Shown one piece after another: positions 1 to 64,000 of a stretch of 64,000 bases of DNA; the stretch's first letter is position 1, and each line of letters opens with the position of its first letter. This stretch comes from Kitasatospora sp. MMS16-BH015 (GTDB taxonomy: Bacteria; Actinomycetota; Actinomycetes; Streptomycetales; Streptomycetaceae), in NCBI RefSeq assembly GCF_002943525.1, contig NZ_CP025394.1:6525001-6589000 (forward strand), in the 5' to 3' direction. Below the pieces are notes generated by a model, which was not told the origin of the DNA, did no database searches, and saw only the letters and a list, made by a program, of their open reading frames with translations. The position numbers and the translations under genes were made by a program.

Positions 1-292
1 GCTGCACCCAGGACCAGCCCTCGCCCATCTTGTGCCAGGCCACGCTGCCGCCCTCGCCGGAGGCGCCGAGCACCTTGAGCGCGTTCTCCTCGCCGACCTT
101 CCACTTGGCCGACTTCACGAACTGGAACACCCCGACCGACCAGCCCTGGTTCCAGGCCCGCAGGGCCATGCCGAAGGCGGCGGTGGACTTGCCCTTGCCG
201 GGGCCGGTGTGCACGGCGGTGATCGGCAGGGTGCGGCGCTGACGGGTGGTCAGGCCGTCGTCGGGTACGGACTCGGGTACGCCCTTGGGCAT
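1..292 (-). CDS. cobO: Cob(I)yrinic acid a,c-diamide adenosyltransferase, N-terminal part
   Basis: ATP:corrinoid adenosyltransferase of the CobO/BtuR family, which adds the 5'-deoxyadenosyl group to cobalt in adenosylcobalamin synthesis. The first 97 residues are visible and the window edge cuts the rest. A P-loop GPGKGKST lies near residues 30-37 after an ITAVHTG strand, followed by FGMALRAWNQGWSVGVFQF, which is typical of the family. The ATG at 292 lies 3 nt after the stop of the upstream chelatase gene, so it is the last visible gene of the B12 operon. The family call is firm; only the C-terminus is unseen. Confidence 0.93.
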   Translation of the reverse strand, partial: MPKGVPESVPDDGLTTRQRRTLPITAVHTGPGKGKSTAAFGMALRAWNQGWSVGVFQFVKSAKWKVGEENALKVLGASGEGGSVAWHKMGEGWSWVQ

Positions 293-295
293 GGC

Positions 296-2434
296 TCAGG
301 CAGCCTTTCGATCGAAGCGGTCGGAACGGTTCACAGCTCGGTGCGCGTGCACCAGCGCTGCCACGCCCTCGGCGCGCAGCTCGTCCAAGGTGACTGCGGT
401 GCCGCCGAGTTGACCGGCCAGCACCCGGGCCAGGCCGAGCCGCACCGGACCGGCCTCGCAGTCCAGCACCACACTGGCCACGCCCTGGGCGCCCAGCAGC
501 CCGGCGGCCTGCCCGGCCCGGGCCAGCGCGTCCCGCCCGCCGGTGGCCCGGCCGTCGGTGACCACCACCAGCAGCGGACGGCGATGCGGATCCCGCATCC
601 GCTCGACCCGCAGCACCTCGTGGGCCCGTAGCAGGCCGGCGGCCAGCGGGGTGCGGCCACCGGTGGGCAGCTGCTCCAGCCGGGCGGCGCCCACCTCCAC
701 CGAGGAGGTCGGCGGCAGCGCCAGCTCGGCGGCGGCACCCCGGAAGGTGATCATGCCGATCTTGTCCCGGCGCTGGTACGCGTCCATCAGCAGCGAGAGC
801 ACGGCTCCCTTGACGGCCGTCATCCGCTGCCGGGCCGCCATCGAACCGGAGGCGTCCACCACGAACAGCACCAGATTGGACTCCCGCCCCTGGCGCACCT
901 GCTCGCGGAAGTCGTCCTTGCGCAGCACCAGGGCGCGCGAGGCCCGCCCGCGCGCCACCTGGTGCGGGGCGGCGGCGCGCAGCGTCGCGCTCAGGTGCAG
1001 CCGGGCCAGCAGGCCCTGCGGCCGCCGGGCCCGGATGGTGTGCCCGCCGTCGGTCTCGGCGGGGGAGCGGCGCCCCTGGGCGCCCTTCCCCGTCCCGGGC
1101 ACCTTGAACAGCCGGGTCCGGTACGGCTCCCCGGCCGCCGCCACCGGCCCCCCGGCCGGAGCGGACCCCGGTGCCGGGGCCTCGGACGCACCAGGAGCAC
1201 CGCCGGAAGCGGCATCCGACGGAGCCTCGGGCGCAGCCGGCGGAGTCTCGGGCGCGGGAGCCCCGCCGCCCCCGCCGTCCCCGCCGCCCGAGGGGCCGTC
1301 AGGCCCGTCCGACGGTCCCTCGGGACCGGGGTCGTCATCCCCCGGCCCCGTACCGTCAAAAGGGTCGCTGCCCTCCGGAGCCGAGTCCTCCGCAGAGTCC
1401 GCCTCGGCCTGCTCGGCCTGCTCGGCCTGCTCGGCCAGCGTCCGGTCCAGCTGCTCCTCGTCGAGCCCCGGCGCGTCGAAGGGGTTCCGCCGCCGCCGGT
1501 GCGGCAGGGCCAGCTGCGCGGCCTTGCGGACATCCTCCTCCAGCACCTCCACCCGGCCCTCCCAGGCGGCCAGCGCGACGGCCGTGCGGGCCATCACGAT
1601 GTCGGCCCGCAGGCCGTCCACCTCGAAGGCGGCGCAGACGGCGGTGATCTGCCGCAGCGCCCGGTCGGTCAGCTCCACCTGCGGCAGCAGCGCCCGCGCG
1701 GTGGTGATCCGCTCGGCCAGCGCCTCCTCCTCGGCCGCGTACGCAGCCGCGAACGAAGCGGGGTCGGCGTCGTACGCGAGCCGGCGCCGGACCACCTCGG
1801 CGCGCTCGCCGGGCTCCCGGGTGGCGGCGATCTCGACGGTGAGGCCGAAGCGGTCGAGCAGCTGCGGGCGCAGCTCGCCCTCCTCGGGGTTCATGGTGCC
1901 GACCAGCAGGAAGCGGGCGGCGTGCCGCACCGAGACGCCCTCGCGTTCCACGTAGGAGCGGCCCATCGCGGCGGCGTCGAGCAGCAGGTCCACCACGTGG
2001 TCCTGGAGCAGGTTGACCTCGTCGATGTAGAGCACGCCCCGGTGCGCCTTGGCCAGCAGGCCGGGCTCGTAGGCCTTGACGCCCTCGGCCAGCGCCCGCT
2101 CCAGGTCGAGCGAGCCGACGATCCGGTCCTCGGTGACACCGACCGGCAGCTCCACCAGGTGGGCGGGGCGGTCCACGCCGGTGGCCGAGGCGTGCGGGCC
2201 GTCCGGGCACTGCGGGTCGGCGCCGGCCGGGTCGCAGGCGAACCGGCAGCCGGCCACGGTCGCTATCGACGGGAGCAGGCCGGCCAGGGCCCGCACCATG
2301 GTCGACTTGGCGGTGCCCTTCTCGCCGCGCACCAGCACCCCGCCGACGGCGGGGGAGACCGCGTTGAGCAGCAGCCCGAGCCGCAGGTCGGCCATGCCGA
2401 CGATCGCGGTGAACGGGTATCGGACGTCAGTCAT
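296..2434 (-). CDS. Magnesium/cobalt chelatase ChlI-ChlD fusion-type subunit
   Basis: A 712-aa AAA+ chelatase subunit joining a ChlI-like ATPase and a ChlD-like VWA module, of the type that works with CobN to insert cobalt (known for actinobacterial B12 operons; the partner CobN is not in this window). Walker A GEKGTAKS is at 37-44 and Walker B VLYIDEV at 134-140. Three Cys (63, 67, 76) lie between them. After the ATPase comes an acidic, then Gly/Pro/Ala-rich linker of about 130 residues. The VWA domain has a MIDAS motif DASGSM. The start ATG overlaps the cobQ stop (ATGA), so translation is probably coupled. A far longer open frame continues upstream through cobQ, but it is only a shadow of that gene. 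Confidence 0.9.
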
Positions 2435-3960
2435 TCGGCACTCCTGAGGCTCTCCTGGGGCCGGGGCGCGCCCGGCGGTACGAACGGCAGACCCTCGGCG
2501 GGCACCCCGCCCTCGATCAGCTTCCACAGCGCGTCGGTGTCGGCGTGCTCCTCGATCAGGTCGCCGAGGCGGTCCAGGCGCTCCTCCCGGGCGGCGGCGA
2601 AGCAGGTGTCCGGCGCGGGCACGAAGGCCCGGCCGGCCAACTCGGCCACCTCGCGCAGGAAGGCGCGGCGGAAGCCGTCGTTCTCCAGCGCGCCGTGCCA
2701 GGTGGTGCCCCAGACCGCCCCCTCCCGGCAGCCGTCGAGGAACGCCTCCCCGCCGAGAACCGCCACCACCCCGTGGTGGATCTCGTAGCCCTCCACCCGC
2801 TCGCCGTACGCCTCGCCGACCGGCCGGGCCAGCACCTTTTCCCGGCCGAACTCGACCCGGGTCGGCAGCAGCCCGAGCCCGGGCACCCGGCCGGCCCTGG
2901 ACTCGACCTCGTCCACGATCTCCCGGCCCAGCATCTGGTACCCGCCGCAGACCCCGAGCACCGGCCGCCCCTCGGCGGCCCGGGCCAGGATCGGGGCCTC
3001 CAGCCCGCGCTCGCGCAGCCAGGCCAGGTCGGCCACGGTGGCCCGTGAGCCCGGCAGGATCACCAGGTCGGCGTCGGCCAGCTCCTCGGGCCGGGTGGCC
3101 CAGCGCAGCAGCACGCCCGGCTCCTGGGCCAGGGCGTCCAGGTCGGTGAAGTTGGAGAGCCGCGGCAGCCGCACCACGGCCACCCGCAGCACGTCGGCGC
3201 CGTACGGGCCCTGGACGGACCCCCGGTCGACCACGGTGGTCAGGTCGAGCGAGTCCTCGGCGTCCAGCCAGAGCCCCGAGAGCATCGGCAGGGTGCCCAG
3301 CACCGGACGGCCGGTCAGCTGGTGCAGCATGTCGAGCCCGGGGGCGAGCAGCCGCGCGTCGCCGCGGAACTTGTTCACGAACCAGCCGGCCACGTGCCGC
3401 TGGTCCTGGGGGGAGAGCAGCGCCAGTGTGCCGTACATCGCGGCGAAGACCCCGCCCCGGTCGATGTCGCCGACCACCACCACCGGCAGGTCGGCGGCCA
3501 CCGCCAGGCCCATGTTGGCGATGTCCCGGTCCCGCAGGTTGATCTCGGCGGGGGAGCCGGCGCCCTCGCAGACCACCACCTCGTACCGGGAGCGCAGATC
3601 GGCCAGGCACTCCAGCGCGCGCTCCAGCAGCACCGGCTTGCGCTCGCGGTAGTCCAGCGCGCCGACCTCGGCAACCGGCTTGCCGAGCAGCACCACCTGG
3701 CTGCGCCCGTCGGCCCCGGGCTTGAGCAGCACCGGGTTCATCGCCGCCTCGGGCTCGATCCGGGCGGCCGCCGCCTGCATCGCCTGGGCGCGGCCGATCT
3801 CGGCACCGTCGGCCGTGACGAAGGAGTTGAGCGACATGTTCTGCGCCTTGAACGGCGCGACCCGCACCCCCTGCCGGGCCAGCCAGCGGCAGATGCCCGC
3901 CGTCACCACGCTCTTCCCGGCGTCGGAGGTCGTCCCCGCCACCAGCAGTGCCCCGCTCAC
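2431..3960 (-). CDS. cobQ: Cobyric acid synthase (glutamine-hydrolysing)
   Basis: Amidates the b, d, e and g side chains of adenosylcobyrinic a,c-diamide using glutamine. The 509-aa protein has the N-terminal synthetase domain ([15 protein letters not shown]-loop-like start, [33 protein letters not shown]) and a C-terminal GATase1-like domain with the nucleophile Cys in GVCGGYQ and the His of YEIHHG. The start is GTG at 3960, overlapping the cbiB stop as GTGA, and the stop overlaps the chelatase ATG. Length and motif order are normal for the family. Confidence 0.95.
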
Positions 3961-4988
3961 GCCGCTCCCTTTCGTCGTACATCAGCCACCTTCAGGGGCG
4001 CGGGGAACTGCGCGAGTCGGAAGACACCCTTCCGGCGACCGCTTCTCCCGGAATGACTTGCACCCCGAAACGCCCCAACGAGACCGGTCACACCCAGCGC
4101 AAGCAGCCCGACCCGCCGCGAAAGCCGACAGGCCCGCTCCACGTCATCCACCGTCACCGCCCGCAGCTCCGCGCCGAGCACCGGCCGGTGTTCCACTCGC
4201 TCGCCGTACTGCAGCGTCCCGCCCAGCCGGACACCCAGCGCGCCCGCGAAGGCCGACTCCGCCTGCCCGGCGTTGGGGCTCGGGTGCGCGGAGCCGTCGC
4301 GCCGCCAGACCTTCCACGCCGTACGCGGCTCCGGCGCCGCCGCCACGGTGAGCAGCGCGGTGAGCCGGGCGCCGGGCCAGCCGGCCACGTCGTCCAGGCG
4401 GGCGGCGGCCCAGCCGAAGCGCAGGTAGCGGGGGGAGCGGTGGCCGACCATCGCGTCCAGCGTGTTGACGGCGCGGAAGGCCAGCAGGCCGGGGGTGCCG
4501 GCCAGCGCGCCCCAGACCAGGGCGTTGACCACGGCGTCGGCGGTGTTCTCGGCCACCGACTCGACCACGGCCCGGGCCAGCTGCGCCTCGTCCAGCCCGC
4601 TCGGGTCCCGCCCGCACAGGTGCGGCAGCCGCTGGCGGGCGGCGGTCAGGTCGCCGGCCCGCAGGTGGCCGCCGATGGTCCGGGCCTCCCGGGTCAGCGA
4701 GGTGCCGCCGAGCACCGTGAAGGTCGCGGCGGCGGCCAGCCCGGCCCGGCGGCGCCCGAGCGCCCGGTCGGCGAGCACGGCCCCGGCCGCCACACCGCCC
4801 ACGCAGAGGGCGGTGTGCAGCGCCCCCACGCCCCGGTGGTCGCGCCAGAGCGCCCGCTCCAGGCGGTGCGCGGCGGAGCCGAACAGGGCCACGGGGTGCC
4901 CGCGCCGGGGGTCGGCGAACAGGGCGTCGGCCAGATAGCCCGCCGCACTGCCGAGGGCGAAGGCGGTGCCCCGCCTCAACGCGCGCAC
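3957..4988 (-). CDS. cobD: Adenosylcobinamide-phosphate synthase (CobD/CbiB), membrane protein
   Basis: CbiB/CobD integral membrane protein that attaches the aminopropanol arm to cobyric acid. The N-terminus [21 protein letters not shown] and internal [31 protein letters not shown] are family signatures. I chose the GTG at 4988 (343 aa): the frame is open up to 5192, but the upstream part is the cobalamin riboswitch. An oddity is the C-terminus: the last ~20 residues ([11 protein letters not shown]...) are encoded by a copy of the dispersed repeat (3994-4014), so the gene ends inside a repeat. It is the first gene of the operon and overlaps cobQ. Confidence 0.9.
3994..4014 (+). repeat. Dispersed GCGCGGGGAAC repeat, copy 1 (inside cobD 3' end)
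   Basis: The motif GCGCGGGGAACTGCGCG, preceded by AGGG, recurs at 6138-6158 (inverted), 9136-9156 and 56248-56319 (inverted pair). Elsewhere it sits just downstream of genes. Here it lies in the coding 3' end of cobD. It looks like a terminator-type repeat common in streptomycete genomes; this function is inferred. Confidence 0.75.
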
Positions 4989-5065
4989 TGCGCAGCGGGC
5001 ATGGGCAGCGGTACGTACGCCACGGTGACGGGTGTCCTCACTCAGGGTCCGCGCCCTGGCTCGAC

Positions 5066-5235
5066 GAACCGGAGGTGAGAGTCTCCTGGCTCCCGGGGCC
5101 CTGAACGGGCTGCCCGGTGACAGTGGCGGGACCGCGCCGGACTCGCACCGGCTTCCTCTGCTTGCCTCCGTTTGGCTGAAAGATCCCACCACGCGCCCCG
5201 ACCGGGAGTCAACAAACCACCCCGGTGGGCTTGGT
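5066..5235 (-). ncRNA. Cobalamin riboswitch
   Basis: Read on the minus strand, this leader contains the conserved B12-aptamer core: GGAAGCCGGTGCGAGTCC at about 5139-5156, directly followed by GGCGCGGTCCCGCCACTGT, and then the B12 box AGCCAGGAGACTCTC at about 5078-5092. It lies about 80 nt upstream of the cobD start and should repress the cobD-cobQ-chelatase-cobO operon when adenosylcobalamin is plentiful. The outer boundaries are approximate because the P1 stem and expression platform were not folded. Confidence 0.92.
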
Positions 5236-5386
5236 CACCAGCGGCCCCCGCCGGATGCCCCCGACGGTCCGTCAGTACCTCCGAAGCAGGTGCCCTGCTC
5301 ACCGGGGCCGGGCTGTGCGATCCGCCAGGGCCCGTCCGGGCCCGGCGGTCGGGCTTCGTGCGTTCAGCGGCTGGGGGACGACCGAA

Positions 5387-5411
5387 ATGCCCCCGTACGG
5401 TCAGGGGGCAT
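5387..5411 (+). promoter_or_regulatory. Inverted repeat over the start codon of the HTH gene
   Basis: ATGCCCCC (5387-5394) and GGGGGCAT (5404-5411) form a perfect 8-bp inverted repeat with a 9-nt spacer, ending at the ATG (5410) of the downstream HTH gene. It could be an operator for autoregulation or an mRNA hairpin hiding the ribosome-binding site. Both roles are inferred. Confidence 0.5.
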
Positions 5412-6075
5412 GCGACGCAGACCGCTTCCTCCTGCCCCCACCCCCGTGCCCTTCTCCCCGTCCGCAGCCCGCGCCCACCGCGCCGGCCTGGGCCTCACCC
5501 CGGACCAGGTGGCCGAGGGCCTGGCCGCCCACGGCGTCCGGCTGCTCCCGGGGCACGTGCTCGCCTGGGAGACCGGCCAGCTGCACCCCACCGAGGAGGA
5601 GTTCGTCGCCCTGGCCCGCGCCCTCTGGTGCCCGCCCGCCCAGCTGATGGGCACCCCGCCCGCCACCCTGCGCGACTTCCGACTCGCCCGCGAGCTCACC
5701 CAGGAGCAGGCCGCCGCCCGCATCGGCCTCACTCTCCCCGCCTACCAGAAGGCCGAGGCCACCGGCCGCTGGACCGGCGACGAGGACCAGACCCACGCCC
5801 TCGCCCTCACCTTCGACCTCCCCCTCCGCACCCTGGTCACCGTGACCGGCCGTCAGTCCGAACTCGACCAGCGCCTCCGCAGCTGCGTGGACGGCCGCTG
5901 GCAGGCCCAACTCAAGCCCGTCGCCCGCCTGGTCCCCGCCCCGCCCGAAGCCCTCTCCGCCGCCCTGGCCACCCTCCAGTCCGAGTACCAGATCCCCCTC
6001 CACTGGGGCACCCCGGCCGCCGCTCCGACCACGCCGCTGGCCGAACGCTTCTGGCACCTTCTGGGAGAGCGCTAG
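5410..6075 (+). CDS. XRE-like helix-turn-helix transcriptional regulator
   Basis: A 221-aa protein with two consecutive helix-turn-helix-like segments. The first is around residues 25-75 (LGLTPDQVAEGLAAHGVRLLPGHVLAWETG). The second, clearly XRE-like, is around 90-140 (FRLARELTQEQAAARIGLTLPAYQKAEATG). The C-terminal ~80 residues carry no recognised domain. I chose ATG 5410 because the frame open further upstream runs through the antisense of the cobalamin riboswitch. The target is unknown; the inverted repeat over the start suggests autoregulation. A divergent relation to the B12 operon is possible but unproven. Confidence 0.75.
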   Translation: MRRRPLPPAPTPVPFSPSAARAHRAGLGLTPDQVAEGLAAHGVRLLPGHVLAWETGQLHPTEEEFVALARALWCPPAQLMGTPPATLRDFRLARELTQEQAAARIGLTLPAYQKAEATGRWTGDEDQTHALALTFDLPLRTLVTVTGRQSELDQRLRSCVDGRWQAQLKPVARLVPAPPEALSAALATLQSEYQIPLHWGTPAAAPTTPLAERFWHLLGER

Positions 6076-6137
6076 TTGCACCATCAGGGGAGCAGCCTGG
6101 GCATCCATGTAGGACAGCAGCAGAGTGCACGGTCGGC

Positions 6138-6158
6138 CGCGCCGTTCCCCGCGCCCCT
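6138..6158 (-). repeat. Dispersed GCGCGGGGAAC repeat, copy 2 (inverted)
   Basis: The reverse complement of the repeat (CGCGCCGTTCCCCGCGCCCC) lies between the HTH gene and the hydrolase gene. A partial companion (GTTGCACCATCAGGGG) directly follows the HTH stop codon, resembling the inverted pair at 56248-56319. It probably acts as a terminator after the HTH gene. Confidence 0.65.
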
Positions 6159-6255
6159 GGAAACCCCAGCTGGCGTACCAACGGTGGCAACAATCCGGCC
6201 TCCGTAGTGAACTGGGCGACGGACCACCCGTCACCCCATCCCCCGGGAGAGTGCC

Positions 6256-7377
6256 ATGCGCCGGCAGACCGCCGCCTTCACCGCCGCAGCCGCCGTCGGG
6301 GCCGGAGCGGCGGTGCTGCTGCTCGGCCGCAAGGTGTCCGAGCAGGCAGTGCGGCCCGGTGCGCTGCCGGCCCCCGGCGGGCCGCCGCCGGTGTTGAAGG
6401 TGGTGCAGCTGGCGGCCGGCCGGATCACGCTGACCCGTACGCCGGAGGCCCTGCGCCCGGGCAGGTACGCGCTGGAGTGGGGCGAGGACGGGCACGCGGT
6501 GGTGGGCGAGGTGGTCGGCCAGGACGCCCGTACCGTGACCCGCCGGCTGGAACGCGCCGACACCGGCACCCTCACCCCCGGTACCCAGCTGCGCCTGACC
6601 CCGCGCGTCCTGCGGGGCGACCCGACCTCCGCTCTGGCCCTGCCGTTCACCGAGACGACCGCCGCCGGGGAGCTCGGCCCGCTGCCGGCCTGGCTCACGC
6701 CGGGGGTGCGCGGCACCTGGGTGGTCCTGGTGCACGGCCCCGGCGCGGACCGCGAGCAGGCGCTGCCGGTGCTGCCCACCCTGAGTTCGCTCCGTCTGCC
6801 GACCCTCACCGTCACCTACCGGGGTGACGCGGGTGCGCCGGCCTCCCCGGACGGGATGGGCCACTTCGGGGAGACGGAGTGGCGGGACGTGGAGTCGGCC
6901 GTCCGCCTGGCGCTCGACTCGGGCGCGGGCCGGGTGGTCCTATACGGCTGGTCGCTGGGCGCGACCATCGCGCTGCAGACCGCCGCCCGCTCGGACTGGC
7001 GGGACCGGATCGCCGGGCTGGTGCTGGATTCGCCGGTGCTCGACTGGTCGGAGACGGTCCGCCGGGGCGCGGTGCTGGCCGGTGCCCCGGCCGAGCTCGC
7101 CGGGCTGGGGGTGCTGGCGGCCGAGGGCCGGACCGGGGTGGATCTGGCCGGCTTCGCCCGGCTGGCCTCCGGCGCGGACCTGGAGGTGCCCGTGCTGCTG
7201 CTCCAGAGCCCCGAGGACGCCGTCGCACCGGCCCTGGCGGCCACCGCCCTGGCCGAGCGCCGCCCCGAGCTGGTGAGCCTGCACAGCGTCCCGGGCGCCG
7301 CCCACGCGGCCCTGTGGAACGCCGACCCGGACGGCTACGCGGAGGCGCTGCGCCGCTTCCTCACTCCCCTGCTCTGA
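6256..7377 (+). CDS. Membrane-anchored or secreted alpha/beta hydrolase
   Basis: A 373-aa alpha/beta-hydrolase fold protein. The N-terminus (MRRQTAAFTAAAAVGAGAAVLLLG) is a single hydrophobic segment that could be an uncleaved anchor or signal. A ~120-residue beta-rich region precedes the hydrolase domain. Catalytic elements are visible: oxyanion-side HG in VVLVHGPGAD, nucleophile Ser in LYGWSLGATIA (GxSxG), the acid in LLLQSPEDAV and the base His in GAAHAALWN. Substrate is unknown. It lies downstream of the HTH gene with a 180-nt gap, so probably under its own promoter. Confidence 0.85.
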   Translation: MRRQTAAFTAAAAVGAGAAVLLLGRKVSEQAVRPGALPAPGGPPPVLKVVQLAAGRITLTRTPEALRPGRYALEWGEDGHAVVGEVVGQDARTVTRRLERADTGTLTPGTQLRLTPRVLRGDPTSALALPFTETTAAGELGPLPAWLTPGVRGTWVVLVHGPGADREQALPVLPTLSSLRLPTLTVTYRGDAGAPASPDGMGHFGETEWRDVESAVRLALDSGAGRVVLYGWSLGATIALQTAARSDWRDRIAGLVLDSPVLDWSETVRRGAVLAGAPAELAGLGVLAAEGRTGVDLAGFARLASGADLEVPVLLLQSPEDAVAPALAATALAERRPELVSLHSVPGAAHAALWNADPDGYAEALRRFLTPLL

Positions 7378-7618
7378 ACCCTGCTCCGACCCCCTGCCCC
7401 GGACCCCGCCGCGGAACGCCCCCGGTGCGCCCCCACCGTGCTTCCGGAACACCCCGGAAACCTGACCTGACCATGGCGTGTCCATGGCACGAACCTGTCG
7501 CCGGGCGCCCCGGTTTGCGGCGGCTTGCCCGATCTTCGGCGGCTCCCGGCCCCGGAACCCGAAAGAACCGGGCGACCGGATGTGACAGAAGGCCCGTGCA
7601 CGGGGAAGACTGCACGGC

Positions 7619-9124
7619 GTGACGTCTCGGAATCCGCGCGACCGTGATGCCCCGCTCCAGCCGACGATCGGTACCGGTGCGACGGTGACCCGTCTCCCGG
7701 GAGCGGCCCGCCGTCCTGATGGCCCCCGCTCGGCCGACGCCCTCGGCCCGGGCCGCCGCCGCACGCCCGCGAAGCCCGGCCGGGGCCGGGTGCCGGTGCC
7801 GGACGGCTTCCCCGCCCCCGCCGAGCTCGCCCCGTTGGCCCGGCGGATGCTCGCCGACGCCGTGCGGATCGCCCGCTGGGCCGGCGAGCTCGACCAGGTC
7901 GACAAGCGCGGCGAACTGCTCCCCGAGGACGCCCGCGCCGCCGGCCGCGCCCTCGCCATGACCGTCGGCGCCGCCGCCAAGGCCTGGGGCCAGGCCCTGC
8001 TGATCGGCCTGGTGGAGGCCCGCGACGGCGGCGCCGCCCCCGGTTGGCGCCTGCACGCCTGGGAGCACGACGACGAGGCCGTGGTCCGCGGCTGGTCCGC
8101 CCTGTTCGACGCCTGGACGCTGCTCGCCCCCGTCCCGCCCGCCCCGCTGCGCGGCGTCTTCGCGCTGCTCGCCGGTCAGGCCGTGGACCAGGCCCCGCAG
8201 CTGCTCTCCTTCCTCCACCTGGTGGACGGCCCGGTGGCCGACAGCGAGCTTCTGGAGCTGCTCCGCCGGGGCCTGGACGAGCGCCGCCACGGCGCGGGCA
8301 CCGGCACCGCCGTGCTCTCGCCCGTCCCGCACGCGGCCTCCGCCGTCTCCGCCGTCCGCGGCACCTGCCGCGAGCCGCAGTTCGACACCCCGCCGGCCCT
8401 GGCCGACGTGGCGGCCGTCCTGGACTGGATGCTGGACGGCCTGGCCGCCGTCGGCGCCGTGGTCCGCCGGGACGAGGCCGCCGAACTCTCCCCGCTCGGC
8501 CACTGGGCCGTCCGGGCCAAGCTGGAGGAGATCTGCACCGTCGCGCAGACCGCCGCCGGCCACATCGAGCAGAGCGCCCTCGAACTCCTCGACGCCTGCG
8601 CCCGCTACTCCCCGGGCCCGGCCCGGGCCGAGTACCGCGCCTGGGTCGCCGCCCGCCCGGCCGACCGCGCCGTGGCCGAGCTGCTCGACGCCGCCCAGGG
8701 CGAGGACGCCCTCCGCCGCGGCCTCGCCTTCGAGGCCCTCCGGGTGGCCGGCGGCACCGCCGAACAGGCCGTCCGCGCCGCCGTCGACCTCCCGGTCCTG
8801 CGCCCCTACGCCCTGCTCTGGCTCGCCGAGCAGTCCGAGGAGGAGGGCATCGCCCCCTCCGACGTGCTGACCGCCGAGGACGCCGCCTGGCTCTGGGTCG
8901 ACACCGCCGCCGCCGTCCTCGACCACGGCGAAACGGAACTCCTGGTGGGCCACGTCGAGGGAGCCTCCGCCGGCGAGCCCGTCCGCCTCTTCAACCGCGC
9001 CCGCCAGTCCGGCCACCCCCGCGCCGCCTCGGTCCTGACGGCCGTCAGCTCCGTCCACCCCGACCCGGCGGTAGCCAGAGCAGCCAGGCGGAGTGCTTTC
9101 AGCGTCCATAGAGGCGGGGCGTAA
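7619..9124 (+). CDS. Conserved hypothetical protein, mostly alpha-helical
   Basis: A 501-aa protein that I do not recognise. The first ~60 residues are Pro/Arg/Gly-rich and look disordered. The rest is Ala/Leu/Glu-rich and predicted to be soluble and helical, with no signal peptide or membrane segment and no obvious catalytic motif. GTG 7619 is the only reasonable start near the beginning of coding character. It ends in a composite repeat/terminator region and faces pssA convergently. Codon use matches its neighbours, so it is likely a real, lineage-typical gene. Confidence 0.7.
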   Translation: MTSRNPRDRDAPLQPTIGTGATVTRLPGAARRPDGPRSADALGPGRRRTPAKPGRGRVPVPDGFPAPAELAPLARRMLADAVRIARWAGELDQVDKRGELLPEDARAAGRALAMTVGAAAKAWGQALLIGLVEARDGGAAPGWRLHAWEHDDEAVVRGWSALFDAWTLLAPVPPAPLRGVFALLAGQAVDQAPQLLSFLHLVDGPVADSELLELLRRGLDERRHGAGTGTAVLSPVPHAASAVSAVRGTCREPQFDTPPALADVAAVLDWMLDGLAAVGAVVRRDEAAELSPLGHWAVRAKLEEICTVAQTAAGHIEQSALELLDACARYSPGPARAEYRAWVAARPADRAVAELLDAAQGEDALRRGLAFEALRVAGGTAEQAVRAAVDLPVLRPYALLWLAEQSEEEGIAPSDVLTAEDAAWLWVDTAAAVLDHGETELLVGHVEGASAGEPVRLFNRARQSGHPRAASVLTAVSSVHPDPAVARAARRSAFSVHRGGA

Positions 9125-9135
9125 GTTGCACTACC

Positions 9136-9156
9136 AGAGGCGCGGGGAACGGCGCG
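9136..9156 (+). repeat. Dispersed GCGCGGGGAAC repeat, copy 3
   Basis: A slightly diverged copy (GAGGCGCGGGGAACGGCGCG) starts 12 nt after the stop of the 501-aa gene. It is preceded by GTTGCACTACC, the same lead-in seen after other genes carrying this repeat. Confidence 0.7.
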
Positions 9157-9223
9157 GCCAGCCACCCACTCCGAGCCACTGAGGTCACAGCAGCCCGTTG
9201 CACTATCGGCGGTGCACATACGG

Positions 9224-9260
9224 AAGGGCCCCACTCCGGTTCCCCCGGAATGGGGCCCTT
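9224..9260. terminator. Bidirectional terminator between convergent genes
   Basis: AAGGGCCCCACTCCGG (9224-9239) pairs with CCGGAATGGGGCCCTT (9245-9260): 15 of 16 bp with a 5-nt loop. It lies between the 501-aa gene (plus) and pssA (minus). Confidence 0.85.
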
Positions 9261-9277
9261 CACCGTTCAAAGACCGC

Positions 9278-10159
9278 TCAGCAGCCGCGCGACTCCGCGC
9301 GGCGTGCCCGCACGTCCCCGACCTTCTGCCCCACCTTGCGGCGGATCACCAGCAGCGGGGCCATCGCGGCCAGCGTGATCTGCGCGATCGCGCCGATGTG
9401 CATCAGCGTGTCGCCGCCCGGCAGGCCGGCGGCCCAGGCCGCCAGGCAGCCGATCGAGACCACGATCCAGCAGAGGGTGGCGGTGGCCAGCAGGCCCTGC
9501 GGCTTCGGGTACTCGATCCGCGAGACCATCAGGTACGCGACGCCGAAGATCATCGCCAGCCCGATCAGCATCGGCGGGTCGAGCAGCACGATCGCGATGA
9601 CCGTCATGGCCCCCATCGGGCAGGGCATGCCCTGGAAGACCCCCGGCCGCATCTTGACGGCCGAGAACCGGGCGAGCCGCAGGACGACCGCGAGCAGCAC
9701 CGTCAGCGCGATGAACGCCGAGAGCTGCTGGTTGCTGTCCGGGGAGACGATGCCCCAGACGGCCACGAAGTACGCCGGCGCGATCCCGAAGGAGATCAGG
9801 TCGGCCAGGTTGTCCAGCTCCGCGCCCAGGGCGGAGGAGCGGAGCTTGCGCGCCACCAGCCCGTCGAAGAGGTCACACATCGAGCCGATCAGCAGCAGCG
9901 TCACCGCGGTGGCGGCGCTGTTGCGGTTCGGCGAGGAGGTCTCCCCGGTGAGGTGCGGCATCAGGACCCCGGTGGTGATCGAGTAGATCGCCAGGAAGCC
10001 GCAGACGGCGTTGCCCAGGGTCAGGAAGTCGGCGGTGGACAGGTGCTGGGGCGAACGGGGAGCACGGAGCTCGCGGTCGCGCGCCCAGCGGCGGCGGCGC
10101 AGGTCCGTCTCCTCGTCCTCACCCAGGCCGACGAGGGTCTCAGGATCAGTCACGGTCAA
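9278..10159 (-). CDS. pssA: CDP-diacylglycerol-serine O-phosphatidyltransferase
   Basis: Makes phosphatidylserine from CDP-diacylglycerol and L-serine in the membrane. The CDP-alcohol phosphotransferase motif DGxxAR(x8)GxxxDxxxD is complete (DGLVARKLRSSALGAELDNL, then AD). About seven hydrophobic segments follow a charged N-terminal tail. The start used is TTG 10159, because GGGGTGA lies 6 nt upstream; GTG 10153 is a close alternative. The gene overlaps psd, so the two are co-transcribed and probably translationally coupled, giving the PS to PE pathway. Confidence 0.92.
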   Translation of the reverse strand: MTVTDPETLVGLGEDEETDLRRRRWARDRELRAPRSPQHLSTADFLTLGNAVCGFLAIYSITTGVLMPHLTGETSSPNRNSAATAVTLLLIGSMCDLFDGLVARKLRSSALGAELDNLADLISFGIAPAYFVAVWGIVSPDSNQQLSAFIALTVLLAVVLRLARFSAVKMRPGVFQGMPCPMGAMTVIAIVLLDPPMLIGLAMIFGVAYLMVSRIEYPKPQGLLATATLCWIVVSIGCLAAWAAGLPGGDTLMHIGAIAQITLAAMAPLLVIRRKVGQKVGDVRARRAESRGC

Positions 10160-10811
10160 GGCGCGTCACCCCGGCAGTGGTCTTCTGGCCCACCTCGACG
10201 CCGACCTCGACGCCGGGCGGGAGGTAGGTGTCGACGCGGGAGCCGAAGCGGATCAGGCCGACCCGCTCGCCCTGCTCGACCTTGGTCCCGGCGGCCATGT
10301 ACGGCACGATGCGGCGGGCCACGGCCCCCGCGATCTGCACCATCTCGATGTCGCCGAGCTCGGTGTCGAAGTGCCAGACGACCCGCTCGTTGCGGTCGCT
10401 GTCCTTGTTGAACGCCGGCACGAAGCCGCCGGCGATGTGCTCCACGGAGGTCACGGTGCCGGGCAGCGGCGCGCGGTTGACGTGCACGTTGAGCGGGCTC
10501 ATGAAGATCGCGACGCGGGTGCGGCCGTCCGGCCACGCGTCGATGCTCTGCACCACACCGTCGGCGGGGGAGATGACTCTCCCGGCGGTGATCTCACGCT
10601 CGGGGTCACGGAAGAACCACAGCATGCCCGCGCTCAGCGCACAGGCCGGAACGGCCGCGATGGCCCACTTGCCGCTGCGCCGGGTGAGGGCGGTGGTGAT
10701 CGCGGCGGTGGCCAGGGTCGGCACGAACCAAGGGGTGGCTCCGCGGGCGATCGTCACGCGAGGGCGCCGACCGGCCGGAACGGAGGTGTGAGGGGACGGG
10801 CTGATGGGCAT
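10146..10811 (-). CDS. psd: Phosphatidylserine decarboxylase proenzyme
   Basis: Converts phosphatidylserine to phosphatidylethanolamine. The 221-aa protein is of the short bacterial type. An N-terminal hydrophobic segment (WFVPTLATAAITTALTRR ... AIAAVPACALSAGMLWFF) is followed by RDPERE, ISPADGVV, FMSPLNVHVNR and near the C-terminus RFGSRVD, whose Gly-Ser is the known self-cleavage site producing the pyruvoyl group. It is upstream of and overlaps pssA. No clear RBS decides between nearby starts; ATG 10811 gives the normal length. Confidence 0.92.
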   Translation of the reverse strand: MPISPSPHTSVPAGRRPRVTIARGATPWFVPTLATAAITTALTRRSGKWAIAAVPACALSAGMLWFFRDPEREITAGRVISPADGVVQSIDAWPDGRTRVAIFMSPLNVHVNRAPLPGTVTSVEHIAGGFVPAFNKDSDRNERVVWHFDTELGDIEMVQIAGAVARRIVPYMAAGTKVEQGERVGLIRFGSRVDTYLPPGVEVGVEVGQKTTAGVTRLDRD

Positions 10812-11326
10812 CGAAGACCTTAGTCGCGGGGGATCATGGCCGCTGGACGGGGGCCACCGCGGGGATCGAGTGAAAAGGGGACGGCTGCTGTCCCGGTGGA
10901 TGCTATCGGGACCAGGCGGTAGGTGGGCAAGCCGCCTGCATGTTCAGGTGTCCTTAGCGGTGCCGATCTATACCTGCTATGTGTACGACCGTAGCTCGGG
11001 GGGTGGCGGTTCCCCAAGGGGTCGCACGTCCCGCGTGAGCCATGTCTCAATACGAACAGCACCCTTGGTCGGGCACCGTCGGTCGGTTACGGGAGCGCGG
11101 GGGCGGCCGTAGGGCGCGCACCGCGAGATGCGCGCCCTACGGCCCTTTCCCCGGGGCCGCCCGGCCGCTCCCCCCGACTGACCAGGTCGGGGATCGAGGC
11201 GGCCGGAGCGGCTGGCGGAGGCCGGGCCCGCACGCCCGGCACTCCTGGTTCGGTGGCCGGGGCGCAGCGGCCACCGGCGGATTCGAAATCCGGGCGGCCG
11301 GGCTGTTCTGCCCCGGAGCGGCCGTA
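10812..11326. other. 515-nt intergenic region with a strong hairpin
   Basis: No convincing protein gene is seen here. The psd promoter must lie in the first ~200 nt, where there is an AT-richer patch (CTATACCTGCTATGTG near 10969-10984). The most notable element is the perfect hairpin at 11105-11144. The last ~180 nt before the acyl-CoA dehydrogenase stop show no clear structure. Confidence 0.5.
11105..11144 (+). terminator. Perfect 16-bp hairpin terminator
   Basis: GGCCGTAGGGCGCGCA (11105-11120) and TGCGCGCCCTACGGCC (11129-11144) pair perfectly around an 8-nt loop and are followed by CTTTCC on the plus strand. No plus-strand protein gene lies upstream, so it may end a small RNA. It could instead serve as a minus-strand terminator for the mcd gene 180 nt away. 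Confidence 0.75.
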
Positions 11327-12529
11327 CTACTCGGCGATGCGGTACTCCTCGAGCAGGCGGCGGCCGACGATCATCTTCTGAATCTCCGCAGTTCCTTCAC
11401 CGATCAGCAGCATCGGGGCCTCGCGGTAGAGCCGCTCGATCTCGTACTCCTTGGAGAAGCCGTAGCCGCCGTGGATGCGGAAGGCGTCCTCCACGACCTC
11501 CTTGCAGTACTCGGAGGCCAGGTACTTGGCCATGCCCGCCTCGAGGTCGTTGCGCTCGCCGCTGTCCTTCTTGCGGGCGGCCATCACCATCATCTGGTGC
11601 GCGGCCTCGACCTTGGTGGCCATCTCGGCCAGCTTGAACTGGATGGCCTGGTGCTCGGCGATCTTCTTGCCGAAGGTGGAGCGCTGCTGGGCGTAGGAGA
11701 TGCCCAGCTCGAAGGCGCGGCGGGCCACTCCGCAGCCGCGGGCGGCCACGTTGACCCGGCCGACCTCGACGCCGTCCATCATCTGGTAGAAGCCCTTGCC
11801 GGGCTCCCCGCCGAGGACGCGGTTCGCCGGGATCCGGACGTCCTGGAGCACCAGCTCGGTGGTGTCGACGCCCTTGTAGCCCATCTTCTCGATCTTGCCG
11901 GGCACGGTGAGGCCGGGCACCGACTCGTTCGGGCCGAAGCCCGGGGTCTTCTCGATCAGGAAGGTGGTCATGTTCTTGTACGGGCTGGAGCCGCCCTCGT
12001 CGGTCTTGCAGAGCACCGCCACGACGCTGGAGGTGCCGCCGTTGGTCAGCCACATCTTCTGGCCGTTGATGACGTAGTGGTCGCCGTCCTTGACGCCCTT
12101 GGTGGAGATCGCCGACACGTCGGAGCCGAGGGCCGGCTCGGACATCGAGAAGGCCCCGCGCAGCTCTCCGGCGGCCATCTTGGGCAGGAAGTACTCCTTC
12201 TGCTCCTGGGTGCCGTGCGCGTTGATCATGTGGGCCACGATGAAGTGGGTGTTCACGATGCCGGAGACGGACATCCAGCCGCGGGCGATCTCCTCCACCA
12301 CCAGGGCGTAGGTGAGCAGCGACTCGCCGAGCCCGCCGAACTCCTCGGGGATGGTCAGGCCGAACAGGCCGAGCTGCTTCATCCCCTCGACGATCGCGGT
12401 CGGGTACTCGTCCTTGTGCTCCAGCTCGGTGGCGACCGGGATGATCTCCTTCTCGACGAAGTCCCGCACGGTGGCGAGGATGTCCCGCTGGATCTCGGTG
12501 AGGCCGTCGGTCTGTGCGAGGCGTGCCAT
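11327..12529 (-). CDS. mcd: Acyl-CoA dehydrogenase, probable methylsuccinyl-CoA dehydrogenase
   Basis: A 400-aa FAD acyl-CoA dehydrogenase. Visible features are SMSEPALGSDV and WLTNGG (FAD/substrate site), QRSTFGKKIAEHQAIQFKLA and the catalytic-base region IGEGTAEIQ near the C-terminus with its Glu. Because it follows ccr-ecm-mcl-mch, the likely reaction is (2S)-methylsuccinyl-CoA to mesaconyl-CoA in the ethylmalonyl-CoA pathway. The proteobacterial Mcd is known to be longer, with an N-terminal extension; this one has ordinary acyl-CoA dehydrogenase length. A hairpin (12571-12606) separates it from mch, so it may be expressed at a different level from the others. Confidence 0.88.
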   Translation of the reverse strand: MARLAQTDGLTEIQRDILATVRDFVEKEIIPVATELEHKDEYPTAIVEGMKQLGLFGLTIPEEFGGLGESLLTYALVVEEIARGWMSVSGIVNTHFIVAHMINAHGTQEQKEYFLPKMAAGELRGAFSMSEPALGSDVSAISTKGVKDGDHYVINGQKMWLTNGGTSSVVAVLCKTDEGGSSPYKNMTTFLIEKTPGFGPNESVPGLTVPGKIEKMGYKGVDTTELVLQDVRIPANRVLGGEPGKGFYQMMDGVEVGRVNVAARGCGVARRAFELGISYAQQRSTFGKKIAEHQAIQFKLAEMATKVEAAHQMMVMAARKKDSGERNDLEAGMAKYLASEYCKEVVEDAFRIHGGYGFSKEYEIERLYREAPMLLIGEGTAEIQKMIVGRRLLEEYRIAE

Positions 12530-12570
12530 CGTGGGGCTCCTGGTCAGGAAGTTAAGAGAGGGTGAGTTGC

Positions 12571-12606
12571 GGGGGCTCCGCGAAGCGTGACTTCCGCGGA
12601 GCCCCC
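12571..12606 (-). terminator. Hairpin between mch and mcd
   Basis: GGGGGCTCCGCGAAG (12571-12585) pairs with CTTCCGCGGAGCCCCC (12591-12606), a 15-bp stem with one bulged base and a 5-nt loop. It lies in the 124-nt gap and may attenuate transcription into mcd. Confidence 0.7.
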
Positions 12607-12653
12607 TGGCCGGTGGAGCGAGCGATGACGGCGCGCGCCCCGGACCGGGGTCC

Positions 12654-13151
12654 TTAGGAGAGGGGAGTCGGGCGGCCCGGCTGGTCGCCGCCGCGCTCCT
12701 CCAGGTACTTCTCGGTCGGCACCATCACCTTGCGGCGGAAGATGCAGACGACCGTGCCGTCCTGCTTGTAGCCCTTGGTCTCGACGTGGACGATGCCGCG
12801 GTCCGGCTTCGAGGTCATGTTCTTGTCGAGGACCGTGGTCTCGCCGTAGATGGTGTCGCCGTGGAAGGTCGGCGCGATGTGGCGCAGCGACTCGATCTCC
12901 AGGTTGGCGAGCGCCTTGCCGGAGACGTCCTCGACGCTCATGCCGAGCAGGATCGAGTAGATGTAGTTGCCGACCACGACGTTCTGGCCCTGCACGGTGG
13001 TGGTCGCGTAGTTGGCGTCCAGGTGCAGCGGGTGGTGGTTCATGGTGAGCAGGCAGAAGAGGTGGTCGTCGTACTCGGTGACCGTCTTCCCGGGCCAGTG
13101 CTTGTAGACCGCCCCGACCTCGAACTCCTCGTAGGTGCGTCCGAACTGCAT
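12654..13151 (-). CDS. mch: MaoC-family hydratase, probable mesaconyl-CoA hydratase
   Basis: A 165-aa single hot-dog-fold MaoC-like protein. The hydratase motif region is visible (TVTEYDDHLFCLLTMNHHPLH around residues 23-43) and HIAPTFHGDTIYGET follows. In the ethylmalonyl-CoA pathway it would hydrate mesaconyl-C1-CoA to beta-methylmalyl-CoA, which is the product partner of the adjacent lyase. Known Mch enzymes of proteobacteria are double-domain proteins of about 340 aa; this one is a single domain. It starts 3 nt after the mcl stop. The reaction is inferred from context. Confidence 0.82.
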   Translation of the reverse strand: MQFGRTYEEFEVGAVYKHWPGKTVTEYDDHLFCLLTMNHHPLHLDANYATTTVQGQNVVVGNYIYSILLGMSVEDVSGKALANLEIESLRHIAPTFHGDTIYGETTVLDKNMTSKPDRGIVHVETKGYKQDGTVVCIFRRKVMVPTEKYLEERGGDQPGRPTPLS

Positions 13152-13154
13152 GGC

Positions 13155-14117
13155 TCAGGCCTCCGGGGCTTCGAACTTGGACGTGCGCTGCATGCCGGCG
13201 GCCCGGCCCTTGCCGGAGACGACCAGGGCCATCTTGCGGCTGGCCTCGTCGATCATCTCGTCGCCGAGCATCGCGGAGCCCTTGAAGCCGCCGGCCTCGG
13301 AGGTGCACCAGTCGTAGGCGTCGAGGATCAGCTCGGCGTGGTCGTAGTCCTCCTGCGAGGGCGAGTAGATCTCGTTCGCGGCGGCGACCTGGTCCGGGTG
13401 GAGCACCCACTTGCCGTCGAAGCCCAGGGCGGCGGAGCGGCCGGCCACCGCGCGGTAGCCCTCCGCGTTGCGGATCTGCAGGTAGGGGCCGTCGATGGCC
13501 TGCAGGTCGTTGGCGCGGGCGGCCATCAGGATGCGCATCAGGATGTAGTGGTAGGCGTCGGCGTCGTAGCCGGGGGGCTGCTCGCCGACCACCAGGGACT
13601 TCATGTTGATCGAGGCCATGAAGTCGGCCGGGCCGAAGATGATGGTCTCCACGCGGGGGGAGGCCTCGGCGATCGCGTCGACGTTGATCAGGCCCTTGGC
13701 GTTCTCGATCTGCGCCTCGATGCCGATCTTGCCGACCTCGAAGCCCATGGTCTTCTCGATCTGGGTGAGCAGCAGGTCGAGCGCCTTGACCTGCTCGGCC
13801 GTCTGCACCTTGGGCAGCATGATGCAGTCCAGGTTCTGGCCCGCGCCCTCGACGACGGTGATGACGTCCCGATAGGTCCAGTGGGTGGTCCAGTCGTTGA
13901 CCCGGACGACCTTGGTCTTCTTGCCCCAGTCGCCATTGTTGAGCGCGTCCACGATGTTGTGGCGGGCGCTCTCCTTGACCAGGGGGGCGCAGGCGTCCTC
14001 CAGGTCGAGGAAGACCTGGTCGGCCGGAAGGCCCTGGGCCTTCTCCAGGAAGCGCGGGTTGCTGCCGGGCACGGCCAGGCAGGAGCGGCGCGGCCGGAGG
14101 CGGTTCACGTTGGTCAT
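13155..14117 (-). CDS. mcl: HpcH/HpaI-type lyase, probable beta-methylmalyl-CoA lyase
   Basis: A 320-aa citrate-lyase-beta-like TIM-barrel enzyme. RRSCLAVPGSNPRFLEKAQ at the start, FLDLEDAC (metal/substrate acidic residues), GIEAQIENAKG and IIFGPADFMASI are the family's conserved blocks. In the ethylmalonyl-CoA pathway it cleaves beta-methylmalyl-CoA into glyoxylate and propionyl-CoA. It sits 24 nt after ecm, within one minus-strand operon. ATG 14117 gives the expected length. Confidence 0.88.
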   Translation of the reverse strand: MTNVNRLRPRRSCLAVPGSNPRFLEKAQGLPADQVFLDLEDACAPLVKESARHNIVDALNNGDWGKKTKVVRVNDWTTHWTYRDVITVVEGAGQNLDCIMLPKVQTAEQVKALDLLLTQIEKTMGFEVGKIGIEAQIENAKGLINVDAIAEASPRVETIIFGPADFMASINMKSLVVGEQPPGYDADAYHYILMRILMAARANDLQAIDGPYLQIRNAEGYRAVAGRSAALGFDGKWVLHPDQVAAANEIYSPSQEDYDHAELILDAYDWCTSEAGGFKGSAMLGDEMIDEASRKMALVVSGKGRAAGMQRTSKFEAPEA

Positions 14118-14141
14118 GAGGGTGGTCGGTCCTTCCGGGGG

Positions 14142-16169
14142 TCAGGCAGTCGGGGCCGTGGTCGCGGCCCAGGGCTGAAGCCTGTTGGCCAGCCGGATCT
14201 CGTCGACGATCCGGCCGATGATGGTGGTGATGCCGAAGTCCTTCGGGGTGAAGACCGCGGCGACGCCGGCGGCCTTGAGGGCCTCGCCGTCCGCTGCGGG
14301 GATGATGCCACCGACGATCACCGGCACATCCTCCACCCCCGCGCGCCGCAGCCGGTAGAGCACGTCCGGCACCAGCTCCGGGTGGGCACCCGACAGGATG
14401 GACAGGCCCACGCAGTGCACGTCCTCCGCCACGGCGGCGGCGACGATCTGCTCGGGGGTCAGCCGGATGCCCTGGTAGACCACCTCGAAGCCGGCGTCGC
14501 GGGCCCGGACGGCGATCTGCTCGGCGCCGTTGGAGTGGCCGTCCAGGCCCGGCTTGCCGACCAGCAGGCGCAGCTTGCCCGCGCCCAGCTCGGCGGCGGT
14601 CGCGGCCACCGCCTCGCGGACGGCGGCCAGCTCGCCGCCGGGCTCGGCCGCCACGGCGACGGGGGCGCCGCCCACGCCGGTGGGGGCCCGGTACTCGCCG
14701 AAGACCTCGCGCAGCGCGAAGGACCACTCGCCGGTGGTGACCCCGGCCCGGGCACAGGCCAGGGTGGCGGCCATCAGGTTGGCCTCGGTCGCGGCCACGG
14801 CCTTGAGCTCGGCCAGTGCGGCCTGGGCCGCGGCCTCGTCGCGCTGCCCGCGCCAGGTCTCCAGCTGGGCCAGCACGGACTGCTCGGAGGCCGGGTCGAC
14901 CACCATGATCGCGGTGTCCAGGTCGGCCGTCAGCGGGCTCTCCTCGGTGGTGTCGAAGCAGTTCACCCCGACGATCTTGTCCTCCCCGGCCTCGATCCGG
15001 GCCCGGCGCGCCGCGTGCGCGGCCACCAGGTTGGACTTCAGGTAGCCGGACTCGACGGCCGGGATCACCCCGCCCATCTCCAGCACCTTGGCGATCTCCG
15101 CCTCGGCCCCGGCGAGCAGCTCGGCCGTCTTGGCCTCGATGACCGCCGAGCCGTTGAAGATGTCGCCGTACTCGAGCAGGTCGGACTCGTAGGCCAGCAC
15201 CTGCTGGATCCGCAGCGACCACTGCTGGTCCCAGGGCCGGGGCAGGCCCAGCGCCTCGTTCCAGGCCGGCAGCTGGACGGCCCGCGCACGGGCGTCCTTG
15301 GAGAGGGTGACGGCCAGCATCTCCAGCACGATCCGCTGGACGTTGTTCTCCGGCTGCGCCTCGGTCAGGCCGAGCGAGTTGACCTGCACGCCGTAGCGGA
15401 ACCGGCGCTGCTTGGGGTCGGTGATCCCGTAGCGCTCGCTGGTGACCTTCTCCCAGAGCTGGGTGAAGGCCCGCATCTTGCACATCTCCTCGACGAAGCG
15501 GACGCCCGCGTTCACGAAGAAGCTGATCCGCGAGACCACCTCGCCCATCCGCTCCGGGGCGACCTGCCCCGAGTCGCGGACGGCGTCCAGCACGCTGATC
15601 GCGGTGCACATCGCGTACGCGATCTCCTGGACGGGGGTCGCCCCGGCCTCCTGCAGGTGGTAGCTGCAGATGTTGATCGGGTTCCACTTGGGGATGTTCG
15701 CGACGGTGTACGCGATCATGTCGGTGATCAGGCGCACCGAGGGGCCGGGCGGGAAGACGTGCGTCCCGCGCGACAGGTACTCCTTGACGATGTCGTTCTG
15801 GGTGGTGCCGGTGAGCTTGGCGATGTCCGCGCCCTGCTCCTCGGCGACCACCTGGTACATGGCGAGCAGCCACATGGCCGTCGCGTTGATCGTCATGGAG
15901 GTGTTGGTCTGCTCCAGCGGGATGCCCTCGAAGAGCGTCCGCATGTCGCCGACGTGGCCCACCGGCACCCCGACCCGGCCGACCTCGCCGCGGGCCAGGA
16001 TGTGGTCCGAGTCGTAGCCGGTCTGGGTGGGCAGGTCGAAGGCGACCGAGAGACCGGTCTGGCCCTTCGCCAGGTTGCGCCGGTAGAGCGCGTTGGAGTC
16101 CTTCGCCGTGGAGTGACCGGCGTAGGTACGCATCAGCCACGGGCGGTCGCGCTTCAAGGGCTCGCTCAT
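14142..16169 (-). CDS. ecm: Ethylmalonyl-CoA mutase (B12-dependent, MeaA-type)
   Basis: Interconverts (2R)-ethylmalonyl-CoA and methylsuccinyl-CoA with adenosylcobalamin. The 675-aa protein has the N-terminal mutase barrel (GLSVAFDLPTQTGYDSDH, GVPVGHVGDMRTLFEGIPL, TMTINATAMWLLA) and a C-terminal B12-binding domain with the base-off motif DGHSNG (DxHxxG). MeaA-like length and position next to ccr distinguish it from ordinary methylmalonyl-CoA mutase. ATG 16169 begins 1 nt after the ccr stop. Its cofactor is the product of the operon at 1-5235. Confidence 0.93.
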   Translation of the reverse strand: MSEPLKRDRPWLMRTYAGHSTAKDSNALYRRNLAKGQTGLSVAFDLPTQTGYDSDHILARGEVGRVGVPVGHVGDMRTLFEGIPLEQTNTSMTINATAMWLLAMYQVVAEEQGADIAKLTGTTQNDIVKEYLSRGTHVFPPGPSVRLITDMIAYTVANIPKWNPINICSYHLQEAGATPVQEIAYAMCTAISVLDAVRDSGQVAPERMGEVVSRISFFVNAGVRFVEEMCKMRAFTQLWEKVTSERYGITDPKQRRFRYGVQVNSLGLTEAQPENNVQRIVLEMLAVTLSKDARARAVQLPAWNEALGLPRPWDQQWSLRIQQVLAYESDLLEYGDIFNGSAVIEAKTAELLAGAEAEIAKVLEMGGVIPAVESGYLKSNLVAAHAARRARIEAGEDKIVGVNCFDTTEESPLTADLDTAIMVVDPASEQSVLAQLETWRGQRDEAAAQAALAELKAVAATEANLMAATLACARAGVTTGEWSFALREVFGEYRAPTGVGGAPVAVAAEPGGELAAVREAVAATAAELGAGKLRLLVGKPGLDGHSNGAEQIAVRARDAGFEVVYQGIRLTPEQIVAAAVAEDVHCVGLSILSGAHPELVPDVLYRLRRAGVEDVPVIVGGIIPAADGEALKAAGVAAVFTPKDFGITTIIGRIVDEIRLANRLQPWAATTAPTA

Positions 16170-16170
16170 G

Positions 16171-17508
16171 TCAGATGTTCCGGAAGCGGTTGATGGCCGG
16201 CAGGTGCTTCTCACGCAGCTCGTGGTCGCGCACGCCCAGGCCCTCCTCGGGGGCGAGGCAGAGCACGCCGACCTTGCCCTGGTGCTTGTTCTGGTGCACG
16301 TCCAGGGCGGCCTGGCCGGTCTCCTCCAGGGAGTAGACCTTGGACACGGTCGGGTGGATCTTGCCCTTGGCGACCAGGCGGTTGGCCTCGAAGGCCTCGC
16401 GGTAGTTGGCGAAGTGCGAGCCGACGATCCGCTTGAGCGACATCCACAGGTAGCGGTTGTCGTACTGGTGCATGAAGCCGGAGGTGGAGGCGCAGGTGAC
16501 GATGGTGCCGCCCTTGCGGGTGACGTAGACCGAGGCGCCGAAGGTCTCGCGGCCCGGGTGCTCGAAGACGATGTCCACGTCCTCGCCGCCGGTGAACTCG
16601 CGGATCTTGCCGCCCAGGCGCTTCCACTCGCGCGGGTCCTGGTTCTGCTCGTCCTTCCAGAACTTGTAGCCCTCGGCGGAGCGGTCGATGATCGCCTCGG
16701 CGCCCATGGCGCGGCAGATCTCGGCCTTCTGCGGCGAGGAGACCACGCAGATCGGGGTGGCGCCGCCGGCCAGCGCGTACTGGGTGGCGTACGAGCCGAG
16801 GCCGCCGCTGGCGCCCCAGATCAGCACGTTGTCGCCCTGCTTCATGCCGGCGCCGTTGCGCGAGACCAGCTGGCGGTAGGCGGTGGAGTTGACCAGGCCG
16901 GGGGAGGCGGCCTCCTCCCAGCTGAGGTGCTTGGGCTTGGGCAGCAGCTGGTTGGTCTTGACCAGGGCGATCTGGGCCAGGCCGCCGAAGTTGGTCTCGA
17001 AGCCCCAGATGCGCTGCTCCGGGTCCATCATCGTGTCGTTGTGGCCGTCCGGGCTCTCCAGCTCGACGGAGAGGCAGTGCGCGACGACCTCGTCGCCCGG
17101 CTTCCAGGCGTTGACGCCCGCGCCGGTGCGCAGCACCACGCCCGCGAGGTCGGAACCGAGCACGTGGTACGGCAGGTCGTGGCGCTTGGTCAGCGGGGAG
17201 AGGCGGCCGTAGCGCTCCAGGAAGCCGAAGGTGGAGACCGGCTCGAAGATCGAGGACCAGACGGTGTTGTAGTTCACCGAGCTGGCCATCACGGCGACCA
17301 GGGCCTCGCCCGGGCCGAGCTCCGGGAGGGCGACCTCGTCGAGGTGGAGGGACTTACGGGGGTCCTTGTCGCGGCTGTCGAGGCCCGCGAACATCTGCTC
17401 CTCGTCCTTGTGGAGCGTCACGGCGCGGTAGTGCTCCGGAAGCGCCAGGTTGGCGAAGTCCGCCGAGGTGCTGTCGGTGGAGAGGATTGCGTCGAGGATT
17501 TCCTGCAT
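16171..17508 (-). CDS. ccr: Crotonyl-CoA carboxylase/reductase
   Basis: NADPH-dependent reductive carboxylation of crotonyl-CoA to (2S)-ethylmalonyl-CoA, the entry step of the ethylmalonyl-CoA pathway and also a source of extender units for polyketides. The 445-aa MDR-family enzyme has the NADPH-binding LIWGASGGLGSYA around 229-241. The four residues reported to bind CO2 in the K. setae enzyme fall at exactly the same numbers here: N81, F170, E171 and H365. A strong RBS (GGAGG, 5 nt spacer) precedes ATG 17508. It is the first gene of its operon, with a TetR gene and a palindromic site upstream. Confidence 0.96.
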   Translation of the reverse strand: MQEILDAILSTDSTSADFANLALPEHYRAVTLHKDEEQMFAGLDSRDKDPRKSLHLDEVALPELGPGEALVAVMASSVNYNTVWSSIFEPVSTFGFLERYGRLSPLTKRHDLPYHVLGSDLAGVVLRTGAGVNAWKPGDEVVAHCLSVELESPDGHNDTMMDPEQRIWGFETNFGGLAQIALVKTNQLLPKPKHLSWEEAASPGLVNSTAYRQLVSRNGAGMKQGDNVLIWGASGGLGSYATQYALAGGATPICVVSSPQKAEICRAMGAEAIIDRSAEGYKFWKDEQNQDPREWKRLGGKIREFTGGEDVDIVFEHPGRETFGASVYVTRKGGTIVTCASTSGFMHQYDNRYLWMSLKRIVGSHFANYREAFEANRLVAKGKIHPTVSKVYSLEETGQAALDVHQNKHQGKVGVLCLAPEEGLGVRDHELREKHLPAINRFRNI

Positions 17509-17692
17509 GGCTGCCTCCGAAGGCGTACCTGTGTTGAGGGCGCACAGGGCGTCTGGGGGAGCCGGGAGCGGACACCGGCTTCGCTGTCGGTCTGGGGTGG
17601 GTTGGGGTGCTGCGGCGACGACTGGTGGAGTCGCACAGACCCGGCGCGCCAAGGTGGGGAGCCGCGGCGCCGCGACTGATGGGTAACAAGCT

Positions 17693-17711
17693 AGTGGCAC
17701 CCTGTGCCACT
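17693..17711. promoter_or_regulatory. Palindromic operator candidate upstream of ccr
   Basis: AGTGGCACCCTGTGCCACT is a perfect 8+3+8 palindrome about 185 nt upstream of ccr. A further half-site (GGTGCCACT) occurs at 17725-17733, giving two AGTGGCAC elements in direct order on the minus strand. The adjacent TetR gene makes it a natural operator candidate. The rest of 17509-17847 holds the ccr leader, with no gene seen. Confidence 0.6.
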
Positions 17712-17781
17712 CGTAAAGACACGGGGTGCCACTATTTCCCAGTGTCACCGAACGGTGATCAGGGGCTGGTCGGGGGTAGCC

Positions 17782-17817
17782 GAAAGGCCCGCCCCACGGC
17801 ACTGGGACGGGCCTTTC
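17782..17817 (-). terminator. Terminator of the TetR gene
   Basis: GAAAGGCCCGCCCCA (17782-17796) pairs with TGGGACGGGCCTTTC (17803-17817): 14 of 15 bp with a 6-nt loop, 30 nt after the TetR stop. It insulates the TetR gene from the ccr operon. Confidence 0.85.
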
Positions 17818-17847
17818 CTGCCTTGCTGACCTGCGCAAACGCATCGA

Positions 17848-18756
17848 TCAGCCAGCTTGTGCGCCACCCAGGGCGGCGCGGATGGAGTCGACCACCAGCT
17901 CCAGCGGAGCGTCGGTCCGGGCGACTGTGATGAGTACCTCACCGCCGGGGGTGGCACTGAGTGCGCTGATGGCACTCGCCTCTCCGCCGGCCACCGTGTC
18001 ACCGTTGGCACCGGGTGCCACACCGAAACCGCGGCGTCTGGCCCCCCGGGGCGCGGTGGCCCAGAAGGTGTTGCGGATGACCTCGAAGGAGTGGTCGAGC
18101 TGCGCCTCCACGTCGCCCAGACCGCCGGCCCGCAGCCAGCGCCGCAGCACGTGGTTGTGGGCCGCGACCACCGCCGCCGCCGAGACCTCGGCCAGCATCG
18201 AGTCGTCGTCCCCGCCGCGCTGCCAGCCCGGCGGGATCTCCTCGGCCGCGTCGAACCGGCCCAGCAGGTACCGGGTGAAGAGCCGCTCGTACCGGGAGAC
18301 CACCGCGATCTCCCGCTCGCGCAGGGCCGGCACCTGACGGATCAGCTGGTACCGCGCGACGGACACACCCGGGGTGGAGGCGTACATCCGCAGCACCTCC
18401 TTGATGCCCCGGCAGACCACGTCGAGCGGGTGCTCCTCGTAGTCCGCGCTGGCCAGCAGGTCGGCCACCCGCACCAGGGTGTCGTCGTGGTCCGGGAAGA
18501 TCGCCTCCTCCTTCGACCGGAAGTACCGGAAGAAGGTGCGCCGGGCCACCCCGGCGGCGGCCGCGATCTGGTCGACCGTGGTCTCCTCGTACCCCTGGGT
18601 GGCGAACAGCTCCATCGCCGCCGCCGCCAGGTCCTGCCGCATCTGCAGCCGCTGCGCCGCCGCCCGCCGGGTGCCCGCACCCGGCTCGGGGCGGGCCGCC
18701 TCCGGCTGCTCGGCGGGCTGCAGGGGCGTGGCGGGGGTTGACTGTGGCCGGTCCAT
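17848..18756 (-). CDS. TetR-family regulator of the ethylmalonyl-CoA block (inferred)
   Basis: A 302-aa regulator. The first ~38 residues are a Pro/Ala-rich tail; the HTH follows at about 38-85 (LAAAAMELFATQGYEETTVDQ, AGVARRTFFRYFRSKEEAIF), which is the TetR signature. The helical ligand-binding domain follows, and the C-terminal ~60 residues are Ala/Gly-rich. It lies between the 3-hydroxyacyl-CoA dehydrogenase and ccr on the same strand, insulated by hairpins on both sides. This position and the palindrome at 17693 suggest it controls ccr and perhaps itself. Ligand unknown. Confidence 0.82.
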   Translation of the reverse strand: MDRPQSTPATPLQPAEQPEAARPEPGAGTRRAAAQRLQMRQDLAAAAMELFATQGYEETTVDQIAAAAGVARRTFFRYFRSKEEAIFPDHDDTLVRVADLLASADYEEHPLDVVCRGIKEVLRMYASTPGVSVARYQLIRQVPALREREIAVVSRYERLFTRYLLGRFDAAEEIPPGWQRGGDDDSMLAEVSAAAVVAAHNHVLRRWLRAGGLGDVEAQLDHSFEVIRNTFWATAPRGARRRGFGVAPGANGDTVAGGEASAISALSATPGGEVLITVARTDAPLELVVDSIRAALGGAQAG

Positions 18757-18881
18757 GCCCGGAACGCTACACGGCTGGGCCGGGCCGCCGCCGGGCCTGG
18801 GCCTGCGCACCGGGGCGGCCGGGTGGGCGGCGACCGGCACCGGCCGGCCCGCCGCGGCCGGGTTCCAGGCCGCCCGGACCT

Positions 18882-18913
18882 GACCGCCGCCGCCCGCGCC
18901 GGGCGGCGGCGTC
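18882..18913 (-). terminator. Terminator of the 3-hydroxyacyl-CoA dehydrogenase gene
   Basis: GACCGCCGCCGCCCG and CGGGCGGCGGCGTC pair over 14 bp with one bulged base and a 3-nt loop, starting 10 nt after the stop codon. Confidence 0.7.
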
Positions 18914-18923
18914 GACAGCGTGC

Positions 18924-20699
18924 TCATCGGCGGGCGTGGTCGCGGAAGCCGCGCCCGGTCTTGCGGCCCAGGCACCCGGCCGCCACCAGGTGCTCCAGCA
19001 GCGGCGCCGCGGCCAGGCCCGGCTCGCGGAACTCCTGGTGCAGCACCTGCTCGATGGTCAGCGAGACGTCCAGGCCGACCACGTCCAGCAGCTCGAACGG
19101 GCCCATCGGGTAGCCGCAGCCCAGCTTCATCGCGGTGTCGATGTCGTCCACCGTCGCGTAGTGCTCCTGCAGCATCCGCACCGCGTCGTTCAGGTACGGG
19201 AAGAGCAGCGCGTTCACGATGAAGCCGGCCCGGTCGCCGCACTCCACCGCGTGCTTCTTCACCTTGGCGCAGATCTCCAGCACGGTGGCCGTCACATCGG
19301 ACGCGGTCAGCACAGTGGAGACCACCTCGACCAGCTTCATCGCCGGGGCCGGGTTGAAGAAGTGCATCCCGATCACGTCCTGCGGGCGGCTGGTCGCCGT
19401 CGCGCAGCTGATCACCGGGAGGCTGGAGGTGGTGGTGGCCAGCACCGCGCCCGGCTTGCAGATCTTGTCCAGGGTGGCGAACAGCTCGCGCTTGACCGTG
19501 AGGTCCTCCGCGACCGCCTCGACCACCAGGTCGGCGCTGGCCAGGTCCTCGTACCGGCCGGTGGGGGTCACGTTGGCCAGCGCCGCGTCCCGCTGCTCGG
19601 CGCTGAGCCGGCCCTTGGCCACCGAACGTTCCAGCGACTTCGTCAGCTGCGCCTTGGCGTTCTCCGCCTTCTCCTGGCTGCGGGCCGCGAGCAGCACCCG
19701 GTACCCGGCCTTGGCGAAGACCTCCACGATGCCGGTGGCCATGGTGCCCGAGCCGCAGACCGCGATCTCGTTCACCTCGCGGCCGGCGGTGCGGGCCGCG
19801 GCGCCCTTGGCGGCCTCGGTGACCACCTTGGAGGAGCCCGGCGCCTCGTAGGTGTAGAAGCCGCGCCCGCTCTTGCGGCCGAGCAGCCCGGCCGAGACCA
19901 GCTGGCCCAGGATCGGCGCCGGGGCGTGCAGCCGGTCGCGGGACTGCTCGTACATCGCCTCGAGCACGGTGCGGGCGGTGTCCACGCCGATCAGGTCCAG
20001 CAGCGCCAGCGGGCCCATCGGCAGGCCGCAGCCCAGCCGCATCGCGGCGTCGATGTCCTCCCGGGTGGCGTACTTGGACTCGTACATCGCGGCGGCCTGG
20101 TTGAGGTACGCGAAGAGCAGGCCGTTGACGATGAAGCCGGCCCGGTCGCCCGCGGCCACCGGCTCCTTGCCCAGGCTGCGGGCGAACTCGGCCACGTCCT
20201 CGGCGGCCTGCGGGCCGGTCAGCACGGTGCGGACCACCTCGACCAGCTTCATGCTGTGCACCGGGTTGAAGAAGTGCACCCCGAGCACCCGCTCGGGCCG
20301 GGCGGTGGCGGCGGCGATCCGGGTCACGCTGAGCGCGGTGGTACCGGTCGCCAGCACCGTCTCCGGCGGGCAGATCCGGTCCAGCTCGGCGAAGATCTCC
20401 CGCTTCAGCTCCAGCTGCTCGGGCACCTCCTCGATCACCAGCTGGGCGGCAGCGGCGGCGGCCAGCTCGTCGCCGACCGAGATCAGCGCCAGCAGCTCGC
20501 CCCGCTCTTCGGCGGTCAGCCGCCCGCGCTCCACGGCGTGCGCGGTCGACTCCTGGATCCGGGCCAGCGCCCGCCCGGCGGCGTGGGCGTCGGCCTCGAT
20601 GCCGATCACCCGCCGCCCGCTCCGGGCGATCGCGACGGCGATGCCGGCACCCATGGTGCCGAGGCCGACCACGGCGACGGTGGGGAAGGGACGCTCCAT
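18924..20699 (-). CDS. Two-module 3-hydroxyacyl-CoA (3-hydroxybutyryl-CoA) dehydrogenase
   Basis: A 591-aa protein made of two complete 3-hydroxyacyl-CoA dehydrogenase units in tandem. Unit 1 starts TVAVVGLGTMGAGIA (residues ~6-20) with LGVHFFNPVHSMKLVEVV. Unit 2 starts EIAVCGSGTMATGIVEV (~310) with IGMHFFNPAPAMKLVEVV. Each has the NAD Rossmann motif, the HFFNP catalytic His/Asn region and a C-terminal helical domain (GxPMGP). It probably supplies acetoacetyl-CoA/3-hydroxybutyryl-CoA interconversion ahead of crotonyl-CoA for Ccr. ATG 20699 is preferred over ATG 20720 because an AAGGAG lies 10 nt upstream. Confidence 0.88.
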   Translation of the reverse strand: MERPFPTVAVVGLGTMGAGIAVAIARSGRRVIGIEADAHAAGRALARIQESTAHAVERGRLTAEERGELLALISVGDELAAAAAAQLVIEEVPEQLELKREIFAELDRICPPETVLATGTTALSVTRIAAATARPERVLGVHFFNPVHSMKLVEVVRTVLTGPQAAEDVAEFARSLGKEPVAAGDRAGFIVNGLLFAYLNQAAAMYESKYATREDIDAAMRLGCGLPMGPLALLDLIGVDTARTVLEAMYEQSRDRLHAPAPILGQLVSAGLLGRKSGRGFYTYEAPGSSKVVTEAAKGAAARTAGREVNEIAVCGSGTMATGIVEVFAKAGYRVLLAARSQEKAENAKAQLTKSLERSVAKGRLSAEQRDAALANVTPTGRYEDLASADLVVEAVAEDLTVKRELFATLDKICKPGAVLATTTSSLPVISCATATSRPQDVIGMHFFNPAPAMKLVEVVSTVLTASDVTATVLEICAKVKKHAVECGDRAGFIVNALLFPYLNDAVRMLQEHYATVDDIDTAMKLGCGYPMGPFELLDVVGLDVSLTIEQVLHQEFREPGLAAAPLLEHLVAAGCLGRKTGRGFRDHARR

Positions 20700-21188
20700 G
20701 TGTACCTGACTCCTTGTCATGGTCCCCGTGCGGCGGCCCTGCGGGCAGGCCTGGGCGGCCCTGACTCGCAGGGGAGGGTACGGTCGCACGGGGAGACGGG
20801 AATGACGGTTGCGGCACGCGCGGGCACCGGCCGGTCCGCTCCGGCCGTGCTGCGGGTGTGTGCCGTGGTGCTCAGGCGCTGAAGTGTGGCTGCGCTGCAC
20901 AGGAAACAACGCACGTTCGCCCCGCCCGACTCCGTGCGATGGCACGACGGACGGCAGCCCCGCTGGTGCGGCTCCCGAAGCCCAGCGGTGGTGCGTGCCG
21001 GTCACTGTAGCGAAGCTACTGCCGAGTAGGAAGGGGTCAGGTTGTAAGGGAAACCGGGCCGAGCCCGGAACGCCGGGCCGTCCACCCCCCGAAACAGGGG
21101 GGTGCAGGCGGCCCGCACCCCCCGCATAACGTCATCTCCGTCGCCGGGGAATGAGCCCCGGAGGGCAGGACTTCCGGGGGAGGCAGCG
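20700..21188. promoter_or_regulatory. Divergent promoter region, dehydrogenase / lanthipeptide locus
   Basis: This 489-nt region lies between the minus-strand dehydrogenase and the plus-strand LanKC gene and must hold both promoters. It contains the 30-nt repeat copy at 20930-20959, a perfect GTAGCGAAGCTAC palindrome near 21006-21018, and a short hairpin ACCCCCC/GGGGGGT (21084-21103) in the likely LanKC leader. No protein gene is supported. Confidence 0.55.
20930..20959 (+). repeat. 30-nt direct repeat, left copy, flanking the lanthipeptide locus
   Basis: Thirty bases running CTCCGTGCGATGGCACG then ACGGACGGCAGCC are identical, in the same orientation, to 28161-28190. The match stops exactly at both ends. 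The two copies enclose all five lanthipeptide genes and nothing else. Confidence 0.9.
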
Positions 21189-23750
21189 GTGTTCGACTTC
21201 TGGCTGACGCTGGCGGACGAGGAGTTCTACGTCCCGCTGGAGCGGGCCGCCGGGGTCGGCGAGCAGTACCGACCCGGCGCCGTGCCGACGGGCTGGCGGG
21301 AGACCGCCGAGGGTGTCTGGCGGCACTGGCAGCCGGCCGAGCTGGTGATCGCCGAGCAGGGGTGGAAGGTGCACGTCTCCACCACCCTCGCCCGGCTGCA
21401 GTTCACCCTCGACACCGTGGCGCGGATCTGCTTCGAGGAAGGCCTGGCCTTCAAGCACCTGGCCAACCAGCTCTTCTTCGAGACGGTGCACCACAAGCAC
21501 GCCGCCCGCTCGCAGGCCGGCAAGTTCTGCGCCGTCTACCCGCCGGACGCCGACCGCGCACGGCAGCTGATGGACCGGCTGGCCGTCGAGCTCAAGGAGG
21601 AGGTCGGGCCGTACGTGCTCTCCGACCGCCGGTACGGCGAGACCGGAGTGGTCTACTACCGCTACGGCGCCTTCCTGAGCCGCAGCCGGCTGCAACCGGA
21701 CGGCACCGAGCTGCACCTGGTCCGGGACGCCGAGGGCAACGAGGTGCCGGACGTGCGCAGCGCGCAGTTCACCCTGCCCGCCGGGGTGACGGACCCGTTC
21801 GCCCCGCCGCCCGCCCCGCACACCGGCCCGATCCTGCTCGGTGGTCGGTACGAGATCACCGAGGTGATCCGGCACAGCAACGGCGGCGGCACCTACCGGG
21901 CCACCGACACCACCACCGGCCGGAAGGTCTTCGTCAAGGAGGCCCGCGCCCACAACGGCCTGATCGGCGACGGCACCGACTCCCGGGACCGGCTGCGCGC
22001 GGAGTACGAGATCCTGTGCCTCGTCCACGACCGGGCCCCGAGCCTCTGCCCCGAGCCGATCGACCACTTCACCGAGTGGGAGCACGACTTCCTGGTCGCC
22101 GAGCACGTCGAGGGCACCGGCTTCCTCCAGTGGGTCGCCAGCCACAGCGTGATGGGCCGGCTCGGGGTGCGGGCCGAGCGCCACACGGCCTACCTCGGCG
22201 AGGTCGAACGGATCCTGGCGGACCTGCGGGGCCAGGTCGACCGGCTGCACGCGATCGGGCTGCGCTTCGGCGACCTCAGCCCCGGCAACGTGGTCGTCCA
22301 GGAGGACCTGACGGTCCGCCTGATCGACTTCGAGACCGCCACCCCCCTCGCCGAACCGCCCTCCCCGCTCGGCACCCCGGGCTACCGGCCGCCCGAGGCG
22401 CTGCGGGAGGCGGGGGTCGAGCACGACGAGTACGGCCTCTCGGGGCTCGCCCTGTGCGCGCTCTTCCCGTTGAACCGGACCTTCGAGCGCGACGGCCGAG
22501 GCCGCGCCGAGCTGCTCCGGCGGGACCTCGAACAGGAGGTGCCCGTCCCGGCCGCGCTCTGGCAGACGGCGACCAGGTACCACGGCAGCACCACCCCCGA
22601 GATCACCACCGACCACGACCTCCCCACCGCCGCCGAGCTGGACGAACACCCCGAGTGGGCGCTCACCGCCCTGCGCGAGGGCCTCACCGCAGGCCTGCTC
22701 GCGATGGCCCGGCCGGACGGCGCGGACTGGGTCTTCCCGCCCCCGCCCGGCGGGTACCTGGTGAACACCCACTGCCTGGAGCACGGCACCGCCGGTGTGC
22801 TGCACGCCCTGCACCGGGCGGGCGTGCCGATCCCGGCGGAGCTGCTGGACCGCTTCCGCCGCGACGCGCTCGGCAGCGCCGAGACCCTGGCGCCCGGTCT
22901 GCAGGTCGGCACCGCCGGCCTGGCCTGGGTGCTGGCCGAACTCGGCCTGGCCGAGGAGGCCGACCGACTGCTGGGGCTCTCGCTCGGGCACCCGCTCGCC
23001 CTCGGCAGCGCCCACCTCGGCAACGGTGCGGCCGGGATCGGCCTGGTGCACCTGGACTTCCACGCCCGGTACGGCGACGAGCAGCGGCTGCGCACCGCCA
23101 CCAAACTCGGCGACGCCTTCGCCGGCCCGCACCGCGCGGCCGTCCTGGCCGGCGCGGGGGTGTCGGGGCTGGAGGCCGGCCTCGCGGGCACCGCACTCTT
23201 CCTGACCGCACTCGGCGAGCACACCGGCGAGCAGCGGTACCTGGCGGGCGCCGTCCGGCTGATGCACGCCGAGCTGGACCGGGCGGTGGAGGACCCCGAG
23301 GACGGACTGCTCTTCCCGGGAGACTCCGGCACCCGCAACCTCCCCTACCTCTCGCGCGGCTCGGCCGGGGTGGCCCTGGCGCTCTCTCGGCTGGCCGCCG
23401 CGACCGGTGACGAGCGCTGCGCGGCCGCCCTGCCCCGGGTGCTGACCATGTGCCGGCTCACCTGCGCGGCCGAACCCGGCCTCCACCAGGGCGTCGCGGG
23501 CTGGGCGTACACCCTCGCCGAGCACGCCCACCACGGCGGCGGGCCGGCCGAGCGGCAGGCGGCCGTCCGGATCGCCACCGGCCTGGCCAAGTACGCGATC
23601 CGGCACCCCAGCGGCCTGCGGGTGCTCGGCGGCGGCCAGGAGCGCTACTCCGCCGACCTGGGCTCCGGCAGCGCGGGCGTGCTGCTCGCGCTGGCCCGGG
23701 TACTCGACGGCCCCGGGGCGACCCTGCTCCCCGACCCGGCCGCCCACTGA
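21189..23750 (+). CDS. Class III lanthipeptide synthetase (LanKC)
   Basis: An 853-aa trifunctional enzyme that phosphorylates Ser/Thr of the precursor, eliminates phosphate and cyclises. Residues ~1-200 form the lyase-like domain (GWKVHVSTTLARLQ, LAFKHLANQLFF, GPYVLSDRRYG, YYRYGAF). About 220-480 form a Ser/Thr-kinase-like domain (Gly loop, FVKEAR Lys, RFGDLSPGN catalytic loop, LIDFETA). About 530-853 form a LanC-like alpha-barrel that lacks the zinc-binding Cys/His motifs (GSAHLGNGAAGI and YLSRGSAGVAL instead of CHG-type sites), which marks class III. GTG 21189 has GGAGG 5 nt upstream. The precursor gene follows. Confidence 0.93.
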   Translation: MFDFWLTLADEEFYVPLERAAGVGEQYRPGAVPTGWRETAEGVWRHWQPAELVIAEQGWKVHVSTTLARLQFTLDTVARICFEEGLAFKHLANQLFFETVHHKHAARSQAGKFCAVYPPDADRARQLMDRLAVELKEEVGPYVLSDRRYGETGVVYYRYGAFLSRSRLQPDGTELHLVRDAEGNEVPDVRSAQFTLPAGVTDPFAPPPAPHTGPILLGGRYEITEVIRHSNGGGTYRATDTTTGRKVFVKEARAHNGLIGDGTDSRDRLRAEYEILCLVHDRAPSLCPEPIDHFTEWEHDFLVAEHVEGTGFLQWVASHSVMGRLGVRAERHTAYLGEVERILADLRGQVDRLHAIGLRFGDLSPGNVVVQEDLTVRLIDFETATPLAEPPSPLGTPGYRPPEALREAGVEHDEYGLSGLALCALFPLNRTFERDGRGRAELLRRDLEQEVPVPAALWQTATRYHGSTTPEITTDHDLPTAAELDEHPEWALTALREGLTAGLLAMARPDGADWVFPPPPGGYLVNTHCLEHGTAGVLHALHRAGVPIPAELLDRFRRDALGSAETLAPGLQVGTAGLAWVLAELGLAEEADRLLGLSLGHPLALGSAHLGNGAAGIGLVHLDFHARYGDEQRLRTATKLGDAFAGPHRAAVLAGAGVSGLEAGLAGTALFLTALGEHTGEQRYLAGAVRLMHAELDRAVEDPEDGLLFPGDSGTRNLPYLSRGSAGVALALSRLAAATGDERCAAALPRVLTMCRLTCAAEPGLHQGVAGWAYTLAEHAHHGGGPAERQAAVRIATGLAKYAIRHPSGLRVLGGGQERYSADLGSGSAGVLLALARVLDGPGATLLPDPAAH

Positions 23751-23752
23751 CT

Positions 23753-23779
23753 CCGGTGCCCGGCCGTGCCGGGCACCGG
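23753..23779 (+). terminator. Hairpin directly after the LanKC gene
   Basis: CCGGTGCCCGG (23753-23763) and CCGGGCACCGG (23769-23779) form a perfect 11-bp stem with a 5-nt loop, 2 nt after the stop codon. There is no T-run, so it may stabilise or process the mRNA rather than fully terminate it. Confidence 0.7.
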
Positions 23780-23843
23780 CCACCGTCCCTCGCACCTCCG
23801 CGAGCCGACGGACCACCGCACCACGATCCGGAAGGACACCACC

Positions 23844-23966
23844 ATGAACGCCGTCATCGCACTGCAGTCCCTCGAGGAGAGCGCCCAGGGCACCGAGCTG
23901 CTCCCGATCACCGGTCTGGGCAGCGCGTTCAGCTACTACAGCCGCTGCTCCACCACCTGCGGCTGA
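23844..23966 (+). CDS. Class III lanthipeptide precursor peptide
   Basis: A 40-aa peptide. The N-terminus has VIALQSLEES, fitting the short hydrophobic-hydrophobic-Leu-Gln leader box known for class III precursors. The predicted core is about LGSAFSYYSRCSTTCG (residues 25-40). Ser27, Ser30, Ser33, Ser36 and Cys39 are spaced by exactly three, and Cys35 is a second thiol. S27-x2-S30-x4-C35 and S33-x2-S36-x2-C39 both fit the labionin pattern Ser-x2-Ser-x(2-5)-Cys. ATG 23844 follows GGAAGGA. The leader/core boundary is a guess. It sits between the synthetase and exporter genes. Confidence 0.9.
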   Translation: MNAVIALQSLEESAQGTELLPITGLGSAFSYYSRCSTTCG

Positions 23967-24051
23967 GCCAACCGAGGGCACTGACCGGCCACCGTGCCCG
24001 CCCGGTGCCCAGCGGGCCGCCGGCTCCCCTGACCGGCGCCCCGACCACCCC

Positions 24052-24090
24052 GGGCGGCAGTCGGCAGACCACGTCTGCCGACTGCCGCCC
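24052..24090 (+). terminator. Perfect 17-bp hairpin after the precursor gene
   Basis: GGGCGGCAGTCGGCAGA (24052-24068) and TCTGCCGACTGCCGCCC (24074-24090) pair perfectly around a 5-nt loop. It lies 85 nt after the precursor stop and probably makes precursor mRNA more abundant than exporter mRNA, as is common in RiPP operons (inference). Confidence 0.85.
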
Positions 24091-24102
24091 GGCTCCGCTG
24101 CT

Positions 24103-24203
24103 CACCGCGCTTCATCTCGCACCGCGCTTCACCTCGCACCCCGCTCCACCTCGCACCGCGCTTCACCCCTCGCCCTGCTCCACCCCTCACCCCGCTCCAC
24201 CTC
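24103..24203 (+). repeat. Six imperfect tandem copies of a 17-nt unit
   Basis: Units of the type CACCGCGCTTCACCTCG repeat at 24103, 24120, 24137 and 24154, followed by two shortened versions. They lie in the untranslated gap between the precursor hairpin and the exporter start. No function is evident; the repeats contain no RBS or start. Confidence 0.85.
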
Positions 24204-24229
24204 AGACCCGCAGGAAGGGACACCTCCGA

Positions 24230-26044
24230 ATGGTCGACACCGTGCCGGCTCCGGCCGCCGAGGCCGCCGCCGAGCTGCGGCTCGGCGAGGTCCTGGCCGA
24301 TCTGCGCCGCTACCTGGCCCCCGAGCGTGGGCGCTTGCTGGCGGCGGGCCTGCTCCTGCTGCTCTCCGGCGCCGTCGGGTTGGCGCAGCCGCTGGTCGTG
24401 CGGCAGCTGCTTGGGGGTGCCACCCCGCTGCGGCACGCCGCCGGGCCGGTCGCGGCCCTGATCGTCCTGGTCGTGGTCGGCGCCGTCGGCTCCGCGTACG
24501 GCAACTACCAGCTGACCACCGCCGCCGAGGGCACCGTGCTGACGGCCCGTCGGCTGCTCACCGCCCATGTGCTGCGCCTGCCGATGGCGGCCTTCCGCCG
24601 CGCCACCCCCGGCGACCTGATGGCCCGGGTCACCGGCGACACGACCTTGTTGCGCCAGGTGGTGCAGCTGACGCTGGTGCAGGCGGCCACCGGCCTGGTC
24701 ACGGCGGCCGGCGCGCTGGTGCTGATGGCCACACTGGATCCGGTACTGCTGGGCGTCAGCCTGCTGGCCATCCTGTTGCTGCTGGGCACCGTGGGCCTGA
24801 TCCTGCCTCGGATCCGCGCGGCCTCGATCGGCGCCCAGAACTCGATCGGCGACCTGGGCACCGTGCTGGACCGCTCGCTCACCGCCTTCACCACGGTCAA
24901 GGCCAGCGGCACCGAGGAGGCGGAGGCCGCGCGGATCCGGGCCGCGGCCGAGCAGGCGTACCGGCACGGCGTGGTCCGGGCCCGCTGGGACTCCACCGCC
25001 AACGCCGTGGCCATGCTGGCCGTGCAGCTCGTCTTCCTGGTGGTGCTCGGCGTCGGCGCGCTGCGGATCTCGGCCGGCGCGATCCAGGTCGCCACCCTGG
25101 TGGCCTTCCTGCTCTACGTGCTCTTCCTGGCCGGGCCGGTGATGTCCCTGGTCGCGGTCTTCGCCTTCGCCCAGACCGGCCGCGCGGTGCTGCAACGGAT
25201 CGGCGAGATCACCCGCCTGCCGCCGGAGCCCGCACGCTCGCCCCTGCCGCTCCCGGAGCCCGTGGCGTCTGCCGCTGCCGGGGCGACTGTGGTCTTCGAC
25301 CGGGTCTCCTTCCGCTACCCGCGCAGCGCCGAGCCGGTGCTGCGCGAGTTCTCCCTCACCGTGCCGGCCGTCGGCCTGACCGCGCTGGTCGGCCCCTCCG
25401 GCGGCGGCAAGAGCACCGCGCTCAACCTGATCGAGCGCTTCTGGGACCCGGAGGCCGGCTCGATCCTGGTGGACGGCACGGAGGTGCGCGACTGGGACCT
25501 GCACCGGCTGCGCGGGGCCATCGGCTACGTGGAGCAGGACGCTCCGGTGCTGGCCGGCACCCTGCGCGAGAACCTCGCCTACGCCGTCGACCACGCCACC
25601 GAGGCCGAGCTGCGCGAGGTGGTCGCCCTCGCCCGGCTCGACGGTCTGCTGGAGCGGCTCGGCGGCGACCTGGACGCGCCCGTCCAGTACCGCGGCGTCT
25701 CGCTCTCCGGCGGTGAGCGCCAGCGGATCGCCATCGCCCGGGCCCTGCTGCGCCGCCCCCGCCTGCTGCTGCTCGACGAGGCGACCTCGCAACTGGACGC
25801 CGCCAACGAGGCGGCGCTGCGCGCGGTGGTGCAGGAGCTCGCGGCCCGGATGCCGGTGCTCGCCGTCGCCCACCGACTCTCCACGGTGCTCGGTGCCACC
25901 ACCATCGCCGTGGTGGAGTCCGGCACCGTCCGGGCGGTCGGCTCCCACCACGAGCTGCTCTGCACCGACCCGGTCTACGCCCACCTCGCCGCCCACCAGC
26001 TGCTCGCCGATGATCCCAACTCCCGTGAATTCGCCACTCCTTGA
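24230..26044 (+). CDS. ABC exporter (fused membrane and ATPase domains)
   Basis: A 604-aa type-I ABC exporter half-transporter, presumably a homodimer exporting the lanthipeptide. A six-helix transmembrane domain covers residues ~35-320 (GLLLLLSGAVGLAQPL, LMATLDPVLLGVSLLAILLL and others). The ATPase domain has Walker A GPSGGGKS, signature LSGGERQRI, Walker B LLLLDEAT and H-loop VAHRLS. There is no N-terminal peptidase domain, so leader removal must be done by another protease. ATG 24230 follows CAGGAAGGGA. It is 263 nt from the precursor gene because of the hairpin and tandem repeats. Confidence 0.92.
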   Translation: MVDTVPAPAAEAAAELRLGEVLADLRRYLAPERGRLLAAGLLLLLSGAVGLAQPLVVRQLLGGATPLRHAAGPVAALIVLVVVGAVGSAYGNYQLTTAAEGTVLTARRLLTAHVLRLPMAAFRRATPGDLMARVTGDTTLLRQVVQLTLVQAATGLVTAAGALVLMATLDPVLLGVSLLAILLLLGTVGLILPRIRAASIGAQNSIGDLGTVLDRSLTAFTTVKASGTEEAEAARIRAAAEQAYRHGVVRARWDSTANAVAMLAVQLVFLVVLGVGALRISAGAIQVATLVAFLLYVLFLAGPVMSLVAVFAFAQTGRAVLQRIGEITRLPPEPARSPLPLPEPVASAAAGATVVFDRVSFRYPRSAEPVLREFSLTVPAVGLTALVGPSGGGKSTALNLIERFWDPEAGSILVDGTEVRDWDLHRLRGAIGYVEQDAPVLAGTLRENLAYAVDHATEAELREVVALARLDGLLERLGGDLDAPVQYRGVSLSGGERQRIAIARALLRRPRLLLLDEATSQLDAANEAALRAVVQELAARMPVLAVAHRLSTVLGATTIAVVESGTVRAVGSHHELLCTDPVYAHLAAHQLLADDPNSREFATP

Positions 26045-26062
26045 GGTTAGAATGCTGCCGGT

Positions 26063-26084
26063 GTCGATCTTGTGCGAGATCGAC
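26063..26084. promoter_or_regulatory. Inverted repeat ahead of the sensor kinase gene
   Basis: GTCGATCT (26063-26070) and AGATCGAC (26077-26084) form a perfect 8-bp inverted repeat with a 6-nt spacer, 23 nt before the kinase start. A TAGAAT box (26048-26053) just upstream could be a -10 element. It is a possible operator for the adjacent regulator or an RNA hairpin. Confidence 0.45.
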
Positions 26085-26107
26085 CCCGTGCAGCCAGGGA
26101 GTCTCAG

Positions 26108-27229
26108 GTGGAGTCAGGTTTACAACGGGCCCGGCGGTTCATGATCCTGGCCACTGGCCTGTTCCGGGCCACCCACCTGGTCGGCGGAGCGGTCGCGGCG
26201 ATCGGCGACCGCACCGGTCTGCTGCTGTTCGGGCTCTCGCTGACGACCAGCACCGCGCTCTACCTCCCGGGCTACCGGCGGGACCGGCTCGGCCGCTACC
26301 GGCTCTGGGCCGACGCGTTGGTCACCGGCTGCCTGGTCCCCGTCCTCGCGCTGCCGGCCGTCAACGGGCCGATCACCCCGGCGGTCTCCTGGGTGGCGCT
26401 GCTCGGCAGCTCCTCGGCCGCCGCCGTGGCGGCCGGGCTCGACGGCAGGTCGGCACTGAGTGCGATCGGGCTGGTCTCCGCCGTACACGCGGCCTGCTAC
26501 CTGCAGTCCGGGCAGGCCGCCGCGTTGGGCGGGCACCTGCTCTCGCTGGTCTCGGCCGGCGTGATGGCGCACATCTTCTGGCGCTACCTCCACCGCCAGG
26601 GCGCCATGCTGGACGAGGCCCGGGAGCGGGCCCTGGTCGCCGAGGCCGCCCGGGCCCGCCGGACCGAACGGGCCGCCCAGCACCGGGCCTTGCACGACAC
26701 CGTGCTGGCCACCCTGACCGCCATCGTCCACGAGCGGGTCGACCCCACGGCGGAGACCTTCCGGGAGCGCTGTGCCCGGGAGGCCTCCTACCTGCGCCGG
26801 CTGATCCAGCGTTCGGACGAGGAGGAGGGCCAAGGCGGTGACCTCGCGGCGGGCGCGGCCCTGGAACAGGCGGTCGCCGCGGCCGAGGGCATCGGCCTCA
26901 CCGTCCACACCCGCTACCACGCCCTGCCCGTCCTACCCGCCCAGGTGGCCCGGGCCCTGGCCGCCGCGGTGACCGAGGCCCTGAACAACGTCCGCCACCA
27001 CGCCGGGACTTCGACCGCGCACTTGACCGCCACCGGCAGCGGCCGGGGCATCGTCGTCACCGTGGCGGACGAGGGCTGCGGCTTCGACAGCAGCGCCACG
27101 ACGGGCACTGGCACCGGCACCGGCCTGCGCCGGTCGGTGCACGGCCGGATGACGGAGATAGGCGGCAGCGCAGCGGTGGACAGCGCCCCCGGCGAGGGCA
27201 CCCTGGTGGAGCTCACGTGGCCGGCCTGA
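26108..27229 (+). CDS. NarL-type sensor histidine kinase of the lanthipeptide locus
   Basis: A 373-aa membrane kinase. About four to five hydrophobic segments lie within residues 10-155, then a charged helix. The phospho-acceptor region RALHDTVLATL has its His at ~196. The HATPase shows the N-box TEALNNVRHHA and G1 box VADEGCGF. GTG 26108 was chosen because AGGGAG lies 6 nt upstream. Codon 5 is TTA (26120-26122), the rare Leu codon that needs the bldA tRNA in streptomycetes, so the kinase is probably made only in development or late growth. It overlaps the response regulator gene by 13 nt. Confidence 0.9.
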   Translation: MESGLQRARRFMILATGLFRATHLVGGAVAAIGDRTGLLLFGLSLTTSTALYLPGYRRDRLGRYRLWADALVTGCLVPVLALPAVNGPITPAVSWVALLGSSSAAAVAAGLDGRSALSAIGLVSAVHAACYLQSGQAAALGGHLLSLVSAGVMAHIFWRYLHRQGAMLDEARERALVAEAARARRTERAAQHRALHDTVLATLTAIVHERVDPTAETFRERCAREASYLRRLIQRSDEEEGQGGDLAAGAALEQAVAAAEGIGLTVHTRYHALPVLPAQVARALAAAVTEALNNVRHHAGTSTAHLTATGSGRGIVVTVADEGCGFDSSATTGTGTGTGLRRSVHGRMTEIGGSAAVDSAPGEGTLVELTWPA

Positions 27230-28143
27230 CCCCGGAGCCCGGCGGCCCGATCACGTCTCCCGCCTGCCCGCCCCCGGAGCCCGCCGACCCGACTCCCGAG
27301 CCCGGCGGCCCGCCCACGAAGCCCGGGGGTGCGGCTGAGGCGTCTGCCGGCCCGCCCCCGGCTCCCGGCGGCCCGATCGCGTCTCCCGCCGACCCGACCC
27401 CCGGGCCCGGCGGCCCGTCCCCGAGGCTCGGGGACACAGCAGAGGCGTCTGCCGACCAGCCCCCGGACTCCGCCGATCCGAACCCTCATCCCGCCGGCAC
27501 GGTCACTGTCGCCGCCGTGGACGACGACCGGATGCTGCTGGAGGGCCTGGCCTCCTGGCTGACGCGGGCGCCGCATCTGCGGCTGCTGGACTGCGCCGTC
27601 ACCGTGGACGAGCTGCTGGCCGGCCCGGGGCGGCACGCCGATGTGGTGCTGCTCGACCTACTGCTGCGGGACGGCTCGGCGCCCGAGGCGAACGTCACCC
27701 GGCTCCGACTGGCCGGGCCCCGGGTGCTGATGATCAGTACGCAGGGCGAACCGGCCGCCATGGTTGCCACCGTCGAGGCGGGCGCGGCCGGCTACCTGAC
27801 CAAGGACCACGCCCTGGACCGCCTGGTGGCGGCGATCGACGAGGTGGCCGCCGGCCGGCCCGTGCACTCGCCCGAGCTGGCCTTCGCCCTGGCCAACGAC
27901 GAGCGGCCCGTCCGGCCCAAGCTCAGCCCGCGTGAGCTCCAGGTGCTCCGCGACTACGCCTCCGGCCTGACCCTCAAGGCAGCCGCCCGCCGGGCCGGCA
28001 TCAGCCCGCAGACGGCCAAGTGGTACCTCGACCAGGTCAAGGCCAAGTACCAACAGGCTGGCCGCCCCACCTTCACCAAACTCGACCTGGCCGCCCGCGC
28101 CCGCGAGGACACCCTCCTCACCGGGCTCACACCCCCGGACTGA
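27217..28143 (+). CDS. NarL/LuxR-type response regulator with Pro-rich N-terminal extension
   Basis: A 308-aa response regulator. Residues 1-95 are a Pro/Gly/Ala-rich extension containing a duplicated 42-residue unit. The receiver domain starts near 96 with a complete phosphorylation pocket: acidic triad DDD at 102-104, Asp147 in ADVVLLDLLL, Thr in MISTQG and Lys in YLTKDH. The C-terminal HTH is LSPRELQVLRDYASGLTLKA ... GISPQTAKWYLDQVK. No in-frame start exists between the extension and the receiver domain, so the extension must be translated. GTG 27217 overlaps the kinase gene. The likely target is the lanthipeptide operon. Confidence 0.9.
   Translation: MAGLTPEPGGPITSPACPPPEPADPTPEPGGPPTKPGGAAEASAGPPPAPGGPIASPADPTPGPGGPSPRLGDTAEASADQPPDSADPNPHPAGTVTVAAVDDDRMLLEGLASWLTRAPHLRLLDCAVTVDELLAGPGRHADVVLLDLLLRDGSAPEANVTRLRLAGPRVLMISTQGEPAAMVATVEAGAAGYLTKDHALDRLVAAIDEVAAGRPVHSPELAFALANDERPVRPKLSPRELQVLRDYASGLTLKAAARRAGISPQTAKWYLDQVKAKYQQAGRPTFTKLDLAARAREDTLLTGLTPPD
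27241..27480 (+). repeat. 126-nt tandem duplication within the response regulator gene
   Basis: The sequence beginning GGCGGCCCGATCACGTC at 27241 recurs at 27367 (GGCGGCCCGATCGCGTC). The second copy has an internal deletion of about 7 codons. It encodes the Pro-rich extension (GGPITSPA... and GGPIASPA...). Both copies keep the reading frame. Confidence 0.8.
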
Positions 28144-28502
28144 CCGGTCCTGGGGCCTGGCTCCGTGCGATGGCACGACGGACGGCAGCCAGCAGAGCAG
28201 GTTCGAGAGGTAGTCCCGCCCCGGCGTATGACGTCCGCCTCGCCCATTCCTGGCCGGGGGGTCGTCCTTGAGCTGCCTCCGCGTTCCCCGTTCCTGCCGC
28301 ATCCACGGCACCGGCGCATCCGGGCATGTGGCGGGAATCGTTCGCTCGCGCTCCCTTCAGCTCAAGTTAATACGAAACGGACCGGTCAAACCGCAGTCCT
28401 GTGCATGCCTCATCGCACACATGACTACCAGGGCCGCCCCCTGTAGGGCGAACGCCACTGCTCCACCGGCCCGAGCTACATCACGAATTCAGCTCTGGCG
28501 AC
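28144..28502. other. 359-nt non-coding junction downstream of the lanthipeptide locus
   Basis: It holds the right 30-nt repeat copy (28161-28190). After it comes ordinary GC-rich sequence to about 28330, and then a change to AT-richer DNA that continues into the next genes. No gene, tRNA or strong hairpin is seen here. Confidence 0.5.
28161..28190 (+). repeat. 30-nt direct repeat, right copy
   Basis: Identical to 20930-20959 in sequence and orientation. It begins 18 nt after the response regulator stop codon, so the repeat pair marks the edges of the lanthipeptide gene set. Confidence 0.9.
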
Positions 28503-29180
28503 TCATTTATGATTCAATTTATTCCAATTGCCGACCCACTCCGGGGGATCTTCGAGTCGGCTGATGAAATATTCGAGGCGTGCGCGCTCGCCGCCAATTA
28601 TGTTGACAATGAGAGCTGCCACTCCAAAACCTTCTGCGGCATCCTTGTAGAGTTGCCAAAGTCCCGCGCGTGCGGCACTTGCGCAAGCGCCGACTGGAGT
28701 CCCGTTGACCATCTCCTCGCCCTCGCCGCTAATGCTCCGGAGAATCGTGGTGTGAAGCTTGTGGCGAGCCTCGGGGTGGAGCTCTTCGCTCAATGCGGCC
28801 ACCATTACGGTGATGGCAACGGGCGTGACCTCGAAAATGATGGTTCCATGCTCGACGTGCCCCTCGAAATCAACCCGTCGAATTTTCTCTTCCGTGTTCG
28901 CGGAAATCAGATTGCGCAAGTCGGTGGCAAGATGGCCGGCCGGGCGCCCGCAGCCACATTCATACGAATCCCAATCGATTCGATCAATCTCAAGCGTCGA
29001 CAGCCTCAAGTTGGCCCCTGGAGGTTCGGGAAAATTGGAGGTCCATCATACCTGGGCAGGTCAAAGTACGGGCCATGCTCGAATCGATGATCCGGAAAGT
29101 GCATCTGACACGTCGAGCGGACCTCTATCTCTCCAGAAGAAATGCGAAGGGAAGGGGGAATGGCATTCCCAGAGGCTCGA
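28330..29180. other. AT-richer segment suggesting horizontal transfer
   Basis: Base composition drops visibly from the >70% GC of the surroundings, with runs such as AATATTCGAGG, CCAATTATGTTGAC and CATTTATGATTCAATTTATT. It covers the putative immunity gene and toxin tip and borders an IS3 remnant. The exact GC value was not computed. Confidence 0.75.
28503..29009 (-). CDS. Putative immunity protein / small alpha-helical hypothetical
   Basis: A 168-aa soluble, mostly helical protein beginning RLSTLEIDRIDWDSYECGCG. It has alternating amphipathic segments (HEAT-like impression: AITVMVAALSEELHPEARHK, GACASAARAGLWQLYKDAAE), without signal peptide or membrane helix. The start is TTG 29009, overlapping the stop of the upstream fragment (TTGA) with AGGGG 5 nt before it. 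A small gene coupled to the 3' end of a possible secreted-toxin gene is the usual layout of toxin-immunity pairs. Function is inferred only. The opposite strand is also open but reads less like protein. Confidence 0.55.
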   Translation of the reverse strand: MRLSTLEIDRIDWDSYECGCGRPAGHLATDLRNLISANTEEKIRRVDFEGHVEHGTIIFEVTPVAITVMVAALSEELHPEARHKLHTTILRSISGEGEEMVNGTPVGACASAARAGLWQLYKDAAEGFGVAALIVNIIGGERARLEYFISRLEDPPEWVGNWNKLNHK

Positions 29181-29215
29181 CTGAAGAAGACTTCATCCAA
29201 CGCCCACCCGGTACC
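29006..29215 (-). pseudogene. Possible C-terminal tip of a polymorphic toxin, 5' part lost
   Basis: About 69 codons (ALDEVFFSRASGNAIPPSLR ... FPDHRFEHGPYFDLPRYD) are in frame with an upstream IS3 transposase fragment and stop inside the start of the putative immunity gene. Acidic/His/aromatic residues are dense, as in small toxin domains, but no family is recognised. The rest of the original gene is missing, apparently replaced by the insertion element. It may equally be a meaningless open frame. Confidence 0.35.
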
Positions 29216-29455
29216 GTTCCGGTCCGCGACCGTCGTGCGGACCGTGCGCCGCAGGCGACGCCCGGCCAGCCCGCGTCCCCACAGCAGCCGGGCAACGCGC
29301 TTGCGGGGGACTGCACCGTGCCGTTCCCACAGCTCGCGGGTGCTCCTGGGGATGCCGTAGGCGCCGTTCGACTCGCTGTGGATCTCCTCGATCAGCCCGG
29401 CCAGTTCCTCATCCGCCGCCCTGCGGGCCATGCGGACGGGGGCGCGCGTATCCAT
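29216..29455 (-). mobile_element. IS3-family transposase OrfB fragment
   Basis: About 80 codons match the N-terminal HTH-containing region typical of IS3 OrfB: LAGLIEEIHSESNGAYGIPR, then TRELWERHGAVPRKRVARLL and GLAGRRLRRT. The catalytic DDE core is absent and no second ORF (OrfA) is present, so this is a dead remnant. It marks the boundary between the AT-richer scar and the following GC-rich genes. Confidence 0.75.
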
Positions 29456-29531
29456 CGGTAGAAACCCGGACGCCGAGACCCTCAGCCCGAATATCCGCTT
29501 CTCAGAAGTGTCCACACCACGGGGTAAAGCC

Positions 29532-29579
29532 CACTGAGCCGGTTCGTCCGGCTGTGCATCGCTGTGCCGGGCCTCAGTG
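29532..29579 (-). terminator. Possible terminator after the methyltransferase gene
   Basis: CACTGAG (29532-29538) and CTCAGTG (29573-29579), extended by CCGG pairs inside, can form a stem about 37 nt after the stop of the minus-strand methyltransferase gene. Confidence 0.45.
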
Positions 29580-29615
29580 GCGTCGGGGCGCCCGCCGAGG
29601 CCCGGGGTAGCGAGG

Positions 29616-31406
29616 TCAGCTCTTGCGGGCGTGTAGGACGCTGCCGCCGAGGGGGAGGGGGGAGAGGCCGGTGAGGGTGAGGCCGGCGGTGGTGAGGAGG
29701 GTGGCGTAGTGGGGGGCCGTGCGTTCGCGGCCGCCGACGTTGCACATCATGTGGAGGTCCCAGGCGGTGGCGAGGGAGGGGGAGCCGTCGGTGGGGAGAA
29801 CGCGTTCGACGATGAGGAGCGAGGCGTCGGTGGGCATCGCCCGGGCGCAGTGGCGGAGGATCTCGCGGCAGCGGTCGTCGTCCCAGTCGTGCAGGATCCG
29901 GGAGAGCACGTAGACGTCTCCGCCCGGCGGCACGTCGGCGAAGTCGCCGCCGTGGAAGGCGACTCGGGCGGGGTCGAGGCGGCGGCGGGCCGCGTCGATC
30001 ACGTGCGGGCGTTCGAGGAGGGCGCCGCGCAGCCGGGGGTGGGCCTCCAGCAGCCCGGCCAGCAACTCGCCGGTGCCGCCCGCGACGTCCACCACCGTGC
30101 CGCCGGCCGAAGCGGCGGCGGTGATGGCGGGGTGGGCGGCCAGCGGCTCGAACATCCGGGCGCTTGCCGCCATCGAGCGGTCGAAGAGTTCGGCCAGCTG
30201 CGGGTCCCGGGCGAAGTGCTCGAAGTGGTTCTCGCCGTGCAGGTGGTCGAAGGCGGTCTCGCCGGTACGCACGGTGTGGGTCAGGTGGGCGAAGGACTGG
30301 TAGAACGGCCCGCCGTACATCAGGGCCAGCGGGCGCAGCGAGCCGGTGGCCTCGCTGCGCAGCAGCGCCCCGAGCGGGGTGAGCCGGTGGCCGTCCGCGT
30401 CCTGGGTGAGCACTCCGTGCATGGTGAGGTAGCGCAGCAGGGTGGCCAGGGCGACCGGATCGGCCCCGACCGAGCGGGCCAGCGCCTCGGTGCCGGTCGC
30501 GGTGTCGGTGGCCAGCACGTCGGCCAGCCGGAGCCGGGCGAAAACGGCGAGCGCCTGGGTGGTCCAGGCGCCGGTCATCAGCCGCAGAAGCGTTTCGGCC
30601 GACGAGGCGTCAGAGGCCTCGGAGGCGTCATCGGCGTCAGAAGAGTCAGAGGCGTCGGAGGCGTCAGAGGTTTCGGTCGGGGTGGCGGAGAGGTGGGCGG
30701 CCAGGGCCTGGCGGTGGTCGCCGGGGGCATAGAGCTCGATCCGGCGGTATTCGGTGCCGGTGGCCGGCGGGAGGGTGAAGTAGAGGACGGTGCCGTTCTC
30801 GTGCGGGTTGTGGCCTCCGCCGTCGGGCGTGGCGCCGTGCTGGGTGAGCAGGGTGGTGAGCCCGCGCAGTGCCAGCGGGTCGGGCCGGGTGACCTCGAAG
30901 GCCAGGTGGGCCTCGTGCTGGGCGGCCCGCTCGTGGTCGGCCACCGCGGTGAGCGCGGAGCCGGGCGGGACGGTCAGGGCGAAGACCTCCACCATCCGGG
31001 GCGAGCCGTCCGGGCCGGTCACGGTGGGGCGCAGGATCCGCACGTCCAGCTCGGCCGGGTCGAGCTGGTGGCGACGGGCGAGTCGGTCGCGGACCACCAC
31101 GCTGGGCTGGGTGCCGGTGCCGGTGGGCAGCCCGGCGGCGGTGAGGGCGGCTCGTAAGGCCTGACGGTCGGCCGGGAAGACCGAGACCGCGGCGTGGGCG
31201 AACCGGCAGCGTCCGGCCAGCGCCCGCAGATCGGGCCCGGTCAGGCCCGGCAGCAGCCGGGGGAGCAGCGTGGCGGCGTCCTGCTCGCGGACGAACTCGG
31301 CGGCGGCCCGCAGCCGGGCCTCGTCGGTCGGCACCGGCCCGGGCGGTGGCGCAGGGGCCGGGGAGGGCGAGGGCAGGGTCGGTGGGTACTGCGCGATCGT
31401 GGTCAT
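29616..31406 (-). CDS. SAM-dependent O-methyltransferase fused to an N-terminal VOC-like domain
   Basis: A 596-aa fusion. Residues ~28-245 form an N-terminal part whose second half (HLAFEVTRPDPLALRGLTTL ... GGGHNPHENGTVLYF ... RIELYAP) resembles a vicinal-oxygen-chelate half-domain. A low-complexity Ser/Asp/Ala linker follows at ~250-275. The C-terminal ~320 residues are a small-molecule O-methyltransferase with a dimerisation helix region, SAM motif VVDVAGGTGELLAGLL and HDWDDDRCREILRH. Codon 84 is TTA (31155-31157), suggesting bldA dependence. It follows the PobA-like gene by 60 nt and probably modifies the same phenolic product. Confidence 0.8.
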   Translation of the reverse strand: MTTIAQYPPTLPSPSPAPAPPPGPVPTDEARLRAAAEFVREQDAATLLPRLLPGLTGPDLRALAGRCRFAHAAVSVFPADRQALRAALTAAGLPTGTGTQPSVVVRDRLARRHQLDPAELDVRILRPTVTGPDGSPRMVEVFALTVPPGSALTAVADHERAAQHEAHLAFEVTRPDPLALRGLTTLLTQHGATPDGGGHNPHENGTVLYFTLPPATGTEYRRIELYAPGDHRQALAAHLSATPTETSDASDASDSSDADDASEASDASSAETLLRLMTGAWTTQALAVFARLRLADVLATDTATGTEALARSVGADPVALATLLRYLTMHGVLTQDADGHRLTPLGALLRSEATGSLRPLALMYGGPFYQSFAHLTHTVRTGETAFDHLHGENHFEHFARDPQLAELFDRSMAASARMFEPLAAHPAITAAASAGGTVVDVAGGTGELLAGLLEAHPRLRGALLERPHVIDAARRRLDPARVAFHGGDFADVPPGGDVYVLSRILHDWDDDRCREILRHCARAMPTDASLLIVERVLPTDGSPSLATAWDLHMMCNVGGRERTAPHYATLLTTAGLTLTGLSPLPLGGSVLHARKS

Positions 31407-31466
31407 GCCGGATCGCTCCTCGTCGGTAGGAGTACAGGGAGGGGAGGGGAAGGAGATGAGGGGAGG

Positions 31467-32648
31467 TCAGAGGCCCACGTAGTGCTGGGCGAACCAGTCC
31501 TGGTCGGCGCGCGAGGTGCGCAGGGAGTCGAGCCGGGCCCGGCGCAGGCGCTCCTGGAAGGGGTCGCGCTCGGGGTGGAGCAGGCGGATCATCCACCGGG
31601 AGAACTCCTGGGCCCGCCAGATGTGGGCCAGGCAGCGTTCGGAGTAGTGGTCCAGGCCGCTGGGGTCGCCCCGGAGCAGGTCGTCGGCGAGGGCGGCGGC
31701 CAGGAGTTCGGCGGCCAGTACGGCGAGGTTGGCGCCCTTGGCGGCGGATGGGCTGATCAGACTGGCGGCGTCGCCGGCCAGCAGCAGGGAGCCCTGGCGC
31801 AGCGGCTCGACCACGTCGGATTCGAGGGCGACCACCCCGCGCTGGGTGATCGGGCCCTGGTGCAGTGGGCCGTAGCGGTCGGCCTGGAGTCGGAGGCTGA
31901 GTTCGGCCCAGATACGTTCCTGCGGCCAGGCGGCCGGGTCCGTTCCGGGCTCGCACTGGAGGTAGTAGCGGGTGATCCGGTCGGTGCGGGCCATGTGCCC
32001 GGCGAAGCCGTGGGGGTGGACGGCGTAGCCGACGGCGTCCAGGCTCGGCGGGGCCTCGGCGAGCAGGGCCAGCCAGCTGACGCCGTGGTCGCGGCGATGG
32101 TGCCGGACGGTGGGGCCGAGCGCCCGGCGCCCGGCCCCGTGCCGGCCGTCGCAGGCGGCCACGTACCGACCCTGCCAGCGCACCGGCCGGCCCTCGGCGG
32201 CCCGGGCGGTGACGGTGGGGGCGTCGGTGTCCGTACCGTGTACGGCCAGCGCCTCGGTGTCGAAGGCGATCCGGCCGCCCGCCGCCAGGTAGGTGTCGAG
32301 CAGGTCGGCGACCAGTTGCTGCTGCGGGTAGACGGTGTGCGCCTCGCCTCGGCCGAGCTGGTCGTAGTCGAGCCGGAACCGGCCGTCCTCGGTGCGGAAC
32401 TCGCAGCTGCCGTGCGAGCTGCCGCCGCGTGACAGGCCCTCGGCCAGGCCGTGCCGCTGCAGCGTGCGGACGGTGTCGGGGGCGAGGTAGCCGGCCCGGG
32501 CCCGGTCGGCCAGGGTGGCTCGGCCGGCTCGTTCCAGGATCACGCAGTCGATGCCCTCGCGGTGCAGCAGGTTGCCCAGGAGCAGGCCCGCCGGGCCCGC
32601 GCCGAGGATCAACACCTGGGCACTGCCGCCGTTCTGATCTTCTGTCAC
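31467..32648 (-). CDS. PobA-type FAD aromatic monooxygenase
   Basis: A 393-aa flavoprotein of the 4-hydroxybenzoate 3-hydroxylase group. VLILGAGPAGLLLGNLLHRE (FAD Rossmann) and RARAGYLAPDTVRTLQRHGL are at the N-terminus. The second FAD motif LLLAGDAASLISPSAAKGAN carries the GD residues, RIWRAQEFSRWMIRLLH is the PobA-like segment, and it ends in HYVGL. It likely hydroxylates a phenolic acid. It is upstream of the fused methyltransferase and downstream of a terminator and the MFS pump, on the same strand. Exact substrate unknown. Confidence 0.85.
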   Translation of the reverse strand: MTEDQNGGSAQVLILGAGPAGLLLGNLLHREGIDCVILERAGRATLADRARAGYLAPDTVRTLQRHGLAEGLSRGGSSHGSCEFRTEDGRFRLDYDQLGRGEAHTVYPQQQLVADLLDTYLAAGGRIAFDTEALAVHGTDTDAPTVTARAAEGRPVRWQGRYVAACDGRHGAGRRALGPTVRHHRRDHGVSWLALLAEAPPSLDAVGYAVHPHGFAGHMARTDRITRYYLQCEPGTDPAAWPQERIWAELSLRLQADRYGPLHQGPITQRGVVALESDVVEPLRQGSLLLAGDAASLISPSAAKGANLAVLAAELLAAALADDLLRGDPSGLDHYSERCLAHIWRAQEFSRWMIRLLHPERDPFQERLRRARLDSLRTSRADQDWFAQHYVGL

Positions 32649-32743
32649 GAGTAGTGGATCTTAGACATGGTCCAGCTGCCGCCCCGGCCCGATTCACCCG
32701 TATGCACTAGATCTTGAGGTCGGTGTAACCGTGGGTACGCCAA

Positions 32744-32778
32744 CGGCCCCCGGTGACCGTGGAGGTCACCGGGGGCCG
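32744..32778 (-). terminator. Terminator of the MFS gene
   Basis: CGGCCCCCGGTGACC (32744-32758) and GGTCACCGGGGGCCG (32764-32778) pair perfectly over 15 bp with a 5-nt loop, 22 nt past the MFS stop codon. It separates the pump from the monooxygenase gene. Confidence 0.88.
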
Positions 32779-32800
32779 CGGAGTGGGCAACCCGGGTGGG

Positions 32801-34309
32801 TCAGTGGGCCATCACCGGGATGGCGTCCTCGGCGGAGGCGTCGGCCGAGGTCTGGCTGGAGCCCTGGTGCGGGGCGTTGATCAGGACGGCCGCGACCAGG
32901 CCGGCCAGGATCAGGATGCCGAAGGACCACCAGATGGCCGTGGTGTAGCTGTGCACCATGACCTCCAGCTTGAAGAGGCCGATCTGCGCCTGCGAACCAC
33001 CGGAGGGGTGGTGCGACTTGGCGAAGGCGGTGGCGGCGCTGTTGGCCACGGTGGCCAGCAGGGCGGTGCCGATCGCGCCGCCGACCTGCTGCGAGGTGTT
33101 GACCATCGCGGAGGCGACACCCGCGTCGCGCGGCTCGACCCCGTAGGTGGCCAGGCTCATGGCCGGCATGAAGGCGGTACCCATGCCGAGGCCCATCAGC
33201 ACCAGGCCGGGCAGGATCAGCGTCGGGTAGTCGCCGTCCACCTTGATGTTGGTCAGGATCAGCAGGCCGAGCGAGGCGACCAGGAAGCCGGGGGCCATCA
33301 GGAAGCGGGCCGGGACCCGGGTCATCAGGCGGGCGCCGATCTGGGTCGAGCCGGTGATCATGCCCGCCACCATCGGCAGGAAGGCCAGGCCGGTCTTGAC
33401 CGGGCTGTAGCCCAGCACGACCTGCAGGTAGTAGGTGAGGAAGAGGAACAGGCCGAACATGCCGATCACGGCGAGACCGAGCGAGAGGTAGACCCCGCCG
33501 CGGTTGCGGTTCCACAGCACGCGCAGCGGCAGCAGCGGCGCCTTGACCTTGCTCTCCACGATGCCGAAGGCGATCAGCAGCACGGCGGCGGCGGCGAACA
33601 GGCCGAGGGTGATGCCGGCCGTCCAGCCGTCGGTCTCGGCGCGGGTGAAGCCGTAGACCAGCGAGACCAGGCCGGTGGAGACCAGCAGCACGCCGGGGAT
33701 GTCGAGCTTGTTGCGGTTGCGGCTGCCGGCCGGCTCCCGGATGACCAGGACGGCACCGGTGATCGCGACCACGGCGAACGGGATGTTGACGAAGAAGGTC
33801 CAGCGCCAGTTCATGTACTCGGTGAGCAGGCCGCCGAGGATCAGACCGATCGCGCCACCGCCACCGGCGATCGCACCGTAGATGCCGAAGGCCTTGGCCC
33901 GCTCCTTGGCCTCGGTGAACATCACCGCGAGCAGCGAGAGGGCGGCCGGGGCGAGCAGCGCGCCGAAGACGCCCTGGAGGGCGCGGGCGCCCAGCAGCAT
34001 AGCGGTGTTGGCGGCGGCGCCACCCAGCGCCGAGGCGAGCGCGAAGCCGCTCAGGCCGACGATGAAGGTGCGCTTGCGGCCCCAGAGGTCGGCGATCCGG
34101 CCGCCGAAGAGCAGCAGGCCACCGAAGGCCAGCGCGTAGGCGGTGATGACCCACTGGCGGTTGGCGTCGGATATGCCGAGGTCGGCCTGGGCCGAGGGCA
34201 GGGCGATGTTCACGATGGTCGCGTCGAGCACGACCATCAGCTGGGCGAGGCCGATGAAGGCCAGGGCCTTCCAGCGCCGCGGATCGGGCAGCAGGGAGGT
34301 TTCGGACAT
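32801..34309 (-). CDS. DHA2-family MFS drug efflux transporter (14 TM)
   Basis: A 502-aa proton-driven multidrug exporter. LMVVLDATIVNIALPSAQAD is the DHA2 motif, GGRIADLWGRKRTFIVGL is the loop 2-3 motif A, and GARALQGVFGALLAPAALSL is motif-C-like. About 14 hydrophobic segments are present. ATG 34309 is the conventional start; GTG 34321 is also possible and neither has a strong RBS. It is downstream of a same-strand TetR gene, the usual arrangement for a repressor-controlled pump, and may export the product of the neighbouring monooxygenase/methyltransferase. Confidence 0.9.
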   Translation of the reverse strand: MSETSLLPDPRRWKALAFIGLAQLMVVLDATIVNIALPSAQADLGISDANRQWVITAYALAFGGLLLFGGRIADLWGRKRTFIVGLSGFALASALGGAAANTAMLLGARALQGVFGALLAPAALSLLAVMFTEAKERAKAFGIYGAIAGGGGAIGLILGGLLTEYMNWRWTFFVNIPFAVVAITGAVLVIREPAGSRNRNKLDIPGVLLVSTGLVSLVYGFTRAETDGWTAGITLGLFAAAAVLLIAFGIVESKVKAPLLPLRVLWNRNRGGVYLSLGLAVIGMFGLFLFLTYYLQVVLGYSPVKTGLAFLPMVAGMITGSTQIGARLMTRVPARFLMAPGFLVASLGLLILTNIKVDGDYPTLILPGLVLMGLGMGTAFMPAMSLATYGVEPRDAGVASAMVNTSQQVGGAIGTALLATVANSAATAFAKSHHPSGGSQAQIGLFKLEVMVHSYTTAIWWSFGILILAGLVAAVLINAPHQGSSQTSADASAEDAIPVMAH

Positions 34310-34410
34310 GGGGATACCCACTAACGTGTGTTCAGGGCGTGCGTGGTCAGCTTCGTGGCGTCGTCGGTACTGCGTGAAGTCTCAGGTGGGACAGTCGTGG
34401 GGTGCGGCCG

Positions 34411-35127
34411 TCACAGGTGGCGGCGCAGGTCCTCCAGGGTGGTGGCCCGGCCGGGCAGTTCGGTGGCCGCCGGGGCCCGCAGGCCGTCCAGCAGCAGCTG
34501 GAGGTAGCGGTGGGCGTACGGTTCGAGGTCGAGGCAGGCGGAGCCCGGGAGCGGGCGGGTCAGCTGGGCGAGGGCGACCACCAGGTCACCGGCGCCCACG
34601 TCGGCCCGCAACTGCCCGCTGGCGTGGGCGCGCGAGACCAGCTCGGTGACCGCCGCGTCCAACCGGTCCTTGGCGGCCTGGATGTCGGGCGCCGAGTGGT
34701 CGACGTGGTCGTTGATCATCGGGCAGAGCGCGCCGATCCGCTCGTCGGCGGCGGCGTGCACGAAGCGGCTGAGCGCCGCGAAGCTGTCGGGCTCCTCGGC
34801 TGCCGCCTTGTCGGCCTGGTCGGCGACACTGGTCATGACGGCCAGGGTCACGTGGTGGGCCAGGTCGCGGCGGTCCGCGAAGTTCCGGTACAGCGTCGCG
34901 TTGCCGACGCCGGCCCGGCGGGCGATCTCGTCGAAGGGCACCTCGGCGCCCTGCTCCACGAAGATCTCCCGGGCGGCGGTGATGATCCGCTCCCGGTTAC
35001 GGCACGCGTCCGCGCGCAGCCGGGGGGTCTTGGCGGCCTTCGCCGCCTTGAGGTCCGTCTTGAGCCCCGCTTCAGCGGGGGCGGCAGCGCCTGCTTGAGT
35101 CGCCGTGGCGGTATCGGTGCTGGTCAC
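34411..35127 (-). CDS. TetR-family repressor of the efflux pump (inferred)
   Basis: A 238-aa regulator. After an Ala/Thr-rich tail of ~35 residues comes the TetR HTH: RERIITAAREIFVEQGAEVP, then FDEIARRAGVGNATLYRNFA. The helical C-terminal domain follows. GTG 35127 is chosen because GAGGAG lies about 7 nt upstream. It is located 101 nt before the MFS gene on the same strand and divergent from the glutamine-synthetase-like gene. Confidence 0.87.
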   Translation of the reverse strand: MTSTDTATATQAGAAAPAEAGLKTDLKAAKAAKTPRLRADACRNRERIITAAREIFVEQGAEVPFDEIARRAGVGNATLYRNFADRRDLAHHVTLAVMTSVADQADKAAAEEPDSFAALSRFVHAAADERIGALCPMINDHVDHSAPDIQAAKDRLDAAVTELVSRAHASGQLRADVGAGDLVVALAQLTRPLPGSACLDLEPYAHRYLQLLLDGLRAPAATELPGRATTLEDLRRHL

Positions 35128-35253
35128 TGGTGGTCTCCTCTCCGCCACGTACCGGGGAACCCTTCCCCGCTTAAGCCATAGTAGCTAAACGGACAGACTT
35201 TCCCCGGATATTTCTCGGGCCATGGTGACCTGGGTCACACCGTCTATGTCACC
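35128..35253. promoter_or_regulatory. Divergent promoter region with GTGACC palindrome
   Basis: This 126-nt AT-richer spacer lies between the TetR and glutamine-synthetase-like starts. GTGACCTGGGTCAC (35225-35238) is a perfect 6+2+6 palindrome 16 nt before the plus-strand start. It could be the TetR operator or part of a nitrogen-regulator site; the sequence alone does not decide. Confidence 0.5.
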
Positions 35254-36603
35254 ATGAGTGACATGACCACCACGTACCCACGGGCCGAGCGGGCCGCCCG
35301 GGCCCGGCTCGCCGCCGCCGAGCTGGCCGCCGACGGGATCGACGGGGTGGTGTTCGGCTGGGTCGACAACGCCGGGCTCACCCGGGTCAAGTCCGTCCCG
35401 CTGGCCCAGCTCGAGCACGCCGCCGAGTACGGGGTCGGCGCCGCCCCCTGCTTCGACGTCTTCCTGGTCGACGACTCGATCACCAGCGCCCCCGGCGGCA
35501 CCGGCCCGGTCGGTGACCTGCGGCTCGTCCCCGACCTCGACCGGCTCACCCGGCTCGCCGCCCAGCCCGGCTGGGCCTGGGCCCCCGCCGACCGGTACAC
35601 CCAGGCCGGCACCCCGCACCCCGGCTGCCAGCGCCGGTTCGCCCGCCGGGCCACCGACGCGCTGGCCCGGCGCGGGCTGACCGTGCGGGCCGGCATCGAG
35701 GTGGAGTGGGTGGTGGCCCGGGCGGACGGTACACCGGCCACCACCGGGCCCGCGTACGGGATGACCCGGTTCGTCGAGCACTCCGACTACCTGCGGGAGG
35801 TGCTGCGCGCCCTCACCGCCCAGGGCCTGGCCGTGCTCCAGCTCCACCCCGAGTACGCCGCCGGGCAGTTCGAGGTCTCGGTGGCCCCCGAGGGCCCGGT
35901 CGAGGCGGCCGACACCGCCCTCCTGGTCCGCCACACCATCCGGGCCGTCTCGGCCCGGCACGGCCTGCGGGTCTCCTATGCCCCCGTCTTCACCGAGGGC
36001 TCGGTCGGCAACGGCGGCCACCTCCACCTCAGCCTCTGGCGCGACGGCCTGGGCCTCGCCGCCGGCGGCCCCGGCCGGCACGGCCTGCACCCCGAGGCCG
36101 AGCACTTCCTGGCCGGCCTGCTCGCCGAACTCCCCGCCCTGCTGGCCCTCGGCGCCCCCAGCGTCGCCTCCTACCTGCGCCTGGTCCCCTCGCACTGGGC
36201 CGGCTCCTACCGCTGCTGGGGCCTGGAGAACCGCGAGGCGGCGCTGCGCCTGATCACCGGCTCCGCCGCCGGCCAGGCCAACGCCGAGCTCAAGTGCTTC
36301 GACGCCACCGCGAACCCCTACCTCGCCCTCGGCGGCGTCCTGGCCGCCGGCCTGGCCGGCCTCGACGCCGCCCACCCCCTCCCGCCCGAGACCACCACCG
36401 ACCCCGCCGACCTCGATACCGCCGAACGCCTCCCCTCCTCCCTCGCCGAGGCCGTCGACGCCTTCGAGAAGTCCACCCTGCTGCGCGAGGCCCTCGGCCC
36501 CGAGCTGTACGAAGCCGTCCTCGCCGTCCGGCGGGCGGAGGCCGAGCTGTTCGCGATGCACACGGACGCGGAGGTGGTGGAGGCGGTGCGCTGGCGCTAC
36601 TGA
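35254..36603 (+). CDS. Glutamine synthetase-family protein (GlnA4-like)
   Basis: A 449-aa member of the type I glutamine synthetase fold, but of the divergent actinobacterial group implicated in gamma-glutamylation of amines or ethanolamine rather than ammonia. Conserved blocks: FGWVDNAGLTRVKSVPLAQL (N-domain), GIEVEWVV (metal Glu), HPEYAAGQFEVS, GNGGHLHLSLW (catalytic loop His), RLVPSHWAGSYRCWGLENRE, and ELKCFDATANPYLALGGVLA. Its true substrate cannot be read from the sequence. It starts at ATG 35254, divergent from the TetR gene. Confidence 0.85.
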   Translation: MSDMTTTYPRAERAARARLAAAELAADGIDGVVFGWVDNAGLTRVKSVPLAQLEHAAEYGVGAAPCFDVFLVDDSITSAPGGTGPVGDLRLVPDLDRLTRLAAQPGWAWAPADRYTQAGTPHPGCQRRFARRATDALARRGLTVRAGIEVEWVVARADGTPATTGPAYGMTRFVEHSDYLREVLRALTAQGLAVLQLHPEYAAGQFEVSVAPEGPVEAADTALLVRHTIRAVSARHGLRVSYAPVFTEGSVGNGGHLHLSLWRDGLGLAAGGPGRHGLHPEAEHFLAGLLAELPALLALGAPSVASYLRLVPSHWAGSYRCWGLENREAALRLITGSAAGQANAELKCFDATANPYLALGGVLAAGLAGLDAAHPLPPETTTDPADLDTAERLPSSLAEAVDAFEKSTLLREALGPELYEAVLAVRRAEAELFAMHTDAEVVEAVRWRY

Positions 36604-36699
36604 CCTCCGGTCAGGAGCCGTAACCGGCCCGCCCGGCCCGCCCGGCCCGCCCGTCCGCCCGTCCGTCGCGCCCGTCCGGCCCGCCCGTAGGTTGGCCCG

Positions 36700-37362
36700 A
36701 TGCAGCAGCTCGCGCTCTTCGACCTCGACAACACGCTCCTCGACCGGGACGCCGCCTTCGCCCGCTGGCTCGACGAGTTCGCCGCCGACCGCCGGCTCGA
36801 CGACTCCGCCCGGGCCTGGCTGGCCGCCGCCGACCGGCTGCACAGCGGGCCGATGGAGGGTTGGTTCCGGCTGGTCCGGGCGGAGTTCGGGCTGGCCGAG
36901 CCGGTGGCGGAGCTCTGGGCGCAGTACCGGCGCCGGATGCCCAGGCTCGCGGTCTGCCGGGCGGAGGACCTGGCGGCGCTCGGCGCGCTGCGGGCGGCCG
37001 GCTGGCGGACGGCGATCGTCACCAACGGGATGACCGACAGCCAGCGGGCCAAGATCCGCCGCACGGGCCTCGCGGAGCTGGTCGACGGCTGGTGCATCTC
37101 CGCCGAGGTCGGCATCCGCAAGCCCGACCGGGGCATCTTCGAACTGGCCGCCCGCCGCTGCGGCGCCCGCCTCGCCGAAGGCGGCTGGATGACCGGTGAC
37201 AACCTCCTCCAGGACATCGCCGGCGCCCGCTCGGCCGGGCTCCGCACGATCTGGCTCCACCACGGCCGCCCCCGGCCCGAGGCCGGTGCGGCTGCCCCGG
37301 ACCACACCGTCTCCACCGTCGCCGAGGCCGTCTCCCTGCTGCTCGGCGCCCCGGCCGCCTGA
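36700..37362 (+). CDS. HAD-superfamily hydrolase
   Basis: A 220-aa phosphatase-type HAD protein. Motif I is LFDLDNTLLDRD (residues 6-17), motif II IVTNGM, motif III Lys in EVGIRKPDRGIFELA and motif IV MTGDNLLQDIAGAR. A helical cap lies between motifs I and II. Substrate unknown. It is separated from the glutamine-synthetase-like gene by a CCGCCCG-rich simple repeat (about 36626-36690) and converges on the lipoprotein gene. Confidence 0.88.
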   Translation: MQQLALFDLDNTLLDRDAAFARWLDEFAADRRLDDSARAWLAAADRLHSGPMEGWFRLVRAEFGLAEPVAELWAQYRRRMPRLAVCRAEDLAALGALRAAGWRTAIVTNGMTDSQRAKIRRTGLAELVDGWCISAEVGIRKPDRGIFELAARRCGARLAEGGWMTGDNLLQDIAGARSAGLRTIWLHHGRPRPEAGAAAPDHTVSTVAEAVSLLLGAPAA

Positions 37363-37381
37363 ACGCCGCTCGGCGCACTCC

Positions 37382-37825
37382 TCAGTGCACGGTGCCGGTC
37401 AGCTGCTGGGCGGCGACGTACGTGTCGAAGAAGGGCGTGCAGCGCAGCCTGGGGTAGGCGCCGGGGAGGGAGTCAGCGACGCCGCGCAGCACCGTCAGGT
37501 GGGTCTGGTCCTTGCTGCCCAGGGCCTTCAGCCGCGTCGCCGCGCCGTGGACCGCGTCTTCGAGGGGCTGGACCTGCTCCAGGCAGTGCGCCGCCAGCGC
37601 GGTCAGGGCCCGGTCGTAGGCGGCGACGGGCTCGGCCGCGCTGCTCGCCGCCTGGTCGTACGCGTACAGGTGCTGGGCGCCGGCGGAGACGGAGGCCGAC
37701 GGGGCCGGCGGCGGGACGCTGACCTTGACCTGGTAGCCGTTGCCCTCGCTGCCGCACCCGGTCAGGAGCCACAGGGCGGCCAGCGCGGTCGCCGGCGCCA
37801 GGGCCAATCGCTGATGATTCGTCAT
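37382..37825 (-). CDS. Small secreted lipoprotein, unknown function
   Basis: A 147-aa protein with a signal peptide ending in the lipobox LLTGC (Cys24), then a Pro/Ser/Val-rich spacer and a helical domain with two further Cys (CLEQ, LRCTP) that could form a disulfide. No family recognised. It converges on the HAD gene with only 19 nt between stops. Confidence 0.75.
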   Translation of the reverse strand: MTNHQRLALAPATALAALWLLTGCGSEGNGYQVKVSVPPPAPSASVSAGAQHLYAYDQAASSAAEPVAAYDRALTALAAHCLEQVQPLEDAVHGAATRLKALGSKDQTHLTVLRGVADSLPGAYPRLRCTPFFDTYVAAQQLTGTVH

Positions 37826-37872
37826 GTCGGCTGACGCTAGCCCGTGTTGAAGCCGGCCGTAAGGGCGTCGGC

Positions 37873-37905
37873 TCAGCCGGATCTCAGCCGGATCTCAGCC
37901 GGATC
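37873..37905. repeat. Three tandem copies of an 11-nt unit
   Basis: TCAGCCGGATC occurs three times head-to-tail. The last copy contains the stop codon of the HipA-like gene on the minus strand, so the repeat expanded just past the coding end. Confidence 0.8.
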
Positions 37906-38770
37906 GCCGGGCCGTCCGGTCCGGGACGTGCTGGAGCCAGGCCGGGCGGCCGGCGCGGGTGGCGGCGGCGCGTTCGGCGGCCTCGGCCTTGAGTTGGGCG
38001 GGGGAGGAGAAGTCGGCGGGGAGCCAGTGGGCGGAGCCGGCCGCGCGGGCGGCCAGGTGGTGGACGTACGCCTCGCGGACGTGCTCGACGGAGTCGAAGC
38101 CCGGTTCGTCGGCCAGCCAGGCGTCCGGGACGAGGGCGACCACCTCGCGCAGCAGCTCGGCCGTCACCTGCGGGGCCAGCTCGGCGTCGGCTGCGGCCAC
38201 GTCGGGTGCGTAGCCGCCGAGCGCGTGGTCGCGCAGGTCGTAGGCCTTGAGCAGCGAGGCGTGGGCGCCGGACCAGCGGTGGTGGAAGATCAGGCCGGCG
38301 CCGTTGTCGATCAGCCAGAGCGCGCCGTGCCAGACCATCAGGTTCGGGTTGGCGCAGCTGCGGTCCACGTTGCCGGTCAGCGCGTCCAGCCAGACCACCC
38401 GCCCGGCCTCGGCCGGCGAGACCTCGATCATGCCCGCCTTGAAGTCCCGCGACCCCGGCAGGTAGTCCATCCCGAGGTTGACCCCGGCGCTGGCCCGCAG
38501 CAGGTCCTGGATCTCCTGGTCCGGCTCGTGCGCGGCGACCCCGGGGTCGAAGTCCACCAGCACCAGCTCCGGCACCCGCAGCCCCAGCCGCCGCCCCAGC
38601 TCCCCGACCACCACCTCGGCGATCAACGCCTTGTGCCCCTGCGCGGCCCCGGTGAACTTCACCACGTACGTCCCCAGATCGTCCGCCTCGACGATCCCGG
38701 GCACCGACCCACCCGCCCGCAGCGGGTCCACATACCTGAGAGCCCTCACCTCGTTCAGCACACCGGCCAC
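37895..38770 (-). CDS. HipA-like kinase family protein
   Basis: A 291-aa protein of the HipA-like kinase group common in actinobacteria. VEADDLGTYVVKFTGAAQGH holds the candidate ATP-binding Lys, LIAEVVVGELGRRLGLRVPE follows, and WLDALTGNVDRSCANPNLMV resembles the catalytic loop with Asp and Asn. LWLIDNGAGLIFHH carries the metal-binding Asp. There is no HipB-like antitoxin beside it, so a toxin-antitoxin role is not supported. GTG 38770 was taken; GTG 38761 is an alternative. Confidence 0.75.
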   Translation of the reverse strand: MAGVLNEVRALRYVDPLRAGGSVPGIVEADDLGTYVVKFTGAAQGHKALIAEVVVGELGRRLGLRVPELVLVDFDPGVAAHEPDQEIQDLLRASAGVNLGMDYLPGSRDFKAGMIEVSPAEAGRVVWLDALTGNVDRSCANPNLMVWHGALWLIDNGAGLIFHHRWSGAHASLLKAYDLRDHALGGYAPDVAAADAELAPQVTAELLREVVALVPDAWLADEPGFDSVEHVREAYVHHLAARAAGSAHWLPADFSSPAQLKAEAAERAAATRAGRPAWLQHVPDRTARRSG

Positions 38771-38912
38771 CCTAATCCGTCACCCAGTCAACCGTTCGGT
38801 TGAACCGCGGTTACCACTCCAGCCCGTCCCCCGCGCCGGCAGGAGGACGCGAGCGCCCGTCAGTGGCGGCCAGGATGCGTACATCACTCCCCGTCAGAGA
38901 GGCCTCCGCTTC

Positions 38913-40031
38913 ATGTCCAGCTTCCTCAGCAGGCGACGCGTCCTCACCGCCGGCGCCGCCGCAGGCGCCGCCATCGGGATCGGCGCGCTGGGCGCCGGCC
39001 CCGCGCAGGCCACCACCGGGTCCGAGGAGACCAGGACCCTCGACGAGCTGTACCGGGCCGCCCTCGCCGAGGGCGGGAGGCTCGTCGTCTACGCCGGTGG
39101 GGACACCCCGACCCAGCAGGACTCCACCAAGGCGGCGTTCCTCGAGCGTTTCCCGCTCATCGACCTGACCCTGGTCGTGGACTACAGCAAGTACCACGAT
39201 GTCCGCGTCGACAACCAGCTCGCCACCGGCACCCTCGTCCCCGACGTCGTGCAGCTCCAGACCCTCCAGGACTTCACGCGCTGGGGGCAGCAGGGGCAGC
39301 TGCTGCGGTACAAGCCGGCCGGATTCTCCAAGGTGTACGACAAGTTCAAGGACCCGGAGGGTGCGTGGGTCGCCATCGGAGCGATCGGCTTCAGCTTCAT
39401 GTACGGCCCGGCCGCGGTAGGCTCCGAGGCTCCGCGGACTCCGCTGGACCTGGTCGACCCGAAGTGGAGGGGGAAGATCGCCTCCTCCTACCCGCACGAC
39501 GACGACGCGGTCCTCTACCTCTACTCGCTCTACGTGCAGAAGTACGGCTGGGAGTGGGTGGCCGGGCTCGCCGCCCAGGACGTGCGATTCGCGCGCGGCA
39601 GCAACTCCCCCGGCGACGCGGTCCGGGGCGGCACCCACGCGATCGGCGTCGGCGGCTCGGGCGCGCCGCTCTCCACCGGGCCCGTGCGGTGGGTCGTCCC
39701 CTACAGCGCCCCGTTCATGGCCTGGGGTCAGCGCGCCGCGATCCTGGAGCAGGCCGCGAACAAGACCGCTGCCAAGCTGTACCTCAACTGGCAGCTGTCG
39801 CTCGCCACGCAGCAGAGGTCCTTCAACGGCTGGTCCGTCCGCACCGACGCCACGCCCCCGACGGGCCTGAAGCCGGTCTGGGAGTACCCCAACGCGCACC
39901 TCGACGGCTTCCCCCGCTTCATGGCCGACCGTGCGGCGATCGAGCGCTGGAAGCAGACCTTCGCCCTGTACTTCGGCGAGGTGAAGGGTGACCCCACGCC
40001 CGGCTGGCTGGGGCTGCACCCGGGCGCGTAG
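38913..40031 (+). CDS. Tat-exported ABC substrate-binding protein (iron/polyamine type)
   Basis: A 372-aa extracellular solute-binding protein. The N-terminus SSFLSRRRVLTAGAAAGAAI with twin Arg and a hydrophobic stretch ends at AQA, a Tat signal with cleavage near residue 33. The mature part (LVVYAGGDTPTQQDSTKAAF, WVAIGAIGFSFMYGP, DPKWRGKIASSYPHDDDAVL) fits the family-1 iron/putrescine-type binding proteins. No permease or ATPase gene is adjacent, so its transporter is elsewhere. A two-component system follows 85 nt downstream on the same strand. Confidence 0.82.
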   Translation: MSSFLSRRRVLTAGAAAGAAIGIGALGAGPAQATTGSEETRTLDELYRAALAEGGRLVVYAGGDTPTQQDSTKAAFLERFPLIDLTLVVDYSKYHDVRVDNQLATGTLVPDVVQLQTLQDFTRWGQQGQLLRYKPAGFSKVYDKFKDPEGAWVAIGAIGFSFMYGPAAVGSEAPRTPLDLVDPKWRGKIASSYPHDDDAVLYLYSLYVQKYGWEWVAGLAAQDVRFARGSNSPGDAVRGGTHAIGVGGSGAPLSTGPVRWVVPYSAPFMAWGQRAAILEQAANKTAAKLYLNWQLSLATQQRSFNGWSVRTDATPPTGLKPVWEYPNAHLDGFPRFMADRAAIERWKQTFALYFGEVKGDPTPGWLGLHPGA

Positions 40032-40116
40032 CGCACGGTTCCTCATCCAGGTCATACCGAGACCCCGATAGACTCGGACGCTTCCAAGTGGATCAGTCCG
40101 TCCAAGGGGATCTGCC

Positions 40117-41334
40117 GTGACCGACCGCGCTCCCGCCCACGGCGTCCGACGTGCCCTGGAGCACGCCCCGCACTACGTGTTCTTCCTGGTCGTCGGTGCC
40201 GCCGTCGTCCGGCTCGTGGCACTGGACAGCCCGCTCTGCTGGCACATGGTCGGCGTCAGCGGGCTGTTGGCCGTGGTGTACGGGGCCGGTCTGGGGCTGT
40301 GGAGCCGGCTCGGTCCGGCCGTCCGGCTCGGCTGGATCACCACGCTGGTGGGTCTCTGGGGCGTCCTCGTGCTCCTCGCTCCGGCGCCGCTGACCTCGGC
40401 GTACGCCTGGTGCGGGGTGCCGCTCGCCTGCGCGGCCCTGCGGGCTCTCGGACGGTGGGCGGCGCTGGTCGCGGTGGGGGCGATCTCCGTGGTGCTGGGC
40501 TGGCGGCTGGTCGGCTCCACCGGCCGGCTCGACCTGGAGATGACGCTGATCCCGGTCGCGGCCGTCTGGGGCACCGCGGCCCTCTACCGGGCCCAGCAGC
40601 GGGAGGCCGCCGAACGCCAGCGTCTCCTGGAGGAGTTGCGGAGCACCCGGGACGATCTGGCGGAACAGCGGCTCCGGGCCGGTGTGTCGGCCGAGCGCAC
40701 CCGGATCGCCCGCGACCTGCACGACACGCTGGCCCAGGAGCTCGCGGGCAGCCTGATGCTGCTCCAGGCGGCCGAGCGGGACTGGGACCAGCGGCCGGAC
40801 GCGGCCCGCACCAGAGTCCGCGCGGTGGCCGACGGCCTGGACGGCAATCTCGCCGAGACCCGCCGGATCATCCACGACCTCACACCGTCCGCCGTCGCCG
40901 AGGCCGGGCTGGAGGGCTCGCTGCGGCTGCTGTGCGCGCAGGTGGAGCGGGAGGGGGCCGCGGCCCGGGTGAGGTTCCGCTCCGTCGGGGAGCCCCGTCC
41001 CGTCCTGGACGAGCAGGCGGCGGCCACCCTGTTCCGCCTCGCGCAGGGCATCCTGGCGAACGTGCGCGAGCACGCCCGCGCGGTGAACGTGCTGGTCACC
41101 CTCCGCCATGAGGAGGACCGGATCGAACTCGACGTCCAGGACGACGGGGTGGGCTTCGAACCGACCGGGACCACCCCTCGGCAGAGTCGCGGCTTCGGCC
41201 TCCCGGCGGCCCGTGCCCGGCTCCGCGAGTGCGGCGGCGACCTGTGGCTGACCAGCGCACCGGGTCGGGGCACCCGGGTGCGGGCCGTGCTCCCGGCGAC
41301 GGCCCCCCGGCTGACCTCTGCGACCGTTGGATGA
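40117..41334 (+). CDS. NarL-type sensor histidine kinase
   Basis: A 405-aa kinase. Four to six membrane segments are in residues ~20-155, then a coiled-coil linker (QQREAAERQRLLEELRSTRD). The HisKA_3 motif RTRIARDLHDTLAQELAGSL has His202, and HATPase boxes are ANVREHARAV and VQDDGVGFEP. GTG 40117 follows AAGGGG. Its stop overlaps the response regulator start (ATGA). The stimulus is unknown; the upstream solute-binding protein could be part of the sensing system (inference). Confidence 0.9.
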   Translation: MTDRAPAHGVRRALEHAPHYVFFLVVGAAVVRLVALDSPLCWHMVGVSGLLAVVYGAGLGLWSRLGPAVRLGWITTLVGLWGVLVLLAPAPLTSAYAWCGVPLACAALRALGRWAALVAVGAISVVLGWRLVGSTGRLDLEMTLIPVAAVWGTAALYRAQQREAAERQRLLEELRSTRDDLAEQRLRAGVSAERTRIARDLHDTLAQELAGSLMLLQAAERDWDQRPDAARTRVRAVADGLDGNLAETRRIIHDLTPSAVAEAGLEGSLRLLCAQVEREGAAARVRFRSVGEPRPVLDEQAAATLFRLAQGILANVREHARAVNVLVTLRHEEDRIELDVQDDGVGFEPTGTTPRQSRGFGLPAARARLRECGGDLWLTSAPGRGTRVRAVLPATAPRLTSATVG

Positions 41335-41972
41335 CCGTACGTCTGTTGGTCGCGGACGACCACGCCCTCGTACGGGCCGGCTTGCGGGCCCTGCTGGCGG
41401 GGGAACCGGACCTCGAGGTGGTCGGGGAGGCGGGCAGCGGCGAGGAGGCTGTGCGGCTCGCCGTCCGGCTGGAGCCCGATGTCGTCCTGATGGACCTCCG
41501 GTTCGCCGGGGCCGGCATCGACGGTGTCGAGGCCGTCCGCCGGCTCGCCGTCGAGGCCCCGGCCGTGCCGGTGCTGATGCTGACGAGCTTCTCCGGGCGG
41601 GCCGACATCGTGCGGGCGCTGGCGGCGGGAGCCCGCGGATACGCGCTGAAGGCGGGGCCGCCCGAGGAGCTCTTCCGGGCCGTCCGTGGCGCCGCCGCCG
41701 GTGCCACGGCCCTCGCCCCCGAGGTCGTCGGGGAGCTGGTCGGCCAAGTGGTGCGCCCCGACGCGGACCTGACCGAGCGCGAGGTCGAGGTCATCCGGCT
41801 GGCGGCCGAGGGCTTGGGCAACCGGGCGATCGCGGAGGCGCTGTTCCTCAGCGAGGCGACGGTGAAGACCCACCTCGTGCGCATCTACCGCAAGCTGAAG
41901 GCCGAGAACCGCGCAGCCGCCGTGGCGGAGGCGGCGCGCCGGGGGCTCATCCGGCTCGACCACTCAGGCTGA
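41331..41972 (+). CDS. NarL/FixJ-family response regulator
   Basis: A 213-aa regulator with receiver residues DDH at 9-11, phospho-Asp55 in DVVLMDL, Thr in LMLTSFSG and Lys in GYALKAG. The C-terminal LuxR-type HTH is LTEREVEVIRLAAEGLGNRA followed by LSEATVKTHLVRIYRKL. It is translated in overlap with the kinase gene. Confidence 0.92.
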   Translation: MTVRLLVADDHALVRAGLRALLAGEPDLEVVGEAGSGEEAVRLAVRLEPDVVLMDLRFAGAGIDGVEAVRRLAVEAPAVPVLMLTSFSGRADIVRALAAGARGYALKAGPPEELFRAVRGAAAGATALAPEVVGELVGQVVRPDADLTEREVEVIRLAAEGLGNRAIAEALFLSEATVKTHLVRIYRKLKAENRAAAVAEAARRGLIRLDHSG

Positions 41973-42098
41973 ACCCGCTCCGGACCACCGGTGGCGGGAG
42001 TACGGCCCCGGGGGCCGGTTTGGCCCGGGTGTAAGGCGGTGGTTGGCTTGGGGGACACGGCTGCGCAGGTAGCTGTACGTACTTCGAGGAGAGTCACC

Positions 42099-42533
42099 AT
42101 GGGACAGGTCCACGCTGCCACCGAGCGGGATTACCAGGCGAGCCCGCAGCGGGTGTTCGAGGCGCTGGCCGACTATGCGGTGACCCGGCCGAAGCTGCTG
42201 CCGGCGCAGTACAGCGAGTACGAGGTGCGGGCCGGTGGGGTGGGGGCCGGGACGCAGGTGCACTGGAAGCTCCAGGCCACCGAGAAGCGGACCCGGGACT
42301 GCCTCTTCACCGTCACCTCGCCGAGCCCGCTCACGCTGGTCGAGACGGACGCCAACTCCTCGATGGTGATCACCTGGACGGTGAGCGGGAGCGGCGAGCA
42401 GGCCAAGGTGGTCATCGAGACCACCTGGCAGGGCGCGACCGGCATCGGCGGCTTCTTCGAGCGCACCTTCGCCCCCAAGGGCCTCAACCGGATCCACGAC
42501 GCGGTGCTCGCCCGCCTCGCCGACGAGCTCTGA
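42099..42533 (+). CDS. SRPBCC (START-like) family protein
   Basis: A 144-aa protein of the polyketide-cyclase/START-like fold. It starts QVHAATERDYQASPQRVFEA, has a central VGAGTQVHWKLQATEKRTRD and a C-terminal amphipathic helix. Members bind hydrophobic ligands in a deep pocket; the ligand here is unknown. ATG 42099 has GAGGAGAG upstream. It is probably its own transcript, between the two-component system and the exopolysaccharide cluster. Confidence 0.8.
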   Translation: MGQVHAATERDYQASPQRVFEALADYAVTRPKLLPAQYSEYEVRAGGVGAGTQVHWKLQATEKRTRDCLFTVTSPSPLTLVETDANSSMVITWTVSGSGEQAKVVIETTWQGATGIGGFFERTFAPKGLNRIHDAVLARLADEL

Positions 42534-42570
42534 CCCGAGAGCAGCTCTGACCCGAGCAGCTCTGACCCGG
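42525..42570 (+). repeat. Triplicated stop-codon region of the SRPBCC gene
   Basis: GAGCTCTGACCCGAGA, GCAGCTCTGACCCGA and GCAGCTCTGACCCGG follow one another. The first contains the SRPBCC stop codon (TGA); the other two are non-coding copies. Confidence 0.75.
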
Positions 42571-42676
42571 CCGGCCCTGCCCAGGGCCGTCCGCGCCCCT
42601 CGAACGAGTGACAGAGCTCCCCGGGGCGAGTGAAAGCGCGCCTTCCACGGCCGCGGGCCGACCTAGGCTCGCGGCC

Positions 42677-43867
42677 GTGCGCATGACGATCCTTCACGTC
42701 TCCCAGCCCGTCGACGGCGGCGTCGCCCGCGTCGTGGTGGACCTCGTCCGGGGCCAGCGGGAGGCCGGCTGCCGGGTGCTGGTGGCCTGCCCGCAGGGCG
42801 GCAGGCTGGCCGAGGAGGCCGCCACCGCCGGGGCGCTGGTGCTGGACTGGCCGGCCACCAGGTCGCCGGGCGGCGGGACGGTCGCGGAGGCGTACCGGCT
42901 GCGCCGGATCGTGCGGGCGGCCAAGCCGGACGTGCTGCACCTGCACAGCGCGAAGGCGGGCCTGGCCGGCCGGCTGGCGGTGCGGGGCAAGCTGCCGACG
43001 GTGTTCCAGCCGCACGCCTGGTCCTTCGCGGCCGTCGAGGGCCCGGTCGCGGCGGCGACCCTGCGCTGGGAGCGGTACGCGACGCGCTGGGCGAAGGCGG
43101 TGCTCTGCGTCAGCGAGCAGGAGCGCCGGGACGGCGAGGAGCTGGGGCTGCGCGCCGCCTGGCACGTGGTGCCGAACGGGGTGGACGTGCGCCACCACGC
43201 CCCGGCGGATTCGGCGGCCCGCCGGGCGGCCCGGATGTCGCTGGGCCTGGAGCTGGACGCGCCGCTGGCGGTCTGCGTCGGGCGGCTCTGCCGGCAGAAG
43301 GGGCAGGACGTGCTGCTGGACGCCTGGGCCGAAGTGCTGGCGGAGCTGCCGCAGGCCAGGCTGGCGCTGGTCGGCGACGGGCCGGACGCGCACGCGGTGG
43401 CCGACCGGGTGCGGGAGCTGCCGGAGCCGGCCCGGGTGCGGCTGGCGGGGGACGTGGCCGATCCGCGGCCCTGGCTGGCGGCGGCCGACCTGGTGGTGCT
43501 GCCCTCGCGCTGGGAGGGGATGGCGCTGGCCCCGCTGGAGGCGATGGCCACCGCCCGGCCGGTGCTGCTCTCGGACGTGCCGGGGGCCCGGGAATGCCTG
43601 CCGCCGGGGCAGGCCGCGCACTCCTTGGTGGAGCCGGAGAATCCCGCCCGGCTGGCCCGGGCGCTGATCGCGGCGCTGTCGGATCCGATCGAATGCGAAC
43701 GTCGCGGAGCGGCGGCCCGCGAACACCTGATCGGGCGACATGACGTTCGGAACACGGTCGCCCAGGTGGACGCGGTCTATCGAAATCTCCTGCGAACGGA
43801 GGGCTCGGCGCGACCGCCCCGACAGCGGGGGGTGCACCGCCGGAGCCGTGTCCCTGGGCGGCTCTGA
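42677..43867 (+). CDS. GT4-type glycosyltransferase
   Basis: A 396-aa GT-B fold glycosyltransferase, group 1. The N-domain begins MTILHVSQPVDGGVARVVVD, VLHLHSAKAGLAGRLA follows, and the donor-binding C-domain has VCVGRLCRQKGQDVLLDAWA, LALVGDGPDA and the acidic motif SRWEGMALAPLEAMA (Ex7E). GTG 42677 or ATG 42683 could be used. It is the first gene of the exopolysaccharide cluster but lies 363 nt before the next, so probably has its own promoter. Confidence 0.9.
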   Translation: MRMTILHVSQPVDGGVARVVVDLVRGQREAGCRVLVACPQGGRLAEEAATAGALVLDWPATRSPGGGTVAEAYRLRRIVRAAKPDVLHLHSAKAGLAGRLAVRGKLPTVFQPHAWSFAAVEGPVAAATLRWERYATRWAKAVLCVSEQERRDGEELGLRAAWHVVPNGVDVRHHAPADSAARRAARMSLGLELDAPLAVCVGRLCRQKGQDVLLDAWAEVLAELPQARLALVGDGPDAHAVADRVRELPEPARVRLAGDVADPRPWLAAADLVVLPSRWEGMALAPLEAMATARPVLLSDVPGARECLPPGQAAHSLVEPENPARLARALIAALSDPIECERRGAAAREHLIGRHDVRNTVAQVDAVYRNLLRTEGSARPPRQRGVHRRSRVPGRL

Positions 43868-44230
43868 TCGTTTCTCAGACCGTGAATGCTCGCCGCGAGG
43901 GTGCTGCCGTGTTCGCATCTGGACCGGTGCCAGCTGAGGATTCAAAATCCGAAAGTCTGATTAATGGGCAGGTGGAATGAAATGGCAAGTCAGCTTCCTG
44001 GAATCAAGCCGGCGTTCGGTATTGTCTGATTTTACCTGCTTCTTCACTATTTCCGGTCAGGGGAGTGCCATAACCCTTTCCGGGGAATGTTCGAATGCCA
44101 CTCACGGCATGCCACTCACGGCAGCAGGTGCCACCTGGACCGCAGCCACCGGGCCGGGTCGCAGGGTCGGCTCGCCCCGGCCCCCGGCGGCCCGGTGCGG
44201 GGGCTACCCAGCAGGGGAGTTCGCGCGCTG
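43868..44230 (+). promoter_or_regulatory. AT-richer control region of the exopolysaccharide cluster
   Basis: A 363-nt region that is visibly less GC-rich than its surroundings. GGAATC (44000-44005) and GTCTGA (44024-44029), 18 nt apart, resemble an ECF-sigma promoter. A 14-nt unit ATGCCACTCACGGC is duplicated in tandem at 44095-44122. No gene is supported here. Confidence 0.45.
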
Positions 44231-45739
44231 ATGACCATTGACCACGAGAGTGTGCCTCGGCCGGGCCGACCTCTGCCGCCCTCCCGGCGGTTCGCCACGG
44301 GTCTGCTCGACCGTCCCGCCGCCGCGGCGCAGAGCCGGCCCTCACCGCCGGTCGGCCGCCACCGCCGGGGCCTGAGCTCCCGGGTGGCGCTGCCGGCCGC
44401 CCTGGTCAGCACCGATGCGCTCGCCGTCTTCGTCGCCGCCGCGTTCACCACCCTGGCCACCGAGGGCCGCCCGCACTCCCTGCTCGGCTCGGCCGCCGTG
44501 CTGCCGCTGCTGCTGCCGCTCAACCTGGCCGGCGGCCTCTACCGCACCCGCCTCACCCCCTCCGCCCTGGACGAGGTGCCCGCCCTCGCCGCCCGCGCCG
44601 CCGTGGCCACCGCCTTCGCCGTCACCCTGGCCGCCTGCCTCGGCGCCTGGCCGGTCGGCGCCCCCGAGACCCCGCTACGGCTGGCCGCCCAACTGACCCT
44701 CTTCCTGCTGCTCGCCGCCACCGGCCGGGCCCTCTGCTACCGCGCGCTGCGCCGGGCCCGCCGCCGCCGTCCGAGCCCGGTGCTGGTGCTCGGCGCCGGC
44801 CGGCTCGGCCAGCGGGTGGCCGCCGCGCTGACGGAGCGCCGCGAGTACGGGCTGCGCCCGGTCGGCTTCCTCGACCCGCACCCGGTGCTGATCGGCGAGG
44901 GCACCCGCCTCCCGGTGCTCGGCGGGCGCGACGTGCTGGAGCGCGAGGTGCGCCGCCACCGCGTTCACCACGTGCTCGCCACCGAGGGCGCCGCCGACGA
45001 GAGCGAGACCGCCGAGGCCCTGCGCGAGGCCAGCCGGCTCGGCTGCCAGGTCTGGCTGGTGCCCGCGCTGCGCGAGTACGGCTCGGTGGGCGGCCCGGCC
45101 GCCCGCGACCACCTGTTCGGCTTCCCCTGCGTGCGGCTCGGCCGCCCCGCGATGCGCCGGCCCGGCTGGGCCGCCAAGCGCGCGCTGGACGTGGTGGCCG
45201 CCGGGCTCGGCCTGGTCGCGCTCTCCCCGGTGCTGGCGCTCTGCGCGCTGGCCGTCCGCTTCGACACCGGCCCCGGCGTGCTCTTCCGCCAGCAGCGCAC
45301 CGGCCTGGACGGGAAGGTCTTCACCGTCCTCAAGTTCCGCACCCTGCGCCCGGCCAACGAGCACGAGTCCGCCACCCACTGGAACATCGCCCAGGACCAC
45401 CGGATGAGCCGGATCGGCCACCTGATGCGCTGCTCCTCGCTCGACGAGCTGCCCCAGCTGTGGAACGTGCTGCGCGGCGACATGAGCCTGGTCGGCCCCC
45501 GCCCCGAGCGCCCGTACTTCGTGATGCGCTTCGGCCAGGCCTACCCCGAGTACGCCGACCGCCACCGCGTCCCGGTCGGCCTGACCGGTCTGGCCCAGGT
45601 CAACGGCCTGCGCGGCGACACCTCGATCGAGGCCCGGGCCCGCTTCGACAACCGCTACATCGAGAGCTGGAGCCTCTGGCAGGACGTCAAGCTGCTGCTC
45701 CGCACCGCCGCCCTGATGCTCCACCCGGACGGGAGCTGA
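44231..45739 (+). CDS. Undecaprenyl-phosphate sugar phosphotransferase (priming glycosyltransferase)
   Basis: A 502-aa polyprenyl-phosphate hexose-1-phosphate transferase that starts repeat-unit assembly. The N-terminal half has about four membrane segments and a Rossmann-like CoA-binding-type domain (PVLVLGAGRLGQRVAAALTE). The C-terminal catalytic part has KRALDVVAAGLGLVALSPVL, LFRQQRTGLDGKVFTVLKFR, SLDELPQLWNVLRGDMSLVG and GPRPE, all signatures of bacterial sugar transferases. ATG 44231 has AGGGGAG at a somewhat long spacing. It is followed by the polymerase gene after 8 nt. Confidence 0.92.
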   Translation: MTIDHESVPRPGRPLPPSRRFATGLLDRPAAAAQSRPSPPVGRHRRGLSSRVALPAALVSTDALAVFVAAAFTTLATEGRPHSLLGSAAVLPLLLPLNLAGGLYRTRLTPSALDEVPALAARAAVATAFAVTLAACLGAWPVGAPETPLRLAAQLTLFLLLAATGRALCYRALRRARRRRPSPVLVLGAGRLGQRVAAALTERREYGLRPVGFLDPHPVLIGEGTRLPVLGGRDVLEREVRRHRVHHVLATEGAADESETAEALREASRLGCQVWLVPALREYGSVGGPAARDHLFGFPCVRLGRPAMRRPGWAAKRALDVVAAGLGLVALSPVLALCALAVRFDTGPGVLFRQQRTGLDGKVFTVLKFRTLRPANEHESATHWNIAQDHRMSRIGHLMRCSSLDELPQLWNVLRGDMSLVGPRPERPYFVMRFGQAYPEYADRHRVPVGLTGLAQVNGLRGDTSIEARARFDNRYIESWSLWQDVKLLLRTAALMLHPDGS

Positions 45740-45747
45740 CCCCACCG

Positions 45748-47268
45748 ATGGCCCTCGACTCCGCCCCGGCCGGGCCGGCCACCGCCCTGGCCGCAGCCGC
45801 GACCCCGGCTGCGGCCGCGACCCCGGCTGCGGCCGCCCGTCCGGCCCCCGCCCCGGGCACCGGCTCGGCCGCCCCGCTCGGCCGCGCCTTACGCGCCGTC
45901 ACCGACCGCCCCAGCCTGCTCGCCGCCACCACCGTGCTGCTGGTCTGCGTGCCCACCGGCGAGAAGGACGTCGCGGCGGCCGTGCACGTCACGGCCGCCG
46001 ACCTGGCCTCCCTCGCCCTGGTCGGGCTCACCGCCCTCGACCTGCTGCGCGGCCGGACCCCGCCGCTGCCCCGCACGGCGGCCGCGCTGTTCGGCGGCAT
46101 CGTGCTGGCGGCCGCCGCCGCGACCGTGGGCTCCATCGACCCGGCCACCAGCCTGACCGGCTTCGTCCGGTTGGTGCAGGTCTTCGTGCTGGTGCCCGCC
46201 GCCGTGGTCTGCGCGCTGCGCGACCGCACCGACCAGCGCCTGGTGCTCGGCTCCTTCGTCACCGCCGCGCTGATCCAGGGCGTGGTGGGGGCCGACCAGT
46301 ACCTGACCAGGACCGGCGCCTCGTACACCGGCCAGCCGATCCGGGCCGTCGGCACCTTCGGCGCGCTGGACATCATGGCGATGTCCACCGTGGTCAGCTT
46401 CGGCCTGCTGGCCGCCCTCGCGCTGGGCCTGGCCGAGCGCGGCCCCGGCGGCCACCCCGGCCTGCGCCGGGCGATGTTCGCCGCCGCGGCCTTCCTCACC
46501 TTCCCGCTGGCCGTCTCGTTCAGCCGGGGCAGCTGGATCGCCTGCGCGGTGGCCGCCACCGTGCTGCTGCTGCGGGCCGACGCCCGGCTGCTGGTGCGCA
46601 GCGTGGTGCTCGGCGCCGCCGCCCTGGTGGTGCTGGTCGGCGGGGTGGGCATCGGCTCGGACGGCGTCACCGAGCGGCTCAGCAGCATCGGCTCGGTGGA
46701 GGCCGCCCCCGACCAGTCGGTCAGCGACCGCTACGACCTGTGGGCCACCGCCGGCCGGATCTGGCAGGACCACCCGCTCACCGGCGCCGGCCCCAAGTCC
46801 TTCCAGCAGCTGCGCGACAGCCACGCCCCGCTGCGGCTCTCCTCGGGCAGCGACGCGGCCGACTCCACCATCGGCTTCCAGCGCGAGCCGCTGCTCTCCC
46901 CGCACAACATGTACTTCCTGGTGCTCAGCGAGCAGGGCCTGGTCGGCGCGGTGGCCTACCTGGCGCTCTTCCTCGCCCTGCTGCTCGGCACCCTGCGCCG
47001 CGCGGCCGGCCCGGGCCTGGCCGCGCTGGCCCTGCTCACCTGGGTGCTCGTCGACTTCCTGTACGGCGACATCGGCGGCACCACCACCGTGCTCACCTCC
47101 ATCGTCCTCGGCCTCGCCACCAAGGCGGCCCTGCCGGGCACCGGCCCCGCCGCCGCGGTGCCCGCGACCGGCCCCGCCACGCCGGCGACCGCGACCGGAC
47201 CCGCCGCCCGGACGGCGCCCGCCGGACCCGTCGCGGCCCCCACCGACCCTGGAGCCCGCCCCGCATGA
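45748..47268 (+). CDS. O-antigen ligase/polymerase-like membrane protein (Wzy-type)
   Basis: A 506-aa protein with a 45-residue Ala/Pro-rich cytoplasmic tail containing a tandem duplication (ATPAAAATPAAAA), then 10-12 membrane segments and the large extracytoplasmic loop typical of the O-antigen ligase family (DRYDLWATAGRIWQDHPLTG, GAGPKSFQQ, LSPHNMYFLVLSEQGLVGAV). The putative job is polymerising lipid-linked repeat units. Codon 48 is TTA (45889-45891), the only one seen in this cluster, so its translation probably needs bldA tRNA. It overlaps the flippase gene by ATGA. Confidence 0.87.
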   Translation: MALDSAPAGPATALAAAATPAAAATPAAAARPAPAPGTGSAAPLGRALRAVTDRPSLLAATTVLLVCVPTGEKDVAAAVHVTAADLASLALVGLTALDLLRGRTPPLPRTAAALFGGIVLAAAAATVGSIDPATSLTGFVRLVQVFVLVPAAVVCALRDRTDQRLVLGSFVTAALIQGVVGADQYLTRTGASYTGQPIRAVGTFGALDIMAMSTVVSFGLLAALALGLAERGPGGHPGLRRAMFAAAAFLTFPLAVSFSRGSWIACAVAATVLLLRADARLLVRSVVLGAAALVVLVGGVGIGSDGVTERLSSIGSVEAAPDQSVSDRYDLWATAGRIWQDHPLTGAGPKSFQQLRDSHAPLRLSSGSDAADSTIGFQREPLLSPHNMYFLVLSEQGLVGAVAYLALFLALLLGTLRRAAGPGLAALALLTWVLVDFLYGDIGGTTTVLTSIVLGLATKAALPGTGPAAAVPATGPATPATATGPAARTAPAGPVAAPTDPGARPA

Positions 47269-48959
47269 CGACCGATCAGCCCGGCGTGGTCGCTCCCCTG
47301 ATCCCGGCGGCCCGCACCCCGGCCCCCGCCGAGGAAGCCCCGGCCCGCCGGGGCTTCCTCGCGCGGGCGTTCGGGGTGACGGCACTGCTCAGCGCGGCCG
47401 GCTCGGGCCTCGGGCTGCTCCGCGACCTGCTGCTGGCCCGGTACTTCGGAGCGAACCAGGGCACCGACGCCTTCCTGGTCTCCTGGACGGTGCCCGAGAC
47501 GGCGGCCCCGCTGCTGATCGAGGACGCCATGGCCTTCCTCATGGTGCCCGCCTTCAGCCTGGCCCTGGTGCTCCGCGAGGAGCGCCCGCACGGGCCCGAC
47601 CCGGTCCGCCAGCTCGTCCGGGCCACCCTGCCCTGGCTGCTGCTGGCGCTCTGCGCGCTCTCCGCCGCCGTCGCCCTCGGCGCCCCCCAGCTGGTCGAGG
47701 TGCTCGCCCCGGGCCTGGCAGACCCGGGCCTGGCGGTCACCTGCACCCGGATCACCGCGATCACCATCCTGCCGTTCGGCGTCGCGGGCTACCTCGGCTC
47801 CGCGCTGCGGGCGCACCACCGCTTCACCGCCCCCGCCGCCATCTACGTGGTCTACAACGCGGCGATCCTCACCCTGCTGCTCACCGGCCACGGCCTGCTC
47901 GGAGTGCGCTCGGCCGCCGTCGGGGTGGCGCTCGGCAGCGCCCTGATGACCGCCCTCCTGATCGGCCCGTTCGTCCGCAGCCTGCGCGAGGGCCGCCCGG
48001 GCCGGGGCCGGCGCTCCCGGCAGTCGCTGGTGCTGATGCCGCTGGCGATGCTCCCGGTGGCGGCCTTCACGCTCACCCGGCAGGCCCAGGTCTTCATCGA
48101 GCGCTTCCTCGGCTCGGCCCTGCCCCCGGGCACCATCTCGCACCTCAACTACGCCGCCAAGGTCTCCCAACTCGCCATGACGGCGGCCCTGTTGATCTGT
48201 ACGGTGACCTTCCCGCTGGTGGCCAGGGCGCTCGCCGCCGGCGATCTGACGGCGGCCCGGGACAGGGTGGAGAAGGACCTCGGCCAGGCCGCCGCCGTGG
48301 TGCTGGCCGGCACCGCCTTCCTGATGGCCTGCGCCCCCCAGGTGGTCTCGCTGCTCTTCGAGCGCGGCGCCTTCGGCCCGCAGGACACCGCCGCGACCGC
48401 CGCCGTGATCCGGGTCTACAGCTTCGGCCTGCCCGCCCAGGCGCTGATCGGCGTGATGGTCCGCCCGTACTTCTCGGTCCGCCCGGTGGTCCGCCGGGCC
48501 GACCAGCCGGCCGGGCAGCGCACCGCGCTGCTCGACTGGTACCCGGTGGCCGCGATGGCGGTGGGCCTGGTGGTCACCGTCGGCGTCGGCCTGGCCGCGC
48601 TGCCGCACTTCGGCGCCCTCGGCCTCGCCGCCGGCAACGCGGCCGGCATCACCACCACCGCCGCGCTGCTCATGCGCGGCCTGCTGCTGCGCGGCATCGC
48701 GCTGCGGGTGCCCAAGGTGCTGGGCGGCCAGGCCCGGCTGCTGGCCGCCGCCGTCGGCGCGGCGCTGACCGGCCTGCCGGCCGGGTACCCCGTCCGCGAC
48801 CCGCTGCTGGCCACCGTGCTGGGCGGGCTCTGCGTGCTCCTCGTCTTCGCCGCCCTCGGCACCGCGCTCGGCGCACCCGAGGTCCGCGGCCCCGTGCTCG
48901 CCCTGGTACGGGCCCTGAACCCACCGGCCCCCGAAGGGAAGCTGCCCGATGGAACCTGA
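47265..48959 (+). CDS. MurJ/MviN-like lipid flippase
   Basis: A 564-aa membrane protein of the MOP superfamily with about 13-14 hydrophobic segments. Signature regions are SGLGLLRDLLLARYFGANQG, LIEDAMAFLMVPAFSLAL, FIERFLGSALPPGTISHLNY and SLLFERGAFGPQDTAATAAV. By position it should flip the lipid-linked exopolysaccharide unit (Wzx role) rather than lipid II. It overlaps the ligase (ATGA) and the deacetylase gene (11 nt). Confidence 0.9.
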   Translation: MTTDQPGVVAPLIPAARTPAPAEEAPARRGFLARAFGVTALLSAAGSGLGLLRDLLLARYFGANQGTDAFLVSWTVPETAAPLLIEDAMAFLMVPAFSLALVLREERPHGPDPVRQLVRATLPWLLLALCALSAAVALGAPQLVEVLAPGLADPGLAVTCTRITAITILPFGVAGYLGSALRAHHRFTAPAAIYVVYNAAILTLLLTGHGLLGVRSAAVGVALGSALMTALLIGPFVRSLREGRPGRGRRSRQSLVLMPLAMLPVAAFTLTRQAQVFIERFLGSALPPGTISHLNYAAKVSQLAMTAALLICTVTFPLVARALAAGDLTAARDRVEKDLGQAAAVVLAGTAFLMACAPQVVSLLFERGAFGPQDTAATAAVIRVYSFGLPAQALIGVMVRPYFSVRPVVRRADQPAGQRTALLDWYPVAAMAVGLVVTVGVGLAALPHFGALGLAAGNAAGITTTAALLMRGLLLRGIALRVPKVLGGQARLLAAAVGAALTGLPAGYPVRDPLLATVLGGLCVLLVFAALGTALGAPEVRGPVLALVRALNPPAPEGKLPDGT

Positions 48960-49734
48960 ACCCCAGAAGCCCCGCCTGCCGTCCCAGGCGACCGAGAGCC
49001 GGGCCGCCCCGTGGATCCTGATGTACCACTCGGTCGCGGACGAGGAGGACGACCCGTACCTCCTCACCGTCAGCCCGCGCCGGTTCGCCGCCCAGATGGA
49101 CTGGCTGCGCCGCACCGGCCGACGCGGCGTCAGCATCCGCGAGCTGCTGGCCGCCCGCGCCGAGGGCCGGGCCGACCACCTGGTCGGCCTGACCTTCGAC
49201 GACGGCTACGCCGACTTCGCCCGGCACGCCGTGCCGGTGCTGCACCGGCACGGCTTCACCGCCACCGCCTACGTGGTGCCGGACCTGCTCGGCAGTGACA
49301 ACGGCTGGGACGTGATGGGCCCGCGCAAGCGGCTGCTCACCACCGAGCAGGTGCCCGAACTCGCCGCCGCCGGCTGGGAGATCGGCTCGCACGGGCTCGG
49401 CCACCAGGCCCTGCCCGGGCTGCCGCCCGAGGTGCTGGCCACCCAGACCAGGGAGAGCCGTCGGGCCCTGGAGGAGCTGGTCGGCGGCCCGGTCACCGGC
49501 TTCTGCTACCCGTACGGCGCGGTCGACCTGCCGGCCACCCTGGCCGTCCAGGAGGCCGGCTACGAGTACGCCTGCGCGATCGACCACGGCGAGCTCACCG
49601 GCCGCTTCGCGCTGCCCCGCTGCTACGTCGGCGACCGCGACGGCGCGCTGCGGCTCACCGCCAAGCGCGGCCGCCACCGCCTCCGCGACGCCCTCACCGG
49701 CCTGCGCCAGGCCCGCCCCCGCAAACCCTCCTGA
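48949..49734 (+). CDS. Polysaccharide deacetylase (NodB homology, CE4)
   Basis: A 261-aa protein with no clear signal peptide. NodB motifs are WILMYHSV, LTFDDGYADF (catalytic Asp pair), GSHGLGHQAL (His-xxx-His zinc ligands) and CYPYGAVD. It likely removes acetyl groups from an amino sugar of the exopolysaccharide or its precursor on the cytoplasmic face, since an export signal is lacking. Its start overlaps the flippase end. Confidence 0.88.
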   Translation: MEPEPQKPRLPSQATESRAAPWILMYHSVADEEDDPYLLTVSPRRFAAQMDWLRRTGRRGVSIRELLAARAEGRADHLVGLTFDDGYADFARHAVPVLHRHGFTATAYVVPDLLGSDNGWDVMGPRKRLLTTEQVPELAAAGWEIGSHGLGHQALPGLPPEVLATQTRESRRALEELVGGPVTGFCYPYGAVDLPATLAVQEAGYEYACAIDHGELTGRFALPRCYVGDRDGALRLTAKRGRHRLRDALTGLRQARPRKPS

Positions 49735-49829
49735 CGACCCCTCACCCGAGGCCGGCCACCCGGCCGGCCCCCGTGCCGCCACCCGGTGGCCCTCCACCAG
49801 CCCACCGCCCGCCCCGAACGGTCAACCCC

Positions 49830-50981
49830 ATGAAGATCCTGCACGTCATCACCGGCCTCGCGGCCGGCGGCGCCGAACGGCAGCTCCAGCTGCTGCTGCG
49901 GCACCTGCCGGAGCGTCACCACTGCGAGGTGGCCACCCTCACCAACCCCGGCGCGGTGGCCGCCGCGCTGCGGGCCGACGGCGTCACCGTGCACGACCTG
50001 CGGATGCGCGGCAACCGCGACCTGGCCGTGCTGCCCCGGCTCACCCGGCTGGTCCGCACCGGCGGCTACGACCTGGTGCACACCCATCTCTACCGGGCCG
50101 GGCTCTACGGCCGGCTGGCCGCCCGGCTCGGCGGGGTGCGGGCGGTGGTGGCCACCGAGCACTCGCTGCACCCCGGGGTGATCGAGGGCCGGGCCGTCAC
50201 CCCCGGCGTCAAGGCGCTCTACCTCGCCGCCGAGCGGCTCGGCTCCACCACTGTCGCGGTCTCCCGCCAGGTGGCCGGCACCCTCGACACCTGGGGCGTG
50301 CGGCGGGTCGACCTGCTGCCCAACGGCGTGGACGCCGCCCGCTACGCGCTGCCCACCGCCTCCCGGGCGGCGCTGCGGCAGACGGTGCGGGCCGAGCTGG
50401 GCCTGCCGCAGCAGGCCTGGGTGATCGGCGCGGTCGGCCGGCTGGTGCCGGGCAAGCGGTTCGAGATCCTGATCGACACCCTGGCCGAGCTGACCGCCCT
50501 GGCGGAGCAGCACCCCGCCCTGCGCGAGCCCTGGCTGCTGCTGGTCGGCGCCGGCCCGCAGCAGCCGGAGCTGCTGCGCCGGGCCACCCTGCGCGGCGTC
50601 CGGTCCCGGGTGCTCTGCACCGGCGAGCGGGACGACATCCCCGAGCTGCTGGCCGCGATGGACGTGCTGGCCGCTCCCTCCACCGAGGAGACCTTCGGCC
50701 TGACCGTCCTGGAGGCGCTGGCCGCCGGCCTGCCGGTACGGCACAGCGCCTGCCCGGCCCTGGACGAGTTGCCCGCCGAGGCCGCCCCCGGCGCCGAGCG
50801 GATCGACTCCGACACCGCCGCGTACACCGCCGCGCTCTGCGAACTCTGGAGCCGCCGCTCCACCCCGCTGCCCCAGCCGCCCGCCGTGGCCCATTACGAC
50901 ATCGCCCGGATCGCCGACGGCCTCGCCCAGCTCTACGACCGGCTGCGGCCGGTCGCCCCCCGCCCCGTCGTCCGGGCCTGA
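49830..50981 (+). CDS. GT4-type glycosyltransferase
   Basis: A 383-aa GT-B enzyme. KILHVITGLAAGGAERQLQL is a classic group 1 start, LVHTHLYRAGLYGRLAARLG follows, LPNGVDAARY, GAVGRLVPGKRFEILIDTLA, and the acidic motif STEETFGLTVLEALAAGLPV. It adds a later sugar of the repeat unit; donor unknown. About 95 nt separate it from the deacetylase gene. Confidence 0.9.
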   Translation: MKILHVITGLAAGGAERQLQLLLRHLPERHHCEVATLTNPGAVAAALRADGVTVHDLRMRGNRDLAVLPRLTRLVRTGGYDLVHTHLYRAGLYGRLAARLGGVRAVVATEHSLHPGVIEGRAVTPGVKALYLAAERLGSTTVAVSRQVAGTLDTWGVRRVDLLPNGVDAARYALPTASRAALRQTVRAELGLPQQAWVIGAVGRLVPGKRFEILIDTLAELTALAEQHPALREPWLLLVGAGPQQPELLRRATLRGVRSRVLCTGERDDIPELLAAMDVLAAPSTEETFGLTVLEALAAGLPVRHSACPALDELPAEAAPGAERIDSDTAAYTAALCELWSRRSTPLPQPPAVAHYDIARIADGLAQLYDRLRPVAPRPVVRA

Positions 50982-51065
50982 GCCCCCGTCCCCCGTGTCC
51001 CCCCGACGAATAGCCCGTGGCACCGCGCTCCCGCGGCCACCCCGACCGAGCCTAGGAGCCCCCTG

Positions 51066-51725
51066 ATGTCCGAACTGCGCCGCACCGTGCGCACCCTGTC
51101 CCGCCGCTGGTGGCCGGTGGCGGTCGCCGTCCCGCTCGGCGCGGTGGCCGGCGCGGGCTACGCCGCCGTCGCCCACCCCAGCTACGCCGCCAACTCCTAC
51201 GTGGTGGTCGTCCCGCAGACGGCCGGCGAGGCCGCCACCGCCGTCAACTTCGCCCAGGCCTACGGCCGCCTGGCCGGCCAGCCCCAGGTGCTCGCCGCCG
51301 CCGCCGCGGAGACCGGCCACTCCGTGGCGACCCTGGCCGGGCTGGTCAGCGGCACCACCTCCCCGGACGCCCCGGTCATCGACATCACCGGCACCAGCCG
51401 CCGCCCCGAGGACGCCGTCCGCAACGCCGACGCCGTGGCCCGCTCCCTGGTCGCCTTCGCCAACACCAGCAGCAAGGAGACCGGCGTGCGCCTCGTCCCC
51501 CTCGCCGCCGCCGCCGAACCCGACGCCCCCACCACCCCCTCCGCCGCCCTCGACACCGCAGTCGGCGCCGCCGCCGGCGTCCTCCTCGGCACCCTCACCG
51601 TCCTCACCCGCCGCCGCCCCACCCCCGACACCCCCGAGACCACCCCCGCCCCGCCCCGCCCCCGCACCGAAGAGCCCGCCACCGAGGAGCCCAATACCCC
51701 GCAGGAATCGGGGAGCCGGCGATGA
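51066..51725 (+). CDS. Wzz-like chain-length/co-polymerase protein without kinase domain
   Basis: A 219-aa protein with an N-terminal membrane helix (WWPVAVAVPLGAVAGAGYAA), an extracytoplasmic Wzz-like stretch (SYAANSYVVVVPQTAGEAAT ... IDITGTSRRPEDAVRNADAV) and a second helix (VGAAAGVLLGTLTVLTRRR), ending in a Pro/Glu-rich cytoplasmic tail. The tyrosine-kinase domain often fused in Gram-positive co-polymerases is missing. It overlaps the next gene by ATGA. Confidence 0.8.
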   Translation: MSELRRTVRTLSRRWWPVAVAVPLGAVAGAGYAAVAHPSYAANSYVVVVPQTAGEAATAVNFAQAYGRLAGQPQVLAAAAAETGHSVATLAGLVSGTTSPDAPVIDITGTSRRPEDAVRNADAVARSLVAFANTSSKETGVRLVPLAAAAEPDAPTTPSAALDTAVGAAAGVLLGTLTVLTRRRPTPDTPETTPAPPRPRTEEPATEEPNTPQESGSRR

Positions 51726-53056
51726 CGAGCGACAACCAGCCCCGACCCGCCGCCAACAGCCCGGCCCGCCAGCCCGCCACGGGCACCCCCGCCCCGGCGA
51801 GCCGCGCAGCTGGCTCGGCAACGGAGACCGCCTCGGTCAGCCCGGTGCCGGCGCAGCCCGGTGCCGGCGCGGGGGGTGCTGGTGCGCCGGGCGCGGCCCC
51901 GGCGCATCCTGCCTCGGCCGCCGTCCCCTCCCAAGGGGCTGCTCCCGAGGTCTGGAGCGCCGAAGTGCTCCGCTCGGACGACGCCCTCGACACGCTTGCC
52001 GACGAGTGGGACGACCTGGCCGGGCGATGTGCCACGGCCACCTCGTTCCAGGCGGCCGCCTGGGTGCGGTCCTGGTGGCGGCAGTACGGGCGGCCGGGTG
52101 GGCTGGTGGTGGTGACGGTGCGGCGGGACGGGCGGCTGGTCGGGGCGGCGGCGCTGCGGCGGCGGGGGCCGTTCGGGGGGCTGACCAATCTCGGGGCCGG
52201 CCTGGTGGACTTCACCGACGTGCTGCTGGACGACGGCTGTGCCGACCGGGCCGCCGCCGAGCTGGCCGCCGCGCTGCCGCTGCGGCGGCCCTGGCACAGC
52301 CTGGAGCTCCGCGAGGTCCACCCCGAGGCCGCCGTCCAGCGGGTCTTCGAGGCCTGGCCGGGCCGTCGGCACCGGCTGGCCGACTCCCTCTGCCAGTACC
52401 TCCCGGCCGTCCCGATGGACGAGCTGCTCAAGCGCCTGCCGGGCAGGACGGCCCAGCGCAGCCGCGTCAAGCAGCGCAAGATCGCCGAATCCGGCGTCCG
52501 GGTCAGCTCGGCCACGCCCGAGCAGGTGCCCGAGGCCGTCCGGGAGCTGCTCGCGCTGCACTTCCTCCAGTGGCAGGAGCGCGGCGTCACCGCCGAACAC
52601 CGCACCGAGCGCTTCGCCGCCCACCTGATCGAGTCCACCACCGGCCTGGTGGCCACCGGCCGGGCCGCCGTGCACCGCTACGAGCTGGACGGCGAGCCGG
52701 TGGCGGTCAACCTGCTGCTGCTCTGCCCGTCCTTCGGCGGCCTCTACATGTACGGCGCGCACCCGAAGCTGCGCGAGCGGCTCGACATCGCGGGCCTGCT
52801 GTTCGGCGTGGCGCTGGACGAGGTGCGCGGCCGGGGGATCCCGGTGCTGAGCCTGCTACGCGGCCAGGAGCCGTACAAGCAGCGCTGGCGCCCGGACCAG
52901 CTGCCCAACCAGCGCCTGGTGCTGGGCCCGGGTCGACTCGCCCCGGCCGCCGCGGCCCGGGCCTGCCGGGTGCGGGTCCGCCAGACGGCGGCCCGGCTGA
53001 TCAGCACCCGGCTGCCCCGCCTGAAGGAGGCCCTACTGGCCCGCCGCCGCAGCTGA
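51722..53056 (+). CDS. FemAB/GNAT-like acyltransferase (CelD/BcsL type)
   Basis: A 444-aa protein. The first ~75 residues are Pro/Ala/Ser-rich and disordered; then two GNAT-like halves typical of CelD/BcsL proteins: DEWDDLAGRCATATSFQAAA, SWWRQYGRPGGLVVVTVRRD, then HRYELDGEPVAVNLLLLCPS, LYMYGAHPKLRE and LSLLRGQEPYKQRW. It probably acylates a sugar of the exopolysaccharide. Its 3' end overlaps the convergent glycosidase gene by 24 nt, so transcription of one could interfere with the other. Confidence 0.8.
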   Translation: MTSDNQPRPAANSPARQPATGTPAPASRAAGSATETASVSPVPAQPGAGAGGAGAPGAAPAHPASAAVPSQGAAPEVWSAEVLRSDDALDTLADEWDDLAGRCATATSFQAAAWVRSWWRQYGRPGGLVVVTVRRDGRLVGAAALRRRGPFGGLTNLGAGLVDFTDVLLDDGCADRAAAELAAALPLRRPWHSLELREVHPEAAVQRVFEAWPGRRHRLADSLCQYLPAVPMDELLKRLPGRTAQRSRVKQRKIAESGVRVSSATPEQVPEAVRELLALHFLQWQERGVTAEHRTERFAAHLIESTTGLVATGRAAVHRYELDGEPVAVNLLLLCPSFGGLYMYGAHPKLRERLDIAGLLFGVALDEVRGRGIPVLSLLRGQEPYKQRWRPDQLPNQRLVLGPGRLAPAAAARACRVRVRQTAARLISTRLPRLKEALLARRRS

Positions 53057-54187
53057 GGGCGCGGCCGGCCCCACCACCCCGGCCGGGAGGTTCACGGCCG
53101 GGGGGTTCACGGCGGACCACGGGTTGGCCGCGCCCTTCGAACCGGACATCAGCTGCTTGAAGACGGCGCTGGAGCGCGGATTGCGGTCGCACCCCCAGAA
53201 GCCGTGCGGGCAGTAGTCGGTGAGGGTCTGGTAGCTGGTGTCGTGGGTGCGCATCCACTCGACCATCCGGCGGACGAACTCGGGGTTGTCCCCGTTGCGG
53301 AACAGCCCCCACTCCGGGTACGAGACGGGCTTGCCGCGCTTGGCGGCGAACTCGACCTGGTCCTGCAGCCCGTACGGCTCGGATACGTACTGGTCGAAGG
53401 TGGCGCCGGCCGGCTGGTCGTAGCTGTCCATGCCGATGATGTCGACCACGTCGTCGCCGGGGTAGCAGCGCGTCCAGGGGATGGCGTCCAGCCCCCGGGT
53501 GGGGTCGAAGTCGAAGCGGAAGTGCTGGCCGGGCACCGAGCGCATCACGCCTACGATCCGCCGCCAGTACGCCTTCCAGGCCGCCGGATCGGGCCGGCAG
53601 CGGCTGGTGTAGGTGGTGCCGTTCATCTCCCAGCCGAGGGTGATGATCGTGTCGCCGCCGCCGAAGGCGACCAGCTTGCGTGCCAGCTTGAGGAAGTGCC
53701 GGTCGAACTCGCCCTGGTTGCCCCGGGCGAGCAGCTTGGCCACCTCGGGGTCGGGGATGTTCCCCTCGTTCGGCACCAGCATCGGCACGCCGAGCACGAG
53801 CTTGCGCCCGGGGTCGGCCAGCCGCCACTGCGACCAGAGGCCGAGCACCACCGGATCGCCCTCGATGTCGCCCCAGCCGTTCCCGGCCAGGTAGGTGTGG
53901 CCGACCTGCATGTTGGCGCCGTTCAGCCACTGGGACATCCGCCGGATCTGCGGGATGTAGTTGTCCCAGCTGCCGACGAAGGCCCCGAACGGCGCCTCGT
54001 GCCGGGCCCGCTGCACGGCGGGCCGCGGCGCGGCACCCCGCAGCTGCCCGCCGTCCGCGGCCAGCGCGTCGGAGGAGAGGGCGGCCCGCCGCTCGCCCTG
54101 GTCCACCGGAGCACCCGGGGGCACGCTCGCGGTGGTGACCAGCAGCAGCAACGAGGCAGCGGCCAGGGTGAGCCGGGCCAAGCGCAT
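53033..54187 (-). CDS. Secreted glycoside hydrolase, GH26 (beta-mannanase)-like
   Basis: A 384-aa protein with a signal peptide (LARLTLAAASLLLLVTTASV). FGAFVGSWDNYIPQIRRMSQ starts the barrel, ITLGWEMNGTTY has the candidate acid/base Glu, DIIGMDSYD and SYPEWGLFRNGD the candidate nucleophile Glu, in the order expected of GH26. Its convergent placement at the end of the exopolysaccharide cluster suggests it trims or degrades the polymer. Substrate is inferred only. Confidence 0.8.
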   Translation of the reverse strand: MRLARLTLAAASLLLLVTTASVPPGAPVDQGERRAALSSDALAADGGQLRGAAPRPAVQRARHEAPFGAFVGSWDNYIPQIRRMSQWLNGANMQVGHTYLAGNGWGDIEGDPVVLGLWSQWRLADPGRKLVLGVPMLVPNEGNIPDPEVAKLLARGNQGEFDRHFLKLARKLVAFGGGDTIITLGWEMNGTTYTSRCRPDPAAWKAYWRRIVGVMRSVPGQHFRFDFDPTRGLDAIPWTRCYPGDDVVDIIGMDSYDQPAGATFDQYVSEPYGLQDQVEFAAKRGKPVSYPEWGLFRNGDNPEFVRRMVEWMRTHDTSYQTLTDYCPHGFWGCDRNPRSSAVFKQLMSGSKGAANPWSAVNPPAVNLPAGVVGPAAPSAAAAGQ

Positions 54188-54283
54188 GGTGCCTCTCCTC
54201 GCGGTGATGGGACGTCACCACGACGGTAAGCCCACACACCGTCAGAAAAGCTGCATGTCACTCAAAAGAGGACAAGCCGGCCG

Positions 54284-55162
54284 TCAGCCGAAGGTATTGC
54301 ACTGAGCCATGTCCCCGCTCCGGTACCCGGTGGTGAACCACTGCTGCCGCTGCGCCGCCGAGCCGTGCGTCCAGCTCTCCGGGTTGACCCGGCCGGTGGC
54401 GGCCTTCTGGATCCGGTCGTCGCCGACGGCGGCGGCCGCGTCCAGGCCCTGGGCGATGTCCGCGTCCGTCAACTTGGCGATCAGCGGCCGGCCGGTCGAG
54501 GGCTGCGGCGTCTTGACGGCGTTGTTGGCCCAGACGCCCGCGTAGCAGTCGGCCTGGAGCTCCAGCTTGACCGAGCCGCTGTCGGCCCCGGCCCGGGAGT
54601 TGCCCACCTTCGCCGTCTGCCCGGTGAGCGACTGGATGTGGTGCCCGTACTCGTGCGCGATCACGTACGCCTCGGCGAACGGCCCGCCCTTGGCGCCGAA
54701 CTTGCTGCTCAGCTCGGAGAAGAAGCCGAGGTCCACGTAGGCCTTGTGGTCACCGGGGCAGTAGAACGGCCCGACGGCCGAGCTGGCCGAGCCGCAGGCG
54801 GTGGAGACCCGGTTGGTGAAGAGCACGGTGTCGGCGGGGGAGTACCGCACCCCGCGCCGCGGCAGCTCCCCGCTCCAGTAGGTCTGCACGCTGTTGACCA
54901 CCGCGACGATCCGGCAGTCCTGCCGCTGGTTGGCGTCGGCCCCGGTCTTGCAGGTCTGCTGCACCTGCCCGGCCGTGCTCGGCCCCGCCGAGGTGCTCCC
55001 GCCGCCGGAGAGCCCGAGCAGCTGCGGGTCGAGCCCGAACACCAGCGCGAGCAGTAGACCGATCACGCCCACCCCGCCGCCGATCGCCATCTTCCCGCCC
55101 GGCAGACCCCGCCGGTCCTCCACCTGGGAGGTGTCCAGATCCGCCTGATCGTCGAACTGCAT
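54284..55162 (-). CDS. Neutral zinc metallopeptidase (YpfJ family)
   Basis: A 292-aa membrane-anchored protein. The N-terminal ~25 residues are acidic/cytoplasmic, followed by one membrane helix ([20 protein letters not shown]) and an extracellular domain. The zinc motif HEYGHH is in [17 protein letters not shown], and a downstream [10 protein letters not shown] supplies the third ligand Glu. Several Cys suggest disulfides. ATG 55162 gives the usual length; the frame is open further upstream but without coding character. Physiological target unknown. Confidence 0.88.
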
Positions 55163-55346
55163 GCTGTCCCGCCTCTGTAACAGTCCTGCCCCCGTCGCAG
55201 TCGCAACATAGCGGCCCGGGCCCGCCGGAGCCCAGTGGAACCCGCAGGTGGGGGCCGTCAATCGGCCGCTCCCGGTCACCCCGTCCGTCCGGTGGTCAAG
55301 CCGTGTCCATCAGACGGACAGCTCGTTCGGGCGGTACGCTCCCGCC

Positions 55347-56249
55347 GTGTCCCGGAACCCGCTGCGTGCCCTGACCCGCCGTTCCCTGCTCCCCACCCTG
55401 GCCGTCGTGCTGGTGCTCGGAGCGGGAGCCGCCGCACACGCGAACCGTCCGGTGCCCTTCGGCGACCGGGTCGCCGAGCCCGGTGCGGCCGACGCCAGCC
55501 CGGTGGGCGCGCAGTCGCTGGACACCGGCTCGCTGGAGCTCAAGGTCGGCCCCGGCCTGGAGGCGTACGACCGCTCCGGCACCCACCTCTGGTCCTACCG
55601 CCGCGAGGGCGCGACCGCGCTGCACCTGGCGATGGCCGGCCAGAGCGCGGTGGTGGTCTGGGACGACGGCATGGTCACCTCCGTCCGCCCCGAGGACCAC
55701 ACCGTGCGGTGGCACCGGGCCGTGCCCGGCCTGAGCGAGTGGCTGCACGGCGAGGACGAGCCCGGCGCCGACACCCGGACGGCCGAGCAGAAGCAGGAGA
55801 TCGCCGTCGAGCGGGCCGCCGCCGCCCTGCAGACCGCCACCGAGGACGAGCCCTGGGTGGCCGTGGTGACCCCGGGCCTGACCATGGGCTTCCGCGACCG
55901 CGACGGCGACCTGCGCTTCAACGCCCGCCCGCTGAGCGGCTGCCTCTACGACCCGCTGCGGGCCGTGCACACCGAGGACGCCGTCCTGGTGCCCCGCACC
56001 TGCACCGGCACCAACGGCTCCGGCCACCCCCTCCCCGGCGGCATCACCGGCTTCCGCCTCAGCCGCCCCGGCTGGCAGCTCCCGGCCGGCCCCGCCGTCA
56101 AGCTCCAGCGCCAGGACACCCACCGCGTCCTGATCGACGACGGCCCCGTGGTCGGCCGCCGCACCTTCGACACCCAGCTCGGCGCCGCCGTCACCCCCTG
56201 CGGCGTCCCGGCCCTGCCCTTCGCTGCCGCAGCCAGTTGCACGCTCTAG
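55347..56249 (+). CDS. Secreted protein with PQQ-propeller-like repeats
   Basis: A 300-aa protein. An N-terminal signal or anchor (RRSLLPTLAVVLVLGAGAAA) is followed by segments of beta-propeller flavour (GLEAYDRSGTHLWSYRREGA, AVVVWDDGMVTSVRPEDHTV, RWHRAVPG). Three or more Cys at the C-terminal half. No enzymatic motif. GTG 55347 is preferred because the next in-frame residues form the signal. The gene ends 1 nt into an inverted repeat that should act as terminator. Confidence 0.7.
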   Translation: MSRNPLRALTRRSLLPTLAVVLVLGAGAAAHANRPVPFGDRVAEPGAADASPVGAQSLDTGSLELKVGPGLEAYDRSGTHLWSYRREGATALHLAMAGQSAVVVWDDGMVTSVRPEDHTVRWHRAVPGLSEWLHGEDEPGADTRTAEQKQEIAVERAAAALQTATEDEPWVAVVTPGLTMGFRDRDGDLRFNARPLSGCLYDPLRAVHTEDAVLVPRTCTGTNGSGHPLPGGITGFRLSRPGWQLPAGPAVKLQRQDTHRVLIDDGPVVGRRTFDTQLGAAVTPCGVPALPFAAAASCTL

Positions 56250-56319
56250 GGGCGCGGGGAACTGCGCGCCCGACCCCGTGTGAAGCTGCACGGTTGCGCG
56301 CGCCGTTCCCCGCGCCCCT
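56248..56319. terminator. Inverted pair of the dispersed repeat forming a long hairpin
   Basis: One arm (56248-56268) and its reverse complement (56299-56319) match at 20 of 21 positions, separated by 30 nt. It starts at the stop codon of the secreted-protein gene. This is the same GCGCGGGGAAC repeat as at 3994, 6138 and 9136, here in its full palindromic form. Confidence 0.82.
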
Positions 56320-56488
56320 GAAGTGGTTGCTCTGAGTGCAGCCCCTCTCCCCTCCCGGAAAACCCCGACCGGGTCTCTCAGGGCGCCCGGTAGACTGGGC
56401 CGTATGGCTGTTATCCCCGGGCATTAGCGCCGAGCGCCGCGCCCCTCACGACACGCCGCCCGCTCTCTGCCCAGGAGTCCTCACAGCC

Positions 56489-58087
<1,599 letters not shown>

Positions 58088-58432
58088 TCCCTCCCGCGCG
58101 ACCGCCTCACGTAGACGTATGCTCCGCCGTCCGTCGTAGAAAACCTCAGCTCCCGCAGAGATCGGGAATGGGAGACTGCGAGATTCCGTTTTCGCGTCTC
58201 CAGCACCGCCCCGCCCGCGATTTCGCGGCGGGGCGGTGCTGCTGATCAGCCCTTTCGCCGCGCCGGGCCCGGGGGCGCGGGGGCGCGTGTCTCTGAGTGA
58301 GCGCCCTTGTGCGCCGTGAGCACCACCGGCAGACTGCGCTTTCCCGGTATCGACCTTGTCGAATGGGTGGCCAGGACGCTGGCTATGGGTGATCATGGGA
58401 ATCTGACCGAGCACAGCTATGAGGAGGCACGG
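58088..58432. other. 345-nt gap between ABC-F and small HTH genes
   Basis: It contains the ABC-F terminator hairpin (58201-58241) and the promoter/leader of the small HTH gene. No additional gene is supported, although the HTH frame is open upstream to 58307. Confidence 0.5.
58201..58241 (+). terminator. Terminator downstream of the ABC-F gene
   Basis: CAGCACCGCCCCGCCCGCGA (58201-58220) pairs with TCGCGGCGGGGCGGTGCTG (58223-58241): 19 bp with one bulged C and a 2-nt loop. Confidence 0.9.
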
Positions 58433-58666
58433 GTGGCCGAGACTCTGAAAAAGGGCAGCCGGGTAACCGGGGCCGCGCGTGAGAAGCTCGCGGCCGATCT
58501 GAAGAAGAAATACGACTCCGGTGCGTCCATCCGCGCCCTCGCGGAGGAGACCGGCCGCTCCTATGGCTTCGTGCACCGCATGCTGAGCGAGTCCGGAGTG
58601 ATCCTCCGAGGCCGCGGCGGTGCCACGCGGGGCAAGAACAAGGCCACGGCGGGAGCCGGTTCCTGA
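58433..58666 (+). CDS. Small helix-turn-helix protein
   Basis: A 77-aa basic protein. Residues ~8-50 form a resolvase-type HTH: AAREKLAADLKKKYDSGASI, RALAEETGRSYGFVHRMLSE. The C-terminal tail is Gly/Arg/Lys-rich (RGRGGATRGKNK) and could contact the DNA minor groove. GTG 58433 is chosen because AGGAGG lies 5 nt upstream. It looks like a conserved actinobacterial nucleoid/regulatory protein; role unknown. Confidence 0.82.
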   Translation: MAETLKKGSRVTGAAREKLAADLKKKYDSGASIRALAEETGRSYGFVHRMLSESGVILRGRGGATRGKNKATAGAGS

Positions 58667-58937
58667 CAGTTCGCCGAGTGGCGGTCGGCAATTCTGCGTG
58701 AACACTTCCGTCGGGACTTCATTGCACCAAATGCTCCAGACGATTCGGCGGCCGGGCGACCGGGCCGCCGATCGTCATTTCATGGCACTTTTAACCGCGC
58801 AGTGAGACAACCGGCCCGGACAAGTAGGCCGGACAACTCCTTCGGGCGGACCTCGACAACGCTGTTACTCTCCAGTAGCTTCACGTTGTCCTAGCTTCGC
58901 GTGTCCGCGCAGTCCCGCGCCCGCTGGAGGTACATCC
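58667..58937 (+). promoter_or_regulatory. Leader of the enoyl-CoA hydratase gene with a TACT-AGTA palindrome
   Basis: An AT-richer 271-nt region. GTTACTCTCCAGTAGC (58864-58879) is a near-perfect palindrome (TACT-N4-AGTA core) about 60 nt before the hydratase start, in operator position. A GGCGGCC/GGCCGCC hairpin lies near 58749-58771. No gene seen. Confidence 0.45.
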
Positions 58938-59741
58938 ATGACCACCCCCGTCCTCGAAGACCAGCAGCTCTGGGAGCAGGCCGGCGTCCGGCTCGAGCTC
59001 GACGGCGAGACGGCCACCGTCACGCTCTGCCGCCCCGAGCGCCGCAACGCCCAGTCGCCCGCGATGTGGCGCGCGCTGGCCGGCATCGGCCGGGCGCTGC
59101 CGGGCACCGTGCGGGTGGTCCTGCTGCGGGCGGAGGGCGTCTCCTTCTCGGCCGGCCTCGACCGGGCCATGTTCACCCCCGAGGGCATCCCCGGCGAGCC
59201 GAACTTCATCGCCCTGGCCCACGCCGAGGACAAGGAGCTGGACGAGACCATCGCCTTCTACCAGGAGGCGTTCACCTGGTGGCGCCGCCCGGACCTGATC
59301 AGCATCGCCGCCGTCCAGGGCCACGCGGTGGGCGCCGGCTTCCAGCTGGCCCTCGCCTGCGACCTGCGGATCGTCGCCGAGGACGTGCAGTTCGCGATGA
59401 AGGAGACCTCGCTCGGCCTGGTCCCCGACCTCACCGGCACCAAGCCGCTGACCGACCTGGTCGGCTACGCCCGCGCGCTGGAGATCTGCGCCACCGGCCG
59501 CTGGGTCGGCGCCGAGGAGTCGGTGGCCAACGGCCTGGCCAACCTGGCCGTCCCCGCCGCCGAGCTGGACGCCGCCGCCCGCGACCTGGCCGCCGCCCTG
59601 CTCGCCGCCCCGCGCAACGCGGTCAACGAGACCAAGGCCCTGCTCCAGGGCGCCGGCGACCGCAGCTACGAGGAGCAGCGCGCCGCCGAGCGGGCCGCCC
59701 AGGCCCGCCGCCTGCGCGACCTCGCCGGCCTCGGCGACTGA
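58938..59741 (+). CDS. Enoyl-CoA hydratase/isomerase family protein
   Basis: A 267-aa crotonase-fold protein. VTLCRPERRNAQSPAMWRAL is the start of the fold, SFSAGLDRAMF the oxyanion-hole loop, and IAAVQGHAVGAGFQLALACD the CoA-site helix. The first catalytic Glu position reads KETSLGLVPDLTGTKPL, where the usual Glu/Pro pattern of hydratases is altered, so the exact reaction is uncertain. ATG 58938 follows TGGAGG. Confidence 0.85.
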   Translation: MTTPVLEDQQLWEQAGVRLELDGETATVTLCRPERRNAQSPAMWRALAGIGRALPGTVRVVLLRAEGVSFSAGLDRAMFTPEGIPGEPNFIALAHAEDKELDETIAFYQEAFTWWRRPDLISIAAVQGHAVGAGFQLALACDLRIVAEDVQFAMKETSLGLVPDLTGTKPLTDLVGYARALEICATGRWVGAEESVANGLANLAVPAAELDAAARDLAAALLAAPRNAVNETKALLQGAGDRSYEEQRAAERAAQARRLRDLAGLGD

Positions 59742-59773
59742 CCCGCCCCCAGCTCGTCGAGCTCCCCTCCCCG

Positions 59774-59805
59774 AACGCCGCAGGTGCCCCGCGCCCTGCG
59801 GCGTT
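59774..59805 (+). terminator. Terminator of the enoyl-CoA hydratase gene
   Basis: AACGCCGCAGG (59774-59784) and CCTGCGGCGTT (59795-59805) pair perfectly over 11 bp and end in TTT. Confidence 0.82.
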
Positions 59806-59894
59806 TGCCGTACCCGCCGTGCGCGGTTCGTGGCGGAGTGTCACAGTTGGGCTGGTTTGCGATATAGCTGGACAGGACACCCCAGGAGACCACC

Positions 59895-60368
59895 GTGCCT
59901 GACACCCCGACGCCCGCCGACCTGCACAAGAACGACCCGCACCGCTCCCCGGACCCGACCGACGAGCGGGGCAAGACCGCGCTCGCCGTCGGCGTGGTGG
60001 AGAAGATCGCCGGGATGGCCGCCCGGGAGGTCGCGGGCATCCACGCCCTCGGCTCCGGGCTCGCCCGGACCTTCGGCGCGATGCGGGACAGGGTGCCGGG
60101 CGGCCGCTCCAGCGTGGGCCGGGGCATCAAGGCCGAGGTCGGCGAGAAGCAGACCGCGATCGACATCGCCCTGGTGGTCGAGTACGGCGTCGTCATCCCG
60201 GTGCTCGCGGCCGAGGTGCGGCAGAACATCATCACTGCCGTGGAGCGGATGACCGGCCTCGAAGTGGTCGAGGTCAACATCGCGGTCAACGACGTCCACC
60301 TGCCGGACGAGCCGGACGTGGACGAGGACGAGGAACCGAGCCGAGGCCAGCGCCCCCGGGTGCAGTAG
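59895..60368 (+). CDS. Asp23/Gls24-family envelope stress protein
   Basis: A 157-aa cytoplasmic protein with the Asp23 core: LAVGVVEKIAGMAAREVAGI, then AIDIALVVEYGVVIPVLAAE and MTGLEVVEVNIAVNDVHLPD. Charged tails flank it. In Firmicutes, Asp23 coats the membrane through AmaP; an AmaP-like gene closes this operon. GTG 59895 starts the first of five closely packed genes. Confidence 0.9.
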   Translation: MPDTPTPADLHKNDPHRSPDPTDERGKTALAVGVVEKIAGMAAREVAGIHALGSGLARTFGAMRDRVPGGRSSVGRGIKAEVGEKQTAIDIALVVEYGVVIPVLAAEVRQNIITAVERMTGLEVVEVNIAVNDVHLPDEPDVDEDEEPSRGQRPRVQ

Positions 60369-60393
60369 GCCGCGACGCAAGAGGAGAGTGCGG

Positions 60394-60585
60394 ATGAATC
60401 TCGCCCTGACGGGCCTGCTGGTCGGCATGGCCCTGGGTTTCGCCGGATACTTCGGCGGGTTCGCCGCCTTCCTCCTGGTCGCCGTGCTCGGCGCCGCCGG
60501 CTTCGTGGTCGGCCGGCTCCTGGAGGGTGACATCGGGCTCGGCGAGCTGGGTGATCTGCTGCGCAGCCGCGACCGGCGCCGGTGA
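60394..60585 (+). CDS. Small membrane protein of the Asp23 operon
   Basis: A 63-aa protein with two hydrophobic segments (NLALTGLLVGMALGFAGYFG, FAAFLLVAVLGAAGFVVG) and a charged tail. ATG 60394 is preferred over GTG 60388 because GAGGAG is at correct spacing (7 nt). Its stop overlaps the next start (GTGA). Such small proteins regularly accompany Asp23 genes in actinobacteria. Confidence 0.82.
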   Translation: MNLALTGLLVGMALGFAGYFGGFAAFLLVAVLGAAGFVVGRLLEGDIGLGELGDLLRSRDRRR

Positions 60586-60962
60586 GGGGCGCCCGGCCGG
60601 CGGCCGTCCTGCTGCTGCCCGCCACCGAGGCCGCCCCCCGCCCGGCCCGCCGGGCCCCCGCCGACCGCGGCCACCTCCGGGTCGCCGACCGCGTACTGGC
60701 CCAACTGGCCGCCCGCGCCGTCCGCGAGGCCCTGACCCCCCTGGTCCCGGGCGCCCGCCGCCCCAAGGTCACCGCCACCACCTCCCACGGCACCGCCCGC
60801 CTCACCCTCCGCCTCTCCCTCCCCTTCCCCGCCGACCTGGCCACCCTCACCACCACCGCCCGCCAGGCCGCCACCACCCAGGTCGAGTCCTTCACCGGCA
60901 CCCCCGTCCGCCGCATTACCATCCTGATCGACCACCTCCACCCGAACGGCCCCACCCGATGA
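60582..60962 (+). CDS. Divergent second Asp23-like protein
   Basis: A 126-aa protein. An N-terminal Ala/Pro/Arg-rich segment is followed by an Asp23-like pattern: VLAQLAARAVREALTPLVPG, VTATTSHGTARLTLRLSLPF, TTQVESFTGTPVRRITILID. The spacing of strands and the final VxxITIxIDHL match the paralogue at 59895. Overlaps both neighbours (GTGA, ATGA). Confidence 0.65.
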   Translation: MRGARPAAVLLLPATEAAPRPARRAPADRGHLRVADRVLAQLAARAVREALTPLVPGARRPKVTATTSHGTARLTLRLSLPFPADLATLTTTARQAATTQVESFTGTPVRRITILIDHLHPNGPTR

Positions 60963-61855
60963 GCCCCCGGGAGTCCCCGGAGCCCCTGGACCCCCGCGGT
61001 CGCCCCGGCTCCGCCCCCGGCTCGGCGGGTTCCGCCTCGGGCGGCCGGTCGGCCGCAGGCCTACCTGGCCCCGACGCCGGCTCCGGCTCCGACCGGCTGG
61101 TACCCGGTCCGAAGGGCGCGGCCGCCGCAGGCCCGCCCGACGCCGACCCTGGCCCTGGCTCCGGCTCCGACCGGCCGGAACCCGGCCCGGAGGGCGCGGC
61201 GGCCGGACCCGTTCTCCCGGCTCTCCCTGGTTCGGCCCGCGCCCTCCCAGAGCCTTCTTCGCCTTCTCCTCTCCCCGAATCCCATGGGCCGGACGCTCCG
61301 GCGAGTGCGCCCGCCCCCGGCCCCCGGCTGCGGTCCACTCGGGCCGGGGCGGCCGGGGTCGTGGTGCTCGTGGTGCTGGTGGTGGCGGGCGGGCTGCTGT
61401 ACGACGTGGTGGCGGTCCGGACGGGGCATCAGGCGAGGCGGTGGCGGGCCGAGGCCGCGCACCAGGTGGCGGTCCGTCAGCTGCAGGACACCTGGGTGCT
61501 GGTCGGGGCCGGGGCGGCGGTCCTCCTCGGAGCGCTCCTGACCGCCCTCGCCTTCACCCCCGGTCTGCGCCGCTGGCTCCCACTCAGCTCGCCCGACGGC
61601 ACGGCGGCGATCGACCGAGCCGGCGTGGCCGCCCTGCTCCGCGTCCGCACCCGCGAACAGCCGGACGTCACCGCCGCCACCGTCCGCGTCCGCCCCACCC
61701 GCACCACCGTCACCATCCGCGGCACCGCCGACCCGGCCGCCGTCCAACGCGAACTTCGCACCGAACTCGCCCGAGTCCCGCTGGCCCGCCCGCACCGCCT
61801 CGACGTCCGTACCCACCGCGCCGACCGCGGTGCCCACCAGGGCGAGCTCCGTTGA
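60959..61855 (+). CDS. Membrane protein of the Asp23 operon (DUF6286-like)
   Basis: A 298-aa protein. Residues 1-130 are Pro/Gly/Ser-rich with a 26-residue duplicated unit. Two membrane helices follow (AAGVVVLVVLVVAGGLLYDV; WVLVGAGAAVLLGALLTALA). A C-terminal soluble domain (VTAATVRVRPTRTTVTIRGT) has Asp23-like alternation. It resembles the DUF6286 proteins often next to Asp23 genes. ATG 60959 overlaps the previous stop. Confidence 0.75.
   Translation: MSPRESPEPLDPRGRPGSAPGSAGSASGGRSAAGLPGPDAGSGSDRLVPGPKGAAAAGPPDADPGPGSGSDRPEPGPEGAAAGPVLPALPGSARALPEPSSPSPLPESHGPDAPASAPAPGPRLRSTRAGAAGVVVLVVLVVAGGLLYDVVAVRTGHQARRWRAEAAHQVAVRQLQDTWVLVGAGAAVLLGALLTALAFTPGLRRWLPLSSPDGTAAIDRAGVAALLRVRTREQPDVTAATVRVRPTRTTVTIRGTADPAAVQRELRTELARVPLARPHRLDVRTHRADRGAHQGELR
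61079..61204 (+). repeat. Two 48-nt repeats (period 78 nt) in the DUF6286-like gene
   Basis: GGCTCCGGCTCCGACCGG at 61079 recurs at 61157. The following ~30 nt are also nearly identical (encoding GSGSDRLVPGPKGAAA and GSGSDRPEPGPEGAAA). In-frame expansion of a disordered tail. Confidence 0.8.
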
Positions 61856-61925
61856 CCCACCGCGCCGAACCGGTCCGCCCACCGGGGCAGCCCCCGGCGA
61901 CCCCCACCCACCCCGCGGAGCGCCG

Positions 61926-62498
61926 ATGACCCGCAGTGCCCTCAACCGGACCGTTCTGGCCGTGGTCGGCCTCGCGCTGTTCCTCGGCGGCGCCCTGCTG
62001 CTGTTCGGCGGCCTCGACGGCTACGCCCGGCTGCACCTGCACCCGCCGTCCTGGTGGCCGCTGACCTCGCCGGAGCAGCCCGTGGTCTCCACCACCTCCC
62101 GGACGCGCTGGGTGGACCGTTCCTGGTGGTGGCCCGCGGTGATCGCCGCGCTGAGCCTGCTGGTGGTCGGCTGTCTGGCCTGGCTGGCCGGTCAGCTGCG
62201 CCGCAGCGGCCCGGCCACGCTCCGCCTGCCGACCGCCCCCGAGGTGCACGTCCGCGGCCGGGCCGTCGAGGACGCGGTGGAGACCCTGACCATCGCCCTG
62301 CCCGCCGTCACCCGCGCCCGCACCCGTCTCGGCGGCTCACCCCGCCGACCCCGGCTGCGCACCAGCCTCCGGCTCCGCCCGGACGCCGCCCCCGGCCCGC
62401 TGCTCACCGACTACCGCAGCGGCCCCCTCGCGGACGCCCGCACCACCCTCGCCCGCCCCGACCTCCCCTCGGAGATCCGTCTGACGGTCCGGCCGTAG
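61926..62498 (+). CDS. AmaP-like alkaline-shock membrane anchor protein
   Basis: A 190-aa protein with two N-terminal membrane helices (LNRTVLAVVGLALFLGGALL; WWWPAVIAALSLLVVGCLAW) and a soluble C-terminal domain (LTIALPAVTRARTRLGGSPR ...). This architecture fits AmaP, which tethers Asp23 to the membrane. It ends the five-gene operon; the gap to the previous gene is 70 nt. Confidence 0.8.
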   Translation: MTRSALNRTVLAVVGLALFLGGALLLFGGLDGYARLHLHPPSWWPLTSPEQPVVSTTSRTRWVDRSWWWPAVIAALSLLVVGCLAWLAGQLRRSGPATLRLPTAPEVHVRGRAVEDAVETLTIALPAVTRARTRLGGSPRRPRLRTSLRLRPDAAPGPLLTDYRSGPLADARTTLARPDLPSEIRLTVRP

Positions 62499-62524
62499 TG
62501 CCGGGCGGTCTTCGCCGGCCTACG

Positions 62525-62675
62525 TGCCCGCCTCATGAGGCGTACCTTGCCGCCGCCCGCCATCCGACGCGACTCCTCCGGGCCGGGCCCGCCGGTCGCG
62601 CCGGGTGTACCTGCCCGCCTCATCCGCCCACGGGACAGGAAGGGCACCTCGCCCCCGCCCGCCATCCGACGCGAC
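62525..62675 (+). repeat. Duplicated non-coding block between AmaP-like and membrane protein genes
   Basis: TGCCCGCCTCAT (62525 and 62612) and CCGCCCGCCATCCGACGCGA (62553 and 62655) recur in the same order, with a 15-nt length difference. It is a direct duplication of an intergenic segment; no gene is seen in 62499-62723. Confidence 0.75.
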
Positions 62676-62723
62676 CCGGAAGGCCGGTTCCGGCGCGGGA
62701 GTGCGCTGCTATCGTCGGGCGGC

Positions 62724-63176
62724 ATGACAATCACCAGCACCGGATGGGGCCCTGACATCACGTCGCCCGGGATCCGACCGCGCCGGCTGGCGCTCGCCCT
62801 GCTGGCGGCGGCCGCCGTGCTGTGGGGTGGCCTCTCCGGCGGCTTCGCCTGGTGGCCCACCCACGACGGGTCGGCCTCGCACACCGACCTGCTGGCCTTC
62901 GGTTGGCTGACCGTCTCCACCGCCGTGGTGGCCCTGCTCTGGCTGCTCGCCCTGGTCGGCCTGGCCTGCGGCCCGGACCGGCTCGGTGCCCGGGTGGCCG
63001 CAGTCCCGGCGGTGCTGGCCGCCGTGCTGTCCCTGCCGGTGGCCTTCCTCCTGCTGTTCCTGGGCGGCGCCCTGGCCGGCGGTCTCGGCTACGTGGCCCT
63101 CGCAGTCGCGGCCCTCACCGCCGTGAGCGTGGCCGCGATCGCCGGCCTGATCGCCGCCTGGCCCCGCCGAAGCTGA
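62724..63176 (+). CDS. Small four-helix membrane protein, unknown function
   Basis: A 150-aa protein with four hydrophobic segments (LALALLAAAAVLWGGLSGGF; LTVSTAVVALLWLLALVGLA; VPAVLAAVLSLPVAFLLLFL; LAVAALTAVSVAAIAGLIAA). No conserved motif recognised. ATG 62724 is the start nearest to coding character. Downstream 63177-63455 (279 nt) shows no further gene. Confidence 0.7.
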   Translation: MTITSTGWGPDITSPGIRPRRLALALLAAAAVLWGGLSGGFAWWPTHDGSASHTDLLAFGWLTVSTAVVALLWLLALVGLACGPDRLGARVAAVPAVLAAVLSLPVAFLLLFLGGALAGGLGYVALAVAALTAVSVAAIAGLIAAWPRRS

Positions 63177-63455
63177 CCCGCCCGGCCCGACCCGCTCCGG
63201 CCGAAACCTGATCGCACCGCCGGTCCAGTCCGAGCCGAGCGGCCTGGGGCAACGCCTTCCGGATCGCGCCGGGCGATCGCCGTCGGGGGCACGTGTCCTC
63301 CAGGGCCGGCAACGGCCGGCAGCTGCCCACCACCGACACTCGCCCCCCGGCGTCAGCCCCCGACGTCACGGCCGACGTGATCCAGAAGCCGCGCCCAGCT
63401 CGGGCCGCCCGCAGCAGTGCCCTCGGCCGGGCCGGAGCACCTGAGCCCGGCCGGC

Positions 63456-64000
63456 TCAGAGGCCGCGCAGGGCGCCGCCGTCCACCGGCACCATCACACC
63501 CGTGAGGTACGAGGCGGCGGGCGAGAGCAGGAAGGCCGCGGTGCGGCCGAACTCCTCCGGGGTGCCGTAGCGCCGCAGCGGGATGGCCTGGCTGTGCCGC
63601 TCACGCGCGGCGGCGGCGTCGCCGCTCAGCGCGTCGAGCTCCCGCACCCGGTCGGTGTCGATCCGGGCCGGCAGCAGGCCGACCACGCGGATGCCGCGCG
63701 GACCGAGCTCGTCGGCCAGCGACTTGGCGGCCATCGCGAGGCCGGGGCGCAGGCCGTTGGAGACGCCGAGGCCCGCGATCGGCTCGCGGACCGAGCCGGA
63801 GAGCACGAACCCGATCACCCCGCCCTCGCCGAGCTGCTCGGCCGCCGTCCGGGCGATCCGCAGCGCGCCGAGGAAGACCGACTCGAACGCGCCCCGCCAG
63901 ACCTCGTCCCCGGCCCCGGTGACCGGCCCGGCGGCCGGGCCGCCGACGCTGATCAGCACCCCGTCCACCCTCCCGAACCGTTCCCGCGCCGCCGCGAACA
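63456..64000 (-). CDS. SDR-family protein lacking the YxxxK motif (5' end outside window)
   Basis: C-terminal ~180 residues of a short-chain dehydrogenase/reductase-like protein; the N-terminal NAD(P)-binding segment lies beyond the window. RVDGVLISVGGPAAG stands where NNAG is usual. SNGLRPGLAMAAKSLADELG aligns with the YxxxK helix, but Tyr is replaced by Ser and Lys by Arg, so normal SDR catalysis is unlikely. The C-terminus (PEEFGRTAAFLLSPAASYLT, GVMVPVDGG) is canonical. Function therefore uncertain. Confidence 0.8.
   Translation of the reverse strand, partial: FAAARERFGRVDGVLISVGGPAAGPVTGAGDEVWRGAFESVFLGALRIARTAAEQLGEGGVIGFVLSGSVREPIAGLGVSNGLRPGLAMAAKSLADELGPRGIRVVGLLPARIDTDRVRELDALSGDAAAARERHSQAIPLRRYGTPEEFGRTAAFLLSPAASYLTGVMVPVDGGALRGL

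What the first reader, a model, noticed from the sequence alone, without database searches (positions are those of the whole stretch)
23844..23966. Lanthipeptide core with Ser at every third residue ending in Cys
In the 40-aa precursor, Ser27, Ser30, Ser33, Ser36 and Cys39 are spaced by exactly three residues, with an extra Cys35. Two overlapping labionin-type patterns (S27-x2-S30-x4-C35 and S33-x2-S36-x2-C39) can be drawn. The leader and LanKC place it in class III (established family knowledge). The ring pattern could not be matched from memory to a described peptide, so the product may be new.
Basis: partly seen in the sequence, partly recalled or inferred. Interest (0 to 1): 0.85.

Follow-up and report, generated by a model that had tools for sequence, protein, structure and literature searches.

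The report
Class III lanthipeptide with interleaved rings
A soil bacterium's gene cluster encodes a small ring-closed peptide whose ring-forming amino acids interleave instead of following one another; it is a genuine new member of a known peptide class, and its actual ring structure would be worth measuring.

Summary
In detail: window 23844-23966 (+) encodes a 40-aa peptide with Ser27, Ser30, Ser33, Ser36, Cys39 at every third position, plus Cys35. It is a class III lanthipeptide precursor: it passes NCBIfam NF038160's cut-off and follows a LanKC that passes NF038151's. An ABC exporter and a two-component system follow.

S27-x2-S30-x4-C35 fits the published labionin/lanthionine motif and is invariant in the six aligned precursors (the window's and five relatives'). 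S33-x2-S36-x2-C39 does not fit: its first spacer contains C35, and the two patterns cross. A published rule would give S27/S30/C35 plus a simple S36-C39 lanthionine.

The crossed arrangement is not a single-sequence accident. The five precursors found in one well-supported LanKC clade (four genomes, two genera) have it; none of the 80 other motif-bearing precursors in my biased collection does; and two relatives lacking the second Cys also lack Ser33. A published survey states that crossed bridges never involved labionin motifs. The peptide is therefore a good test of whether a class III cyclase makes crossed rings. The rings are undetermined, no paper in the held library contained the core fragments I tried, and the activity is unknown.

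The parts
21102..23750 (+). LanKC, class III lanthionine synthetase (882 aa; RamC_N, kinase and LanC-like domains); the start codon may lie downstream of 21102
   Evidence: NF038151 767.7 bits, cut-off 575; Pfam RamC_N, Pkinase, LANC_like; PDB LanKC 8sao E 1.1e-75
23830..23836 (+). likely ribosome-binding site GGAAGGA upstream of lanA
   Evidence: read directly; GGAAGGA also precedes both G087 copies
23844..23966 (+). lanA, 40-aa precursor
   Evidence: NF038160 lanthi_III_c 39.5 bits, cut-off 27
23844..23906 (+). leader, residues 1-21, with the class III LQ motif (IALQSLE); boundary inferred
   Evidence: LxLQ motif described in PMC7268733 (passages); A6 L7 Q8 L10 invariant in the six aligned precursors
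23907..23963 (+). core, residues 22-40, ITGLGSAFSYYSRCSTTCG; S27, S30, C35 form the first unit, S36 and C39 (with or without S33) the second
   Evidence: boundary and pairing inferred
24230..26044 (+). ABC exporter (membrane + ATPase domains), probable LanT
   Evidence: a 72% identical ABC protein follows the precursors in G087
26072..27229 (+). sensor histidine kinase
   Evidence: HATPase_c; homologue near LanKC in G016 and G028
27217..28143 (+). LuxR-type response regulator; the real start is probably near 27500, after a Pro-rich repeat stretch
   Evidence: Response_reg from residue 98 and GerE; repeats 27220-27496

Best explanation
A small, clade-specific class III lanthipeptide cluster. 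LanKC binds the LQ-motif leader, phosphorylates core serines and eliminates phosphate to give dehydroalanines, then closes rings with its zinc-free cyclase domain. C35 closes on S30, with or without a carbon-carbon bond to S27 (labionin or lanthionine). C39 closes on S36, with S33 either left as dehydroalanine (uncrossed) or joined as a second, crossed labionin. The peptide is exported by the adjacent ABC protein and its leader is removed by a protease encoded elsewhere in the genome. Shown: gene order, families, conservation. Inferred: all chemistry, the leader/core boundary, export and processing. Activity unknown.
For: Precursor and synthetase pass curated cut-offs. Kinase residues D391, N396 and D409-F410-E411 are kept in all four LanKCs of the clade. 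S27, S30 and C35 are invariant in six aligned precursors; the five precursors found in the clade keep the second Ser pair plus Cys. LanKC tree: window, G087 and two further genomes (L066, L067) form one clade, SH-aLRT 100, on a long stem. A 72% identical ABC protein follows the precursors in G087. The genome holds one Peptidase_S9_N (prolyl-oligopeptidase type) and six Peptidase_M1 matches as protease candidates. Class III enzymes studied work from C- to N-terminus (PMC7296275 passages), so C39 would react before C35.
Against: No product has been seen. Between the window and first G087 precursor, differences fall evenly over codon positions (10, 8, 8), so there is no third-position excess; conservation rests on the S/C grid and the leader. 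The window precursor's own relatives score below the NF038160 cut-off of 27 (G087 25.8, G016 20.0), so that family only partly describes the clade. No ABC match was found in the G016 and G028 stretches fetched. The residues matching ThurKC F770 and D771 are H795 and Q796 here, and position 796 varies even within the clade, so the cyclase mechanism is not confirmed by residue. Pairings other than the two discussed (such as S30/S33/C39) are not excluded.
Confidence: 0.75

Rival explanations
1. Uncrossed: labionin or lanthionine S27/S30/C35 followed by a simple lanthionine S36-C39, with S33 as free dehydroalanine.
For: This is what the published rule gives when applied by hand: C39 pairs with the nearest Ser/Thr at least three residues away, and labionin spacers exclude Cys; the rule was right for 92 of 100 known peptides (PMC11251773).
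Against: It gives no reason why S33 is kept in the five precursors with a second Cys and is absent in the two relatives that lack it; that is few independent events.
Confidence: 0.5
2. Crossed: two interlocking labionins, S27/S30/C35 and S33/S36/C39, formed C-terminus first.
For: The S-x2-S-x2-S-x-C-S grid is conserved in five precursors of one LanKC clade; S33 and the second Cys come and go together; the described C-to-N order would let C39 act before C35.
Against: A survey found no crossed bridges with labionin motifs and suggests the class III cyclase cannot make them. C35 would sit inside the carbocycle of the second labionin.
Confidence: 0.25
3. One labionin or lanthionine, plus a C35/C39 disulfide or a free Cys, another pairing such as S30/S33/C39, or a mixture of incompletely cyclised products.
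For: A labionin within a larger disulfide ring is reported for paenithopeptins (PMC8960859 passages). S30-x2-S33-x5-C39 can be drawn. G087's first precursor has three Cys, so cysteine use is not obviously fixed.
Against: C35 is the only Cys within reach of the invariant S27/S30 pair, and Cys35 is itself invariant.
Confidence: 0.15
4. Chance short reading frame, not a gene.
For: No annotation or expression data; 40 codons; no third-position excess against G087.
Against: Profile hit above cut-off, position directly after LanKC, and homologues directly after LanKC in three other genomes.
Confidence: 0.01

Closest known systems
SapB / AmfS / durhapeptin type class III lanthipeptides
   Same: LanKC, LQ leader, S-x2-S-xn-C units; durhapeptin also has a transporter gene and a regulator nearby (PMC13380574 passages; cluster details of SapB/AmfS recalled)
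   Different: Durhapeptin's units are tandem SxxSxxxC (tandem order in SapB/AmfS recalled); here they interleave. The window genome has a separate class III cluster with two tandem units (precursor MEILELQSLETPVEDTTANASTLSVVNCGVSTVSTILCL), so a morphogen role for this one is less likely
Cys-first LanKC branch (CFSVAWSISDIFPEPM-type precursors)
   Same: A related LanKC branch, mostly 46-49% identical (best segment) to the window LanKC
   Different: Cys lies before the serines and there is no C-terminal Cys. All 25 such precursors harvested are CxSxxxS and none CxSxxS, so they resemble but do not match the CxSxxS 'reverse labionin' subfamily C of PMC11251773
NCBIfam NF038160 lanthi_III_c, typical SSSSxCC members
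   Same: Leader and overall profile; the window precursor passes the cut-off
   Different: Many members found here have SSSSDCCK-type cores; the window's nearest relatives fall below the cut-off
Paenithopeptins
   Same: Class III labionin plus an additional cysteine link
   Different: From Paenibacillus (Firmicutes); labionin inside a disulfide ring (PMC8960859 passages)

Membership tests
Class III lanthipeptide | LanKC synthetase with lyase, kinase and cyclase domains | tested here: met
   NF038151 767.7 over 575 bits; class IV model 439.5 under 650; Pfam domains
Class III lanthipeptide | Cyclase domain without the zinc ligands | tested here: met
   The positions matching ThurKC S726/F770/D771, which stand in place of the ligands (PMC10604976 passages), are S751, H795, Q796; no Cys there (mapped by my reading of the alignment)
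Class III lanthipeptide | Precursor with LQ leader next to LanKC | tested here: met
   IALQSL leader, 93 bases after LanKC; NF038160 39.5 over 27 bits
Labionin-type motif | S[^C]2S[^C]2-5C | tested here: met
   S27-x2-S30-x4-C35
Labionin-type motif | Second unit S33-x2-S36-x2-C39 by the same definition | tested here: not met
   First spacer is R34-C35, contains Cys
Labionin-containing peptide | Labionin present in the product | not testable with these tools
   Needs mass spectrometry or NMR. The DFE kinase motif said to be conserved in labionin makers is present, but F410 is in 72 and E411 in 82 of 84 LanKCs aligned, so it does not discriminate
SapB-type morphogen | Induces aerial hyphae | not testable with these tools
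   No activity data; another class III cluster with tandem units is in the same genome

The most novel reading that the evidence does not exclude
A dedicated LanKC clade makes crossed (interlocked) labionin rings, S27/S30/C35 through S33/S36/C39, a topology that a published survey suggests class III cyclases cannot produce.
Probability: 0.25. Interest if true: 0.7.

Novelty: new variant of a known kind. Interest (0 to 1): 0.45.

Why it matters
How a zinc-free class III cyclase chooses between lanthionine and labionin, and whether it can make crossed rings, is open. This clade supplies natural substrates in which the two ring units overlap, each with its own LanKC, plus relatives lacking both Ser33 and the second Cys as natural controls. 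One co-expression with tandem MS would go far to settle it. If the rings are uncrossed, it is an ordinary new class III peptide.

Tried and rejected
Chance reading frame: rejected. Period-3 serine as itself remarkable: rejected, 38 of 129 harvested leaders have four or more Ser/Cys at period 3. Purifying selection from codon positions between window and G087: not shown (10, 8, 8). Cys-first precursors as the published subfamily C: I assumed this in a note, but a check found 0 of 25 with CxSxxS. Plasmid relatives: 21 records, all under 60% identical in LanKC, not followed. Class-wide precursor search: own genome the only strong hit of 394; nine others had E 3e-4 to 0.009 and were not followed. 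Weak hits in G297 (E 7e-4) and in G117 and G096 were not followed. In the first search 48 of 297 genomes matched at E <= 1, mostly at E above 0.1; I followed the own, G087, G016, G085 and G028 places. The precursor harvest used a strict LQ expression, so it can miss precursors (17 of the 56 tree rows show none) and may include false frames. Of 90 LanKCs extracted, 61 were chosen, five under 650 residues were dropped, and 56 went into the tree. The tree is the quick method; it named five long end branches (L062, L117, L137, L115, L103) and warned that L117 meets the side that holds the window and 48 more rows. Searches for crossed or interlocked class III rings gave no described case in the listings. 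Structure prediction was not run.

Full report
Observation. A GGAAGGA stretch precedes the ATG. Shuffling core residues 22-40 gives a five-long Ser/Cys run at period 3 in 0.33% and two crossed motifs in 0.07% of 200,000 draws, while a single labionin-type motif arises in 12%. These figures are post hoc, and 38 of 129 harvested leaders have period-3 runs of four or more.

What it is. The peptide passes the cut-off of NCBIfam NF038160 (39.5 over 27 bits), and the gene before it (21102-23750) passes NF038151 for class III LanKC (767.7 over 575), while the class IV model stays below its cut-off. In a genome search NF038160 was over its cut-off in 25 of 394 family genomes and in 0 of 14 control genomes; the window's nearest relatives scored below it (G087 25.8, G016 20.0 bits). 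Pfam sees RamC_N, kinase and LanC-like domains in the synthetase, and its best sequence match among solved structures is a class III LanKC (8sao). An ABC exporter, a histidine kinase and a LuxR-type regulator follow. No protease was recognised among the neighbouring ORFs that I scanned; actinobacterial class III clusters usually lack one (PMC7268733 passages). The genome holds one Peptidase_S9_N match and six Peptidase_M1 matches.

Whose genome. The window lies at 6525001-6589000 of an 8.96 Mb single-contig genome. It is held without a name; another genome of the same genus, G014, has a contig of the same length as a record titled Kitasatospora sp. CB01950 (246085 bases), so Kitasatospora in the wide sense is likely. 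By the same comparison G016 matches Streptomyces sp. ICBB 8177 and G028 matches Streptantibioticus parmotrematis.

Relatives. Strong matches to the precursor profile A2 occur in 5 of 394 family genomes (own, G087, G016, G028, G085; a sixth is weak), 2 of 70 genus genomes (own, G087; two more weak), both of 2 genomes of G016's genus, and only the own genome among 394 class genomes (nine others weak). A2 was built from these five genomes' own sequences, so those score by construction. G087 has two precursors, MNAVLALQGLEETGKGFEAPAITGMGSMVSYYSSCSTTCQAC and MSAVLALQGLTETTKSPETPGYTGIGSMISIFSSCSSHCTAL. The window LanKC is 73% identical to that of G087, 64% to those of G016 and G028, 47% to that of G085. 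In the order sample 44 of 391 genomes have a LanKC match at 1e-100; apart from the own gene only G016's exceeds 51% (G087 and G028 do not appear in its table). A segment of a Streptomyces diastatochromogenes LanKC reaches 56%, with a CFSVSWS-type precursor.

The interleaved pattern. S27, S30 and C35 are invariant in six aligned precursors, the window's included. In the harvest from 213 loci there are 129 distinct LQ-leader frames, 127 with a Cys after residue 12; 85 hold S-x2-S-x2-5-C (Cys allowed in spacers here), 18 have two in tandem, and 5 have two that cross. The five are exactly the window's, G087's two, and those of G016 and G028. In the last two the second unit is S-x2-S-x4-C rather than x2. 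G085 and Streptomyces sparsogenes have SHLSVILDC and SHLSVFMDC: the first unit without the Ser at +6 and without a second Cys; in both, this precursor lies on the strand opposite to the LanKC found, so it may belong to another synthetase. In the 56-row LanKC tree the four LanKCs with crossed precursors form one clade (SH-aLRT 100, stem 0.62), apart from the Cys-first group and from the G085/S. sparsogenes pair. The set was recruited by similarity, so these counts are not rates in nature, and the shared history of the five means their agreement is one or a few events.

What the literature says. Class III motifs are SxxSx{2,5}C, giving labionin or lanthionine (PMC11251773 passages; PMC8960859 passages). 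[quoted passage not shown] Applied by hand to this peptide, the rule gives S27/S30/C35 plus S36-C39. The Cys-first precursors of the neighbouring LanKC branch are CxSxxxS in 25 of 25 and CxSxxS in 0 of 25, so they do not match that paper's CxSxxS subfamily C, although both put Cys first. Durhapeptin has two tandem SxxSxxxC units (PMC13380574 passages); that paper cites nocardiopeptins ('unprecedented bridging pattern') and rochsin A ('coupled labionin cross-links'), whose papers I have not seen and which could bear on novelty. Class III enzymes studied work C- to N-terminus (PMC7296275 passages). ThurKC shows a metal-free cyclase (PMC10604976 passages). Searches for core fragments (no paper), for class III with Kitasatospora or Streptantibioticus (listing) and for crossed, interlocked or intertwined class III rings (listings) gave no title or abstract start describing this peptide. 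PMC9576775, which tested class III clusters, mentions Kitasatospora only for a class II cluster in the passages read.

Synthetase residues. D391, N396, D409, F410, E411, K89, H91, K118, K141 and K279 are the same in all four clade LanKCs. The positions matching ThurKC S726, F770 and D771 are S751, H795 and Q796. Q796 is A or T in the other clade members, so ring choice cannot be read from it. Twenty-seven positions are uniform in the four clade rows and under 3% elsewhere in the alignment, a list for later mutagenesis.

Mechanism and verdict. The best-supported picture is class III maturation with the first unit at S27/S30/C35 and the second Cys closing on S36. Whether S33 joins as a crossed labionin (0.25) or remains dehydroalanine (0.5) is open; the rest is a disulfide, another pairing or a mixture. 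The window genome carries another class III LanKC over the cut-off at 7.05 Mb beside a precursor with two tandem units, so a morphogen role is less likely for this one, but activity is unknown. It is a new variant, at the level of core pattern, of a known kind.

Noticed in passing
window 24103-24203: About six copies of a 17-bp unit (CACCCCGCTCCACCTCG) between the precursor and the ABC gene.
   Followed up: no
window 27220-27496: Pro-rich 21/42/105-bp tandem repeats at the 5' end of the response-regulator frame; the receiver domain begins only at residue 98, so the start codon is probably later.
   Followed up: no
window 29006-29515 (-): HTH_21 domain, as in IS3-type transposases (family use recalled), just beyond the cluster; in G087 a Mutator-type transposase frame lies beside the ABC gene (L061:5785-6552). 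With the sparse occurrence this suggests mobility.
   Followed up: partly
L068-L071, L074-L079, L081, L082, L084, L087, L090, L100, L108, L111, L113, L116, L123: Related LanKCs with Cys-first precursors such as CFSVAWSISDIFPEPM: 25 of 25 are CxSxxxS, 0 are the published CxSxxS; product unknown to me.
   Followed up: partly
L086, L088, L089, L092, L093, L096, L097, L099, L101, L102, L104-L107, L109, L110, L114: Seventeen LanKC loci in the tree for which my strict LQ-leader search found no precursor; some stretches end near the gene, others may use different leaders.
   Followed up: no
G000:C1:1727157, 1695713, 2463641: Three further LanKC/LanL-like synthetases in the window's genome below the class III cut-off; beside the first lies METQVLELQELPETDDQPLDPVMCCDTGHHSFWESYFCVTPPEGDC.
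   Followed up: no
window 16171-20817 (-): Crotonyl-CoA carboxylase/reductase, a two-unit 3-hydroxyacyl-CoA dehydrogenase and a TetR-type regulator upstream of the cluster, as in the ethylmalonyl-CoA pathway (pathway recalled).
   Followed up: no
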